A stretch of 42,786 bases of DNA from a virus, in the IMG/VR virus record IMGVR_UViG_3300050821_003358, positions 1 through 42,786 of that record, one strand, 5' to 3'. Numbering within the stretch: the stretch's first letter is position 1; every line of letters begins with the position of its first letter. This document shows positions 1-42,786 of the stretch, in pieces. The notes under the pieces are model-generated. The model searched no databases, was not told the DNA's origin, and saw only the letters and a program-made list of their open reading frames with translations. Made by a program: the position numbers and the translations under genes.

Positions 1-125
1 CGGTGCGAACCTCCGCGGTGCGAACCTCGGCGATGCGAACCTCGGCGATGCGAACCTCCGCGGTGCGAACCTCCGCGATGCGAACCTCCGCGATGCGAAC
101 CTCGGCGGTGCGAACCTCGGCGGCA
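1..125 (+). repeat. 15-bp tandem repeat encoding pentapeptides
   Basis: About eight units of GCGAACCTCSGCGRT sit head to tail with only one or two variable positions. Each unit encodes one pentapeptide. The near identity at DNA level suggests recent expansion by slippage or unequal recombination. Confidence 0.9.
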
Positions 126-466
126 TTAGGTCTGATCTAATCGCGGAAGTGCTCGCCCTACCTGGAGAACTTGAGAATTTGGCCGCCCAAATCATTGCAG
201 GCAAGATCGACGGATCAAGCTATAGCGGCGAATGTGCGTGTTTGGCGGGCACCATTGCAAAGCACCGCAACGAAGACGTGAACGATGGCGATGAGATGAG
301 AGACAACGCCTGCGTGTTCCATGTGGACTCATCATCGCCGCGGGAACGCTGGTTTATGGCGATCCGGCCAGGAGACACGCCAGAGAACAGCCAGGTGAGC
401 AAGATTACGCTGGAGTGGGTGCAGGAAGCCATTGCTATGCGCGACCACATCAGGGCGACGAAATGA
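2..466 (+). CDS. Pentapeptide-repeat protein, 5' end missing
   Basis: The reading frame is open from the window edge, so the start lies upstream. The first ~40 residues are eight consecutive A-N-L-(R/G)-(G/D) pentapeptides, which normally fold as a right-handed quadrilateral beta-helix. A non-repeat tail of about 110 residues follows. The DNA of this part is a near-perfect 15-bp tandem repeat. The function of phage pentapeptide proteins is usually unknown; some mimic DNA. The stop overlaps the next start (ATGA), so it may head the glycosyltransferase operon. Confidence 0.8.
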   Translation, partial: GANLRGANLGDANLGDANLRGANLRDANLRDANLGGANLGGIRSDLIAEVLALPGELENLAAQIIAGKIDGSSYSGECACLAGTIAKHRNEDVNDGDEMRDNACVFHVDSSSPRERWFMAIRPGDTPENSQVSKITLEWVQEAIAMRDHIRATK

Positions 467-1278
467 CACAACCAACCGTCTGCGCGTTGTGCCTCACAGC
501 CGACCGACAAGCTCTCACGGATAGGGCTGTACGCTCGTTTCTTGCACAGGACTACGTTGCTGCTGATCTGCTGATCTACGACACCGGAAAAGTACCCTAC
601 CGGTTGGGGCGCGACTTCCGTGATCGTGACATAGGCGGTGCCGTAGTCGTGGTGCACGACCGACCGGCCGCCATCGGCAAGCTCCGCAACGACGCCTTAC
701 GATTGCTGTTACAGAGCGAGCGCCCTGTTGACATCATCTGCCACTTCGATTCAGACGACTGGTCGGCGCCGACTCGCATCTCAGATCAAGTGAAGCTGCT
801 GGTGGAGAGCGGAAAGGACTGCGTGGGTTTTCGCGAAATGCTCGTGTGGAAACGCTCGCAGGGCGAAATACTCGGCGCTGTCACGATGGGAGAAACGCAC
901 GCACCAGGCACGCCCTCAATCAATACGCGTCCCGGCGAAGCATGGCTCTACACCAACACCAACCCAAAGTACGCGATGGAAACCTCGCTGTGCTACTGGC
1001 GAAGCGCATGGGAGAAAACGCCACACGACGAGTGCATGCACCGCGAGAGCAAGACGTTTCTGCGGGTGTCGGATGTGCTCGGGGTGCCTGCTTTTGGATG
1101 CCGCGATGATGGCGACATCGGACCTGGAGTAGGGCGCATGATTGCCGAACTCCACGGCGCCAACACATCGCTGAAGATCAACGCAGAGTCGAACAGCTTG
1201 AACCCAGACGGCACACCGTACTGGAGACGGGTTGAATCTTGGGATTCTCGCGTACGGCAAATACTCGAATCAGCATGA
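463..1278 (+). CDS. GT-A glycosyltransferase (family 2-like)
   Basis: A 271-aa protein with a family 2 glycosyltransferase pattern: an N-terminal strand and nucleotide-binding region (VCALCLTADR), an IGKLRNDAL helix at about residues 71-79, and an acidic D-S-D-D-W motif at 96-100 that fits the metal/nucleotide-sugar DxD. It should transfer a sugar from an NDP-sugar in the cytoplasm; donor and acceptor are unknown. The ATG at 463 overlaps the upstream TGA (ATGA), and the stop overlaps the next gene the same way. A start at 415 is possible but would overlap the upstream gene by 52 nt. Confidence 0.8.
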   Translation: MTQPTVCALCLTADRQALTDRAVRSFLAQDYVAADLLIYDTGKVPYRLGRDFRDRDIGGAVVVVHDRPAAIGKLRNDALRLLLQSERPVDIICHFDSDDWSAPTRISDQVKLLVESGKDCVGFREMLVWKRSQGEILGAVTMGETHAPGTPSINTRPGEAWLYTNTNPKYAMETSLCYWRSAWEKTPHDECMHRESKTFLRVSDVLGVPAFGCRDDGDIGPGVGRMIAELHGANTSLKINAESNSLNPDGTPYWRRVESWDSRVRQILESA

Positions 1279-1880
1279 CTAACAAACGTTGTTCCAAATG
1301 CGGCGAAGTGAAAGAGTTGGAGTTCTTCTACCGGAATCCGCTCGGGTTGCATGGCAGGCACAGCGTGTGCATTGCGTGTCAGTGCGTAGGGCACCGAGCA
1401 TATAGAAAGGCTCACTCTGCTGAGGAAGTTGCTCGCGCGATCAAGTGGCGAACGGAAAACCCAGAGAGGTATGCTCTCAATCGCTTGCGGTTGCACATGT
1501 TGTCTAGGTGCTTTAATACCAAAGATCCAAGCTATTCCAGCTATGGCGCACGCGGTATTACTGTCTGTGAGCGTTGGGTGCGTACCGCTCAGTTCTTCGC
1601 AGATGACATGGGGCCGCGACCTCCGGGAATGACGATTGAGCGCAAAGACAACGACGGCCCGTACTCACCCGACAATTGCGTGTGGGCCACCATGCGCGAA
1701 CAGTCTAATAATCGCCGCTCAAATCTAATCCTGGTGCATGATGGCAAGCGTATGAACGTGGCGCAGTGGGCCACACATACAGGCATAGGACGTAAGACCC
1801 TGATCGCGCGGGTGAACACTCTCGGTTGGAGTTTGCGCGATGCGCTGACCATTCAACCCAAGAAACGGAGGGCTGCCTAA
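1275..1880 (+). CDS. HNH homing-type endonuclease with zinc ribbon
   Basis: A 201-aa protein. Two CxxC pairs (C6/C9 and C32/C35) form an N-terminal zinc ribbon. A central HNH-like nuclease core carries ERKDNDGPYSPDNCVWAT and a following NNRR. A C-terminal stretch (about 155-195) looks like a helix-turn-helix DNA-binding tail. It is clearly related to the nuclease at 3713-4153. Such enzymes usually cleave DNA lacking the insertion and promote their own spread. It joins both neighbours by start/stop overlaps (ATGA, TAATG), so insertion kept translational coupling of the cassette. Confidence 0.82.
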   Translation: MTNKRCSKCGEVKELEFFYRNPLGLHGRHSVCIACQCVGHRAYRKAHSAEEVARAIKWRTENPERYALNRLRLHMLSRCFNTKDPSYSSYGARGITVCERWVRTAQFFADDMGPRPPGMTIERKDNDGPYSPDNCVWATMREQSNNRRSNLILVHDGKRMNVAQWATHTGIGRKTLIARVNTLGWSLRDALTIQPKKRRAA

Positions 1881-2686
1881 TGTCTGTCTACTACTGCATT
1901 CCCTCGAAGCGCCCACCGGAGGAAGCGGAGAAGTGTCTCAAGCTGTGGAGGGCCGCAGGTTATAAAATCGCGTTGTGGCGCGACTCGGTTGACGATGCCA
2001 ACAGTGAGTTGGACTGGGTGATGAACAACCACATGACCGCCTATTGGGACACATACCCCGGATACTCGGTTGCCGTGAATACACTGGCGTTGCGGATCTT
2101 GCGAGATGATCCTCAGTGCGATTGGATCGTGACCGGAGGTGACGACGTAGAACCAGACGCGAACCACTCAGCAGAAGAAATCGCACGGCAGTGCTCAGAG
2201 CATTTCCTGACCGAAGCGTGGGCTAATTCTAAAGAGGCAGACGGTGGTGATTCGCGCGTGCTCATTCAGGCTCCGCATATTCTAGTCGACTCTGCGTTGA
2301 CCACCTTCGGCGTGATGCAGCCCACCGGCGACCGGTTTGCTGGCGGCTCCATCGACCGCATCTGCGGGTCACCGTGGCTCGGCCGCTCCTGGTGTGAGCG
2401 CATCAACCAAGGCCGGGGCCCACTGTGGCCGGATTACACGCATTGTTTCGGCGATGAAGAGTTGCAAAACGTGGCGCTGAAGTACGGCGTGCTCTGGCAG
2501 CGTCCAGATCTGATCCACCTGCACCGCCATTATCAGCGCGAGTCAGACGCGCTCAACAGCAACGCTGTGCCAAAGCCAATGCCGGACTTTCTCAAAGAGG
2601 CGAACAGCCCGGAGCACTGGCGAAAGTATCAGACATTGTTTCGCGAACGCAAAGCTGCTGGTTTCCCTGGATCGGAGCCGCTATGA
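1880..2686 (+). CDS. Glycosyltransferase-like protein
   Basis: A 268-aa GT-A-like protein. It begins with a strand motif (VYYCIPSKR), has a D-D-V-E-P-D acidic motif at about 88-93 (DxD-like), and ends with FGDEELQNVALKYG and an L-I-H-L-H-R-H motif resembling the C-terminal acceptor/metal-binding region of polypeptide-type transferases. Predicted to be cytosolic. The TAATG overlap couples it to the HNH gene before it. Family assignment is by motif only; substrate unknown. Confidence 0.65.
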   Translation: MSVYYCIPSKRPPEEAEKCLKLWRAAGYKIALWRDSVDDANSELDWVMNNHMTAYWDTYPGYSVAVNTLALRILRDDPQCDWIVTGGDDVEPDANHSAEEIARQCSEHFLTEAWANSKEADGGDSRVLIQAPHILVDSALTTFGVMQPTGDRFAGGSIDRICGSPWLGRSWCERINQGRGPLWPDYTHCFGDEELQNVALKYGVLWQRPDLIHLHRHYQRESDALNSNAVPKPMPDFLKEANSPEHWRKYQTLFRERKAAGFPGSEPL

Positions 2687-2838
2687 GCGACGAAGCTAAG
2701 GAGATATTCTTCTGGATCGTGTTCGTGGCGCTCGCAGTTGCCGGGCTCATTTGGTGGCGTGGGTACTACATGCAAAGCTGCATTGCGGATGGCCACACTT
2801 ACTCGTGGTGCAATGCTCAGTTCTGGCACAACTTATGA
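2683..2838 (+). CDS. Small single-pass membrane protein
   Basis: A 51-aa protein with one strong transmembrane helix (about residues 8-26, ending LIWWRGYY) and two cysteines in its short C-terminal part. It overlaps both neighbours by ATGA-type junctions, which supports it as a real gene. It is the only membrane segment in the front half of the cassette. It could anchor glycan enzymes or help export, but no family is recognised. Confidence 0.65.
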   Translation: MSDEAKEIFFWIVFVALAVAGLIWWRGYYMQSCIADGHTYSWCNAQFWHNL

Positions 2839-3716
2839 GCCACTTCAACTATATCGTCACTTGTCACAACTCCGAAGCGCTCATAGACCGCGTGCTCGTG
2901 GGCGTGCAGCGGTGCATCAACGGCGGTGCAGTCGGCACAGGCGCGACATGTGTGGTCGTGTTGGACGGATGCACTGACCGCACTGAGGAACTGGTGTCTG
3001 CGTACCCCTGGGTGCAAATCGTTGAGACTCCCGACGTCCACGAGTTGCTGTCGATCAACGCCGGCCTGCGCGCAGCACCGCAAGACGGCGACGGCTACAA
3101 CATCATCCTGCAAGACGACGTAATCCTTGAGGAGCCACGCCTTGAAGAGCTGGTCGAAAAGCTCTACGCCACCATCCCGCGGCTGGGCTACGTGAGCTTT
3201 CGCCTGGCGCACAACCTGGGGCCCGACGACCCGAGCAATCCGTACCTGATCCTGTGTGACGAAATTGAATCGCTCTACGGCGCCGGTGCAGCGGGTGATA
3301 CGCTGGTGCCGTACCGATTTGCAGAGCGAGCGTGTGTCATCAAGTCTCCTGTGTGCCTGCCGTGCAAGCTGGTGCGCGAGTTGGGGATGTTTGATGAGGC
3401 GCTGGCGCCGTACGGCTACGACGATCTTGATTATTCGATTCGTGCGCACCAGGCCGGGTACGTGCAGGGCGTGTTTTCGATACCGTTCCAGTCTGATGTG
3501 CGATGGGGTGGTAGTCGGCGGCCGGGGCATCCAGACATCCAGCCGACCGTGATTCGCAACGCGGCGTATCTACGCAAGAAGCACACGGCAATCATCGAGC
3601 AAGGCCTGGCATTCGATTGCTTCCATGCCGAGATTGCAGACCCGGAGCCAAAGCTCGCCGAAGCCAGGGCGCGCTGGGAGAAATCCAAAGCAACGCTAAA
3701 GGAGCTCAACCCTTGA
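2835..3716 (+). CDS. Glycosyltransferase family 2
   Basis: A 293-aa protein with the classical family 2 layout: Y-I-V-T-C-H-N-S-E at 6-14, V-L-D-G-C-T-D-R-T at 42-50 (the usual 'DgStD' nucleotide-binding turn), and Q-D-D-V-I-L at 93-98 as the DxD motif. A later GMFDEALAPYGYDDLDYSIR segment matches the catalytic 'fDe...gEDxD' region. It is expected to transfer a sugar from a nucleotide sugar. ATG at 2835 overlaps the upstream TGA. Of the five transferase-like proteins it is the most typical. Confidence 0.85.
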   Translation: MSHFNYIVTCHNSEALIDRVLVGVQRCINGGAVGTGATCVVVLDGCTDRTEELVSAYPWVQIVETPDVHELLSINAGLRAAPQDGDGYNIILQDDVILEEPRLEELVEKLYATIPRLGYVSFRLAHNLGPDDPSNPYLILCDEIESLYGAGAAGDTLVPYRFAERACVIKSPVCLPCKLVRELGMFDEALAPYGYDDLDYSIRAHQAGYVQGVFSIPFQSDVRWGGSRRPGHPDIQPTVIRNAAYLRKKHTAIIEQGLAFDCFHAEIADPEPKLAEARARWEKSKATLKELNP

Positions 3717-4153
3717 AACTACACCGCTATGAACGTCACGGAATGAGACACACAGCTCTGTATGGCATCTGGAGCAAAGCTAAGGGGCGTTGCGAAACCC
3801 CGTCTGACGCGGCGTATTACAAGTACGGTGGTCGGGGCATCGTGATGTGTGATCGGTGGAGCGCTTCATTCTCAGCGTTCGCCGCAGACATGGGTCCTCG
3901 TCCCACATCATCTCACACGCTTGAACGAAAAGACAACGATGGGCCTTATTCTCCCGACAACTGCATCTGGGCAACGCGTCGAGATCAAGCGAACAATCGG
4001 CGCTTGAACCGCATTATCGAGGTAGACGGTCGGCGAATGACTGCTATGCAATGGCAGCGGGAGACAGGTATTCATGAGTCCTTGATTCGCGCTCGCATTG
4101 ATCGCTTGGGTTGGACGCCGCGAGACGCTGTTACGCGAAAGGTGGCCTGCTAA
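3713..4153 (+). CDS. HNH homing-type endonuclease
   Basis: A 146-aa protein. The TTG start at 3713 overlaps the upstream TGA and has an AAAGGAG site about 8 nt before it; an ATG at 3743 is the alternative. Its core (KYGGRGI, CDRW, DMGPRP, ERKDNDGPYSPDNC, WAT, NNRR, then L-G-W-(S/T)-x-R-D-A) parallels the endonuclease at 1275-1880 almost along its length, but it lacks the zinc-ribbon N-terminus. The two probably share an ancestor copied within the cassette. Likely a selfish nuclease. Confidence 0.8.
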   Translation: MKLHRYERHGMRHTALYGIWSKAKGRCETPSDAAYYKYGGRGIVMCDRWSASFSAFAADMGPRPTSSHTLERKDNDGPYSPDNCIWATRRDQANNRRLNRIIEVDGRRMTAMQWQRETGIHESLIRARIDRLGWTPRDAVTRKVAC

Positions 4154-4785
4154 TGTACTCTCAGAGTGAAGAGGAAAAGTACATTTTAGAAGCCTGTAAG
4201 GATGTCGAACCGAAGAGGTTCTTGGACATTGGCAGTTTCCATCCGCTGCACAACTCCAACACGCGCGCGCTCTACGAGGCCGGCTGGTCAGGCGTGATGA
4301 TCGAGCCTCAGCCCATGATGCAGAGCGGCGGTGACAACTCTCTGACGGCCGGCATGTGCTCACTGGTGGAATACTACAACCGCGACCCGCGAATAACGCT
4401 GATCCAGGCCGCAGTGGGTACAGAAGCGGGCTTGCGTCCTTTCGCTTTGGACGGGCAGACGAGCACACTAAAAACAACCACTTCCAACTTCTACGTGCCG
4501 TGCATCACGCTCGATCAACTGTTTCAGCAATTCGGCGCTGGTTTTGGCTTCGTCAGTATCGACGCTGAGGGCATTTCAGTTGAGCTTGCGCTGCGATTGA
4601 TTCAACTTACGCGAGAGATCCCGTGTGTGTGTGTCGAGTACGACCTCGTGACCGGCTCTGACTCGCCGGGGTTTGTGAGCAAGGACCTGTTGATCCGGTA
4701 CACGATGGCGGATTACGCAGTGGTCTACAGTTCGCAGGAAAATGCCGTGTTTCGCAAGAAGACTTGGGAGGAGATGCACCCGTGA
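4153..4785 (+). CDS. FkbM-family methyltransferase
   Basis: A 210-aa SAM-dependent methyltransferase of the FkbM type. F-L-D-I-G-S-F at 23-29 is the SAM-binding motif I, I-E-P-Q-P at 50-54 is the acidic ribose-binding motif II, and V-S-I-D-A-E-G at 134-140 is the hallmark FkbM motif. Family members O-methylate sugars or polyketides, which fits a role in decorating the glycan made by the neighbouring transferases. TAATG junction with the upstream HNH gene. Confidence 0.85.
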   Translation: MYSQSEEEKYILEACKDVEPKRFLDIGSFHPLHNSNTRALYEAGWSGVMIEPQPMMQSGGDNSLTAGMCSLVEYYNRDPRITLIQAAVGTEAGLRPFALDGQTSTLKTTTSNFYVPCITLDQLFQQFGAGFGFVSIDAEGISVELALRLIQLTREIPCVCVEYDLVTGSDSPGFVSKDLLIRYTMADYAVVYSSQENAVFRKKTWEEMHP

Positions 4786-5441
4786 AGCGTCTCGAAGACC
4801 TGCACGAGCACGTGCTCGGGCACATCACCACAATAGAAGCCACGTACCACATAGCGCGCATGGCGATTGAGTTGGGTGTGCCGGGTGACTTTGTCGAGTG
4901 CGGGGTATACGCTGGAGCGCAAAGCGCAGCGATGGCACGGGCGATCATTGATCAGCCACGCCACCCTCAGTATGGAGGCGCTCGCCGCGTGCATCTGTTC
5001 GACAGCTTCGCTGGCTTCCCGCCATTCTCAGAGCACGATATCGACCTGAGGGGCGGCGGATGGAAGGCTGGTGACAGCGCATGCCCACTCAAGGACGTGC
5101 AGGCGAACATGAAGCGGTGGGGCATCCCTGATGAGCTATTGGTGTACCACGCGGGCTGGTTTGATGAGACAATGCCGATCGCTACGGATCGCGGCTCCTC
5201 TGAGCCACACTCTCGGGTAAACGTCATCAAATTGATTGTCATGCTACGGCTCGATGCAGACCTCTATGAATCGACCCGCACCTGCATGGAGTACCTCTAC
5301 CCGCTGGTCTCACCAGGCGGCTGGGTGATCGTGGACGATTGGAACCTCGACGGCTGCCGCAAAGCGATCGAGGAAACGCTGAGTCCGAATGCGGGCGAGC
5401 CTGGCCACCCGGCGCCGATTTACTTTCGAAAATCACCATGA
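4782..5441 (+). CDS. TylF/MycF-like O-methyltransferase
   Basis: A 219-aa protein with a GTG start at 4782 overlapping the TGA of the FkbM gene. V-E-C-G-V-Y-A-G at 38-45 is the SAM motif, F-D-S-F-A-G-F-P at 73-80 is characteristic of macrocin-O-methyltransferase relatives, and the LDADLY plus PGGWVIVDDW segments match the metal-binding aspartates of this family. TylF and MycF methylate deoxysugar hydroxyls, so a sugar acceptor is likely here. Confidence 0.87.
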   Translation: MKRLEDLHEHVLGHITTIEATYHIARMAIELGVPGDFVECGVYAGAQSAAMARAIIDQPRHPQYGGARRVHLFDSFAGFPPFSEHDIDLRGGGWKAGDSACPLKDVQANMKRWGIPDELLVYHAGWFDETMPIATDRGSSEPHSRVNVIKLIVMLRLDADLYESTRTCMEYLYPLVSPGGWVIVDDWNLDGCRKAIEETLSPNAGEPGHPAPIYFRKSP

Positions 5442-6307
5442 GAAACATCTACATCACCTTCGGCGGCCGCGCCTACGATGAGACTACAGGCGCACTTTTC
5501 GAGATATTGCGCGACGGACACGGCGTTGATGATGTTCAGGTGTACGACGACAAGTGGCTTGTCGACCACCAGGACCTGAACGGAAACGGCTACCGCTCAG
5601 TCAACTCCTGGCTGTGGGAAACGCCGCGCAAGTTCGGCTTTGGGTGGTGCGCGTGGAAGCCGTACATCATCATAGACGCGCTCTCACGGCTCCGCAATGG
5701 CGATGTGGTATTTTACGTCGACGCCGATTGCGTGCCGATTGCGGACCTCTCCATCGTGTTTGACATCGCGCGACGTGATGGGCTGATGCTGTTCGACTGC
5801 CAGGGCTTCACGAACAGCATGATGACGCGGCACGATTGCCTGATGGCGATGGGCCTTGACAAACCTGAGATTGCCAATGCCAAGGCCGCATGCGCCCGCT
5901 TCTGCGCGTTTCGCAAGGGATCGTTTCTCGCACAGCAAATCCTGATGGAGTGGTACACGTACTCGATCAACCCGCTTTGCCAGCAGTGGGGTTTCGGCGA
6001 CTGGACGAAGCGGCAACCGGGGGACGTGCATTCCGTTTACACTCAGGAGTATCCCGATTTCTTCCGGCACAGCACTGAGCAAAGCGTGTTAGCAGCGCTC
6101 GCGTCCAAGTACAACGTGCAGCTTTACCGCGAAGCGTGCCAATTTGGGTGTTGGGACAAACCGCCCGACGTCGATTACTACAACAAGTACAACGTGATTC
6201 ACGACGCGTATCCGCAACTGTTCGAGCAACAGGATGCACGCGGGCCGCGAGCTCTGGAAGGCTCGCGGTTTCGCAACGTGTCTCACATCAATCTGGAGTT
6301 CGCATGA
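5438..6307 (+). CDS. Glycosyltransferase-like protein with DxD motif
   Basis: A 289-aa protein. The segment FGFGWCAWKPYII followed by G-D-V-V-F-Y-V-D-A-D-C at 88-98 is typical of capsular-polysaccharide or galactosyl-type GT-A transferases, with DAD as the metal-binding motif. No signal peptide or membrane helix is seen. ATGA overlaps at both ends place it firmly in the operon. The sugar is unknown. Confidence 0.75.
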   Translation: MRNIYITFGGRAYDETTGALFEILRDGHGVDDVQVYDDKWLVDHQDLNGNGYRSVNSWLWETPRKFGFGWCAWKPYIIIDALSRLRNGDVVFYVDADCVPIADLSIVFDIARRDGLMLFDCQGFTNSMMTRHDCLMAMGLDKPEIANAKAACARFCAFRKGSFLAQQILMEWYTYSINPLCQQWGFGDWTKRQPGDVHSVYTQEYPDFFRHSTEQSVLAALASKYNVQLYREACQFGCWDKPPDVDYYNKYNVIHDAYPQLFEQQDARGPRALEGSRFRNVSHINLEFA

Positions 6308-6549
6308 AAGAATTCGGCGAAGTGATGCGGCAAGTCTTCCCGGAGATGGACAAACCTATTGTCGTGTTGCCGGCGATCGGCGCGCGTTATGAACACATGG
6401 TTGATGAGGTGCGCCGGGATCCGCAATTACGCAGCCTTGTGCAGACTATGGCTCACTTGCAGCAGGCGAACACAATCACCCTTGAGAGCGGGCTATTCAG
6501 TCTGTTCATGAACGGGCTGATATGCGGATTGGAGATGAGCAAGGAATGA
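6304..6549 (+). CDS. Hypothetical protein in glycan cassette
   Basis: An 81-aa protein, mostly helical by composition, without cysteine-rich or membrane features. It is coupled by ATGA overlaps to the transferase before it and the small gene after it. No family recognised; the context suggests an accessory role in the glycan cassette. Confidence 0.65.
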   Translation: MKEFGEVMRQVFPEMDKPIVVLPAIGARYEHMVDEVRRDPQLRSLVQTMAHLQQANTITLESGLFSLFMNGLICGLEMSKE

Positions 6550-6824
6550 TTCAACGATTGTTCCGGTTTCTCAATCCGCCGTTGTCTTACCCCTCTCGAT
6601 TAGGACGCCAGCGAATATGGGAACTGCAACGTCGCGATTTGTGGTATGGGTACCGGCCGCTCTTTGGCTGGGACCGCTGGGACGGCACACTCACAGTTGA
6701 GTTGTTGTGGTGGCGTTACATCACACCGACAGACGAAACCGCATGGCATGGGACCGACGTGCTTCAGCGGCGCATCCTCGGAGTTGTCCCCAAACTCTAC
6801 AAGACAATAAGCACAGGATCATGA
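6546..6824 (+). CDS. Hypothetical Trp/Tyr-rich protein
   Basis: A 92-aa protein rich in tryptophan, tyrosine and arginine in its middle (LWYGYRPLFGWDRWDG). There is no clear transmembrane helix. ATGA junctions on both sides. Aromatic-rich small proteins can bind sugars, but this is speculation; no family is recognised. Confidence 0.6.
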   Translation: MIQRLFRFLNPPLSYPSRLGRQRIWELQRRDLWYGYRPLFGWDRWDGTLTVELLWWRYITPTDETAWHGTDVLQRRILGVVPKLYKTISTGS

Positions 6825-7477
6825 ATTTACATACGATAGCAGGACACAGCTTTGACCTCGACCGCCTGCCCGAGAAACCATTCGTGCTGGACGTCGGCTG
6901 CCGCGGCTTCGACTTCACCAAAGGCATCCGCCAGCTACGACCCGAGGCGTACATCTGGGCGATGGACCCCGACCCCATCATCGAGAAGCCTGACGAAGCG
7001 CTGTGTGCCTACCTACGACTTGCGCTTGTAGCTCCCGGCCAGCCGCGGCGCCAGCGCTACGCCTCAGGCTCAACTGGCGAGGGGAACTTCCTCACAGAGA
7101 TGCAGAGCCACCCCGATTGGACGATCGGCGAAGTGGACTGCGCAAGCATTATCACCATTTCAGCGCTATTACCTGCCGTGTTTGACGAGACGCAGCATCC
7201 AGGCCAGCAGAAGCTCGGGCGCAAGTGGGACCTCATCAAACTCGATTGCGAGGGATCCGAGTTCAGCATCCTCAACAACTGGCCGGGCCCAATCGCGCAT
7301 CAGATCAGCGTTGAGTTTCACGACTACAATTGCCGCTCCAAGTACCCGGACTCCTACTACGAAGGTTTGTTTGCGCGTCTCGCAACGTTCGGGTATGCTG
7401 TAGTTCGACACGAACTGTCGGACATAAACGGCCGAGGAAACATCGGCCATTGGGACACCATTTTGGAGCTTAGATGA
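6821..7477 (+). CDS. FkbM-family methyltransferase (second copy)
   Basis: A 218-aa SAM-dependent methyltransferase. V-L-D-V-G-C-R-G at 22-29 is motif I, and D-L-I-K-L-D-C-E-G-S-E-F is the FkbM signature near residue 140. It differs strongly from the protein at 4153-4785, so it is not a recent duplicate and may methylate another position or sugar. ATGA junctions with both neighbours. Confidence 0.82.
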   Translation: MNLHTIAGHSFDLDRLPEKPFVLDVGCRGFDFTKGIRQLRPEAYIWAMDPDPIIEKPDEALCAYLRLALVAPGQPRRQRYASGSTGEGNFLTEMQSHPDWTIGEVDCASIITISALLPAVFDETQHPGQQKLGRKWDLIKLDCEGSEFSILNNWPGPIAHQISVEFHDYNCRSKYPDSYYEGLFARLATFGYAVVRHELSDINGRGNIGHWDTILELR

Positions 7478-7611
7478 GCAAAGAAATTCAACTTACTGAC
7501 GGCATGGTTGCTGTTGTGGATGACGGCGATTACGAGGCGTTGTCGAAATACAAACGGCACGCACATGCCGTGGGTGAGTTTGCGGCACTCAATAGTCCGC
7601 TGGAGGCGTAA
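7474..7611 (+). pseudogene. Truncated N-terminus of an HNH/AP2-type endonuclease
   Basis: Only 45 aa. The sequence I-Q-L-T-D-G-M-V-A-V-V-D-D-G-D-Y-E-A-L-S-K-Y-K is like the conserved start of phage HNH proteins that continue with an AP2 or HNH domain ('I-L-T-G-A-VDDEDYE-L'). Here the frame stops right after it and no nuclease core follows. It is most likely the remnant of a third homing endonuclease in this cassette. It may still be translated, because its start and stop are coupled to its neighbours. Confidence 0.6.
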
Positions 7612-7712
7612 TGGAAACAGCGTACGGCATTGTCGGCGTGGCGCTGCTGCTAGCGGGGTTACTGGTGGCGCTTGCCATTGTGGTGGAAGTCGTGTACAGG
7701 CGGTATCGATGA
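7611..7712 (+). CDS. Tiny membrane protein
   Basis: A 33-aa protein made almost wholly of one transmembrane helix (about residues 6-28) with a basic tail (YRRYR). The ATG at 7611 shares its A with the stop of the upstream frame, and its TGA overlaps the next ATG. A one-helix protein of this type could be an accessory membrane peptide; function unknown. Confidence 0.5.
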   Translation: METAYGIVGVALLLAGLLVALAIVVEVVYRRYR

Positions 7713-7909
7713 GGCGTTGGTATTGCCGCCTGATGCACGCGCGGTACGGCTTTATGTTCGCTGGCGGCGACTTCGCGGAGTGCAGGCGTTGCGGTTTGCG
7801 ATGGGCGACACCTTGGAGGATTGATGAAACTTGTAGGTCTGATGCCGGTGCGAAACGAAGATTGGGTGCTCGGCTTATCGCTGCGTGTCGCGCTGTTGTG
7901 GTGCGATAG
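7709..7909 (+). CDS. Small zinc-finger-like protein, tail runs out of frame
   Basis: A 66-aa frame. The first ~35 residues look like a real protein (YC...ECRRCGLRW, a CxxC half-ribbon of the type seen in small phage proteins). From 7824 on it reads through the start of the next glycosyltransferase in another frame, with an arginine/alanine-rich composition. The natural stop may have been lost. An 86-nt overlap with the downstream gene is unusual in this otherwise 1-4 nt overlapping cassette. Confidence 0.45.
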   Translation: MRRWYCRLMHARYGFMFAGGDFAECRRCGLRWATPWRIDETCRSDAGAKRRLGARLIAACRAVVVR

Positions 7910-8711
7910 CGTTGTCGTGCTGCTTCATGAATGCGTGGACGGCTCACAGGGCATCGTTGAGCAGGTGATCCGTGAGAACGACAAAGGTCGCATCATCGTG
8001 ACGCGCGCAACGGGCGAGTGGACGGAAATGCAGCACCGTCAGCAGATGCTGGAGCACGCGCGGGCGGCCGGCGCAACGCACATCGCCATCACAGACGCAG
8101 ACGAAGTACTCAGTGGAAACCTGATACCGGGGCCGATTTGCGGTGTGCCGCTGGAGTACGCAATCAAGGAAGGCGCCATGCTGCAACTCCCGCTGTACTA
8201 TATGCGCGGCTCCGTCACGCGCTACCACTCCAACGGCATCTGGGGAAACCGCTGGACCGATGTAGCGTTCCGAGACAACCCGGCTGCGCACTGGGGCGGC
8301 GACAACTTCCACGCGCGCGCACCTCGCGGCGCAGCGTGGCAACCGTACCGACCGATTGAGCAAGGGCAGGGCGGCATCATGCACCTGTGGGCCTGCACTG
8401 GGCGCCGAATCAGAGCAAAGTGCGCTCTTTACAAAGTAACTGAGCGCCTGCGCTGGCCGCACAAATCGCTGAGCGACATCGACCGCATGTACTCGTGGGC
8501 CATTCACGGCGACTCCAGCATCGTGCGCTACGGCACGCCTGACACGTGGACGTACACTGAGGCTCCGGAATCGTGGTGGGCACCGTACGCACATCTGATG
8601 AAGTACCTTGACGTGGACGCGGAGCCGTGGCAGGAGGCTGAGGTGCAGCGGCTGGTGGCGAAGCACGGCGCGGCAATGTTCGCGGGGCTGGATTTGTTCG
8701 GGGTGGCGTGA
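7824..8711 (+). CDS. Glycosyltransferase family 2 (glycan cassette, last)
   Basis: A 295-aa protein. L-M-P-V-R-N-E-D at 6-13 is the opening of the family 2 fold and I-T-D-A-D-E at 89-94 is the DxD motif, followed by a strand-rich acceptor half with several Trp/His. Start ATG at 7824 has GGAGG four nt upstream, a somewhat tight spacing. It closes the glycan cassette; its stop overlaps the next ATG at 8711. Confidence 0.83.
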   Translation: MKLVGLMPVRNEDWVLGLSLRVALLWCDSVVVLLHECVDGSQGIVEQVIRENDKGRIIVTRATGEWTEMQHRQQMLEHARAAGATHIAITDADEVLSGNLIPGPICGVPLEYAIKEGAMLQLPLYYMRGSVTRYHSNGIWGNRWTDVAFRDNPAAHWGGDNFHARAPRGAAWQPYRPIEQGQGGIMHLWACTGRRIRAKCALYKVTERLRWPHKSLSDIDRMYSWAIHGDSSIVRYGTPDTWTYTEAPESWWAPYAHLMKYLDVDAEPWQEAEVQRLVAKHGAAMFAGLDLFGVA

Positions 8712-9061
8712 TGTTGTGCGTTGGTTGCGGTTTCCCGCTGTCGTCTTTTGCCCTCAGAACAGCTTGTCAAGCATGCGTCAATAACAGGGCATGGCTTCGG
8801 CGCCTTCAAATGTTAGTGATGTACGAGCAGGGAATGACACAGAGAGAGATCGGCCTACACTTTGGATTTTCCCCAGCAGCGGCATCCCAATACATCAGGC
8901 GCGCTAAGCGTGATCAGGACAGCAAGCTCATACACTCCGTCCAAAAGCGGTGGACTCACGCGAAGGCAATTTTGGAAATTGGTGCTATGATTGTCGCAAA
9001 TGCAGCTTCTCGGCCGCGCTCGCGTCTGGTGGAACGCTCCGAAGCAGTTAGCGGCTGCTGA
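8711..9061 (+). CDS. Zinc-ribbon/helix-turn-helix DNA-binding protein
   Basis: A 116-aa protein. C3-x-x-C6 and C19-x-x-C22 form an N-terminal zinc ribbon, and residues ~42-66 (GMTQREIGLHFGFSPAAASQYIRR) form a clear HTH of the sigma-region-4/LuxR kind. It sits directly before the portal gene. It could be a regulator or a terminase-small-like DNA-binding protein; there is no terminase large gene next to it in this window. The last ~20 codons overlap the portal start. Confidence 0.65.
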   Translation: MLCVGCGFPLSSFALRTACQACVNNRAWLRRLQMLVMYEQGMTQREIGLHFGFSPAAASQYIRRAKRDQDSKLIHSVQKRWTHAKAILEIGAMIVANAASRPRSRLVERSEAVSGC

Positions 9062-10859
9062 AAAACTGGTTACAGCGCAACGCGAAGCGCTCGAAGCTGC
9101 AGTTCAATCCCTCCAACTAGTCAAGTACGACCGAGACGAGCTCGCATGGAACACCGACCCGCGCAATCGCCGCGACCTCGAAGAGCGCAATCATCTGAAC
9201 GATGAAGTGGAAGCGTGGATGCTCGCAGGTGCAGGCCCGCGCATGGACCGCCCAACGAAAGAATCGCTACCAGCGGCTGTGCCGGTGCAGATCAAAGAGC
9301 GCTTGTGGGAACTCGAGCTCGCACTTGAAGACCGCGGATGGCAGAGACAACTCGCGCTTGCGCAAACGGAGTTCAGCCGGTACGGGCTTCAGCAGATCAT
9401 TCTCATTTCGCGGCTGATGTTCATTAAGAATCCGCTCATCCGGCGCTGGGTTCTGATCAGCGGCTACTACACGTTCGGTCGCGGCGTCGAGATTTCTTGT
9501 GACGACGAAGACGCAAATGAAGTGATTCAGGATTTCCTCACGGCAAATGTCAGCGAGTTCGGGCAGATCGGGCTCATCGAAAAGGACAACTCGCTCCACA
9601 CTGATGGACAGGTGTTCTTCGTGTTCTTCGCAGACAAGGGCAAGGGCGGATTGAAAGTTCGGACGATCCCGGCCACGGAGATCACCGACATCATCACGAA
9701 TCCCGACGACACCAGTGAAGCGCGATACTTCCAGCGGCGATGGGTGCAGCGTGTGACCGATCCAGCAACCGGCGTAACACAGAACGAGATGATGGAAAAG
9801 TTTTATCCGGCACTCGCTTATGAAGATGCTGTAGATTCCATCGGTGGCGTCGAAGTGTTGCGTGATCAGCCGGTGTACCACATGAAAGTGGGCGGCCTTA
9901 AGGAGTGGCTGTTCGGTTTGCCAGAGGTGTACTGCGGTATCGACTGGGCGCGTGCATACAAATCCTTCCTCGAAGACTGGGCGAGCCTCAATCGCGCGCT
10001 AGCCAGGTTCGCATGGAACCTCGAAACCAAGGGCGGCGTCGCGGCGATCCAGAACTTTCAGAAGGTGCTCAGTACGACGCTTGGACAGGGCGGAACGCAG
10101 ATCGAGAGCAATCCGCCACCGACAACAGGCTCCGCATTCGTGACCGGGCCGGGGAATAAGCTGGAACCAATCAAGACCGCGGGCAGCACGAACAACCCGG
10201 AGCAAGGGCGCCGCGTTCTTCTGATGCTCTGCGCGGGAGCCGGCTTGCCGGAAACGTTCTTCGGCGATGCGTCGACGGGCAGCTTGGCGACGGCGGTGAG
10301 CCTTGATCGCCCGACAGAGTTGAAGTTCCTGGAGCGGCAGGAGCGCTGGAGAGCGGTGCTACAGGTGATCGTGACGTACGCACTTCAGCAATCCAACAAA
10401 GCGCCCAAGGGCAAATTACGCGAGGCGCGGCAAAAGGCGAACCTCAACGGTGACCTGTCCGACCTCACGGTAAACGTGAAGTTCCCCGCTGTCTTGGAAC
10501 ACGACATCGCAATCATGGTGTCTGCGATCGTTCAAGCAGCCACGCTGGGCGGCTTCCAGCTTGGCGGGACGATGGACATGCGAACGACCGCCCAACTGCT
10601 CATGGCGGAGCTTGGCGTCGAAGACCCAAAGGCAGTAGTCGACGCAATGTATCCGCCTGAAGAGACAGGGGATACCAAGTACGACCCGAAGAACTACGCG
10701 GACAACGGCAAAGCGGATGCGATCGAGGACGCGCCGGCGCTTCCACCTCAGCCGGGTGCGCATCTGGTGACGCCAAGCTTCGGCAAGGAGAGCGCTAGGT
10801 TGCAATTCATCGTGGACCGGCTGCTACAGGTGAGCCGCAAGCTGCAAGAGAGCCGATAG
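9000..10859 (+). CDS. Phage portal protein
   Basis: A 619-aa protein that should form the dodecameric ring at the capsid vertex through which DNA passes. Supporting features: an N-terminal helical region, the conserved mid-section with VFFVFFADKGKGGLKVRTIPATEI and a following N-P-D-D, the wing/stem region, and the typical acidic, proline-containing C-terminus. Position upstream of MuF, protease and capsid genes agrees. ATG at 9000 chosen; TTG at 8991 is an equally possible start, and neither has a strong ribosome-binding site. It overlaps the end of the HTH gene by about 60 nt. Confidence 0.85.
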   Translation: MQLLGRARVWWNAPKQLAAAEKLVTAQREALEAAVQSLQLVKYDRDELAWNTDPRNRRDLEERNHLNDEVEAWMLAGAGPRMDRPTKESLPAAVPVQIKERLWELELALEDRGWQRQLALAQTEFSRYGLQQIILISRLMFIKNPLIRRWVLISGYYTFGRGVEISCDDEDANEVIQDFLTANVSEFGQIGLIEKDNSLHTDGQVFFVFFADKGKGGLKVRTIPATEITDIITNPDDTSEARYFQRRWVQRVTDPATGVTQNEMMEKFYPALAYEDAVDSIGGVEVLRDQPVYHMKVGGLKEWLFGLPEVYCGIDWARAYKSFLEDWASLNRALARFAWNLETKGGVAAIQNFQKVLSTTLGQGGTQIESNPPPTTGSAFVTGPGNKLEPIKTAGSTNNPEQGRRVLLMLCAGAGLPETFFGDASTGSLATAVSLDRPTELKFLERQERWRAVLQVIVTYALQQSNKAPKGKLREARQKANLNGDLSDLTVNVKFPAVLEHDIAIMVSAIVQAATLGGFQLGGTMDMRTTAQLLMAELGVEDPKAVVDAMYPPEETGDTKYDPKNYADNGKADAIEDAPALPPQPGAHLVTPSFGKESARLQFIVDRLLQVSRKLQESR

Positions 10860-10867
10860 TACGCTTG

Positions 10868-10900
10868 GGACTTGCGCAACTCGACGTAACGCGGTAGAAT
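10868..10900 (+). promoter_or_regulatory. Leaderless promoter with GGACTTGCGCAACTC element
   Basis: An exact copy of the 15-bp element covers 10868-10882. Its TTGCGC (10872-10877) is 17 bp upstream of TAGAAT (10895-10900). The -10 box ends 6 nt before ATG 10907, so RNA should start at or next to the start codon. There is no ribosome-binding site. Confidence 0.75.
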
Positions 10901-10906
10901 CGGCAC

Positions 10907-11062
10907 ATGACAAAACAGGAAGCGCTCGACTGCGTTCGCAACGCATACGGCGTGTTGATGGACGATCGAACCGCAGACATGGCGCAACGAAACGCATATG
11001 CTAGCGAGTTCGAGGAAGTGATTGCCGCACTGAGCGAAGAGACGCCGCGCAAGGGCAAGTAG
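10907..11062 (+). CDS. Small hypothetical protein (leaderless)
   Basis: A 51-aa acidic, helical protein without recognisable domains. It is the first gene behind the element-bearing promoter at 10868-10900 and has no Shine-Dalgarno sequence, matching leaderless translation. It is inserted between portal and MuF genes and is therefore moron-like: independently transcribed within the late operon. Confidence 0.65.
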   Translation: MTKQEALDCVRNAYGVLMDDRTADMAQRNAYASEFEEVIAALSEETPRKGK

Positions 11063-11065
11063 ACC

Positions 11066-11638
11066 ATGACCAAAAGGCAAGCGATGAAGCCAGCGCCCTT
11101 GCTGTCCATGTTTGAGGACATCGTGCAGGGCCATGGGTTTTTCATGGATTCTGCCGACTGGCATCAGCTTCGTTATTCGTGTCACGTGGACTGGCTGAAG
11201 CCTCTACTGGAAATGGGCGCGATTGAGGAAATCGGGACTTCGCCAGCATGGACGAAAGAGCAGTGGCGAAAGGCAAAAGGCGTCGGGCCGCGCCCGCGAT
11301 TCAACTATCACAAGTTTCGGGCGACGCCAGCGGGAATGAAATGGTGGCTGACGGAAAGAACGAAGGAAATAACCGACAGGGGCGCTGCGCTCGCTGCGCT
11401 CATGGAAGATCGGGGAGGCTCGCCGCAACTGGAGGGCAAAGGAATTGGAGCTGAGTTGCGGTATTGGGGCATCGGCCCGCATCACGATATGCAGGCTGCT
11501 ATGCTCGGCATTCTCGCCGGGCACTTTGAGTTTGTTAGCCTGTATCTCTACTTTTGCGAGGCATGGATTGTTGTGAGGCTCACGCGTCAGGGCTACGAGT
11601 TTTTCAGTTCGCTTCCGCGTTTTGTAGAGGTATGCTGA
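11066..11638 (+). CDS. Hypothetical protein
   Basis: A 190-aa soluble protein. It follows the leaderless gene at a 3-nt distance and is probably cotranscribed with it. It has helical segments and a C-terminal hydrophobic, beta-rich part with an F-E-F-V-S-L-Y-L-Y-F stretch. The middle (FRATPAGMKWW) resembles a winged-helix wing, so a small DNA-binding role is possible but unproven. Not recognised as any head protein. Confidence 0.6.
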   Translation: MTKRQAMKPAPLLSMFEDIVQGHGFFMDSADWHQLRYSCHVDWLKPLLEMGAIEEIGTSPAWTKEQWRKAKGVGPRPRFNYHKFRATPAGMKWWLTERTKEITDRGAALAALMEDRGGSPQLEGKGIGAELRYWGIGPHHDMQAAMLGILAGHFEFVSLYLYFCEAWIVVRLTRQGYEFFSSLPRFVEVC

Positions 11639-12907
11639 GTGAAGCTATTCTTGCAGCGCCACTGCCACTCCTTCGAAGGAGAGCGCATGGACTCCACCTT
11701 GGAACTCACCAGCAAGGGAGTGCGTGACGCAAAGCTAATGCGCCAGTTTCGCAAGGACCTGGACATCAAGTTCGACGTAGCGTTCGTGAGCGACTTCGTG
11801 CGCTGCCAACAGACCGCTGATGTGGTGGTAAACAAGAAGGCGCCGCGCTTCGACATGAAGGAGTTGCGGCCGAACTGCACACCCGAGGAAGCGTTCATCG
11901 CGATGCACAAAGCGTTTCCCGAGCTGGCGGCGTCCGACAAAGCACCGGAGACCAGCGTCTATATCTGCACGCACAATCCGCTCATCCAAGCAATCGCCGG
12001 AACGGTGTGGTTCGGGTTCAATCCGGATGTGAACAACTTCAGCCACGGCACGATGCTTCGGATTGATACGCACGAATTGCCGCCTGAGAAGCATCCGCTT
12101 CACTGGATCATTCGCCCGGGACTTGTCGAGCACATGTACGAGTCGGATCTGGTGGAGAGTGCAACGCAGTTGGTTGAGCACTTGGGCCGGGCGAGCAAAG
12201 CGCGTATTGTGGATCCGCTGATTGCTTCGCTACAGCGGGCGGTCGGGAGGCGCTTCAAGAAGCAGGGCGAAGCTTATACGACGACGGGCAGGATTTGGCC
12301 AGCTTTCGATGAGGCAAGCCGCTTCCGTACCGCTTTCGGTCGCGTCTCAAGCAAGTCATATGACGCCGGTGTAGCGCATGTGGCTGGCGCGCTCGGCGTG
12401 AACCCCGCTCCGGTATATGCAGGCGTGACTGAAGCTGCGAAGTTGAATTTGAAGCGGCAACCGCCAGGCCACGAACGCACTGCGGTGGACCTCGAAAGCG
12501 AGATAGACGCCACCACTCAGGAACGCATCGCTGCAATCGAAAGCGACGGAGTCGCCAAAGGGTTGACAGCAGCAGCTATCGCTACCGCCATACGCCAGCA
12601 GTTCCGCGAATGGGCCGGTGGTCGCGCGCTGACGATCGCTGAGGCGGAAGTGTCGCGGGCGTTTCACCAGGGCGGCGCTGACGTCGCGCGGATCGTGAAT
12701 CAGGAGGGCGGCGGGCACCTCGTAGAGAAAGCTTGGGACGGTGAACCCGATGCCTGTGATGAGATTTGCATGCCGAATATCGAGGACGGCTGGATCCCAG
12801 AGGACATTCTGTTTCAGAGCGGCGATTCGGAACCGCCAGGCCATCCGAACTGCAGATGTTCGCTGAGTTATCGGACGGTGGGGCAGAGCGAGGAGGCACG
12901 GAGATGA
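11639..12907 (+). CDS. Histidine phosphatase domain fused to MuF-type head protein
   Basis: A 422-aa protein with GTG start directly after the upstream stop. Residues 1 to ~150 match the histidine phosphatase (phosphoglycerate mutase/SixA) fold: L-F-L-Q-R-H-C (R7, H8; RHG has become RHC), LTSKG, S-D-F-V-R-C-Q-Q-T-A with R55, E75, and I-C-T-H-N with H112. All expected catalytic residues are present. Residues ~320-415 are a Mu gpF-like head morphogenesis domain ending W-D-G-E-P-D-A-C and P-P-G-H-P-N-C-R-C. MuF proteins enter the procapsid with the portal and can be ejected, so the phosphatase may be a virion-delivered enzyme. Confidence 0.8.
   Translation: MKLFLQRHCHSFEGERMDSTLELTSKGVRDAKLMRQFRKDLDIKFDVAFVSDFVRCQQTADVVVNKKAPRFDMKELRPNCTPEEAFIAMHKAFPELAASDKAPETSVYICTHNPLIQAIAGTVWFGFNPDVNNFSHGTMLRIDTHELPPEKHPLHWIIRPGLVEHMYESDLVESATQLVEHLGRASKARIVDPLIASLQRAVGRRFKKQGEAYTTTGRIWPAFDEASRFRTAFGRVSSKSYDAGVAHVAGALGVNPAPVYAGVTEAAKLNLKRQPPGHERTAVDLESEIDATTQERIAAIESDGVAKGLTAAAIATAIRQQFREWAGGRALTIAEAEVSRAFHQGGADVARIVNQEGGGHLVEKAWDGEPDACDEICMPNIEDGWIPEDILFQSGDSEPPGHPNCRCSLSYRTVGQSEEARR
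12882..12897 (+). repeat. 16-bp direct repeat carrying a ribosome-binding site (copy 1)
   Basis: GGCAGAGCGAGGAGGC occurs here and again at 13131-13146. Each copy ends a frame encoding Q-S-E-E-A-R-R-stop and supplies a GAGGAGG site about 7 nt before the next start (12904 and 13153). This looks like a duplicated gene junction. Confidence 0.85.
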
Positions 12908-13128
12908 GCGCACGAAAGAAAGATCGCTGGATTGGGACGGCTCAAGTCTTCATTGACGTTTCTGGTTATGCGCGCGCGGTACTGATTCACGAAGACGGCA
13001 GGCGTTATCGGCTCATCGGTCCCATTGGTTGCACCGGCGAAGGTGTAGACGAAATGAAGGATCGCACCGGAACGGAATCTGGATTGAAACAAAAGATTGA
13101 AAAGGAACTACGCGATGCAGGATATTGA
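12904..13128 (+). CDS. Small hypothetical protein
   Basis: A 74-aa basic protein with a short beta-rich core (RYRLIGPIG). ATG overlaps the MuF stop (ATGA) and has GAGGAGG 7 nt upstream. No family recognised. Position between MuF and protease genes is common for small accessory or head-related proteins. Confidence 0.6.
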   Translation: MSARKKDRWIGTAQVFIDVSGYARAVLIHEDGRRYRLIGPIGCTGEGVDEMKDRTGTESGLKQKIEKELRDAGY

Positions 13129-13130
13129 GC

Positions 13131-13146
13131 GGCAGAGCGAGGAGGC
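13131..13146 (+). repeat. 16-bp direct repeat carrying a ribosome-binding site (copy 2)
   Basis: Second copy of GGCAGAGCGAGGAGGC. A 13-codon frame starting at ATG 13115 ends in the same Q-S-E-E-A-R-R tail as the MuF protein, which suggests that the gene end and its junction were duplicated with the small gene between them. Confidence 0.85.
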
Positions 13147-13152
13147 CAGACG

Positions 13153-13302
13153 GTGAGAGTTGTGTCAGTTGAAATCATGTCAGTGACGCGGCGTTCGTCT
13201 ATCGCCATGAGGCGCTATTGCTTCGCCGCAAAGAAGTTTCGGCGATTGATGAAGAAACAAACGAGTGGCTCTATCTACATCGGCAAAGGGAACTGGCGCT
13301 AG
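13153..13302 (+). CDS. Small basic protein
   Basis: A 49-aa, strongly basic protein. GTG start at 13153 chosen because the GAGGAGG of the duplicated junction lies 7 nt upstream; its TAG is followed at once by the next ATG. Basic residues are clustered in the middle (AAKKFRRLMKK). It may bind nucleic acid; no family recognised. Confidence 0.5.
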   Translation: MRVVSVEIMSVTRRSSIAMRRYCFAAKKFRRLMKKQTSGSIYIGKGNWR

Positions 13303-13680
13303 ATGCAATTCACAATACTGAAGCGCTCCAATCTGAAGCGCCGGGCACCACGCCGCAAACCGGGTGACGTAGATCGGGAATACGTGGAGTGGATCAAAAC
13401 GCTGCCGTGTGTGGCGTGCTTTCTAAAGCTCTGGGGCTGGGAGCAATTGTTGAGCATGGCCGAGCCGGGCATCATCATGTCGGAAGCGCACCATGCCGGC
13501 GATCATCCCTATGCGCGACGGGCTGCCGATCGCACCTGCATACCGCTCTGTGGCTTCGAGCATCACAGAGAAGGCCCAGACTCAGCGCACAAGCTGGGGA
13601 AACGATTCTGGGCGCATCACGGAATAGACCGGGATGCCCTCATCCGTGAACTGAACGAGCGCTACGACACCACGCACTGA
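13303..13680 (+). CDS. HNH/His-Me-finger nuclease-like protein
   Basis: A 125-aa protein with a basic N-terminus, L-P-C-V-A-C (C36/C39), E-A-H-H-A-G-D-H at 61-68, D-R-T-C-I-P-L-C at 77-84, H87/H88 and F-W-A-H-H-G-I near the end. This pattern matches a family of small zinc-binding nucleases widespread in phages and prophages, in which the 'EAHH' and 'H-H' motifs chelate metal. HNH enzymes next to packaging genes often assist terminase nicking. It starts right behind the upstream TAG. Confidence 0.72.
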   Translation: MQFTILKRSNLKRRAPRRKPGDVDREYVEWIKTLPCVACFLKLWGWEQLLSMAEPGIIMSEAHHAGDHPYARRAADRTCIPLCGFEHHREGPDSAHKLGKRFWAHHGIDRDALIRELNERYDTTH

Positions 13681-13694
13681 CGAGCGATAGCCGC

Positions 13695-13943
13695 ATGCAC
13701 ATCACTGAGCCGGTTTTGGTCTGGGTCGATGTGGACGTCGGTATCGCGTGGCTGGTGCGTTATCTCAACCGTTGGCACGACATCCGCACGCACGCAAGTT
13801 GTCAGGGCACGACGCAGGAGGGAGGTGTGACGCCCGCTCATGTCATGGTCACATGGAACGAAGACGGAACGCTGCTGCGGTTGCTGCGCGAATTCGATGT
13901 CACGCTTTTGGGCTCGTACTTCGGCAACGTTCATCCACGTTAA
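13695..13943 (+). CDS. Hypothetical protein
   Basis: An 82-aa protein with alternating strands and helices (VLVWVDVDVGIAWLVRYLN, then a C-Q-G-T-T segment). It resembles small phage proteins of unknown function. It is preceded by a 15-bp CGAGCGATAGCCGCA element that recurs near 13956. Its stop overlaps the stop of the minus-strand gene that follows (convergent). Confidence 0.6.
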   Translation: MHITEPVLVWVDVDVGIAWLVRYLNRWHDIRTHASCQGTTQEGGVTPAHVMVTWNEDGTLLRLLREFDVTLLGSYFGNVHPR

Positions 13944-14182
13944 GTGACGATACATTGCCGAGCGATAGCCGCAGCCGTCCGGCCGTTCAACTCCAAGTCA
14001 GCTATGTTCTCAAATGCCGCGGCGATAGCTTCGCGCGCACCGGCCACGCCGCGATTGAAAGCCGCCTGATCGTCTAGTTTCTTCTTCAGCGGGCGCCAGT
14101 TGCGTTGATACGCAGCGCGGCAATCCGGGCAATACTTGTCTCCGTTACCCCTCGCTTCGCTGCTGCATCGCGCACACTTCAT
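13940..14182 (-). CDS. Small zinc-ribbon protein, antisense to the head operon
   Basis: An 80-aa protein starting M-K-C-A-R-C and continuing Y-C-P-D-C, a four-cysteine zinc ribbon, followed by a basic helix (NWRPLKKKLDD) and an Ala-rich helix. ATG at 14182 chosen because the upstream extension is composed of antisense of the protease gene. It lies on the minus strand among plus-strand head genes, typical of a moron. No clear ribosome-binding site or -10 box was seen. Confidence 0.6.
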   Translation of the reverse strand: MKCARCSSEARGNGDKYCPDCRAAYQRNWRPLKKKLDDQAAFNRGVAGAREAIAAAFENIADLELNGRTAAAIARQCIVT

Positions 14183-14243
14183 CAGAAAATTTGCCGTTAA
14201 ACCGATTGTACATAACCACGGCACGTGAAATGCTGAGGCGTAC

Positions 14244-15455
14244 ATGCCTCTCGCCAATTGGGTAGCTCGTTTGCAAGAGGCGAACGCTGACGAGCTTGTT
14301 ATCGCGTTCGATCTCATCAAAGAAGCCGGCGCGCGCAATTCAAAGAAAGATGCGGCGCTACTCCAAACCATTCACGATCACACCGTAGCACTGGGCGCAG
14401 GTTGCGCCACGAAGGAAGCGGTCGCGGTCGACATCGTTGGCGACATCATCCCGCTCAAGGAAGGGGCTGTAGGTCAGGACGGCACCGCCTACCTAAAACT
14501 GATAGCTCCGGGTTGGGGATCGTCCGGATTTTATTCGAGCGAGGTTCTGAAGCGGGACGGGCCGCGGGTATTCCCGGCCGGAACCAAAAACTTCTGGGAC
14601 CATCAAACCGCAGCCGAAGAGTCGGCCAGGCCCGAAGGATCGCTGCGGGACCTCGCAAGTGTGCTCACCGAAGACGCGCACTGGGATGATAACGGGCCGG
14701 CTGGCGCTGGGCTCTACGCCAAGGCCAAAGTGTTCGAGCAGTTCCGACAGCCTGTCGACGACCTTTCAAAGCACATCGGCGTGAGCATTCGCGCAAACGG
14801 ACGCGCGAAAGAAGGCGCCGCGGACGGCAAGAAGGGCCCAATCATCGAGCAACTCACCCGCGGCATCAGCGCCGACTACGTGACGACGCCAGGCGCGGGC
14901 GGCAAGATTCTGCAGTTATTCGAGGCGGCGCGTGGCCGCGAATCCACACAAGGAGACAACGATATGGATGAGGCCACCGTTAAACGGCTCATCGCGGAGG
15001 CGACGGCACCGCTGATCGCTGAAAACAAAAAGCTCAAGGAGGCCATCGCCGCGGATGAAGCGCCGAAGGTCAAACGGGGCAAAACCATCAAGCGCATGCT
15101 CGAAGGGATCAATCTCCCGGGCGTGTATCGTGACTTGCTCATTGAGCGCGTGAAAGCAAAGTATCCGCTCACCGAAGCCGGCGTTACAGACGAGACGCGG
15201 CTCAAGGCGCTCGTTGAGAAAGAGCTCGGCAAGATCGCGGAGCAACTATCGAAGGAAACCGGGCGCGTCGTCAACCTGGGTCCGGCACCTACGGTCGACC
15301 CGAAGCTTCGCGAAGCAGCGGGGCAGGAGTGGGACAAGCAATTTTCCGAATCCATGCACGAGCTCGCGGATGAGTTCATGGACCACAACGAAGAGTCGGA
15401 TCCCAAGGCGGTTGAACGGCGCCGCAACCTCTTCACCAACGGGAGGGCAGCGTGA
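14244..15455 (+). CDS. Prohead protease with C-terminal scaffold domain
   Basis: A 403-aa protein. Residues ~60-230 form a phage prohead serine protease-like domain; H120 (in N-F-W-D-H-Q-T) and S181 (in H-I-G-V-S-I-R-A-N-G) fit the catalytic His/Ser spacing of the Mu/HK97-type family. Residues 241-403 are charged, coiled-coil rich and scaffold-like. The start has GAGG five nt upstream. The enzyme should process scaffold and capsid subunits during maturation and then destroy itself. Confidence 0.8.
   Translation: MPLANWVARLQEANADELVIAFDLIKEAGARNSKKDAALLQTIHDHTVALGAGCATKEAVAVDIVGDIIPLKEGAVGQDGTAYLKLIAPGWGSSGFYSSEVLKRDGPRVFPAGTKNFWDHQTAAEESARPEGSLRDLASVLTEDAHWDDNGPAGAGLYAKAKVFEQFRQPVDDLSKHIGVSIRANGRAKEGAADGKKGPIIEQLTRGISADYVTTPGAGGKILQLFEAARGRESTQGDNDMDEATVKRLIAEATAPLIAENKKLKEAIAADEAPKVKRGKTIKRMLEGINLPGVYRDLLIERVKAKYPLTEAGVTDETRLKALVEKELGKIAEQLSKETGRVVNLGPAPTVDPKLREAAGQEWDKQFSESMHELADEFMDHNEESDPKAVERRRNLFTNGRAA
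14964..15455 (+). CDS. Nested in-frame scaffolding protein
   Basis: Within the protease gene an AAGGAGA site (about 14950-14955) lies 8 nt before ATG 14964, in the same frame. Translation from there yields a 163-aa acidic coiled-coil protein that is the C-terminal scaffold region alone. This matches the lambda C/Nu3 arrangement, in which the scaffold is made in excess from an internal start. The site is a much better Shine-Dalgarno than that of the full-length gene. Confidence 0.75.
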   Translation: MDEATVKRLIAEATAPLIAENKKLKEAIAADEAPKVKRGKTIKRMLEGINLPGVYRDLLIERVKAKYPLTEAGVTDETRLKALVEKELGKIAEQLSKETGRVVNLGPAPTVDPKLREAAGQEWDKQFSESMHELADEFMDHNEESDPKAVERRRNLFTNGRAA

Positions 15456-15901
15456 ACACAAAACGCTTGGAGCGCGGCATAGCGCTCCCGATGAAAGTGC
15501 CGGCCGCCGTCAAAAGCGGCGCGGTGCTGGTGTTCGGTGCGTCATACGGAGCCGGGGACGAAGTGCAGGATTTTCTCGTCGGAGTGGCAACGGAAGATTG
15601 CACCGACGCCTTCGGCAACGTCAAAGCGCTGATCTGTGTGGACCGCGAAGGCGCATTCCTCATGAACGTGGAGGGCGAGGGCGGGTGTCCGCTGGTGCAG
15701 CATCAGTTGAACCCCGGCGATCGTGTCTATTGCGACATCTTCGGACCCGGCGCCACATACGACGCCACCACAAATTGCTGGACCGGCTTCGCCATCAACG
15801 CCAACGGAAGCGGCGTGTTTCTCGGATGGGTGCTCGACAAGGTTGTAGCGCAGAGCTGCCCGGCGATCACCGCCAGCGTGAGGGTGCTACTCAAAAACTA
15901 G
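15452..15901 (+). CDS. Head decoration/DUF2190-like protein
   Basis: A 149-aa protein, GTG start overlapping the protease TGA. It is strand-rich with repeated G-A-x-L-V-F-G-A and G-D-x-V-Y-C-D motifs, as in DUF2190-type capsid cement proteins. These bind the capsid exterior after expansion. Position between protease/scaffold and major capsid genes supports this. Confidence 0.7.
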   Translation: MNTKRLERGIALPMKVPAAVKSGAVLVFGASYGAGDEVQDFLVGVATEDCTDAFGNVKALICVDREGAFLMNVEGEGGCPLVQHQLNPGDRVYCDIFGPGATYDATTNCWTGFAINANGSGVFLGWVLDKVVAQSCPAITASVRVLLKN

Positions 15902-15910
15902 GAGACCATT

Positions 15911-17383
15911 ATGAGCATCGATTTTATTGAAGTACTCAAAAACGTGGGCGACTTTCCGTCGCGCCAATGGTCTCCCGGTGACTCAGGCGGCGGCCCGCCG
16001 ATTATCCTCAACAAGGGTGCGCAGAGCGCCCGCGGCGATTTATTCGACCCGACCAAGATCAACGCCAAAGAATCGAACGCAGGCGCGTACACCTGGGAAG
16101 GCCGCAGCAACGCTTACGACGACAACGACGTCGCCGGATTCCGGCGGCCGCGCTACGTAACGCGTCAGACACCGCTGCAAGTTCGCCGATTCTATGAGCG
16201 CAACCTGATGGCGGCCTCTCATCTCATCAAGTCCGCGTTCGACGGCAATGGTTACGCGCGGCTGATGTTCAAGGACGCCATGATGGGCAACCGGCGCATT
16301 CAAGAAGCGCTCTCCATCTCAGACTTTCCTAACCTCTTCGGCGACGTGATCGACCGCGCGGTACTCGCCAACTATCGCGAGACTCCGTACATCTGGAACA
16401 TGATTGCGAAGCTTTCGGAAGTGAACGACTTCCGCCAGGTGCGCCGGTTCCGTGTTGACAATGGAACTGGAATCGGTACGCTCGATGCGTCCGGAAACCT
16501 CACGCCGATCCCGATGGGCGGCGACTATCCCGAAGACAAGCTCACCGATGCGCAGTACACCTATCGCGTGCAGAAGTACGGGCGCCGGATGCCGTTCTTC
16601 TGGGAGACGTTCATCAACGACGACCTAAACGCCATCAAGGACACGCCGGCGCGTTTCGGCCGCGCGATGCGCAGGATGGAAGAGTACTTCGTCACGAAGC
16701 TTTTCGCCAACAACACCAGCTTTTTCACGGCCGCCAACCTGAACATTGTGGTTCCGAGTGGCGTCTACTCGAAGACCAACCCGTCTCTCGATATCACTGC
16801 GCTCGCACAGGCGCTGACCATCATGAGTCAGCAACTTGATCCTGATGGGCAGCCGATCACGATCGAAGCTGTGACGCTCGTGGTTCCTCCGGCGCTCAAA
16901 GTGACCGCGCAGAACATTCTCAACGCGGATTACTTCTGGGCGAATGACCAGGGCGGAACCGCCATCGGCGCAGGCTCCGGAGCGACAGCGACCAACACCA
17001 GCGGCCAGCGGCTCAACGTGGCAAACTGGGCGCGCAACATCGTCAAGCTCGCGGTCGATTACTACCTGCCGATCGTAGACACCGCGCACGGCAGCACCGG
17101 CTGGTATCTTTTCTCGGATCCAAACAGCGGGCGCCCGGCGCTCGAATTTGGCAAGCTCCGCGGTCACACCAATCCCGACCTGTTCATGAAGCTGCCGAAT
17201 AGCGTTGCAATCGGCGAAGGCCAGATGGGGCCCGGCATGGGCATCATCCCCGGCACGACCAACCAAAACCCAATGGAGGGCGACTTCGACACCGATAGCG
17301 TGCATTACAAGATTAGGCACGTTTTTGGCGGTACTACGATTGATCCCTTGATGGCGATCTACAGCAATGGAGCGAACGCGTAA
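15911..17383 (+). CDS. Major capsid protein
   Basis: A 490-aa protein, preceded by an AGGAG site (about 15900) 6 nt before ATG 15911. The order (protease/scaffold, decoration, this gene) and conserved segments such as RETPYIWNMIAKLSEV, the long E-loop-like strand stretch and the F-W-E-T-F-I-N-D-D-L region identify it as the shell subunit, probably with an HK97 fold. It lacks an obvious cleavable N-terminal delta domain; the scaffold is encoded separately. Confidence 0.85.
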   Translation: MSIDFIEVLKNVGDFPSRQWSPGDSGGGPPIILNKGAQSARGDLFDPTKINAKESNAGAYTWEGRSNAYDDNDVAGFRRPRYVTRQTPLQVRRFYERNLMAASHLIKSAFDGNGYARLMFKDAMMGNRRIQEALSISDFPNLFGDVIDRAVLANYRETPYIWNMIAKLSEVNDFRQVRRFRVDNGTGIGTLDASGNLTPIPMGGDYPEDKLTDAQYTYRVQKYGRRMPFFWETFINDDLNAIKDTPARFGRAMRRMEEYFVTKLFANNTSFFTAANLNIVVPSGVYSKTNPSLDITALAQALTIMSQQLDPDGQPITIEAVTLVVPPALKVTAQNILNADYFWANDQGGTAIGAGSGATATNTSGQRLNVANWARNIVKLAVDYYLPIVDTAHGSTGWYLFSDPNSGRPALEFGKLRGHTNPDLFMKLPNSVAIGEGQMGPGMGIIPGTTNQNPMEGDFDTDSVHYKIRHVFGGTTIDPLMAIYSNGANA

Positions 17384-17392
17384 GGAGACACT

Positions 17393-17851
17393 ATGGCATT
17401 CCCTGTTTATCCTTCTGGACAAAGTGCAGCGGGTACACTCCTGCAAATCGCCAACGCATTGTCTCCCGAGACGTTCTCAACCGTTGCGCGAATCTCCGAC
17501 ATCACGGGGCCCACTTCGAGCATCAAGGAAGTCGACACGACCTCACACAGTACCGTTCCCGCCGGCGGCGGCGCGGTGTTCGACACCTGGATCCCGACCG
17601 TAATTTCCGGCGGCACGATCAGCTTCAAGCTCTTCATCAAGACGGACAATGCGAACGACAGGCTGCTTTTGTCGCTGTACGTCAACCGCACGTTCTTCGA
17701 CTGGAAGATCGTGGAGCCCGATTCGCTGTTGAGCGTGATCGAGGCGGCCGGCTTCTTCAACAAATTCAACCTCACGTCGCCAGTGGCGGGCGTGACTCAG
17801 GCAGACATGACGATCCGCATTAGCGGCGTCGTGTACTTCTTCGAGAGCTGA
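17393..17851 (+). CDS. Major tail tube protein
   Basis: A 152-aa protein with the beta-sandwich pattern of siphovirus tail tube subunits: I-S-D-I-T-G-P-T-S-S-I-K-E-V-D-T-T near residue 40 (the family 'E-x-T' motif), followed by strands, a hydrophilic loop with N-A-N-D-R, and a C-terminal R-I-S-G-V-V-Y-F strand. AAGGAG stands about 8 nt before the ATG. Its position directly after the capsid gene and before the connectors is unusual. Confidence 0.75.
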   Translation: MAFPVYPSGQSAAGTLLQIANALSPETFSTVARISDITGPTSSIKEVDTTSHSTVPAGGGAVFDTWIPTVISGGTISFKLFIKTDNANDRLLLSLYVNRTFFDWKIVEPDSLLSVIEAAGFFNKFNLTSPVAGVTQADMTIRISGVVYFFES

Positions 17852-17949
17852 TCTTCGTTGCGGAAGGCTGGGCCGGCAGCATCCCGGCAGTGGTGTTCTG
17901 GCATGAGGGCGCCGTGTTCACTCGGGGGAGGGGGCGCGGCGCTTTTAAC

Positions 17950-18105
17950 ATGGGGCTGATTCTAATCTTCATCGTTCTTTTGTTGCTGCTTGGCGGTGGC
18001 GGCCTCTACTACGGCGGCCCGCATGTGGGCGGCGGTGGCGTAGGTCTCGTGCTGCTCTGCGTGATTCTGTATCTGGTTTTCTTTCGAGGAAGGATAGGTG
18101 GGTGA
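17950..18105 (+). CDS. DUF3309-like small membrane protein
   Basis: A 51-aa protein: M-G-L-I-L-I-F-I-V-L-L-L-L-L-G, a glycine/tyrosine/proline middle and a second hydrophobic helix ending V-F-F-R-G-R-I. This is the pattern of the DUF3309 family of two-helix membrane peptides common in bacterial genomes. No Shine-Dalgarno close by. It may be a host-derived moron in the gap after the tail tube gene. The 98-bp gap before it holds only a weak 5-bp hairpin. Confidence 0.6.
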   Translation: MGLILIFIVLLLLLGGGGLYYGGPHVGGGGVGLVLLCVILYLVFFRGRIGG

Positions 18106-18284
18106 TGTACGGTTTCGTAGCGTTGTTGTTGCTGATGTTCGCGATTGTGGCCTTTTTCATGTCGAGCCGGGCTGGTGAACCGGAGCGCTGGCGGTTGTTG
18201 TGCTGGGGCCTCGCTTCGGCTGCTCTGGCGTTTCTCATCATGATCGGCCCAACGGTGTATGAGCACTGGTTAGGGAAGGGCTGA
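18105..18284 (+). CDS. Small two-helix membrane protein
   Basis: A 59-aa protein with two transmembrane helices (residues ~4-20 and ~34-50) separated by a charged loop with R-A-G-E-P-E-R-W. ATG at 18105 overlaps the preceding stop and follows an AGGAAGGA site; a GTG at 18102 is possible. With the preceding gene it forms a membrane-protein pair inside the structural operon. A holin-type role is possible but not shown. Confidence 0.55.
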   Translation: MYGFVALLLLMFAIVAFFMSSRAGEPERWRLLCWGLASAALAFLIMIGPTVYEHWLGKG

Positions 18285-18721
18285 TGAGCTTCACGTACGG
18301 CATGGGCGGTAATCCGCAGATCGATGCGCCACGCATGTTGATTGCAGATACCGATTCTACGCACCCTATCTTCCAGGATGAAGAAATCCTGATGGCCTAC
18401 AACATCGACACGATTCAGTACTTCCCCCAAATCTCAACGAACGTCGCAAGCGCAGGCCCGACGCCTAGTTATCGCTTTGTCGCGGCGCTGTTGCTCGAGG
18501 CTCTTGCGGCGAATAAGGCACGGCTCGCGGCGGCGCTCGAGGTGCTTGACATCAAGATCGACGCGAGCAAGGCGGCCATCGAGTTGAGGAAGACGGCGGA
18601 AGCGATGCGAGACGCGGAGCGCAACTCCGGGGCGTACGGGATAGCCGAACTCTTCTATGACCAATTCACTGGCCGTGAAAGGTTGTGGAAGCAGCTCATT
18701 CGTGTGACAGGCGGTAACTGA
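18284..18721 (+). CDS. Head-tail connector/adaptor protein
   Basis: A 145-aa, mainly helical protein located between capsid and tail-completion genes, as expected for the adaptor (HK97 gp6 / SPP1 gp15 type) that binds under the portal. Composition and the R-F-V-A-A-L-L-L-E-A-L-A-x-N-K helix followed by L-D-I-K-I-D fit known connectors. The assignment rests chiefly on order and size. Confidence 0.6.
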   Translation: MSFTYGMGGNPQIDAPRMLIADTDSTHPIFQDEEILMAYNIDTIQYFPQISTNVASAGPTPSYRFVAALLLEALAANKARLAAALEVLDIKIDASKAAIELRKTAEAMRDAERNSGAYGIAELFYDQFTGRERLWKQLIRVTGGN

Positions 18722-19125
18722 TGTACCAGGGATTAGCGTTTGATCTTCAACAGACGTTGCGCATCTGGGAGCAGGACCAGCTCGACATCTCGCTCTGCAC
18801 GATCACCCGGCGCCCGTCACCACCAGTTACCGATGCGCTCGGGCAGGTCGATATGACTGTTGCCGCATACACTACCGTTCTGCTGAGCAACATTGCGTGC
18901 CAGCTCGGGGTGTGGCGCCTTAAGCCAGATCTTGCGGCCGTGACCCGCATGGAAGACCGCTACGATACGCTCACTGAGCGGCACTGTTTGCTTGATGGGT
19001 ACTTCCCGCAGATTTTGCAACGTGATTTGGCAACGGTTGACGGGATAGTGTACGAGATTATGGCCGTTGAATCGGACTCGCAGCACATTTTGACGCGGCT
19101 TGCGCTGAGGACGTTTGTGGTATGA
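18721..19125 (+). CDS. Head closure protein
   Basis: A 134-aa beta-rich protein with size and position of a stopper/head closure protein (SPP1 gp16 type). Several short strands and a D-R-Y-D-T-L-T-E-R-H segment follow an N-terminal Trp/Asp helix. Its start overlaps the preceding stop. It would close the portal channel after packaging. Assigned by order. Confidence 0.55.
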   Translation: MYQGLAFDLQQTLRIWEQDQLDISLCTITRRPSPPVTDALGQVDMTVAAYTTVLLSNIACQLGVWRLKPDLAAVTRMEDRYDTLTERHCLLDGYFPQILQRDLATVDGIVYEIMAVESDSQHILTRLALRTFVV

Positions 19126-19469
19126 CCCTGCTCGAAGCGATGGCACGGCAAGAGGGATTCTTCGCTGTTGGATCCCGGCCAAAGAAAAACAACAACCCGG
19201 GCGACATTGAATATGGCAAGTTCGCGCGTGCTCACGGTGCGATCGGCACAGACGGTCGGTTCGCCAAGTTCCCTACAGCGCGAGATGGATACAAGGCAAT
19301 GGCGGCGCTTCTGGCTTCCGCTTACCACGGCATGACGGTCGAAGCGGCGCTGAACAAGTACGCGCCTCCCATCGAGAATCAGACCAATGTGTATCTTGCG
19401 CACGTCTGTGAGTGGACCGGGCTGAAACCGACCGACATTATCAGCGACCATTTGGAGTTGCCGGTATGA
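19122..19469 (+). CDS. Virion-type lysozyme/transglycosylase-like protein
   Basis: A 115-aa protein: L-L-E-A-M-A-R-Q-E-G-F at the start, N-N-N-P-G-D-I near residue 25, F-P-T-A-R-D-G-Y-K-A, and K-Y-A-P-P-I-E-N near 85. This is the pattern of short 'structural' lysozyme-like domains that cut peptidoglycan; the early Glu is the likely catalytic acid. No signal peptide. It may help the tail penetrate the wall, or act as the lysin, since no other lysin is seen. Confidence 0.65.
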   Translation: MTLLEAMARQEGFFAVGSRPKKNNNPGDIEYGKFARAHGAIGTDGRFAKFPTARDGYKAMAALLASAYHGMTVEAALNKYAPPIENQTNVYLAHVCEWTGLKPTDIISDHLELPV

Positions 19470-19909
19470 GGCTCATGGTCCAGTTGAAAGGCGTCGACGC
19501 GCTGTCGCTCGTGACGCAGAAGCTCATCAACGCAGCTCGGGATGGCGCCAAGGCTGCGGTATCGGACGCGGCCCAGTTATTCGTGGAGGAAGCACAGGCG
19601 CTCGTTCCGGTGGACACTGGCCACCTGCGTGATTCGATCCACGCGGAGCTGGTGGAGTCCACTGATACCCGCACTGTGGTTGCGGTTTCGCCGGCATACG
19701 AAGACAGTTCTGAGCAAGTCGGATTTGAACCGGCATATGCTCGCAGAATCGAATTTGGATTTATGGGAAGCGATAGCTTGGGGCGCGTGTACCACCAGGC
19801 CGCACAGCCCTTTATGAGGCCCGCGTGGGACAACAAACAGGAAGAGGCTCGACAGCTTATCAAAGAGGGGATTTACCAGGAACTGGATGCTGCGATGGTC
19901 AAACGATGA
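19466..19909 (+). CDS. HK97 gp10-like tail-completion protein
   Basis: A 147-aa protein with the signature V-D-T-G-H-L-R-D-S-I and the later Y-A-R-R-I-E-F-G and Q-P-F-M-R-P-A motifs of the gp10 family. These proteins join tail tube and head. ATG at 19466 overlaps the preceding stop. Its last 37 nt overlap the minus-strand HNH gene. Confidence 0.85.
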   Translation: MRLMVQLKGVDALSLVTQKLINAARDGAKAAVSDAAQLFVEEAQALVPVDTGHLRDSIHAELVESTDTRTVVAVSPAYEDSSEQVGFEPAYARRIEFGFMGSDSLGRVYHQAAQPFMRPAWDNKQEEARQLIKEGIYQELDAAMVKR

Positions 19910-20250
19910 AGATCCCGCTTAGCCTTAGCGGCGATAGTGCCGGGCATAGGACCAATTCCTCTGGCGAGGTTTTCCCGCCGCGTAACTGGCTCCAAGTGTT
20001 TGGGGTTGACGCAGGAACGAACACGGCAGGTGTGATCAAGATCCAATCCGTCAGGGATGCTGCCCACAAATTCTTGATAGGTGGCAATGTGTGCCGAGAC
20101 AGTTGGGCCGCTATGTCCGCCGGCGGTCAGGTGTCCATATCCCTTGGTGTCGATTGCTCCGGTCCAGAGCCAGCATCCAGAGTTGGGCTCGGGCAGTACC
20201 TTTTCCATGAGTCGTTCAATCAATGGGCGGCGTTTTGGTCCCCGTGGCAT
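19873..20250 (-). CDS. HNH homing endonuclease on the minus strand
   Basis: A 125-aa enzyme: G-C-W-L-W-T-G at 25-31, H-I-A-T-Y near 54, and the nuclease core D-L-D-H-T-C-R-V-R-S-C-V-N-P-K-H-L at 70-86 (D72, H73, C80, N82, H85). Its stop falls inside the gp10-like gene, so the insertion lies at that gene's 3' end. It has its own minus-strand promoter (20257-20285) and no ribosome-binding site, so it should be expressed as a leaderless mRNA independently of the tail operon. Confidence 0.85.
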   Translation of the reverse strand: MPRGPKRRPLIERLMEKVLPEPNSGCWLWTGAIDTKGYGHLTAGGHSGPTVSAHIATYQEFVGSIPDGLDLDHTCRVRSCVNPKHLEPVTRRENLARGIGPMPGTIAAKAKRDLHRLTIAASSSW

Positions 20251-20256
20251 GCAGTC

Positions 20257-20285
20257 ATTCTACGCCACTTACGCAAGTGGAGCAA
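20257..20285 (-). promoter_or_regulatory. Leaderless promoter of the HNH gene
   Basis: On the minus strand TTGCTC (20280-20285), 17-bp spacer, TAGAAT (20257-20262), then 6 nt to ATG at 20250. The spacer contains CCACTTACGCAAGTGG (20265-20280), a palindromic variant of the TTGCGCAA element, overlapping the -35 box. Confidence 0.65.
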
Positions 20286-20292
20286 GGGATAA

Positions 20293-20730
20293 ATGGCACT
20301 GAAAACCGTCGAGGAAATCTTTCACCAAGCGATCGCCGCGGATTCCGTGCTCGGGCCGGCGTTCGGAGGCCGTATCTACCTCGTCCAGATGCCTCAACTC
20401 GTGCCGGCGTATCCGGCGATGACCTTTCAGCGCATCTCCACGCAGCGCATCTGGGTACACGCGCAGTCTGGCGTTGGGAAGGAATCGAGCGCCGGGTTCA
20501 CACGCTTTCAGGTGGACATCTGGAGCAATACAGCCACAGGTGGAAACGACGTGTCGGGACTGGCGCAGGCGCTCATCAACTTCCTGCAAAAGTTCAACGC
20601 GTACAGCGTCTACCCGCAGGGCGGCTCGAACTTTGTGATGAACCAGCAGCTTCGCGTGGAGCCACAAACGCAACCGCCGATGTTTCGCGCCATCCTGGAC
20701 ATACAGATTTTCTTCAGCGACAATACCTAA
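20293..20730 (+). CDS. Tail terminator/tail-completion protein (gp17-like)
   Basis: A 145-aa protein with a helix followed by strand-rich segments (Y-P-A-M-T-F-Q-R-I-S, F-Q-V-D-I-W-S-N-T, A-I-L-D-I-Q-I-F-F), the pattern of gp17/DUF3168-type tail completion proteins that cap the tail tube. Its place after the gp10-like gene fits. The minus-strand HNH gene and its promoter separate it from that partner. Confidence 0.7.
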   Translation: MALKTVEEIFHQAIAADSVLGPAFGGRIYLVQMPQLVPAYPAMTFQRISTQRIWVHAQSGVGKESSAGFTRFQVDIWSNTATGGNDVSGLAQALINFLQKFNAYSVYPQGGSNFVMNQQLRVEPQTQPPMFRAILDIQIFFSDNT

Positions 20731-20731
20731 C

Positions 20732-20905
20732 ATGAACCTCGAAGAGCAAGCCTTTTGGGATACCGTGTTTCTCAAAGCGTTTGAATCGGCGCTCCGAAGT
20801 CCGCAGCAAATGAATCCAGCCTGGATGATCGACGCTTCTTGCCAGATGGCGGACGCAGCATTGGCGGAGCGGCGGAAAAGGATTGCGCAACTCCCCGCAC
20901 AGTGA
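20732..20905 (+). CDS. Small helical protein
   Basis: A 57-aa helical protein with an E-E-Q-A-F-W-D-T-V-F motif and a basic end (ERRKRIAQLP). It follows the tail terminator by one nucleotide. Its 3' end overlaps the element and -35 box of the promoter at 20880-20911. No family recognised. Confidence 0.6.
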   Translation: MNLEEQAFWDTVFLKAFESALRSPQQMNPAWMIDASCQMADAALAERRKRIAQLPAQ

Positions 20906-20911
20906 TAGAGT
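20880..20911 (+). promoter_or_regulatory. Leaderless promoter with TTGCGCAACTC element
   Basis: GGATTGCGCAACTC (20880-20893) is a one-base-shorter copy of the element. TTGCGC (20883-20888), 17-bp spacer, TAGAGT (20906-20911), then 6 nt to ATG 20918. Confidence 0.7.
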
Positions 20912-20917
20912 TGAGCC

Positions 20918-21172
20918 ATGAACTTCCTCGTGTACGCTCAGTTGATTCTGCAGTTTCTCCCGGCCATCTTTCAAATCGTGATGGCGATCGAGACAGCATT
21001 CAAAGGGGCCGCCGTCCCGGTTTCAGGACCTGCCAAGAAGACAATTGCGCTGGACCTGTTGACCGCTGGCCCGCAGCCGATCGCGGCCGAGCATGTCGAT
21101 CTCGTCGGGAAACTCGTTGATACCGTTGTCGGCTCGCTGAACAAAACCGGCGTATTTACAAAGGGGGCGTAA
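20918..21172 (+). CDS. Small hydrophobic N-terminus protein (leaderless)
   Basis: An 84-aa protein with a hydrophobic segment in residues ~2-24 (FLVYAQLILQFLPAIFQIVM) and a soluble remainder with A-E-H-V-D-L-V-G-K-L-V-D-T-V-V. It could be membrane-bound; a holin-type role is possible but the single helix and context give no proof. Transcribed from its own operator-linked promoter without a ribosome-binding site. Confidence 0.65.
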   Translation: MNFLVYAQLILQFLPAIFQIVMAIETAFKGAAVPVSGPAKKTIALDLLTAGPQPIAAEHVDLVGKLVDTVVGSLNKTGVFTKGA

Positions 21173-21313
21173 ATGCCTGAACCAACCAAAGCGGAACACA
21201 TCAAAGAAGCGCACAGTCTCATTGACCGGCTCAAAGAACTGCTGCACAAGATCGAGCACTACGACATTGAGACCGGCGCTGCGGTGCCACCTGCGAAGGA
21301 TCCCAAGAAATGA
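21173..21313 (+). CDS. Small hypothetical protein
   Basis: A 46-aa charged helical peptide (AEHIKEAHSLIDRLKELLHKIEHYD, heptad-like) with proline-rich end. It begins in a TAAATG junction behind the leaderless gene and ends in an ATGA overlap with the next, so it belongs to the same small operon. Likely a short coiled-coil. Confidence 0.6.
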   Translation: MPEPTKAEHIKEAHSLIDRLKELLHKIEHYDIETGAAVPPAKDPKK

Positions 21314-21879
21314 CAAACAACCCGCTCGACGTCTCCACGATGATTCCGCAGGTGGAGGATAACCCGCATCCTCTACCACCGCAAGGCATTCCAGGTCTTA
21401 TTAGCGCCGATGCCATCGTGCAAGCGTTTGTCAACGTGCTTGAGATGGAAGTGCAGAAGCTGAACGACTTCGCGCTCGCTGACTACAACGGCCTCGTGAC
21501 GCACTGGAAGTCAGACAACGCAGCGGGTGTGTACCGGCCGGCTCCCGGGCCTGTGACGCTGGCAATGGTCGATCCAATCGCGGCGGCACAATACGAAGTG
21601 ACGGGCGTGGGGTTCAATAAGATTTTTTCTTTCTTCACCCAGTTCGATCCGAGCGCACCGCCCGGAACCGTGTTTCAGCCTCTTGTGACGCCACCTCCCG
21701 AGAAGACCGCGGAATCGGTTGGAGGGCTCATCCCTGGCACCGAGGACCTGTATCTTGCGCTCGGCGGCCCGTACGACCCATCTGAGTTCGGGAAGTCGGT
21801 CACGACCGTGACGGGGCATTTCCACCTCGTCAACATGACTCCGATGGGCTGGAAACCAGCATGGCGGAAAACACAGTAA
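21310..21879 (+). CDS. Hypothetical protein
   Basis: A 189-aa soluble protein, proline-rich at both ends (PHPLPPQGIPG; TPPPEKTAES). There are no cysteines and no membrane helix. The C-terminal V-T-G-H-F-H-L-V-N-M strand stands out. It is the third gene of the operon starting at 20918 and is unlike any tail protein known to me. Confidence 0.6.
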   Translation: MTNNPLDVSTMIPQVEDNPHPLPPQGIPGLISADAIVQAFVNVLEMEVQKLNDFALADYNGLVTHWKSDNAAGVYRPAPGPVTLAMVDPIAAAQYEVTGVGFNKIFSFFTQFDPSAPPGTVFQPLVTPPPEKTAESVGGLIPGTEDLYLALGGPYDPSEFGKSVTTVTGHFHLVNMTPMGWKPAWRKTQ

Positions 21880-22046
21880 AGATCGGCTGTATCGCTCAGG
21901 CCATCATCGACGCCAAGAAGCGCGGCACGTTTGAACGTGAAGTGCTGTGCTATGACAGCGTGGAGCGATCGAGACGGCGGAAGACGCGGGCTACGATGGG
22001 AAGTACAAACGCCCGACGTAAAACGCAAGCGCAAAAGCCGCGATAA
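21861..22046 (+). CDS. Small hypothetical protein, 3' end antisense to another gene
   Basis: A 61-aa frame overlapping the preceding gene by 19 nt. Residues 1-30 look protein-like (IGCIAQAIIDAKKRGTFE). The basic tail (RRRKTRATMG...) lies opposite the minus-strand membrane peptide at 21991-22065. Only one of the two may be real in the shared part. Low certainty. Confidence 0.4.
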   Translation: MAENTVKIGCIAQAIIDAKKRGTFEREVLCYDSVERSRRRKTRATMGSTNARRKTQAQKPR

Positions 22047-22065
22047 ACAGCAGCACCCAAATCAT
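21991..22065 (-). CDS. 24-aa membrane peptide
   Basis: A single hydrophobic helix (I-W-V-L-L-F-I-A-A-F-A-L-A-F-Y-V-G) with a short polar end. The ATG at 22065 has GGGGAGG about 6 nt before it and follows the upstream minus-strand stop directly. It is the last gene of the minus operon. Its small size leaves some doubt. Confidence 0.55.
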   Translation of the reverse strand: MIWVLLFIAAFALAFYVGRLYFPS

Positions 22066-22066
22066 T

Positions 22067-22222
22067 TCAACCTCCCCAGACCAAACCGTCTGCGATGCGA
22101 CACAAGTCCGCTTGCAGGTCGCACAGCGTCAGCGCTGCGACGTTCCCGGTTGCCCGGTTGATCGCCAGTATGTCCATGTACATGCCCGTCAAAACTTCAA
22201 TGTCAGTTGTCGCGGTCTTCAT
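22067..22222 (-). CDS. Small hypothetical protein
   Basis: A 51-aa acidic-helical protein (DIEVLTGMYMDILAINRATG, two cysteines further on). It starts inside the end of the preceding minus-strand gene behind a GAGGAGGAA stretch that can serve as ribosome-binding site. No family recognised. Confidence 0.6.
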   Translation of the reverse strand: MKTATTDIEVLTGMYMDILAINRATGNVAALTLCDLQADLCRIADGLVWGG

Positions 22223-22364
22223 TCTCTTGTTCCTCCTCTTCCGGCTGGATGTTGGTGATGTCTCGGATGCTCAGGTCGCGGTCGGCGAACGCGGCTTCGA
22301 GCATGTCGTGGATCTCGTGACGCGATTCCGCGTTCACCCAGAAGCGTACTTCGTAGCGTGGCAT
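22203..22364 (-). CDS. Small hypothetical protein
   Basis: A 53-aa protein: an N-terminal strand (R-Y-E-V-R-F-W-V), a helix (H-E-I-H-D-M-L-E-A-A-F), and a very acidic tail (PEEEEQENED). TAATG overlap with the gene before it. Fold resembles a small ferredoxin-like or RHH-sized unit; function unknown. Confidence 0.6.
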   Translation of the reverse strand: MPRYEVRFWVNAESRHEIHDMLEAAFADRDLSIRDITNIQPEEEEQENEDRDN

Positions 22365-22561
22365 TACTTCGCCTCTCGTCGTGGATTGTCGTCTGGCACC
22401 GACACCTCATAGCGGTTGCCGTCAACTTCGACGTGGTAATCGAGCCGCGTACTGTAAACGCGAACGATTCGTCCGGTGAGGCGTTCGCCTTCGTAATCGA
22501 AAGAAACCATTTCGCCCAACTCGAACTCCGTGCTTGTGTCGGGGCCTAGATTGCGGCTCAT
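22364..22561 (-). CDS. Small beta-barrel-like protein
   Basis: A 65-aa protein rich in short strands: E-F-E-L-G-E-M-V-S-F-D-Y-E-G, G-R-I-V-R-V-Y and Y-H-V-E-V-D-G-N-R-Y-E-V. This is an SH3- or OB-like pattern, sometimes found in small nucleic-acid-binding proteins. ATGA overlap with the upstream minus gene. Confidence 0.6.
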   Translation of the reverse strand: MSRNLGPDTSTEFELGEMVSFDYEGERLTGRIVRVYSTRLDYHVEVDGNRYEVSVPDDNPRREAK

Positions 22562-22773
22562 ATCGTCCTCTCGAATAACCGGCTATCCATGCCGCATTCA
22601 GTAGCGCGCTTGCGCGTCAACTTCCGCCATTCCATTAGCGTCTCTGGTGAGCCCACTGTCCTATTAAGACGGACGTAATACAGATTGGTGGATCGCACCA
22701 CCAAGGTATCCTTAACTTGGTGTGTCAACTCTCGGCATTGGCGGTCGACTTCTGTTCTGGTCGCGTATTCCAT
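22558..22773 (-). CDS. Small hypothetical protein
   Basis: A 71-aa basic helical protein. The ATG at 22773 is chosen because GGAGG lies 7 nt upstream and the start overlaps the preceding TGA. The junction (19 bp) is identical to the one before the gene at 31310. No family recognised; the E-V-D-R-Q-C-R-E-L-T-H-Q helix is amphipathic. Confidence 0.6.
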   Translation of the reverse strand: MEYATRTEVDRQCRELTHQVKDTLVVRSTNLYYVRLNRTVGSPETLMEWRKLTRKRATECGMDSRLFERTI

Positions 22774-22787
22774 CACTTCACCTCCAA
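22769..22787 (-). repeat. 19-bp repeated gene junction (copy on minus strand)
   Basis: TTGGAGGTGAAGTGATGGA, comprising the last codons L-E-V-K, the stop, a ribosome-binding site and the next start, is identical to 31296-31314 on the plus strand. A shorter copy (GGAGGTGAAGTGA) lies at 36449-36461. Confidence 0.85.
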
Positions 22788-22967
22788 GGAGCGGTCGGCG
22801 GTCACGATGAACTCGGTGCCGGGGGTGCAGAGCACCGGGCCGATCCAAGTCAGCATGTGCGCGCGTTCGGCCACAAGTCCAGCGCCTTTCAGTGTGCGAA
22901 TGATGCCCTCGTAGCCCGGCAGGTCAATTCGGCCGCACAGGATGGCGTAGAGCGTGGAGCGCGACAT
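22773..22967 (-). CDS. Small hypothetical protein
   Basis: A 64-aa protein: an N-terminal helix-turn-helix-sized region (S-T-L-Y-A-I-L-C-G-R-I-D-L-P) and a strand-rich C-terminal half ending L-E-V-K. Start adjoins the preceding stop. It might be a small regulatory or DNA-binding protein, but no motif is decisive. Confidence 0.6.
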   Translation of the reverse strand: MSRSTLYAILCGRIDLPGYEGIIRTLKGAGLVAERAHMLTWIGPVLCTPGTEFIVTADRSLEVK

Positions 22968-23165
22968 TTACTCCTCCACTTCAGCGATCATGTCGCGCAA
23001 TTCGTCGGTCTGGTACTCGCCGTTTGGCAGGTCCAGCCATTCAGCCACATCACAGAGCAGATCACAAGTATCGACTCCCGACGGGTCTGCTTCGTAGGCC
23101 CTAATAGCGCGATAGGCATCGGCTTTGGACTGGATGTCATGGAGATTCGTGTTTGTGTTTTCCAT
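22968..23165 (-). CDS. Small acidic protein, first gene of the minus operon
   Basis: A 65-aa, strongly acidic, helical protein (many Asp/Glu, ending A-E-V-E-E). Acidic small phage proteins can act as DNA mimics (for example anti-restriction or gyrase inhibitors), but this is a guess. Its start follows the minus promoter at 23174-23200 by 8 nt and has no ribosome-binding site. Confidence 0.65.
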   Translation of the reverse strand: MENTNTNLHDIQSKADAYRAIRAYEADPSGVDTCDLLCDVAEWLDLPNGEYQTDELRDMIAEVEE

Positions 23166-23173
23166 GCTTGTAG

Positions 23174-23200
23174 CTTATAGGACTTGCGCAACCCGTGCAA
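23174..23200 (-). promoter_or_regulatory. Minus-strand promoter with element copy
   Basis: Reading the minus strand: TTGCAC (23195-23200), 15 bp containing GGGTTGCGCAAGTCC (23180-23194, one mismatch to the inverted element), then TATAAG (23174-23179) and 8 nt to ATG 23165. The element occupies the spacer, as it does at 36226. The spacer is short, so the exact -35 is unsure. Confidence 0.55.
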
Positions 23201-23213
23201 TCACCCATCGGTA

Positions 23214-23239
23214 CTAAGGTTTTCACAAACTTACCTTAG
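23214..23239. promoter_or_regulatory. Inverted repeat CTAAGGT-N12-ACCTTAG
   Basis: Perfect 7-bp arms (23214-23220 and 23233-23239) flank 12 bp. It covers the -35 region of the promoter for the tail chaperone gene at 23258 and lies between two divergent promoters. It looks like a dimeric repressor or activator operator different from the TTGCGCAA element; I found no other copy. Confidence 0.55.
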
Positions 23240-23251
23240 ACGTGATACGCT
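23222..23251 (+). promoter_or_regulatory. Leaderless promoter of the tail chaperone operon
   Basis: TTCACA (23222-23227), 18-bp spacer, TACGCT (23246-23251) with an upstream TG, then 6 nt to ATG 23258. There is no ribosome-binding site before this ATG, in agreement with leaderless start. The -35 is buried in the inverted repeat. Confidence 0.5.
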
Positions 23252-23257
23252 TAGCGC

Positions 23258-23647
23258 ATGCAACATGACCCCCAGAGCCATCCGGTCTTCGAGATCGATG
23301 GCAAGAAATACGAGTTAAAATTCCGCTCAGGCGACGTCATCGACCTGAAGAAAAACCACAACATCGAGCTCCAGGAAGTCCGAACGTTCATCGGCGCGGA
23401 AGCCGTCGAGCGGCTGCTCCTGATGCTACAGGCGGCTGTGGCGCACAAGGAGACGCTCACCCTGGAATACCTCAAGTCCAAAGTCGATTGGCACCAGATG
23501 CCCGAGCTCAACATCGCGCTACAGGAAGCAATATCAAAAGTTATGGCCCAGATGATCGCTCTCAAGCCGCGCATCGACGGAATGAAAGCGCAGGCGGAAG
23601 AGCTGGCGGCAATGAATACTCCGACGCCGGCGCCCGCCGTGCAGTAA
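23258..23647 (+). CDS. Tail assembly chaperone (gpG-like)
   Basis: A 129-aa protein directly upstream of the tape measure. It has a compact N-terminal strand region (V-F-E-I-D-G-K-K-Y-E-L-K-F-R-S-G-D), helices with E-R-L-L-L-M-L-Q-A-A-V, and an Ala/Pro end. This is the size, position and pattern of the short tail chaperone of siphoviruses, which coats the tape measure during assembly. A second frame (-1) continues at its 3' end. Confidence 0.8.
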   Translation: MQHDPQSHPVFEIDGKKYELKFRSGDVIDLKKNHNIELQEVRTFIGAEAVERLLLMLQAAVAHKETLTLEYLKSKVDWHQMPELNIALQEAISKVMAQMIALKPRIDGMKAQAEELAAMNTPTPAPAVQ

Positions 23648-24009
23648 GCTTCGAGGAGTCCTGGCTCCAAATCTTCGACGCGGGAGTGATAGACCTGGGC
23701 CTGACCGTTGCCGAGCTTTGGAGTCTTACTCCCTATCAGATTAGTCGGTTGTGGAAGCGGTACCAGGCGCGGGAACGTGGCCGCGCTCAGAACATGGCGA
23801 TTATGGCGTGCTCGTATCTCAACTCGCATCGGGACACGAACCAGATGCCACAGCCGTTTCACCTTGAGCAGTTCATGCCGTTTCCCGAGGTGCAGCAGAT
23901 GCAGGCTCCGCAACCGCCCGCGGCAGAGCGGCAGATTGCGAAACTGCGCGCCTGGGCGCATAGTCCGATGTCTGGAGTAGTGGTACGAAAGAGGCGCGAT
24001 GCCGCTTGA
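23488..24009 (+). CDS. gpT-like part of tail chaperone, expressed by -1 frameshift
   Basis: The frame open from 23488 to 24009 is -1 relative to the gpG-like gene. Only its part from about 23640 (S-F-E-E-S-W-L-Q-I-F-D) looks like a protein, and no start codon lies near that point, so expression by a -1 frameshift before the 23645 stop, giving a gpGT fusion from 23258, is the simplest explanation. No classic XXXYYYZ heptamer is evident; a TCA-AAA-GTT at 23534-23542 is one weak candidate. Its end overlaps the tape measure start by 11 nt. Confidence 0.65.
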   Translation: MAPDARAQHRATGSNIKSYGPDDRSQAAHRRNESAGGRAGGNEYSDAGARRAVSFEESWLQIFDAGVIDLGLTVAELWSLTPYQISRLWKRYQARERGRAQNMAIMACSYLNSHRDTNQMPQPFHLEQFMPFPEVQQMQAPQPPAAERQIAKLRAWAHSPMSGVVVRKRRDAA

Positions 24010-27000
24010 CGCTTTGGGCGATCTGGTCTTACAAGTTGGTGCGGACCTGTCGCCTCTCGAAGACACGCTGCAATCAATCCCGGCGGTCGCTCAGACGGCT
24101 GGAGCAGCGATCGATTCGGCGCTCGGCAATGCGCTGGACGGTGCTACTGCATCTCTCAACAGTCTCAACACTGCGCTTTCGGATGTAGGTGCCGGGGCTG
24201 GCGGTGGCCTCGCCGAACTGGACGCGGCTGTAAAGAGCGCTGGAGACTCCGCCGGCGAAGCAGCTCCTCATATCGAAGACCTCGGAGCCTCCACGCATCA
24301 CGCAAGCGATGCAGCGAAAGAAGCAGAGGGCAGTCTGCGCGACATGGGCGAAGCGCTCAAACATCTCGGCGAAGCTCTGCTCATTGCCGAAGGGCTCCGC
24401 GAGCTGGCCACCGAAGCGCTGCATGCCTTCGACAACGTTCAGAAAGCAACTATCGCAATTACAGCACTGACCGGCAGCGCTAAAGAAGCTGATGACCAGA
24501 TCGAGCGTTTAAAAGTCTTGGCGCAGACAGACGCTCTATCATTCCCTGCACTTCTGACCGCTCAGACGCGCATGGATGCGCTGGGTTTTTCCTCTCAGCA
24601 ATCCTCGATGATGATGCAGCTGGCGGCCGATTCTGCCAAAACGATGGGCAAGGATTTTCTCACCGTTGTGGATCAGATGGACCGCATGATTTCCTCAGGC
24701 GCTGTGATGCCGCGCACGTTGGCTGGCATTGGCACATCCGCCCAAGCACTGGGCGACATTATGGGCGTTGCAGCTTCGGAAGTCACCAAGGCGTTTAAGC
24801 TTCTCGATGATCCCACCCGCGGAGAGGTTTTGCAGGCGGCACTCATCAAGACGCGTGGTATTGCTGAACGAGAAGCGGGGCTTCTGAGTGGGCAAATTCA
24901 GAAGATGGCGAATGCTTGGGACTTCATGATGGAGGATGTTGGCAAATCCCTAGCAGGGGCCTTCATTCCATTCACGCAGTTCATCACGAGTGACGTTATT
25001 CCAGCGATTGAAAAGCTTGCCGAGTGGTTCGGCCAGTTGCCTGCATCGATCCAGGATTTTACAATCGCTCTCACCTCGTTGACTGTAGTTGCCGGACTCG
25101 CCGCGGCGGCGATTGGCGTTATCGCTATCACTCTTGCGCCAGTGTCCCCCGTACTGATTGCTGTCGGCGCTGCTGCTGTTGTACTCGGGGCGGCCTTTGT
25201 CGCTTTGGAGCAGACATCTCCTGAGTTTCGCGCAGCCGTAAGCGCTGTAGCGGATCAGTTTTCGCGTCTTTTAGAGAGCCTCAAAGAAGTGGGTACCATG
25301 GCGCTCCCTTTGGTGCAGGTGGCGGCCCGCAACCTTGCCGACAACCTCACTGACTTTGTACGTCTCGTTGGGCAGGTTTCGCAAGCGTTAAACACGCTCA
25401 TCGAGTACGGCAAACAATTCGCTGCATGGGTGGAGAGTTTCATTCCGCGCTTGGGTCCCCTTGGTTCGGCGTTGGAAACCGTTGCTGGCTTTCTATCCAA
25501 AATGTCCAGCTCTATGCTGTTATTCGGGGGGGCCGGTCCGGCTATCACTGGACTAGAAGCATTAGGGCGCGCGCTTGGAGTGATTCCGCCAGCAGCGGCC
25601 GCGGCATCTCAGTATACTGGCAAACTCGCGGATGACTTGGACCGCGAAGCGCAGGCGTCAGCGAAAGCAGAAGCTGCCGCTAGGTCTCACGCCCAAGCCC
25701 AGATCAAAGCCGCGCAGGATCGAGCAGCAGCCGAAAAGGCCGCGGCCGACGCAGAGGCTGAAGCACAGAAGCGCTGGGTAGATGAGCAAAACGATTACCT
25801 TAAAGCTCAGACCCTAGCAGACCAAGCGCTCAGCAACATCAAGCGCGACATCACCGATTCCGCTGTCAGCTACCAGGGACTGAACGACCAGATACTCCTT
25901 TCGTCTCAAAAGCTCACGCCAATCGAACAACTCATGGCGGCGATGCAGAAGGACATCGACGCTGCGCGCTCTCACTGGGAAGTCTTGGACGCGGCCGGGC
26001 AGCGGCACGTAACAGACCTCGAAGCGGTTGTAGCGCAGTATGCCAAGTGGGACGAGATCACCAAGCAGATGGACCTCTCCGCGCAATTGGATAAGGCCCA
26101 TGGATACCTCGTTGATATCAAGAGTACGATGTCTGCCTTCCCATTTGACTTTGTGAAGAATGGAATGGCGTCCATCACTCAGGGAATCAAGGACGCCGAG
26201 GCTCCCACAAAACAGTGGGAAGCCGATATGAAGCTGCTCGGCGATCGTACAGACGAGCTAAAAAAAGGTTTGGATGCCAGCTTAGGAGCGATGGCTCGCG
26301 CTATCGACTCGGGGAGAATTTCAACCGAACAACTCGATTTAGACTGGGCGCACCTGCTCAGTAAGTTCAAGGATAGCGCTGACGCACAGCAGCAAATAAT
26401 CGACAAAATGCAGGCGGAGGGCGCGGCGACTGAACTAATCTACCAAGCTCAGCTCAACATGCTCGCAGCCCAGTATAAGAACGCGGCCTTGCATGACCAG
26501 GACGCCTCGGTGCTCCTCAAGATCAGAGAGCAAATGGTCGCGATCGGCGTTCAGCAGGGCGCGGATACGCAACTCGCGGAGACCTACCTCGGGACGGTGA
26601 AGGCAATCAGTGCCTCGTGGGATAGCCTGGCGAAAGGCATAGGCGATGCCATTGTGAGCGGGCAAAACTTTGGCCAAGTGATGACCAACGTGCTTGACTC
26701 GCTCAAGAAGAGCATTGCCGAGTTAGTTGTCAAGTACCTGATGGGCGAGCTCAAAGACGCTCTGCTGCAAAACACCAATCTCCTCTCAGACTTCAATAAA
26801 GCGTTCAACTTTGTATTCGGCGCCGGCGGCACCGTCGAAAAGGGTTTCGAGCAAGCAGCTAGTGCAGCGTCCGACATGGCAACGTCAATCGGCAACAGCG
26901 CGACGAACATCAGCACAGATATGAGCGACGTGTCGAGCGCGGTAACTCGTGACGGCGACTTACTCAAGGGAGAGTTTCAGAGCCTCGGCGATTCCATCAA

Positions 27001-28459
27001 CAACTTTTCTAAAACCAGCTCGGATGCTACGCAGCAGGCCGCGGCGAGCATCCACGCTTCAGCGGCTTCCATGGTCGCTGACTTTAACCTCATCGCCACT
27101 GTTGTAGCTGCCATCGCTTCCATCTTCAGCGCGATCGAGTTGATGCACACCAATACGCTACTCACGCGCATCGAAGAATCCACCCGGCGCATGGACATCA
27201 CCATGGAAGGCATCATGGCGCAAGCGGCCCAGGTGACCATTGAGCAACTGCCTCTGCTTCAGCTCCTCTATCATCTCGAATCGATGGACGTGAATTTCAC
27301 GTCGCTCCTCGGCGATATCAGCGCCACTGCCGCGGCGATGTTGCAAATTTTGGAGATCATAGCGGCGAACGGCGGTGGTGGTGGTCAGGGAGGAAGCGGT
27401 GCGAACAACGACGCCATCATCGCTGCGATCAACGCGGCGGCGGCGAAGACGGCCGGGATGATGGGCCAGCTCATGAGCGAAATCGTCACGGCTGGAAGCG
27501 CCGGAACCGTAAGCGGCGGATACTCCACAATCATCAACTCGGCAGGCGCTGGTGGCCCAGGTGCATCATTGGTCTCTGGCACGATTCCGCTCACGGCTAC
27601 CAGTGGCTCTAATCTCGGGCCACTAATTCAGGGCCTCATCAACCAAGCCAAAAGCTTTGGAGCCATCAACGATATCAACGCCAAGGCTGCGGACCTTGAA
27701 ACCGCTATGCAAGCGGCCGGCCTGAGCGCGAATGTGAGCGCTCGCGCATTACTCGAAGGCCCGCAGACACCGGAAGCGCCGGTAGACATGGCTTTGACAC
27801 ACACGAACCAGCTCGCGTTGTTGCAAGCCATGCTCAAGATGACGACCGACATCGGGACTCTCTCTCAGCAATTCCAGGGTACAACCATCTCGACTGCTGA
27901 ATTTAAGCAGACAGTCGATGCCGCAAAGGCAGCGCAACAAGCCAGCGCAGACGCGGCGCTAAAGGCCGCTACAGCTCTCGATGCTGCGAGCCAATCAGCG
28001 TTCAACCAGCAACAGCAACTCGACAAGGCCGGCCAGGGCTTTGCGACAATGAACGTGCAAGTCGGCAACCTCATGTTCAACTTGCGCGATTTCGCGAGCC
28101 AGGTCTATGGTTCCACCAACCAATTCACCAGCCTCACAAATGCCGTGTCGCAATTTAGCACCGTGCAGTCCGATATCTTATACCGCACCGCTGAGGCTCT
28201 CGGAAACTTGCCTGGCGCACAGGCGACGACGCGGCCAAGCGGTTTCGCATTGCAAACTCAAGCCCAGATTGACGCGGCAACAAAAGCCGGTACAAATATT
28301 CTTGCCCATCCAACCGCATCGGGGGCCAGCGTCTACGGCAGCAATCTGGGTGGCATCACGATCAATATCGGCGGATCAGTGGTCGGAGTGCCACAGCTCG
28401 CAGACACCGTAGGCAATGCGATCGTCGATAAGTTGCGGCGGGCTGGGATGAAGTTTTAA
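23999..28459 (+). CDS. Tail tape measure protein
   Basis: A 1486-aa protein, the largest in the window. Long coiled-coil and Ala/Gln-rich helices, a hydrophobic stretch with two helices at about 350-405 (V-V-A-G-L-A-A-A-A-I-G-V), and a Gly-rich region near 1120-1190 fit a tape measure that sets tail length and enters the cell membrane during DNA injection. By the usual proportion of length per residue the tail should be long (about 200 nm, an inference). No cell-wall hydrolase domain is apparent. Confidence 0.92.
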   Translation: MPLDALGDLVLQVGADLSPLEDTLQSIPAVAQTAGAAIDSALGNALDGATASLNSLNTALSDVGAGAGGGLAELDAAVKSAGDSAGEAAPHIEDLGASTHHASDAAKEAEGSLRDMGEALKHLGEALLIAEGLRELATEALHAFDNVQKATIAITALTGSAKEADDQIERLKVLAQTDALSFPALLTAQTRMDALGFSSQQSSMMMQLAADSAKTMGKDFLTVVDQMDRMISSGAVMPRTLAGIGTSAQALGDIMGVAASEVTKAFKLLDDPTRGEVLQAALIKTRGIAEREAGLLSGQIQKMANAWDFMMEDVGKSLAGAFIPFTQFITSDVIPAIEKLAEWFGQLPASIQDFTIALTSLTVVAGLAAAAIGVIAITLAPVSPVLIAVGAAAVVLGAAFVALEQTSPEFRAAVSAVADQFSRLLESLKEVGTMALPLVQVAARNLADNLTDFVRLVGQVSQALNTLIEYGKQFAAWVESFIPRLGPLGSALETVAGFLSKMSSSMLLFGGAGPAITGLEALGRALGVIPPAAAAASQYTGKLADDLDREAQASAKAEAAARSHAQAQIKAAQDRAAAEKAAADAEAEAQKRWVDEQNDYLKAQTLADQALSNIKRDITDSAVSYQGLNDQILLSSQKLTPIEQLMAAMQKDIDAARSHWEVLDAAGQRHVTDLEAVVAQYAKWDEITKQMDLSAQLDKAHGYLVDIKSTMSAFPFDFVKNGMASITQGIKDAEAPTKQWEADMKLLGDRTDELKKGLDASLGAMARAIDSGRISTEQLDLDWAHLLSKFKDSADAQQQIIDKMQAEGAATELIYQAQLNMLAAQYKNAALHDQDASVLLKIREQMVAIGVQQGADTQLAETYLGTVKAISASWDSLAKGIGDAIVSGQNFGQVMTNVLDSLKKSIAELVVKYLMGELKDALLQNTNLLSDFNKAFNFVFGAGGTVEKGFEQAASAASDMATSIGNSATNISTDMSDVSSAVTRDGDLLKGEFQSLGDSINNFSKTSSDATQQAAASIHASAASMVADFNLIATVVAAIASIFSAIELMHTNTLLTRIEESTRRMDITMEGIMAQAAQVTIEQLPLLQLLYHLESMDVNFTSLLGDISATAAAMLQILEIIAANGGGGGQGGSGANNDAIIAAINAAAAKTAGMMGQLMSEIVTAGSAGTVSGGYSTIINSAGAGGPGASLVSGTIPLTATSGSNLGPLIQGLINQAKSFGAINDINAKAADLETAMQAAGLSANVSARALLEGPQTPEAPVDMALTHTNQLALLQAMLKMTTDIGTLSQQFQGTTISTAEFKQTVDAAKAAQQASADAALKAATALDAASQSAFNQQQQLDKAGQGFATMNVQVGNLMFNLRDFASQVYGSTNQFTSLTNAVSQFSTVQSDILYRTAEALGNLPGAQATTRPSGFALQTQAQIDAATKAGTNILAHPTASGASVYGSNLGGITINIGGSVVGVPQLADTVGNAIVDKLRRAGMKF

Positions 28460-30771
28460 TGGCGACTGGCATTCTACAGCTCATCTTCGACCACAACACC
28501 TCGCCCGTCACAACATCCGACGTCACAGCGCTGCTCTGGCCGGTGGGCCACGGCCAGCCCGTAACGTTCTCGAAGATCGTCAACCAGCGCTGGACGTGCC
28601 GATTTACGTTGAAGGAACCGGACACGGGCTACACCGGCGCGAATCGCCCGGCAGTCGGCCAGGCGTTTCGGCTACTCGAAGACGGTGTGCTGCTGTTCTC
28701 CGGTTTTATCGACACGATCGAAGAAATGTCGATTGAGAGCACGCGTGTCAACTATTACCACTGTTCATGCTCCAACTGGGCCACCATCACAGACCGGCGC
28801 GTCGTAAAGAAAACCTACCAGCAAAACACGCTCGCCTCACTGGTGATCGCTGATATCGTCGCAACCGCGCTCGCGGGCGAAGGCATCACGACAAACAACG
28901 TGGTGGTGTCAGGTGCGCTCACGGCGCCGATTGCGCTTGAGCCCATTCTCGTCTCGCAAGCGTTCGACACCATCCGCGACATGGTGAACGCGCAGTGGTG
29001 GGTGGACGAAAATAAGGACCTGCATTTTATTGCTGTAGGATCTGGCGCCACGTTGGGCTGGTCGCTCACTGTTCCATCGGACGCATCGCGTACCGAATGG
29101 AACGACGGCACGATGAAGATCACGCGCACGACGAAAGATTATCGCAACGTGCAGTACGTCTCGTCGAGCGCCCTGGGCCAGCCGCCACCGCAGAATAGCA
29201 GCTCGAGTCCGCTCCCCCAGGCATCGCAATACACAACGCTGATCGACACCTACGTCACAACCGGGAGCGCCTACGACTTTTGGGTGCTGACGTCGCAAGC
29301 CGTCCAACTGGACCCAACAAACCCCGTTCCGCCGACACTCACTATCGATGGCGTCTCCCAAACTATCAAACAATACTTCAAAGACCCGGCCGGGCAAGCG
29401 GCCTGGTATTGGGGCCCAGACACGATCGGCATGCAGCAAGGTCAACAAATTGCACCGGCTGCGGGCAAGAAGATCATCATCACGTATCAAGCTTTCGCAG
29501 GAGGTGGTGGCACGATAGCGCCGGCGTCGGGCGGCGGAAGCAACACCGCAGTGGCAACGCAAAACTGGGTAGTGCAATCGAACGCCGGGGAGATCGCCTC
29601 TCGATCAGCCTTCGAAGGCGACAGCGGCAATTACGAGCAGGTGACCAGCGTTCCGGGCATCTCTGACCCCACGGTTGCAAATGCCCTTGCATCGGGCCTT
29701 CTGGCGCGGTCTGACACCATTCCAGACATCATCACGTACGACACTTGGCGAACCGGCTACGTGGTGGGCGCGAAGCTCTCGGTTGTGATTCCCTACCACG
29801 GCCTCAACGCGACGTACACGGTCATGCAGATCGACGGCCGCGAGGAGTTAGCCGCCCAGGGGCCCATCTCCAGCAAGATGATGGTCTACACCATCACGCT
29901 GAGCAATCAGCAGGACATCGGCCTGTTCACCAAGTGGTTCGAAGGGCTAATCCGTACGATCGGAGCTGGAACCGGAGGCGGCGGGGGAGCGCAGGCATCC
30001 GTCAGTAGTGCGGCTTCACCAGGCTTGCAAGTCATCCGCGAGATGCCATCTGGCACCAAGAACGGCGTCGACTCGCCGGCGTCCGGAAACCTCGTGTTCA
30101 CGCTCAGCTTCACACCGCAGCCACCGTGGGCTGTCTGGCTCTTTTTGAACGGTGTGTATCAGAATGCGCTCGGCGGAAGCCCCGATTACACCCTCAGCGG
30201 AAACACGATCACCATGACTGTCGCACCAAGGTCAACCGATTTATTCGAGTGCATCTATTTCATTGCCAACGCCGGTCTTGCACCGCAAGTGGTGCAGCCT
30301 ACCGTCTACTCAACGGGACCTTTCCAGCATCAGGGCGACATCGACCCGCATTGGCAGCTCACGCTCAGCGCCGATCCAGGAGCTACAGCGCCGGGGCTCA
30401 TGTACGTGATCTCTGATGCAGAGATAGCGGCTAACCCGACCTGGGTTACGGCGCCCGTCAACACGCGATGGATCGGCGTGCGCGGCGGCGGTACAGCGGC
30501 GGCCGGCTCCTACAAGACGGTGCTCAACTTCAACTGGCCGACGCTCACCGGAACCATCACAGGCTTCGCGGCGGCTGACAATTCGTTCACCCTGAAGTTT
30601 AACGGAGCGACGGTGATTGCGATCAGCGACCCGGCATACTTGGCGCTGCACGCTTTCTCGATAACGACGGGATTCTTGCAGGGCACCAACACACTCGAAA
30701 TGGACTGGACAGAGGACGGCGCCGGCGGGGCCGGAATACTTGTTCAGATCACACAGGCAACTACACCATGA
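28459..30771 (+). CDS. Tail hub/distal tail protein
   Basis: A 770-aa protein beginning in a TAATG overlap with the tape measure. N-terminal ~430 residues are beta-strand rich with T-F-S-K-I-V, a 'hub' style region and W-W-V-D-E-N-K-D-L-H-F typical of gpD/baseplate hub-like tail proteins. The C-terminal ~270 residues hold fibronectin- or carbohydrate-binding-like strands (T-L-S-F-T-P-Q-P-P-W-A-V-W). It probably forms the tail tip and may bind the host surface. The exact family is not certain. Confidence 0.7.
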   Translation: MATGILQLIFDHNTSPVTTSDVTALLWPVGHGQPVTFSKIVNQRWTCRFTLKEPDTGYTGANRPAVGQAFRLLEDGVLLFSGFIDTIEEMSIESTRVNYYHCSCSNWATITDRRVVKKTYQQNTLASLVIADIVATALAGEGITTNNVVVSGALTAPIALEPILVSQAFDTIRDMVNAQWWVDENKDLHFIAVGSGATLGWSLTVPSDASRTEWNDGTMKITRTTKDYRNVQYVSSSALGQPPPQNSSSSPLPQASQYTTLIDTYVTTGSAYDFWVLTSQAVQLDPTNPVPPTLTIDGVSQTIKQYFKDPAGQAAWYWGPDTIGMQQGQQIAPAAGKKIIITYQAFAGGGGTIAPASGGGSNTAVATQNWVVQSNAGEIASRSAFEGDSGNYEQVTSVPGISDPTVANALASGLLARSDTIPDIITYDTWRTGYVVGAKLSVVIPYHGLNATYTVMQIDGREELAAQGPISSKMMVYTITLSNQQDIGLFTKWFEGLIRTIGAGTGGGGGAQASVSSAASPGLQVIREMPSGTKNGVDSPASGNLVFTLSFTPQPPWAVWLFLNGVYQNALGGSPDYTLSGNTITMTVAPRSTDLFECIYFIANAGLAPQVVQPTVYSTGPFQHQGDIDPHWQLTLSADPGATAPGLMYVISDAEIAANPTWVTAPVNTRWIGVRGGGTAAAGSYKTVLNFNWPTLTGTITGFAAADNSFTLKFNGATVIAISDPAYLALHAFSITTGFLQGTNTLEMDWTEDGAGGAGILVQITQATTP

Positions 30772-31310
30772 GCTTTCTAATTTGGTCAACACTTCTCTTG
30801 TTCGCTGCACGCGGCAATATAACCTACGACATGATCCGCGCGGCTGATCGAAATGGAGACGGCCGACAGTTCCAGATGTTCACTGGATCCAGCACACCCG
30901 GAGACATCGCCACCTTTGACGCCAAGGGCAATATCATCGACGGCGGCTCCGCGCCAACCATCCATGAACCCGGCGTGTTCTTCGACGGCGGCGGCTCCGC
31001 ACTCACAGCTATCACGCGATGCGCAGCGCCCATCACGTACTCAGGAACCATCAAGCAATTCTCGCTGGTCGGCGACGTCTCCGGAAACGCCACGATCAAA
31101 GTGCAGACCGTCTCGTACACGTCGTATACCGGGCCGGGTTCGTCGTCCGACATCACAGGCGGCGGCGAAGTGGCGACGGGCGTCACAAAACTGAAGGACA
31201 CCACGTTGACCGGCTGGACAACGGCGCTGTCGGCCGATACGGTGATATGCTTTGCGCTGAGCTCGCCTGCTACATTCACTTGGTTGTCAGTCAAGTTGGA
31301 GGTGAAGTGA
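30768..31310 (+). CDS. Tail-fibre-like protein with hydrophobic N-terminus
   Basis: A 180-aa protein. An N-terminal signal-like segment (FLIWSTLLLFAARG) is followed by I-A-T-F-D-A-K-G-N-I-I-D-G-G, a motif common in phage tail fibre/adhesin proteins, and a strand-rich jelly-roll-like C-terminus (T-F-T-W-L-S-V-K-L-E-V-K). ATGA overlap with the tail hub gene. It is unusual for a tail fibre to start with such a hydrophobic sequence. Confidence 0.6.
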   Translation: MSFLIWSTLLLFAARGNITYDMIRAADRNGDGRQFQMFTGSSTPGDIATFDAKGNIIDGGSAPTIHEPGVFFDGGGSALTAITRCAAPITYSGTIKQFSLVGDVSGNATIKVQTVSYTSYTGPGSSSDITGGGEVATGVTKLKDTTLTGWTTALSADTVICFALSSPATFTWLSVKLEVK

Positions 31311-31314
31311 TGGA
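31296..31314 (+). repeat. 19-bp repeated gene junction (copy on plus strand)
   Basis: Identical to the minus-strand junction at 22769-22787: end codons L-E-V-K, stop, GGAGG site and the start of the next gene, joining different protein pairs. Confidence 0.85.
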
Positions 31315-31615
31315 GTATGTAGACAACACCTACAAATACCGCAGGGAATTAGCCCAACAGTCTACTGTTGTGTTGCGCCGCATCTGTGACGCTATCGGGA
31401 AAGACAAGCCACTCGTTATATTTTCGGCGTTGCTTGCTGCTACCGCAACAGAGTTTAAGAAGATTCGGGCTCATTGCCCGATAGAGGAAGAGTTCTCAGA
31501 CTTTGACGATCGCTGTCGTAGATTAATGGAGCATCTTATTTACACGGTCGCGGAAGCAATGGCCGAACGCGAGGCGAGGCCCAGACATAGAAAGAGAGTG
31601 TTATGCAAGCCATGA
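31310..31615 (+). CDS. Small helical protein
   Basis: A 101-aa all-helical protein (E-Y-V-D-N-T-Y-K-Y-R-R-E-L, L-V-I-F-S-A-L-L-A-A-T-A-T-E-F) with a basic tail. GGAGG is 7 nt before the ATG that overlaps the previous stop. No domain recognised; sits between fibre-like and beta-helix genes. Confidence 0.6.
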   Translation: MEYVDNTYKYRRELAQQSTVVLRRICDAIGKDKPLVIFSALLAATATEFKKIRAHCPIEEEFSDFDDRCRRLMEHLIYTVAEAMAEREARPRHRKRVLCKP

Positions 31616-33087
31616 TTAAGTTCATTGTCGCGGCCGCTCTGTGCGTGCCGTGCTTCGCCGCGATTCAAGCCGGCATGCAGTGGGATGTTCGCTCAACCGG
31701 AAGCGATACTTCGGGCGGCGGATTCGACAACACCGTCTCCGCGCCTGGTACAGACTTCTCGACGCAGGACGCTGCGCAGCAAGCCTACACAGACCTGGTG
31801 ATCGGTGGAACGACTACGCAGCTCACGAGCGCCGCGCACGCTTTTGGAGCGACACACCCGGGCAACGTAATCAACATCACGGGCGGTGCAGGCTGCACGC
31901 TCGGGTGGTACGAGGTGCTCTCTGTGGCGGGCGTCACGGCAACGATGGACCGTAGCGTAGGGACGGGCGCCAGCACCTGCACGGGCAACCTGGGCGGCGG
32001 TCTCGCAACACCGGCGAAGGTTTTCACGTTGATGGTCAATCAGAACATCGCCCACCTCAAGAGCGCCACGTACACATTCACGAGTACGCTCGTAATGCCG
32101 AACGTGCAGTTCACTCTGCGCGGCTACCAGACAGCTCATAACGATTACGGCGCGCAGCCGCTCATCACCACCGCGAGCAACATAGACGGGATGCACACCG
32201 GCGGCTCAAGCACGGTGGCGTTCCTGGACAACATCGGGTTCACTATCACGGTCTCTTCCGATCACTCGGGCATCTCGACGTCGGCCGCGGCGAACATCTA
32301 CGTTGCCAACTTCTATTGCGCAGGCTGGGGATACTCGTGCATCGAGGGCGGCTCTGATGTGAGCACAGCGTTTCGAACGGTGACCGCGTGGAACTCCGAG
32401 TTTACAAATAATGGCATTAATCACGGCCGTGCTGCGATCACAAATACCGGGCCTATCGTTGTGGACCGTGGGTATTTCCACGCGAATTATACAGACATCG
32501 CATGCCCGAACATCTCTGCCGGGACCACGATTGCGGTTGATCGCTCGATTTTTAAGGGTTACACGCATCAGAGTGTCTTTTACACCGCAAACGGCAATTT
32601 GTCCTTTGTGGCTCAGCACTCGGTGTGGTATACCTCCAGCGCAAGCTCAGCGGTCAACTTAAACGCCAACGGGTACCTGTCTCTCGTCAACTGCGTGTTC
32701 TACGGAATCTCGGCGGGCACTGCTGTAGCAATCAACGCGGCGAGCAGTCAGACCTACATGCGAAACTGCGCCTTTGGGAATAACCAGCACGATCACACCA
32801 ACATCCCAGCGGGGCCGGGTGAGATCACGCTGAGCGCTGACCCGTTCACCAGCGGATCGACAGGTGACTTCTCGCTCAACTCGACAGCGGGTGGTGGTGC
32901 GTCGCTGAAGAACGCGGCGTATCCACTCACACCGGCTGGACTCGCAGCGAACACGTATGACGATGTGAACGCATTGCGGCATCAGGACCCAGCGGGCGGC
33001 GGCAGTACAAAAGGGTTTACGTTCTCGCTTCTGATGTTCGGTGGCTTGAGCGCTCTAGGTGTTGTGGCGTTGCGACGAGCGGTTTAG
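31603..33087 (+). CDS. Beta-helix protein with signal peptide and C-terminal membrane anchor
   Basis: A 494-aa protein. Residues ~1-20 are a Sec signal peptide (MQAMIKFIVAAALCVPCFAA). The middle (about 110-420) has the short repeating strands with asparagine ladders of right-handed parallel beta-helices (pectate-lyase-like). The C-terminus is a transmembrane helix (F-S-L-L-M-F-G-G-L-S-A-L-G-V-V-A-L) closed by R-R, like a sorting tail. It would be exported and anchored in the host envelope rather than being a tail spike. ATG at 31612 is an alternative start. Confidence 0.7.
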   Translation: MQAMIKFIVAAALCVPCFAAIQAGMQWDVRSTGSDTSGGGFDNTVSAPGTDFSTQDAAQQAYTDLVIGGTTTQLTSAAHAFGATHPGNVINITGGAGCTLGWYEVLSVAGVTATMDRSVGTGASTCTGNLGGGLATPAKVFTLMVNQNIAHLKSATYTFTSTLVMPNVQFTLRGYQTAHNDYGAQPLITTASNIDGMHTGGSSTVAFLDNIGFTITVSSDHSGISTSAAANIYVANFYCAGWGYSCIEGGSDVSTAFRTVTAWNSEFTNNGINHGRAAITNTGPIVVDRGYFHANYTDIACPNISAGTTIAVDRSIFKGYTHQSVFYTANGNLSFVAQHSVWYTSSASSAVNLNANGYLSLVNCVFYGISAGTAVAINAASSQTYMRNCAFGNNQHDHTNIPAGPGEITLSADPFTSGSTGDFSLNSTAGGGASLKNAAYPLTPAGLAANTYDDVNALRHQDPAGGGSTKGFTFSLLMFGGLSALGVVALRRAV

Positions 33088-33338
33088 AGCGGCTGTGGGA
33101 TTTGGGTTACTTCAATCCTGGTCTGACGGCTACTGATATTCGTGGCGACCACAGGGCAGGATTCTTCGCTGCTATAATCCTCTGTTTCATCGAATACTTT
33201 GATGCGAGCATAGCTACCGCTCGGGAGTACGTTGAGGCGAGTGACAACAAAGCTCGCGAGCTCCGGAGCAATGCCTGAGGCAGTGACCGCTGTAATCACG
33301 TTTGCAGTGAGACCGGATAAGTCGAGAATGGGAATCAT
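33084..33338 (-). CDS. Small hypothetical protein, last of the minus fibre operon
   Basis: An 84-aa protein with V-L-P-S-G-S-Y-A-R-I-K-V-F-D-E-T-E strands. ATG at 33338 follows the upstream stop by one base and has GGAG about 9 nt before it. Its stop overlaps the stop of the plus-strand beta-helix gene (TTTAG shared). Probably a small companion of the fibre protein. Confidence 0.6.
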   Translation of the reverse strand: MIPILDLSGLTANVITAVTASGIAPELASFVVTRLNVLPSGSYARIKVFDETEDYSSEESCPVVATNISSRQTRIEVTQIPQPL

Positions 33339-33339
33339 G

Positions 33340-34188
33340 TCAATATGCTCCGCAGGAAAAAGCGACTGTATCGCCCGACGTTGTTGCCACCTGAAGCACT
33401 GCGGTTGTCGTGCTGCCTCCGGATGCGTTGAGGAGGTTCGCCAGATGGCCCGAGGTGATATCGCCACCCGAACACACCCAGCCGGTATTTGCAGCAAGGC
33501 CGGTGGCTCCGTTCATGGTGATCGTTGTGGTGCAGGTGCCTGTTGTGGACGTTGTGAAACTGCCCGCCGTCGCACCGCCCGCGGTGCCAGTGACAGTGCA
33601 GCCCGCTCCCGAAGTCGTGAACTTTGTGCCACCTGACTGAAAGCCCGCGAGCGTTCCTAACTGGGTTGAGTCTAAACCTATGCTTGGGCTGAAGAACGTT
33701 CCCCCAAACGCGATACCGGACCCGGCAGCAACAACTGTGGTCACTACGATCCATCGATTGGTCGTGGAATAAAAAAATAGTGGATACGAGCCACCGCCAG
33801 ATATGTCCCCATTCCCGATCCTCCCGGCTCCGAACCCAGCGGCGGCACAATTTCCATATTGCTTGCACAAGCTCCGGTTGTTCACTCCGTCGATTTGTAT
33901 AGTGACATTTCCGGTTGAGTTGACATCTGGAACGAAAATCATCTGTTGCCCGTTGACGGGTGCTTGTCGCAATGACAACGGAATAGCTGCACCGCTTAGC
34001 GTAGTCGGGGTACATGTGTACGTGGTACCCGACGCACTCGTAGGAGCACAGAGCCAAGGGGCGTCCGCGGCGTGGCCGGTTGCTGAACCTGTGCCACCAT
34101 TCGCGATCGAGAGCGGCAGCGTGGCCAAGGGCGGCGAGTACTGCGCCCAGCAGAGCGGCATCAGCAACAACAACAGTGCGCGTTTCAT
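33340..34188 (-). CDS. Secreted fibre-like protein with ANGGTG motif
   Basis: A 282-aa protein. A Sec signal peptide (MKRALLLLLMPLCWAQ) is followed by L-P-L-S-I-A-N-G-G-T-G-S, the motif that recurs in phage tail fibres, then Ser/Thr/Gly-rich strands with paired cysteines. It looks like a receptor-binding or surface protein, but encoded antisense to the tail genes and equipped for export. ATGA overlap with the preceding minus gene. Confidence 0.7.
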   Translation of the reverse strand: MKRALLLLLMPLCWAQYSPPLATLPLSIANGGTGSATGHAADAPWLCAPTSASGTTYTCTPTTLSGAAIPLSLRQAPVNGQQMIFVPDVNSTGNVTIQIDGVNNRSLCKQYGNCAAAGFGAGRIGNGDISGGGSYPLFFYSTTNRWIVVTTVVAAGSGIAFGGTFFSPSIGLDSTQLGTLAGFQSGGTKFTTSGAGCTVTGTAGGATAGSFTTSTTGTCTTTITMNGATGLAANTGWVCSGGDITSGHLANLLNASGGSTTTAVLQVATTSGDTVAFSCGAY

Positions 34189-34544
34189 TGCTGGTTGAAC
34201 CTCAAGATGCTCAACTTGTCACCCGACTGAATCAGGTAAAACCAAGTGCTAAGCTGATACCCCGTATCCTGTACTGCAGCGCCTTGAGGCATCGCCGGCA
34301 GCGTCACTGAGCCACCCGGGGCGCAAGGCAGCCCGGTGCCTGTGGCAATCGTTGAATCACCGATCAGCACGGCGCTGGTGTTGGTCGATTTGCACACGAA
34401 GATAATCATGCGTGCAAAGCCAGAGGCGGCGATTGCGTGAGCGTTACCATCACCTGAGATGTCGGCCATGCTGGTAGGAGTGACGGCCGCAAAGCACGAA
34501 AGCCAGAGCGCGGCAAGAAACAGGAGCAAGCGCTTGAATTGCAT
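34185..34544 (-). CDS. Secreted small protein (minus fibre operon, first gene)
   Basis: A 119-aa protein with signal peptide (MQFKRLLLFLAALWLSCFAA). The mature part is strand-rich (A-H-A-I-A-A-S-G-F-A-R-M-I-I-F-V-C, G-D-S-T-I-A-T-G-T-G-L-P-C), as in small fibre-tip or adhesin domains. It starts 6 nt behind a TAGAAT box on the minus strand and lacks a ribosome-binding site. Confidence 0.65.
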   Translation of the reverse strand: MQFKRLLLFLAALWLSCFAAVTPTSMADISGDGNAHAIAASGFARMIIFVCKSTNTSAVLIGDSTIATGTGLPCAPGGSVTLPAMPQGAAVQDTGYQLSTWFYLIQSGDKLSILRFNQQ

Positions 34545-34550
34545 GGACTG

Positions 34551-34556
34551 ATTCTA
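34551..34556 (-). promoter_or_regulatory. -10 box of a leaderless minus-strand transcript
   Basis: TAGAAT on the minus strand ends 6 nt before ATG 34544. No convincing -35 was found. It lies back to back with the -10 of the collagen-like gene. Confidence 0.5.
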
Positions 34557-34569
34557 CACTATTTGGGTG

Positions 34570-34575
34570 TACACT
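34570..34575 (+). promoter_or_regulatory. -10 box of a leaderless plus-strand transcript
   Basis: TACACT ends 6 nt before ATG 34582. No convincing -35. An AACTATTTGGGTGT-like stretch between the two divergent -10 boxes may bind a regulator, but no clear palindrome is visible. Confidence 0.45.
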
Positions 34576-34581
34576 TGGAGC

Positions 34582-35169
34582 ATGCGTTACGGAATTGCGC
34601 TACTCGCCATTGTTTCGGCTTCAGCTCAGGTTCCGAATATCACCGGAATGTTCTGCGTCCAGCGCGGCGTGCCCTTCGCCTCGATCTGCGTACCACTCAA
34701 TCAACCTCAGCCTCAACCACAAACTGGCGAGACGCAAGGACCGCCTGGTCCGCAAGGGCCAGTAGGGCCGCAAGGTCCCATCGGGCCTCCTGGTCCGAAG
34801 GGCGATAAGGGCGACGCCGGACTGCCCGGACCCAGTGGTGCAGCAGGCCCGATGGGACCACAAGGTCCGGCCGGTAGTGGGGGCGGCGGTAGCGGAGACG
34901 GTTGGAATTACGTCAGGTCATTTGAGTGCGTCGACAAATCCGCCGGCAACACGAAACTGCCCGACGGCGTACTGTTCGATTGTGGCATTCCTGCAAACGC
35001 TACGGTGGTAGAGGTGCTCGGCGTCTACGATCGCGGTACGCGCCTGGGCCCAACATCGTACACGTTCGACATTGCCACTAAGACGCTACGATTTCTCAAC
35101 GGTCATCACCAGTGGGGCGGCGGCGGCGCTAATTTCACCATGACATTGGCTGATTCGCGCTGGAAATGA
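34582..35169 (+). CDS. Secreted collagen-like protein
   Basis: A 195-aa protein: signal peptide (residues 1-16), a short Cys-containing head (C25, C36), a Gln/Pro linker, then Gly-X-Y triplets at about 53-98 (many G-P-Q, G-P-P, G-P-K), a Gly/Ser hinge and a ~90-aa globular C-terminal domain with strand pattern. Collagen-like stretches trimerise phage fibres; the signal peptide instead suggests export. Separate leaderless-type promoter. Confidence 0.8.
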
Positions 35170-35369
35170 TCGCCGAGCAAGCCCGCCAGCAGCGCATTGA
35201 CCGCCAAGCGAAAGGACTCTGCACGATCTGCGGGAGGGAACCGCGCGCACCAGAGTCGACAGCGGTATGCCCTCGATGTCTGTTGCGAGAGCGCGAGAGG
35301 GCACGCAAACGGCTACAGGCACGTCGGGCTGCTGGGCTAGGACTTGCGCGAATCTCAGATGTGCAGTAG
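35166..35369 (+). CDS. Small zinc-ribbon protein
   Basis: A 67-aa protein with C19-T-I-C22 and C35-P-R-C38, a four-cysteine zinc ribbon, followed by a strongly basic helix ([14 protein letters not shown]). Such proteins are frequent in phage early regions; some bind nucleic acid. ATGA overlap with the collagen-like gene. Its 3' end contains the operator and promoter at 35340-35372. Confidence 0.65.
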
Positions 35370-35372
35370 AAT
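35340..35372 (+). promoter_or_regulatory. Leaderless promoter with variant element
   Basis: GGACTTGCGCGAATC (35340-35354) is a three-mismatch variant of the element. TTGCGC (35344-35349), 17-bp spacer, TAGAAT (35367-35372), then 8 nt to ATG 35381. It overlaps the end of the upstream gene. Confidence 0.7.
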
Positions 35373-35380
35373 CAGCACAT

Positions 35381-35635
35381 ATGAAGCGCACGTCAAAGTC
35401 GCATGTCAAAGTCTCGGGTATGGTGGCTCCCGAGGTGCATCAACAAATGGCCGCGGTCGCCAAACAGGCGCGAGCCACCATTGGGGCCATCGTCTCCCAA
35501 GCTGTGCGTGTGTGGCTGGCCGCGGTCGCGAAGGATCCAGACATTGCAGAAGCGCTAGAGCCTGATGCGCGGCCGGAAACGAACAGGCGCCTGTGGGTGA
35601 GACCAGGGCAGCGGAGAAAGGGCCGCGCGGCATGA
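35381..35635 (+). CDS. Ribbon-helix-helix DNA-binding protein
   Basis: An 84-aa protein with an N-terminal basic strand (S-H-V-K-V-S-G-M-V-A) and two helices (E-V-H-Q-Q-M-A-A-V-A-K-Q-A and T-I-G-A-I-V-S-Q-A-V-R-V-W-L), the Arc/CopG fold. Dimers of this fold bind short palindromes. Because its own promoter carries a variant of the GGACTTGCGCAACTC element, it is a good candidate for the protein that binds that element (autoregulation). Leaderless start, no ribosome-binding site. Confidence 0.75.
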   Translation: MKRTSKSHVKVSGMVAPEVHQQMAAVAKQARATIGAIVSQAVRVWLAAVAKDPDIAEALEPDARPETNRRLWVRPGQRRKGRAA

Positions 35636-35952
35636 GCCGGATAGAAGAGCTACGCCAGTTTGTGGAGACGTCGGGGCGTGGCGAAACGCTGGAGGTGCCG
35701 CACGATACGGCGCGCGAATTACTCGCGGAGATTGACGTCGCGCTCGCGAACGAGCGCCGATACATCAGAGAGCGCGTCGGGGCTGCAGAATCGCGGATCA
35801 CGGCAGGATGCCATCATGGACACGAGCGAACTGCAATCCCTCGCCCGCGCTGTCGGCGCAACGCCGGCCGATCTCCTCTATATTGCTCGCCTGGTAGCTG
35901 GCGACGACCACCTGCTCGACATCCACGACCTGACGCCGGAAGGCGCACTTGA
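35632..35952 (+). CDS. Small protein whose tail runs out of frame into the next gene
   Basis: A 106-aa frame. The first ~60 residues (R-I-E-E-L-R-Q-F-V-E-T, T-L-E-V-P-H-D-T-A-R-E-L-L-A-E-I-D-V-A-L) are a convincing helical protein. After about 35810 the frame reads through the next gene in another phase, with an Arg/Pro-rich tail. The original stop may be lost, or the end may have suffered a frameshift. ATGA overlap with the ribbon-helix-helix gene. Confidence 0.5.
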   Translation: MSRIEELRQFVETSGRGETLEVPHDTARELLAEIDVALANERRYIRERVGAAESRITAGCHHGHERTAIPRPRCRRNAGRSPLYCSPGSWRRPPARHPRPDAGRRT

Positions 35953-36013
35953 AGCTGCGTCGTACCTGCGAACGCTTGCGGCTTCGGAGCGCTGGCTCGA
36001 AAACCTCGTATGA
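35816..36013 (+). CDS. Small helical protein
   Basis: A 65-aa protein (S-E-L-Q-S-L-A-R-A-V-G-A-T-P-A-D-L-L-Y-I-A-R) with an HTH-like helix pair and acidic middle. ATG at 35816 has an AGGA about 8 nt upstream. It starts inside the preceding frame. Confidence 0.6.
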   Translation: MDTSELQSLARAVGATPADLLYIARLVAGDDHLLDIHDLTPEGALEAASYLRTLAASERWLENLV

Positions 36014-36180
36014 GTCGCACAGTTCACAAGCCGTCCCCATTCGGTCGTGCGCGCGGTGTGGCGGCGTTCAAACGGCGATTGCAGCGAATCGCACGGCAAA
36101 TGCAGGATAGACAGCAGCGCCGGGGCGGCGAAATAGACCCGGCGCGAAAGCTGCGCAACTTTCTATGGGCGTGGTGGTAG
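36010..36180 (+). CDS. Small basic protein
   Basis: A 56-aa, highly basic protein (R-A-R-G-V-A-A-F-K-R-R-L-Q-R) ending F-L-W-A-W-W. ATGA overlap with the gene before. Amphipathic basic helix suggests nucleic-acid or membrane binding; unknown. Confidence 0.55.
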   Translation: MSRTVHKPSPFGRARGVAAFKRRLQRIARQMQDRQQRRGGEIDPARKLRNFLWAWW

Positions 36181-36217
36181 TACTTTCGTAACGCTTGAAT
36201 CTAAGGCGATTTCCCTC

Positions 36218-36246
36218 TTGCACGCGAGTTGCGCAAGTCCTATACT
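36218..36246 (+). promoter_or_regulatory. Leaderless promoter with inverted element in the spacer
   Basis: TTGCAC (36218-36223), 17-bp spacer, TATACT (36241-36246), 8 nt to ATG 36255. The exact inverted element GAGTTGCGCAAGTCC (36226-36240) fills the spacer, unlike the copies overlapping the -35 box. This separates the element's role (operator) from that of the -35 hexamer. Confidence 0.75.
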
Positions 36247-36254
36247 GGTGTCAG

Positions 36255-36461
36255 ATGAGAACAGAAATGGCATACGTACACAACCCTGGCCCAGGCATCA
36301 GCGACATGAACACAGAGCACAACTACCCGGCATCGCGGCGCATCCCGCCAGCAGCGCCGGGTGATCACCGTTCAACGGATGAGCGGGCGATTGCGGAGAT
36401 GAACGAAGCAGTAGCGCGGGCGAAAGACACCGGCCTGTGGCGGCATCCGGAGGTGAAGTGA
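36255..36461 (+). CDS. Small hypothetical protein (leaderless)
   Basis: A 68-aa polar protein, rich in Pro/His in its first half (H-N-P-G-P-G), followed by one helix (E-R-A-I-A-E-M-N-E-A-V-A-R-A-K). No ribosome-binding site. Its end L-W-R-H-P-E-V-K-stop carries the short copy of the repeated junction that gives the next gene its GGAGG site. Confidence 0.6.
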   Translation: MRTEMAYVHNPGPGISDMNTEHNYPASRRIPPAAPGDHRSTDERAIAEMNEAVARAKDTGLWRHPEVK

Positions 36462-36462
36462 A

Positions 36463-36621
36463 ATGACCGTAGATGAATTGGTCGAAGTGCTGCGTCGCAT
36501 CCGCAGCGCCGTCGAGAGCAACGATCCGGAGGTTTACGATCCGATCGAAACGCTGCGCGATATCCACCGCGTGGCCGATGAAGCCATCTGCAAAACCCAG
36601 GAGGTAAAAGTCCGTGGCTGA
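36463..36621 (+). CDS. Small acidic protein
   Basis: A 52-aa acidic helical protein (T-V-D-E-L-V-E-V-L-R-R-I-R-S). Starts two bases after the preceding stop with GGAGG about 10 nt upstream. No family recognised. Confidence 0.6.
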   Translation: MTVDELVEVLRRIRSAVESNDPEVYDPIETLRDIHRVADEAICKTQEVKVRG

Positions 36622-36784
36622 TACACGACAGAATGCTCTAGCCCTGCCTTGGCTGAAGTGGGCACAGTTTTCATGGAACCTCGCGCAGCAAGCTTCTACT
36701 GAGTTTGAACGTGAACAGAGGATGTTAGATTATCAGCGCGGTATCGCCCGCGCGAAGGAGGCAGAAAGTGCCGATCATTGCTAA
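36614..36784 (+). CDS. Small hypothetical protein
   Basis: A 56-aa protein from a GTG at 36614; AGGAGG lies about 10 nt upstream. Two helices (L-P-W-L-K-W-A-Q-F-S-W-N-L-A and F-E-R-E-Q-R-M-L-D-Y). It overlaps the next gene by 17 nt. Confidence 0.5.
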   Translation: MADTRQNALALPWLKWAQFSWNLAQQASTEFEREQRMLDYQRGIARAKEAESADHC

Positions 36785-37316
36785 GGAATCGAGCAGCAAC
36801 CGTGATTTCATTCCGGCGCCCGCAGGTGTGCATCCGGCGGTGTGTTGTGACGTGGTCGATCTCGGCGTGCTCGAGGTGACCTTTGGCGGGAAAACAAAGA
36901 AGCAGCACAAGGTTCGCGTGGTCTGGCAGATCGAGGAAGTTATGGCGGATAACAAGCCGTACCTCGTGCAGAAGCGCTACACGCTCAGCCTTCACGAAAA
37001 GGCGGCGTTGCGGAAGGATCTCGAGTCGTGGCGCGGGCGGCCCTTCACACCTGAGGAACTGAGCGGCTTCGACCTGGAGAACCTCATCGCGGCGCCAGCA
37101 CTGCTAAACGTGGTGCACAACCCAGGACGTGAGGGCGGCGTGTTCGCCAATATCGCGAGCATCATGAAACTACCGAAGGGCATGACGCAACTCACGGTGC
37201 ACGATTACATCCGCGTGTGCGAGCGTAAGACCGAGGCCACAGAGACCTGGAACGGCGCTCCGGTAACAGATCCAAGCTGGGATGGAGGAATCACAGATGA
37301 CGATGTTCCCTTCTGA
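36768..37316 (+). CDS. Probable ssDNA-binding protein (OB-fold-like)
   Basis: A 182-aa protein with GTG start behind AAGGAGG. The first ~150 residues form alternating strands (G-V-H-P-A-V-C-C-D-V-V-D-L-G, V-R-V-V-W-Q-I-E-E), and K-R-Y-T-L-S-L-H-E-K-A-A-L is conserved in a phage replication/recombination protein family. The acidic, Phe-ending C-terminus (D-D-D-V-P-F) is the hallmark of single-strand DNA-binding proteins that recruit partners. It likely coats ssDNA in phage replication. Confidence 0.7.
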   Translation: MPIIAKESSSNRDFIPAPAGVHPAVCCDVVDLGVLEVTFGGKTKKQHKVRVVWQIEEVMADNKPYLVQKRYTLSLHEKAALRKDLESWRGRPFTPEELSGFDLENLIAAPALLNVVHNPGREGGVFANIASIMKLPKGMTQLTVHDYIRVCERKTEATETWNGAPVTDPSWDGGITDDDVPF

Positions 37317-37551
37317 GCAAGACAAGGTGTGGTACGAGCTTTTCAAAGCTGCGCTCGTCGGCTCCGCGAACCTGAATCCCGATAAGGCTGCTGAGCGCGC
37401 GGCACAGATTGCCGACGATGCAATGACAAAGGTGCAAGCGCACCTGAAACCGAAGGAACCAGCGGAGCCACTTTTCAATCCACTGCTACGTGAGAAGGCG
37501 GCGCAACGGCAGAAGGACGAGGCTGATTCCAGCTTTGCGGTGGCGAAATGA
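37297..37551 (+). CDS. Small helical protein
   Basis: An 84-aa protein. ATG at 37297 chosen because GGAGG lies 8 nt upstream (an ATG at 37282 is less well placed). Helical, Ala/Lys/Glu-rich (A-E-R-A-A-Q-I-A-D-D-A-M-T-K-V). Overlaps the ssDNA-binding gene by 20 nt; likely same operon. Confidence 0.6.
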   Translation: MTMFPSEQDKVWYELFKAALVGSANLNPDKAAERAAQIADDAMTKVQAHLKPKEPAEPLFNPLLREKAAQRQKDEADSSFAVAK

Positions 37552-37802
37552 AACACACACTACGAATCGAATTGACAGCAGAGGAAGTCAGGAAGGGTAT
37601 CTTTGATGCTGCGCTGCGAAACGTCGACCTGGGCGTTCCGTTCGTTGAGTCCGACATGGTTATTGAATGGCTGTCAACCAGTTCGGGCGCGTCAATTGAA
37701 CTGATCCCCGACCGTGCTAACGCCGAACCAAAGGCGGAATACATCCCCACACTCATCCCTGTAGATCCTCCTGTAGAGCCGGAAATCGAGGTGCCATTTT
37801 GA
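37548..37802 (+). CDS. Small protein with SSB-like acidic tail
   Basis: An 84-aa protein: an N-terminal strand (H-T-L-R-I-E-L-T-A-E-E-V), a helix, and a proline-rich tail ending E-I-E-V-P-F, again like an SSB C-terminal tip. ATGA overlaps at both ends. It may compete for or recruit the same partners as the protein at 36768-37316. Confidence 0.6.
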   Translation: MKHTLRIELTAEEVRKGIFDAALRNVDLGVPFVESDMVIEWLSTSSGASIELIPDRANAEPKAEYIPTLIPVDPPVEPEIEVPF

Positions 37803-38578
37803 GCGCACCAGGATTGACACTCTCGGAGCGTCCGAACATGACGCTGTACGGGCTTGAGCAGGAACTCGCGGAGCTTTTGCAGATGCGCGAAGACGTCGCC
37901 GAAGAGGTGCATGTCACCGAGGATGGCCGCGCGGAGCAGACGGCAGCGGTAGCGGCGATGGACGCGCAGATTTCGGAATACGTGAAGCGTCAGGCTGTGG
38001 TGCAGGCTGATAGCGTGCTGGCCGGGCTCCGCGAGTTCAAGGGGCGGTTTGAGAATCAGCGTGCGGAATCGAAGCGCCTGGCGAAACTCGCGGATGCGAA
38101 CGAAGAACGGTTCGAACGACTGAAGCACGACGCTGCTGAAGCGCTCGCGGCGAAAGTAGAACCGGCGGCGATCGTGGCGGCGACTCAGAACACCGTGCTG
38201 TATCGCGCGAAAGGCCGACTCGGGCAACTGAAGCTGTGCAAGTCACCAGCAAGCGTGGATGTCACCGACCCATCGCTTGTTCCGGACGGCTACAAGATGG
38301 TGACGGTCACGATGCCGGCGGCGCAGTGGGAACAATACGAGGAATACATGCTGCTGGCCGAAGGATGCGCGACTCCCGAATTGTCGATTGACAAGCGTGC
38401 TATAGGAGCAGTGCTCAAACAGCAAGTCCCGTGCAATGTTTGCAAGGGTACTGGCGATGATGTCGAGATGTTTGAGACGCCTCGCACGTGTGGCGCATGC
38501 GGCGGCTCTGGCTCTGTGCCTGGGTCTGTACCGGGCGCCAGACTAATACGAGATTCGGTTCACCTTCGCCTTGGCTGA
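37799..38578 (+). CDS. Siphovirus Gp157-like protein with DnaJ-type zinc motif
   Basis: A 259-aa protein, TTG start overlapping the previous TGA. Residues ~10-130 are a long coiled coil (L-Y-G-L-E-Q-E-L-A-E-L-L, R-A-E-S-K-R-L-A-K-L-A) of the Gp157/Gam-like type. Near the end lie C-N-V-C-K-G-T-G and C-G-A-C-G-G-S-G, two C-x-x-C-x-G-x-G repeats like the DnaJ zinc domain. Gp157 members sit in early recombination clusters. The zinc motif addition is unusual. Confidence 0.7.
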   Translation: MSAPGLTLSERPNMTLYGLEQELAELLQMREDVAEEVHVTEDGRAEQTAAVAAMDAQISEYVKRQAVVQADSVLAGLREFKGRFENQRAESKRLAKLADANEERFERLKHDAAEALAAKVEPAAIVAATQNTVLYRAKGRLGQLKLCKSPASVDVTDPSLVPDGYKMVTVTMPAAQWEQYEEYMLLAEGCATPELSIDKRAIGAVLKQQVPCNVCKGTGDDVEMFETPRTCGACGGSGSVPGSVPGARLIRDSVHLRLG

Positions 38579-38651
38579 GGTGGGTCGAAAATACGGGCAG
38601 CCCGACGTTACAGGGCAGAAAGAATAGACGCCAAACTCAGTTGAACGCGGG

Positions 38652-38675
38652 GCCTCCGGCGCGTAATCCGGAGGC
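38652..38675 (+). terminator. Hairpin, possible terminator
   Basis: GCCTCCGG (38652-38659), 8-nt loop, CCGGAGGC (38668-38675). A perfect GC-rich 8-bp stem between two operons, just before the promoter at 38685. There is no T-tract after it, so intrinsic termination is only weakly supported. Confidence 0.5.
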
Positions 38676-38684
38676 GTACTGTTG

Positions 38685-38717
38685 GGACTTGCGCAACTCT
38701 CCGACATAGCGTATAGT
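38685..38717 (+). promoter_or_regulatory. Leaderless promoter with exact element
   Basis: GGACTTGCGCAACTC at 38685-38699 is exact. TTGCGC (38689-38694), 17-bp spacer, TATAGT (38712-38717), 7 nt to ATG 38725. No ribosome-binding site follows. Confidence 0.78.
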
Positions 38718-38724
38718 AAACCAC

Positions 38725-39198
38725 ATGCCGGACAAGATCACAATGACTTCCGCTCGTCTCGAATCGTTTAAGCGCGGCCACGATGGTGGGGTAGCGCAAT
38801 TCGCCAGCTCCTGGAATCAGAAGGTTGCTGATGCGCTCGATTGGCCCGACGACATCCCGCAAGCGCTCACCGGCGCCAACCTCGAAGGAGACCTACACGC
38901 GACGTCGTGCGAGTTGATCCCGTCCGAGGGCGCGCTCAAGAAGCACGGCATCGACTTGGAGATCAACCGCGTCACGAAGTTTGAAGCCGTGCGTCTCGAG
39001 CTCGAGGGCAAGAAGGGCAAGGGTTATCGTACAGAGCTGCGCTTCAAGGTACATTTTACGGACAAGGCCGGGGCGCGGAAGCTCGAGCAGTACCTGCTGA
39101 CGATCGGCGAAGGCAAGGGCTCGTTGACGGTGAGCTACACGCGCCAGGAGGCGTTACCACTTGAACAGGAGCAAGCAACAGCGCCCGAAGCTGACTGA
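38725..39198 (+). CDS. Hypothetical early protein (leaderless)
   Basis: A 157-aa protein with a mixed fold: helix (R-L-E-S-F-K-R-G), Trp-containing helix, then strands (T-E-L-R-F-K-V-H-F-T) and an acidic tail. It heads the operon with the VRR-NUC nuclease and is expressed from an operator-bearing promoter, which suggests an early replication or recombination function. No family recognised. Confidence 0.65.
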   Translation: MPDKITMTSARLESFKRGHDGGVAQFASSWNQKVADALDWPDDIPQALTGANLEGDLHATSCELIPSEGALKKHGIDLEINRVTKFEAVRLELEGKKGKGYRTELRFKVHFTDKAGARKLEQYLLTIGEGKGSLTVSYTRQEALPLEQEQATAPEAD

Positions 39199-39595
39199 AG
39201 CTCACTTCGAGCAGCAGGTGCGGGATTACCTGGAGAAGGTAGAAGGCTGGCGGTGCTTCCACTTCGAGGAGATTTGGAGCGAGGAACGCAAGCGAACGTT
39301 CGGCGAGCCGGGTATGCCTGACCTCCTGTGTATTCGGTATGCTTCCGTTGATGGGACTGTTGCTCCAGGTCCTGACTTAATCGGTGCGGAGTTTTACGAT
39401 GATCCGGACAATGACCAGGTGATGTGGATCGAGCTGAAGAGACCAGGCGGCAAAGCGCGCGCAAACCAACAATTGTGGCACATCCGCGAGCGGAAGTGTG
39501 GCGCCTTGACGCTCATTGCCGGTGAGGACTTCACTGCCGATTACGAGGGGTTTCTGAAGTGGTACGCGGCCAGCGGATTGAGGAGACGCGCCTGA
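39161..39595 (+). CDS. VRR-NUC domain nuclease
   Basis: A 144-aa PD-(D/E)xK nuclease. G-M-P-D-L-L at 51-56 (D54) and W-I-E-L-K at 89-93 (E91, K93), followed by G-G-K-A-R-A-N-Q-Q (Q103), are the VRR-NUC active-site motifs. Such stand-alone phage proteins are thought to cut branched or flap DNA. TTG start at 39161 with AGGAGG 9 nt upstream; no ATG is available. It overlaps the previous gene by 38 nt. Confidence 0.85.
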   Translation: MNRSKQQRPKLTEAHFEQQVRDYLEKVEGWRCFHFEEIWSEERKRTFGEPGMPDLLCIRYASVDGTVAPGPDLIGAEFYDDPDNDQVMWIELKRPGGKARANQQLWHIRERKCGALTLIAGEDFTADYEGFLKWYAASGLRRRA

Positions 39596-39861
39596 TGTAC
39601 GAATCACGAATTGTAGGGCAACAGCCGATCCGGGCGCGTGGCAGCTTCAAGGCCGATCCTGTGCCGATTACGCGGATGCCGTGCGGTCAGGAGGACCCCA
39701 GCTTGGGCAACCTCTGGGCGTGCGTGCGCCACGCGCGGAAGTGCGAGCACAAGCGGTGCCGGGAGTGGCTGCCTTGGTTCGAGACCTTCCGGTATGATTT
39801 TCTCGCCTCGCATGGGCGCTACGTTTCACGGGGTACAGATGGCGCGCACTCAACAAGTTAA
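39595..39861 (+). CDS. Small Cys/His protein
   Basis: An 88-aa protein with a basic N-terminal half and C-x-x-x-x-C, H-x-x-x-C-E-H-K-R-C-R-E-W-L residues that may bind zinc. ATGA overlap with the nuclease gene. C-terminal part overlaps the next gene in another frame. Unknown. Confidence 0.55.
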   Translation: MYESRIVGQQPIRARGSFKADPVPITRMPCGQEDPSLGNLWACVRHARKCEHKRCREWLPWFETFRYDFLASHGRYVSRGTDGAHSTS

Positions 39862-40057
39862 CGAGCAAAACAATCTTCGCGCCGTGATCCGAACGATGTT
39901 CCACGGTCGCGAGTACGACGAGGCCGTGAGCCGCTTAGCCCTTTGGATGCGCAAGCTTACAGCGGACCAGCGCGCGGCGTTCTTCGGCGTGCTCTGCGAT
40001 GAATGGTGTATCCAATGCAGACACGAGCACCCGCACTGTAAGTGCCCTACTCGGTAA
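39839..40057 (+). CDS. Small zinc-finger-like protein
   Basis: A 72-aa protein ending with E-W-C-I-Q-C-R-H-E-H-P-H-C-K-C, a Cys/His cluster suited to bind one zinc. The N-terminal helices are amphipathic. ATG at 39839 chosen; no strong ribosome-binding site. Overlaps the preceding gene by 23 nt. Confidence 0.55.
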   Translation: MARTQQVNEQNNLRAVIRTMFHGREYDEAVSRLALWMRKLTADQRAAFFGVLCDEWCIQCRHEHPHCKCPTR

Positions 40058-40060
40058 TGC

Positions 40061-40066
40061 TACACT
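40061..40066 (+). promoter_or_regulatory. -10 box of a leaderless transcript
   Basis: TACACT ends 6 nt before ATG 40073, as at 34570. No element copy and no good -35 precede it. Confidence 0.45.
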
Positions 40067-40072
40067 TGCCGC

Positions 40073-40564
40073 ATGTGGCGTTTTCGCGCTGCCTCCCCGA
40101 CTGAGGTTTCCACCGATCCTGACTCCGTTACCTTGGCTAGCACGCCTTCCAGTGCTATTCCATACGTGGCGGCGGCTGTGATTGTGGTCATGTCCGGCCT
40201 CGTGGCGCTTCTGTTGCTCGCCGAGTTGCGGCCGGCGTTGGACATAACCATCGCGGCTGGAGTGGTCAGCGCCTTCATTGTCTCGATCACCACCGGCGTG
40301 TTGGCGTTCATGAAGTCGCAGGAAACACACAAAACGGTAAACAGTCGCATGGATGGAATGCTGGCTGTGGTTCGCGAGCTGGCGCACGAGCGCGGCCTGA
40401 AGGAAGGCCGGGAGACGCAAGCGACTGCGGCGGCTAAGACCGTAGCAGAAGCGGCAGAGGTAGTTGCACGGGCTGCAGCTACAGCCGCGGCGGCCGTGGC
40501 GAGCGCAAAGGCGCTAGACCAGAACAATCTACCAGTGCCACCGAGTGGTACCATTCAGCCATGA
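40073..40564 (+). CDS. Membrane protein with Ala-rich coiled tail
   Basis: A 163-aa protein with two transmembrane helices (about 29-51 and 57-80), then a cytoplasmic or periplasmic helix with E-T-H-K-T-V-N-S-R-M-D-G-M-L-A (a pattern common in phage holin-like and LapA-type proteins) and an Ala-rich coiled-coil end. A holin-type or membrane-sensor role is possible. ATGA overlap with the next gene. Confidence 0.65.
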   Translation: MWRFRAASPTEVSTDPDSVTLASTPSSAIPYVAAAVIVVMSGLVALLLLAELRPALDITIAAGVVSAFIVSITTGVLAFMKSQETHKTVNSRMDGMLAVVRELAHERGLKEGRETQATAAAKTVAEAAEVVARAAATAAAAVASAKALDQNNLPVPPSGTIQP

Positions 40565-40719
40565 AACTCCTCGTTCTGCTCGTTTTGCTATCCGCGGGCG
40601 CCGAGGCCGGCTTGATCCGCGGCGCCGTCTATCCGTTCGTACACCCGATTAAAACCGTGAAGCGCGTGTTTCACGTTGCAACGTATCCGGTGGTTCACCC
40701 GGTGAAGACTGTCTGGTAG
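40561..40719 (+). CDS. Tiny secreted protein with two YP-x-VHP-x-KTV repeats
   Basis: A 52-aa protein with a signal peptide (M-K-L-L-V-L-L-V-L-L-S-A-G-A-E-A) and a short mature part holding two copies of Y-P-(F/V)-V-H-P-(I/V)-K-T-V. Coupled to the membrane protein upstream; both could form an envelope-directed pair. Its 3' part is antisense to the minus-strand frame ending at 40649. Confidence 0.65.
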   Translation: MKLLVLLVLLSAGAEAGLIRGAVYPFVHPIKTVKRVFHVATYPVVHPVKTVW

Positions 40720-40897
40720 CCCGGATTAGCGTCACAGCGTGCGACACGGCGTCTCGGTACACAGACCACCGTTCGCTATCAACCAGCGTCGCGTGATGGC
40801 TTCGACCGCCACAGGAACACGACCAGTACAGCACCCAGTGGGAACCATGGCCTGACCCGCGGAGGCGAAACTCGATATGCCGCGCATGATCGATCAT
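40649..40897 (-). CDS. Small hypothetical protein (minus strand)
   Basis: An 82-aa frame: W-V-L-Y-W-S-C-S-C-G-G-R-S-H-H, a Cys/Trp/His segment that looks like a zinc or sugar-binding unit, and a Ser/Arg-rich tail. ATGA overlap with the gene upstream on the minus strand supports it. Its end overlaps the plus-strand secreted peptide by 71 nt, so the C-terminus is uncertain. Confidence 0.45.
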   Translation of the reverse strand: MIDHARHIEFRLRGSGHGSHWVLYWSCSCGGRSHHATLVDSERWSVYRDAVSHAVTLIRATRQSSPGEPPDTLQRETRASRF

Positions 40898-41091
40898 CGC
40901 GCCGCTTTGATCTTGAGCCAATCCTGGTACCACTCCTCTGCTTCGAGCGCCTTGCGGTCGGCCTCTGTCGGTCGCGTCGGCCGGCCCACCGCAGGCGGGT
41001 GCAGTTCATCGCCACCGTTGAACGTGGTCGGATTCAATTTGCGCTCAAAAGCGCGGGCTTCACGGATGTCTTGATACCGCGGTTCTTTCAT
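40894..41091 (-). CDS. Small hypothetical protein (minus strand)
   Basis: A 65-aa charged protein (R-E-A-R-A-F-E-R-K-L-N-P, ending W-Y-Q-D-W-L-K-I-K). ATG at 41091 chosen: GGAGG stands 5 nt upstream and the start overlaps the stop of the replication-type gene. Likely cotranscribed with it. Confidence 0.6.
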   Translation of the reverse strand: MKEPRYQDIREARAFERKLNPTTFNGGDELHPPAVGRPTRPTEADRKALEAEEWYQDWLKIKAAR

Positions 41092-41720
41092 TTGGCCCTC
41101 CCGATAACGCCCAGAACCCAACCCCAACTCTTCGGCCGTAGGTGCCTGTGGGAATCTTCGTTGACCAGCATAACCGCTTTTTTTAGAGCGTACCACGCTG
41201 ATTCTTCAGAGACTTGCATGCCGCTCAATTTGGCGTCGATGCATTTTTCAACAGGATCGGCTTCGAGCGGCTTAGCAATCCACTGCTCGCGGTCGACCAT
41301 CTTCAGCGCGTGTGAAATCTTCTGGCGCCAGGTGCGCTCGCCGGCGGGAGTGGGTGCTGAGGGCGGCGGTAGGCGTCTAATCGCAGGCGCGTTCGTATCG
41401 AATACGATTCTTTGAGGTAGTCTCTCAGTATAAGAAGATGCGGGCGGCTTTGAGGGGACATTCGAGGGGACAAAGTGTAGAGAATAAAGAGCGCTAGTGC
41501 GGCCGCGACGGTGAACCGCGAGCAACCCAGCGTCGACCAGTTGGCGGACCCACCGCTTGACGGTGCGGACACAAACACCGAGGCGTCGGGCGAGCGTCCG
41601 CTGAAACGGGAAAACCTCGCCGCGGATGGAGTGCAAGGATTGGATGATGCCGAGTAGGCGTTTCGCACCGGCGCAAAGCTCGGGGCGGCAGAGTTCAGGG
41701 AAAAGAGCAAGTTGTGTCAA
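41088..41720 (-). CDS. Winged-helix replication-initiator-like protein
   Basis: A 210-aa protein. Residues ~20-75 form a winged helix (R-T-L-A-R-R-L-G-V-C-V-R-T-V-K-R-W-V-R-Q-L), as in phage replication organisers or plasmid Rep proteins. A proline-rich linker and a helical C-terminal domain follow. TTG start at 41720 with GGAGG four nt before it. Transcribed opposite to the adjoining early operons. Likely binds an origin or recruits host helicase; not proven. Confidence 0.65.
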   Translation of the reverse strand: MTQLALFPELCRPELCAGAKRLLGIIQSLHSIRGEVFPFQRTLARRLGVCVRTVKRWVRQLVDAGLLAVHRRGRTSALYSLHFVPSNVPSKPPASSYTERLPQRIVFDTNAPAIRRLPPPSAPTPAGERTWRQKISHALKMVDREQWIAKPLEADPVEKCIDAKLSGMQVSEESAWYALKKAVMLVNEDSHRHLRPKSWGWVLGVIGRAK

Positions 41721-41962
41721 GAGACCTCCGCGAAAGGTCTGGAGGGCTACCCGAAGTTCGCGGCGACGGGCGGCCCCTCAGAGGAAATTTGGTTCCGGAC
41801 CGAATCTAAGACCACCTTACCACGACTGCCAGAGGAATGCAATAGGGACTTGCGCAACTCTCAAATACGGTGTAGACTCTGAGGTGCTGGTGCCCGGCAA
41901 ATAAACTCAAGCGAACTGGAACCGCGCTCCGGAGACGGATACTGCACCAGCGAAAGGATTGT
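41721..41962. other. Intergenic region between divergent early genes
   Basis: About 240 bp with no gene of convincing quality. It holds an imperfect palindrome TTGGTTCCGGACCGAA (41789-41804), a promoter with an exact element (41846-41878), and a 7-codon GTG frame at 41884. It is also a candidate location for a replication origin, because it adjoins the Rep-like gene. Confidence 0.5.
41846..41878 (+). promoter_or_regulatory. Promoter with exact element
   Basis: GGACTTGCGCAACTC at 41846-41860 is exact. TTGCGC (41850-41855), 17-bp spacer, TAGACT (41873-41878). Unlike the others, the next gene starts 84 nt further on with a ribosome-binding site, so this transcript has a leader. Confidence 0.72.
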
Positions 41963-42130
41963 ATGCCTCAGAACGTGCTCGAAACCGTGAAGGCCCAGGC
42001 CGGCCGGCTGCGCTCCATCGCGATTCTCGATCGCGTGACAGAGAAACTACGGCGGGAGCTAGAGCGCGAGGAAGCGCTACGGGCGAAACTGGTGAACGAG
42101 ATGGCGGGGGAGATCGCACGTGGCACTTAA
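41963..42130 (+). CDS. Small coiled-coil protein
   Basis: A 55-aa, highly charged helical protein (T-V-K-A-Q-A-G-R-L-R-S-I, then R-V-T-E-K-L-R-R-E-L-E-R-E-E). AAAGGA lies 5 nt before ATG. First gene behind the promoter at 41846. Unknown function. Confidence 0.6.
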   Translation: MPQNVLETVKAQAGRLRSIAILDRVTEKLRRELEREEALRAKLVNEMAGEIARGT

Positions 42131-42371
42131 CCAACTGCAAGCCGCAACGCATCCCGAGGCACGCGGCATGTCCTACCACCGCTTCATGCTGGAGCGCGTG
42201 ACAGCGCAGTGCAACTGGTGGCTCGGCAAACTACGCCGCGGTGAGCCTGTGATGGTGGACGGGCGAAACGTAACAAAGGAGTGGGAAGAGGGCAACCGGA
42301 ATCTGCGGGAGACCGGCGGTCTATGCCGGGACCATACGGCACGGGACAACTACGGATGGCGCTCGGCATGA
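42120..42371 (+). CDS. Small hypothetical protein
   Basis: An 83-aa protein from a GTG at 42120 with GGGGGAG upstream. It has two tryptophan-containing helical parts (C-N-W-W-L-G-K-L-R-R-G, E-W-E-E-G) and an arginine-rich end. It precedes the Dam gene with an ATGA overlap. Confidence 0.6.
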   Translation: MALNQLQAATHPEARGMSYHRFMLERVTAQCNWWLGKLRRGEPVMVDGRNVTKEWEEGNRNLRETGGLCRDHTARDNYGWRSA

Positions 42372-42786
42372 CGCGAAAGATACCGCATTTGGGCGATGCC
42401 GGTACAGGTGTTGCGCGACAGATACCCCGGCTCTCAGGTGAACAAGGCGTGCATCGTGGCGGCTATGGTGGGTTGAAAGCGCCGTTTCCCTGGTTCGGCG
42501 GCAAATCGCGAGTTGCGCACATCGTCTGGGAAGCGTTCGGAAACTGTGACAACTACGTAGAACCGTTCGCTGGCTCGCTCGCTGTGTTGTTGGCGCGACC
42601 GCATCCACCGCAAACGGAAACCGTAAACGACCTCGATTGCTACCTTGCAAACTTCTGGCGTGCAACGGCATTTGCTCCGGATGAAGTCGCGCAATACGCC
42701 GATTGGCCGGTGAACGAGGCGGACCTTCATGCTCGGCATCTGTGGCTGGCGAATCAGGACGAGTTTCGCGAGCGCATGAAGACGGA
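42368..42786 (+). CDS. DNA adenine methylase (D12 class), 3' end missing
   Basis: The frame starts at ATG 42368 and is open to the window edge (139 codons). P-W-F-G-G-K-S at 41-47 and Y-V-E-P-F-A-G-S at 63-70 form the SAM-binding motif I region of class D12 N6-adenine methylases, and T-V-N-D-L-D at 85-90 follows. The catalytic DPPY motif is expected beyond the edge. It would methylate adenine in phage DNA, for example to escape restriction. The N-terminal ~35 residues look like an unusual extension. Confidence 0.85.
   Translation, partial: MTRKIPHLGDAGTGVARQIPRLSGEQGVHRGGYGGLKAPFPWFGGKSRVAHIVWEAFGNCDNYVEPFAGSLAVLLARPHPPQTETVNDLDCYLANFWRATAFAPDEVAQYADWPVNEADLHARHLWLANQDEFRERMKT

Follow-up and report, generated by a model that had tools for sequence, protein, structure and literature searches.

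The window, a stretch of 42,786 bases that makes up IMG/VR record IMGVR_UViG_3300050821_003358, encodes a protein in which a SixA-type histidine phosphatase domain is fused to the amino-terminus of a complete MuF minor head domain, and the same in-frame fusion is present in 14 other contigs. SixA enzymes take phosphate off histidines of bacterial proteins, and the MuF protein is expected at the port through which DNA leaves the phage head. The fusion therefore suggests that these uncultured phages have a phosphatase on board the virion, from which it may be injected into the bacterium. Carriage of enzymes on MuF proteins is known; what sets this case apart is an enzyme for which we found no earlier report, attached to the less usual terminus of MuF and conserved across a phage clade.

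The fusion gene and its locus

The gene (Table 1) is a 422-residue open reading frame with no internal stop, and its GTG start immediately follows the TGA of the open reading frame directly 5'. The GTG is preferred because all relatives start at the same residue 1; a later ATG at 11687, which has an SD-like AAGGAG, was rejected, as it would delete the RH motif. A separate MuF-only product from an internal ATG at 12134 is unsupported, since that start lacks an SD. Pfam and PHROG profiles place the gene between the portal gene and those for the protease and major capsid protein, the interval in which MuF genes are usually found. A small open reading frame ending at 13128 comes after it, and genes for a major tail protein and a tape measure protein lie 3' of the major capsid gene. 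The open reading frame directly 5' of the fusion gene gave no family match in Pfam, PHROG or NCBIfam and has no homologue in the related loci. Upstream of the portal gene is a glycosyltransferase-2-like gene (7821-8711), matched at E<1e-70 in at least 25 open reading frames of related loci, with 44 matches overall.

Table 1. Features of the fusion gene and its surroundings, in window coordinates.
Feature	Positions	Strand	Basis or description
SixA-MuF fusion gene	11639..12907	+	open reading frame; profiles match both domains; same fusion in other contigs
SixA-type histidine phosphatase domain	11639..12133	+	residues 1-165; R7, H8, R55, H112, phage-specific G14 and H136; TIGR00249, Foldseek, conservation
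Complete MuF minor head domain	12143..12907	+	residues 169-422; phrog_2662; aligns over its whole length with a 269-aa MuF protein; minor capsid proteins matched in BFVD
MuF cysteine module, W-D-G...C-x3-C...GWI...SGD..P..HPNCRC	12737..12859	+	kept in MuF relatives; in related phages also free-standing, behind SixA or within it
SD-like AGAGG	11626..11630	+	8-12 nt before the GTG start, 7 nt clear; sequence
Portal protein	8991..10859	+	phrog_10963, E=6.9e-71
190-aa open reading frame, directly 5' of the fusion gene	11066..11638	+	
Head maturation protease family protein	14244..15455	+	phrog_15531, E=8.8e-30
Major capsid protein	15911..17383	+	Pfam Phage_capsid_4, E=1.1e-39

The amino-terminal domain is of SixA type

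An earlier note on this DNA had proposed a histidine phosphatase at the amino-terminus, an assignment that can now be made more precise. Residues 4-66 pass the Pfam His_Phos_1 cut-off (29.3 bits against 21.7), and residues 1-160 match the NCBIfam SixA model TIGR00249 over its full length (1-154 of 154, E=1.2e-15) with 57.7 bits, which lies under the equivalog cut-off of 74.5. Because of this score we call the domain SixA-type and not SixA; six relatives (L022, L023, L024, L025, L027 and L094) do pass the cut-off. In a phmmer search of solved structures E. coli SixA (1ujb) ranked first. A profile built from nine phage domains returned 1ujb at E=4.8e-23, with the next entry ten orders of magnitude behind (8.4e-13) and CobC, PGM, phosphoserine phosphatases and RosC among the more distant matches. 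An AlphaFold2 model of the whole protein has a mean pLDDT of 83.9 and values of about 95 across most of the first 120 residues. The best PDB matches of this model in Foldseek are SixA structures (1ujb, TMt 0.84; alr0221; 2rfl), a match that is not independent of the sequence match because the AlphaFold input alignment included cellular SixA proteins. The model has a histidine phosphatase fold, and the non-phosphatase fold that the note had named as counter-evidence was not seen.

Four residues expected of an active site, R7, H8, R55 and H112, are invariant in 17 of 17 phage domains, and their loss among homologues, likewise named as counter-evidence, did not occur. A fifth member of the catalytic set proposed from the single sequence, E75, fell away on comparison, being present in 3 of 17 phage domains and 19 of 80 cellular ones. 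The RHC in place of RHG that had looked odd is not peculiar to the window, as L196, L228 and L235 share it; position 9 is A, C, G or S, with RHA in most phage members. The dN/dS of the phosphatase part is about 0.13-0.2, a rough ratio because dS is close to saturation, and in every pair tested this part was at least as conserved as the MuF part. From the invariance of the four residues and the low dN/dS we consider the phage domain to be probably an active enzyme.

The domain shares with E. coli SixA (PDB 1ujb/1ujc; TIGR00249) its full length, its fold and the four residues above, and it is similarly small, without the long insertions of other branch-1 members. It differs from cellular SixA in being joined to a phage head protein and in its sub-threshold score. 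The phage group alone has an invariant G14 and H136, and at position 9 has A or C as often as G. H136 occurs in none of the 80 cellular SixA sequences, in which this position is mostly T, K or P. These two residues may mark a difference in substrate from cellular SixA, and since they separate the phage domains from the cellular ones the substrate of the phage enzyme could be a different one.

The carboxy-terminal half is a complete MuF protein

The MuF half scores 20.0 bits with Pfam Phage_Mu_F in the window, below the cut-off of 29.6, which is passed in the relatives L014, L024 and L095. Residues 287-419 match PHROG head-morphogenesis and portal families (phrog_2662, E=1.9e-15), and Foldseek against viral models (BFVD) returned minor capsid and head-morphogenesis proteins. 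The 269-residue gp11 of Methanoculleus virus L4768 aligns with this half from end to end, at 31% identity, and has no amino-terminal addition; the phosphatase was therefore added to a whole MuF and replaces no part of it. MuF reaches to about residue 410 of 422, and the domain is full length and has its cysteine tail. The C-x-C end noted earlier is real (HPNCRC), though it is the terminus of a longer motif, C-x2-N...GWI...SGD..P..HPNCRC. In its complete domain, its cysteine tail and the order of portal, protease and capsid genes the protein resembles the MuF minor head proteins of phage Mu (gpF) and SPP1 (gp7; PF04233). Unlike these it bears an amino-terminal enzyme, and its Pfam score is under a cut-off that several relatives exceed.

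Relatives and architectures

Relatives were gathered by portal, MuF and HP alignment scans of viral contigs together with searches of open reading frames. Single-protein scans of the viral contigs, with either the whole fusion or the HP domain as query, found no relative. The INPHARED phage collection gave MuF and portal matches only and no relative with the phosphatase, and in a scan of genome contigs every SixA was cellular, without a profile match to MuF or portal close to any of them. When 396 genomes from the phylum of the L151 genome, an acidobacterium, were searched for the portal, three weak partial matches appeared, too little to assign a host.

The earlier suggestion to look for further MuF-histidine phosphatase fusions proved productive. 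SixA followed by a whole MuF is found in 15 contigs of 11 distinct lineages, window included (the window, L013/L014/L015/L098, L016/L017, L024, L095, L101, L196, L203, L206, L228 and L235); in L206 the middle part is shortened. The five relatives measured share 24-40% identity with the window in the one half as in the other, L101 being the closest with 38% and 40%. Ten more contigs have the same phosphatase either with a short MuF cysteine module or alone. In the first of these arrangements only the module GWIDMDD-F-SGDDEPPxHPNCxC accompanies SixA. It follows the SixA domain in L204/L207, and in L020/L021, L022, L023 and L025 (e.g. L023:7945-8757) it lies inside the last SixA hairpin, between 'AHFET' and 'LHWLVTPNVVARDE', an odd nesting of a head-protein module within an enzyme. 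A model of the L023 protein retains the SixA fold (1ujb, TMt 0.78), with low confidence in the inserted module. SixA without MuF adjoins the portal in L027 and L094 (directly after the portal gene). In L026 it lies downstream by several kilobases, in a locus that stops within the domain. The tie to the portal or MuF locus is thus kept across architectures, as L027 and L094 adjoin the portal and L020-L023, L025 and L204 carry the cysteine module.

Where the phosphatase is lacking, the locus encodes an ordinary MuF in most relatives. In close relatives, among them L018, L028, L184 and L185, the cysteine module occurs by itself in a small protein; the examples at L018:7751-8113, L028:3589-3987, L184:6950-7276 and elsewhere are of about 100-180 residues, barely more than the module itself (GEYYYE..KRW.LGDGGRAGNC..C...), and are possibly a minimal MuF.

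Evolution of the fusion

In a tree of the 17 phage domains and 80 cellular SixA sequences one branch separates all the phage domains from the cellular ones (ultrafast bootstrap 100, SH-aLRT 98); patterns derived from the phage domains had been used to collect the cellular set, which may therefore miss a closer cellular sister. In the portal tree, for which the domain was sought up to about 6 kb from the portal, it is present in 18 of the 56 members of one supported clade. A nineteenth member, L197, has the domain elsewhere on its contig, at the locus L235. In rows outside this clade no SixA domain was found near the portals (within about 6 kb). A first portal tree had suggested one gain at the base of a small clade, a reading that was dropped because wider sampling showed a patchy pattern over the 56 rows. 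A single origin of the domain itself still stands, and the distribution fits best with a SixA gene having been captured once and then spread, lost and rearranged at the MuF locus.

Other additions to MuF were seen among the relatives. In five of them (L198:7831-9666, L203:8197-10218, L208:8369-9946, L219:8904-10586 and L230:4072-6099) intein-like (Hint) sequences of about 200-280 residues lie in the MuF cysteine tail, between HPN and CxC, and their excision would restore the usual HPNCxC end. Those of L198, L219 and L230 match Pfam Intein_splicing below the cut-off; L203 and L208 were judged by eye. In the same phage clade, L226:8460-10166 has a second, unrelated histidine phosphatase (PhoE/PGM-like, PDB 1ebb/1h2e, E=4e-5) inside MuF. 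It lacks the usual RHG motif and the second histidine in normal form and may be degenerate; with it, MuF would have recruited this superfamily a second time, independently. L230:4072-6099 and L232:8301-9557 carry a different amino-terminal domain on MuF (...LMKGQ..VAITQGFG), which suggests that in this clade the MuF amino-terminus is a site where domains are swapped.

A proposed role and its alternatives

The MuF protein of phage SPP1, gp7, is bound by the portal, which brings it into the procapsid in few copies. Assembly does not require gp7, but only about 25% of the virions that lack it are infectious (PMC6316719). MuF-linked toxins are thought to use a gp7-like route (PMC6316719; PMC5576092). 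That the phosphatase is carried in the virion is a reasonable reading because its MuF is complete, its gene lies in the head module and the SPP1 portal places gp7 inside the capsid. The known targets of SixA are the phosphocarrier NPr and nucleoside diphosphate kinase (Ndk), and possibly HPt domains of sensor kinases. SixA dephosphorylates NPr (PMC7948535, PMC6282199) and removes the phosphate from the catalytic histidine of Ndk, lowering Ndk activity (PMC12934123). The gp7 route joined with the action of SixA on NPr and Ndk argues that the phage probably delivers a phosphohistidine phosphatase.

We propose that the MuF half (residues about 170-420) would bind the portal and bring the fusion protein into the procapsid in few copies. 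The SixA-type half would be active, forming a phospho-H8 intermediate in a pocket of R7, R55 and H112. The phosphatase would ride in the head, enter the cell with the DNA and strip phosphate from histidines of host proteins. As infection begins, this would shift control by PTS(Ntr), by phosphorelays or of nucleotides, with host nitrogen/potassium signalling or nucleotide balance altered on entry. The reading as a whole, a portal-bound and packaged phosphohistidine phosphatase delivered with the DNA, for which we infer packaging, delivery and substrate, we put at a little under an even chance. What we regard as the main argument against a delivered enzyme is the low copy number reported for SPP1 gp7. 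Further points against the reading are the distance of several kilobases between gene and portal in L026 and L196, and the phage-specific G14 and H136, with which the substrate may differ. A delivered phosphohistidine phosphatase would have a role similar to that of T4 Alt, a virion-delivered reprogramming enzyme, and would differ in acting by dephosphorylation and on N-phosphorylation.

It is also conceivable that an active, virion-delivered phosphatase acts on something other than protein, such as a nucleotide, a signalling or defence second messenger or a phosphometabolite. The breadth of the superfamily, seen in the more distant structural matches, would allow this, the phage-invariant H136 suggests an altered specificity, and MuF is otherwise fused to nucleotide-acting enzymes (PMC5512222). 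Set against these points are a SixA match far above the rest of the superfamily and a PADLOC search that gave no match and so no link to a known defence protein, and we consider a non-protein substrate unlikely. Delivery itself might be the mistaken element, with the phosphatase working on a phage or host protein in the producing cell during head assembly or packaging. As a late head-module gene encoding a protein of a class made during assembly, the fusion would fit such a role, and the cysteine module within the phosphatase of L020-L025 points to a close bond between enzyme and head protein. However, the ordinary MuF at the same locus in most relatives without a phosphatase indicates that assembly does not need it, and we know of no phosphohistidine step in head assembly; we think this role quite improbable.

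If the domain were catalytically dead and instead gave MuF a structural or binding module, it would have a parallel in the carboxy-terminal PBECR of phage Mu, another MuF addition, which is inactive (PMC5512222). The four pocket residues, invariant in 17/17 domains across 25-40% identity, and the low dN/dS make this very unlikely. A chance join or assembly artefact of one contig, a concern while only the window sequence was available, is refuted by the independent copies of the fusion, which come mostly from different metagenome samples with identities down to 24-29%, and its probability is close to nil. The phosphohistidine phosphatase carried at the portal can also be stated for the group as a whole: an environmental phage clade that packages the enzyme at the portal and injects it, so that host histidine-phosphate signalling (PTS-Ntr, HPt phosphorelays or Ndk) is turned off in the first minutes. 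We advance this wider form tentatively, at about one chance in three.

Relation to known systems and implications

MuF polymorphic toxins (Jamet et al. 2017, PMC5576092) are likewise MuF domains joined to another domain and proposed as capsid cargo. In these, however, an immunity gene accompanies an amino-terminal MuF and a carboxy-terminal toxin; the window protein does not share this order of domains, its enzyme being amino-terminal, and no toxin domain is seen in it; the word 'phosphatase' is absent from that paper. Fusions of MuF to 2H phosphoesterase, PRTase, RelA/SpoT, zeta kinase and PBECR domains, thought to be delivered, were described by Iyer et al. 2017 (PMC5512222). These polyvalent/MuF fusions also place an enzyme on MuF, but no histidine phosphatase or SixA is reported there. 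Viral sixA is known from soil viromes, where a review (PMC12713726, citing Trubl et al.), in its passage on the gene, treats it as an unvalidated auxiliary metabolic gene under central carbon metabolism and mentions no head-protein fusion. A search for 'MuF' with 'histidine phosphatase' returned unrelated papers only, and we found no published fusion of this kind, nor SixA in such a role; this is no proof of novelty, since the search covered open-licence papers only.

The MuF partners named in these papers (PMC5512222, PMC5576092) are either toxins or domains of RNase-like, phosphoesterase, kinase, transferase and alarmone-synthetase type. A conserved SixA at MuF points instead to control of host histidine phosphorylation by the incoming phage, which we did not find described in the open-licence literature. 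The idea is directly testable because the SixA targets NPr and Ndk have recently been worked out. It is possible, too, that some sixA genes from soil viromes that have been counted as auxiliary metabolic genes encode part of a virion protein.
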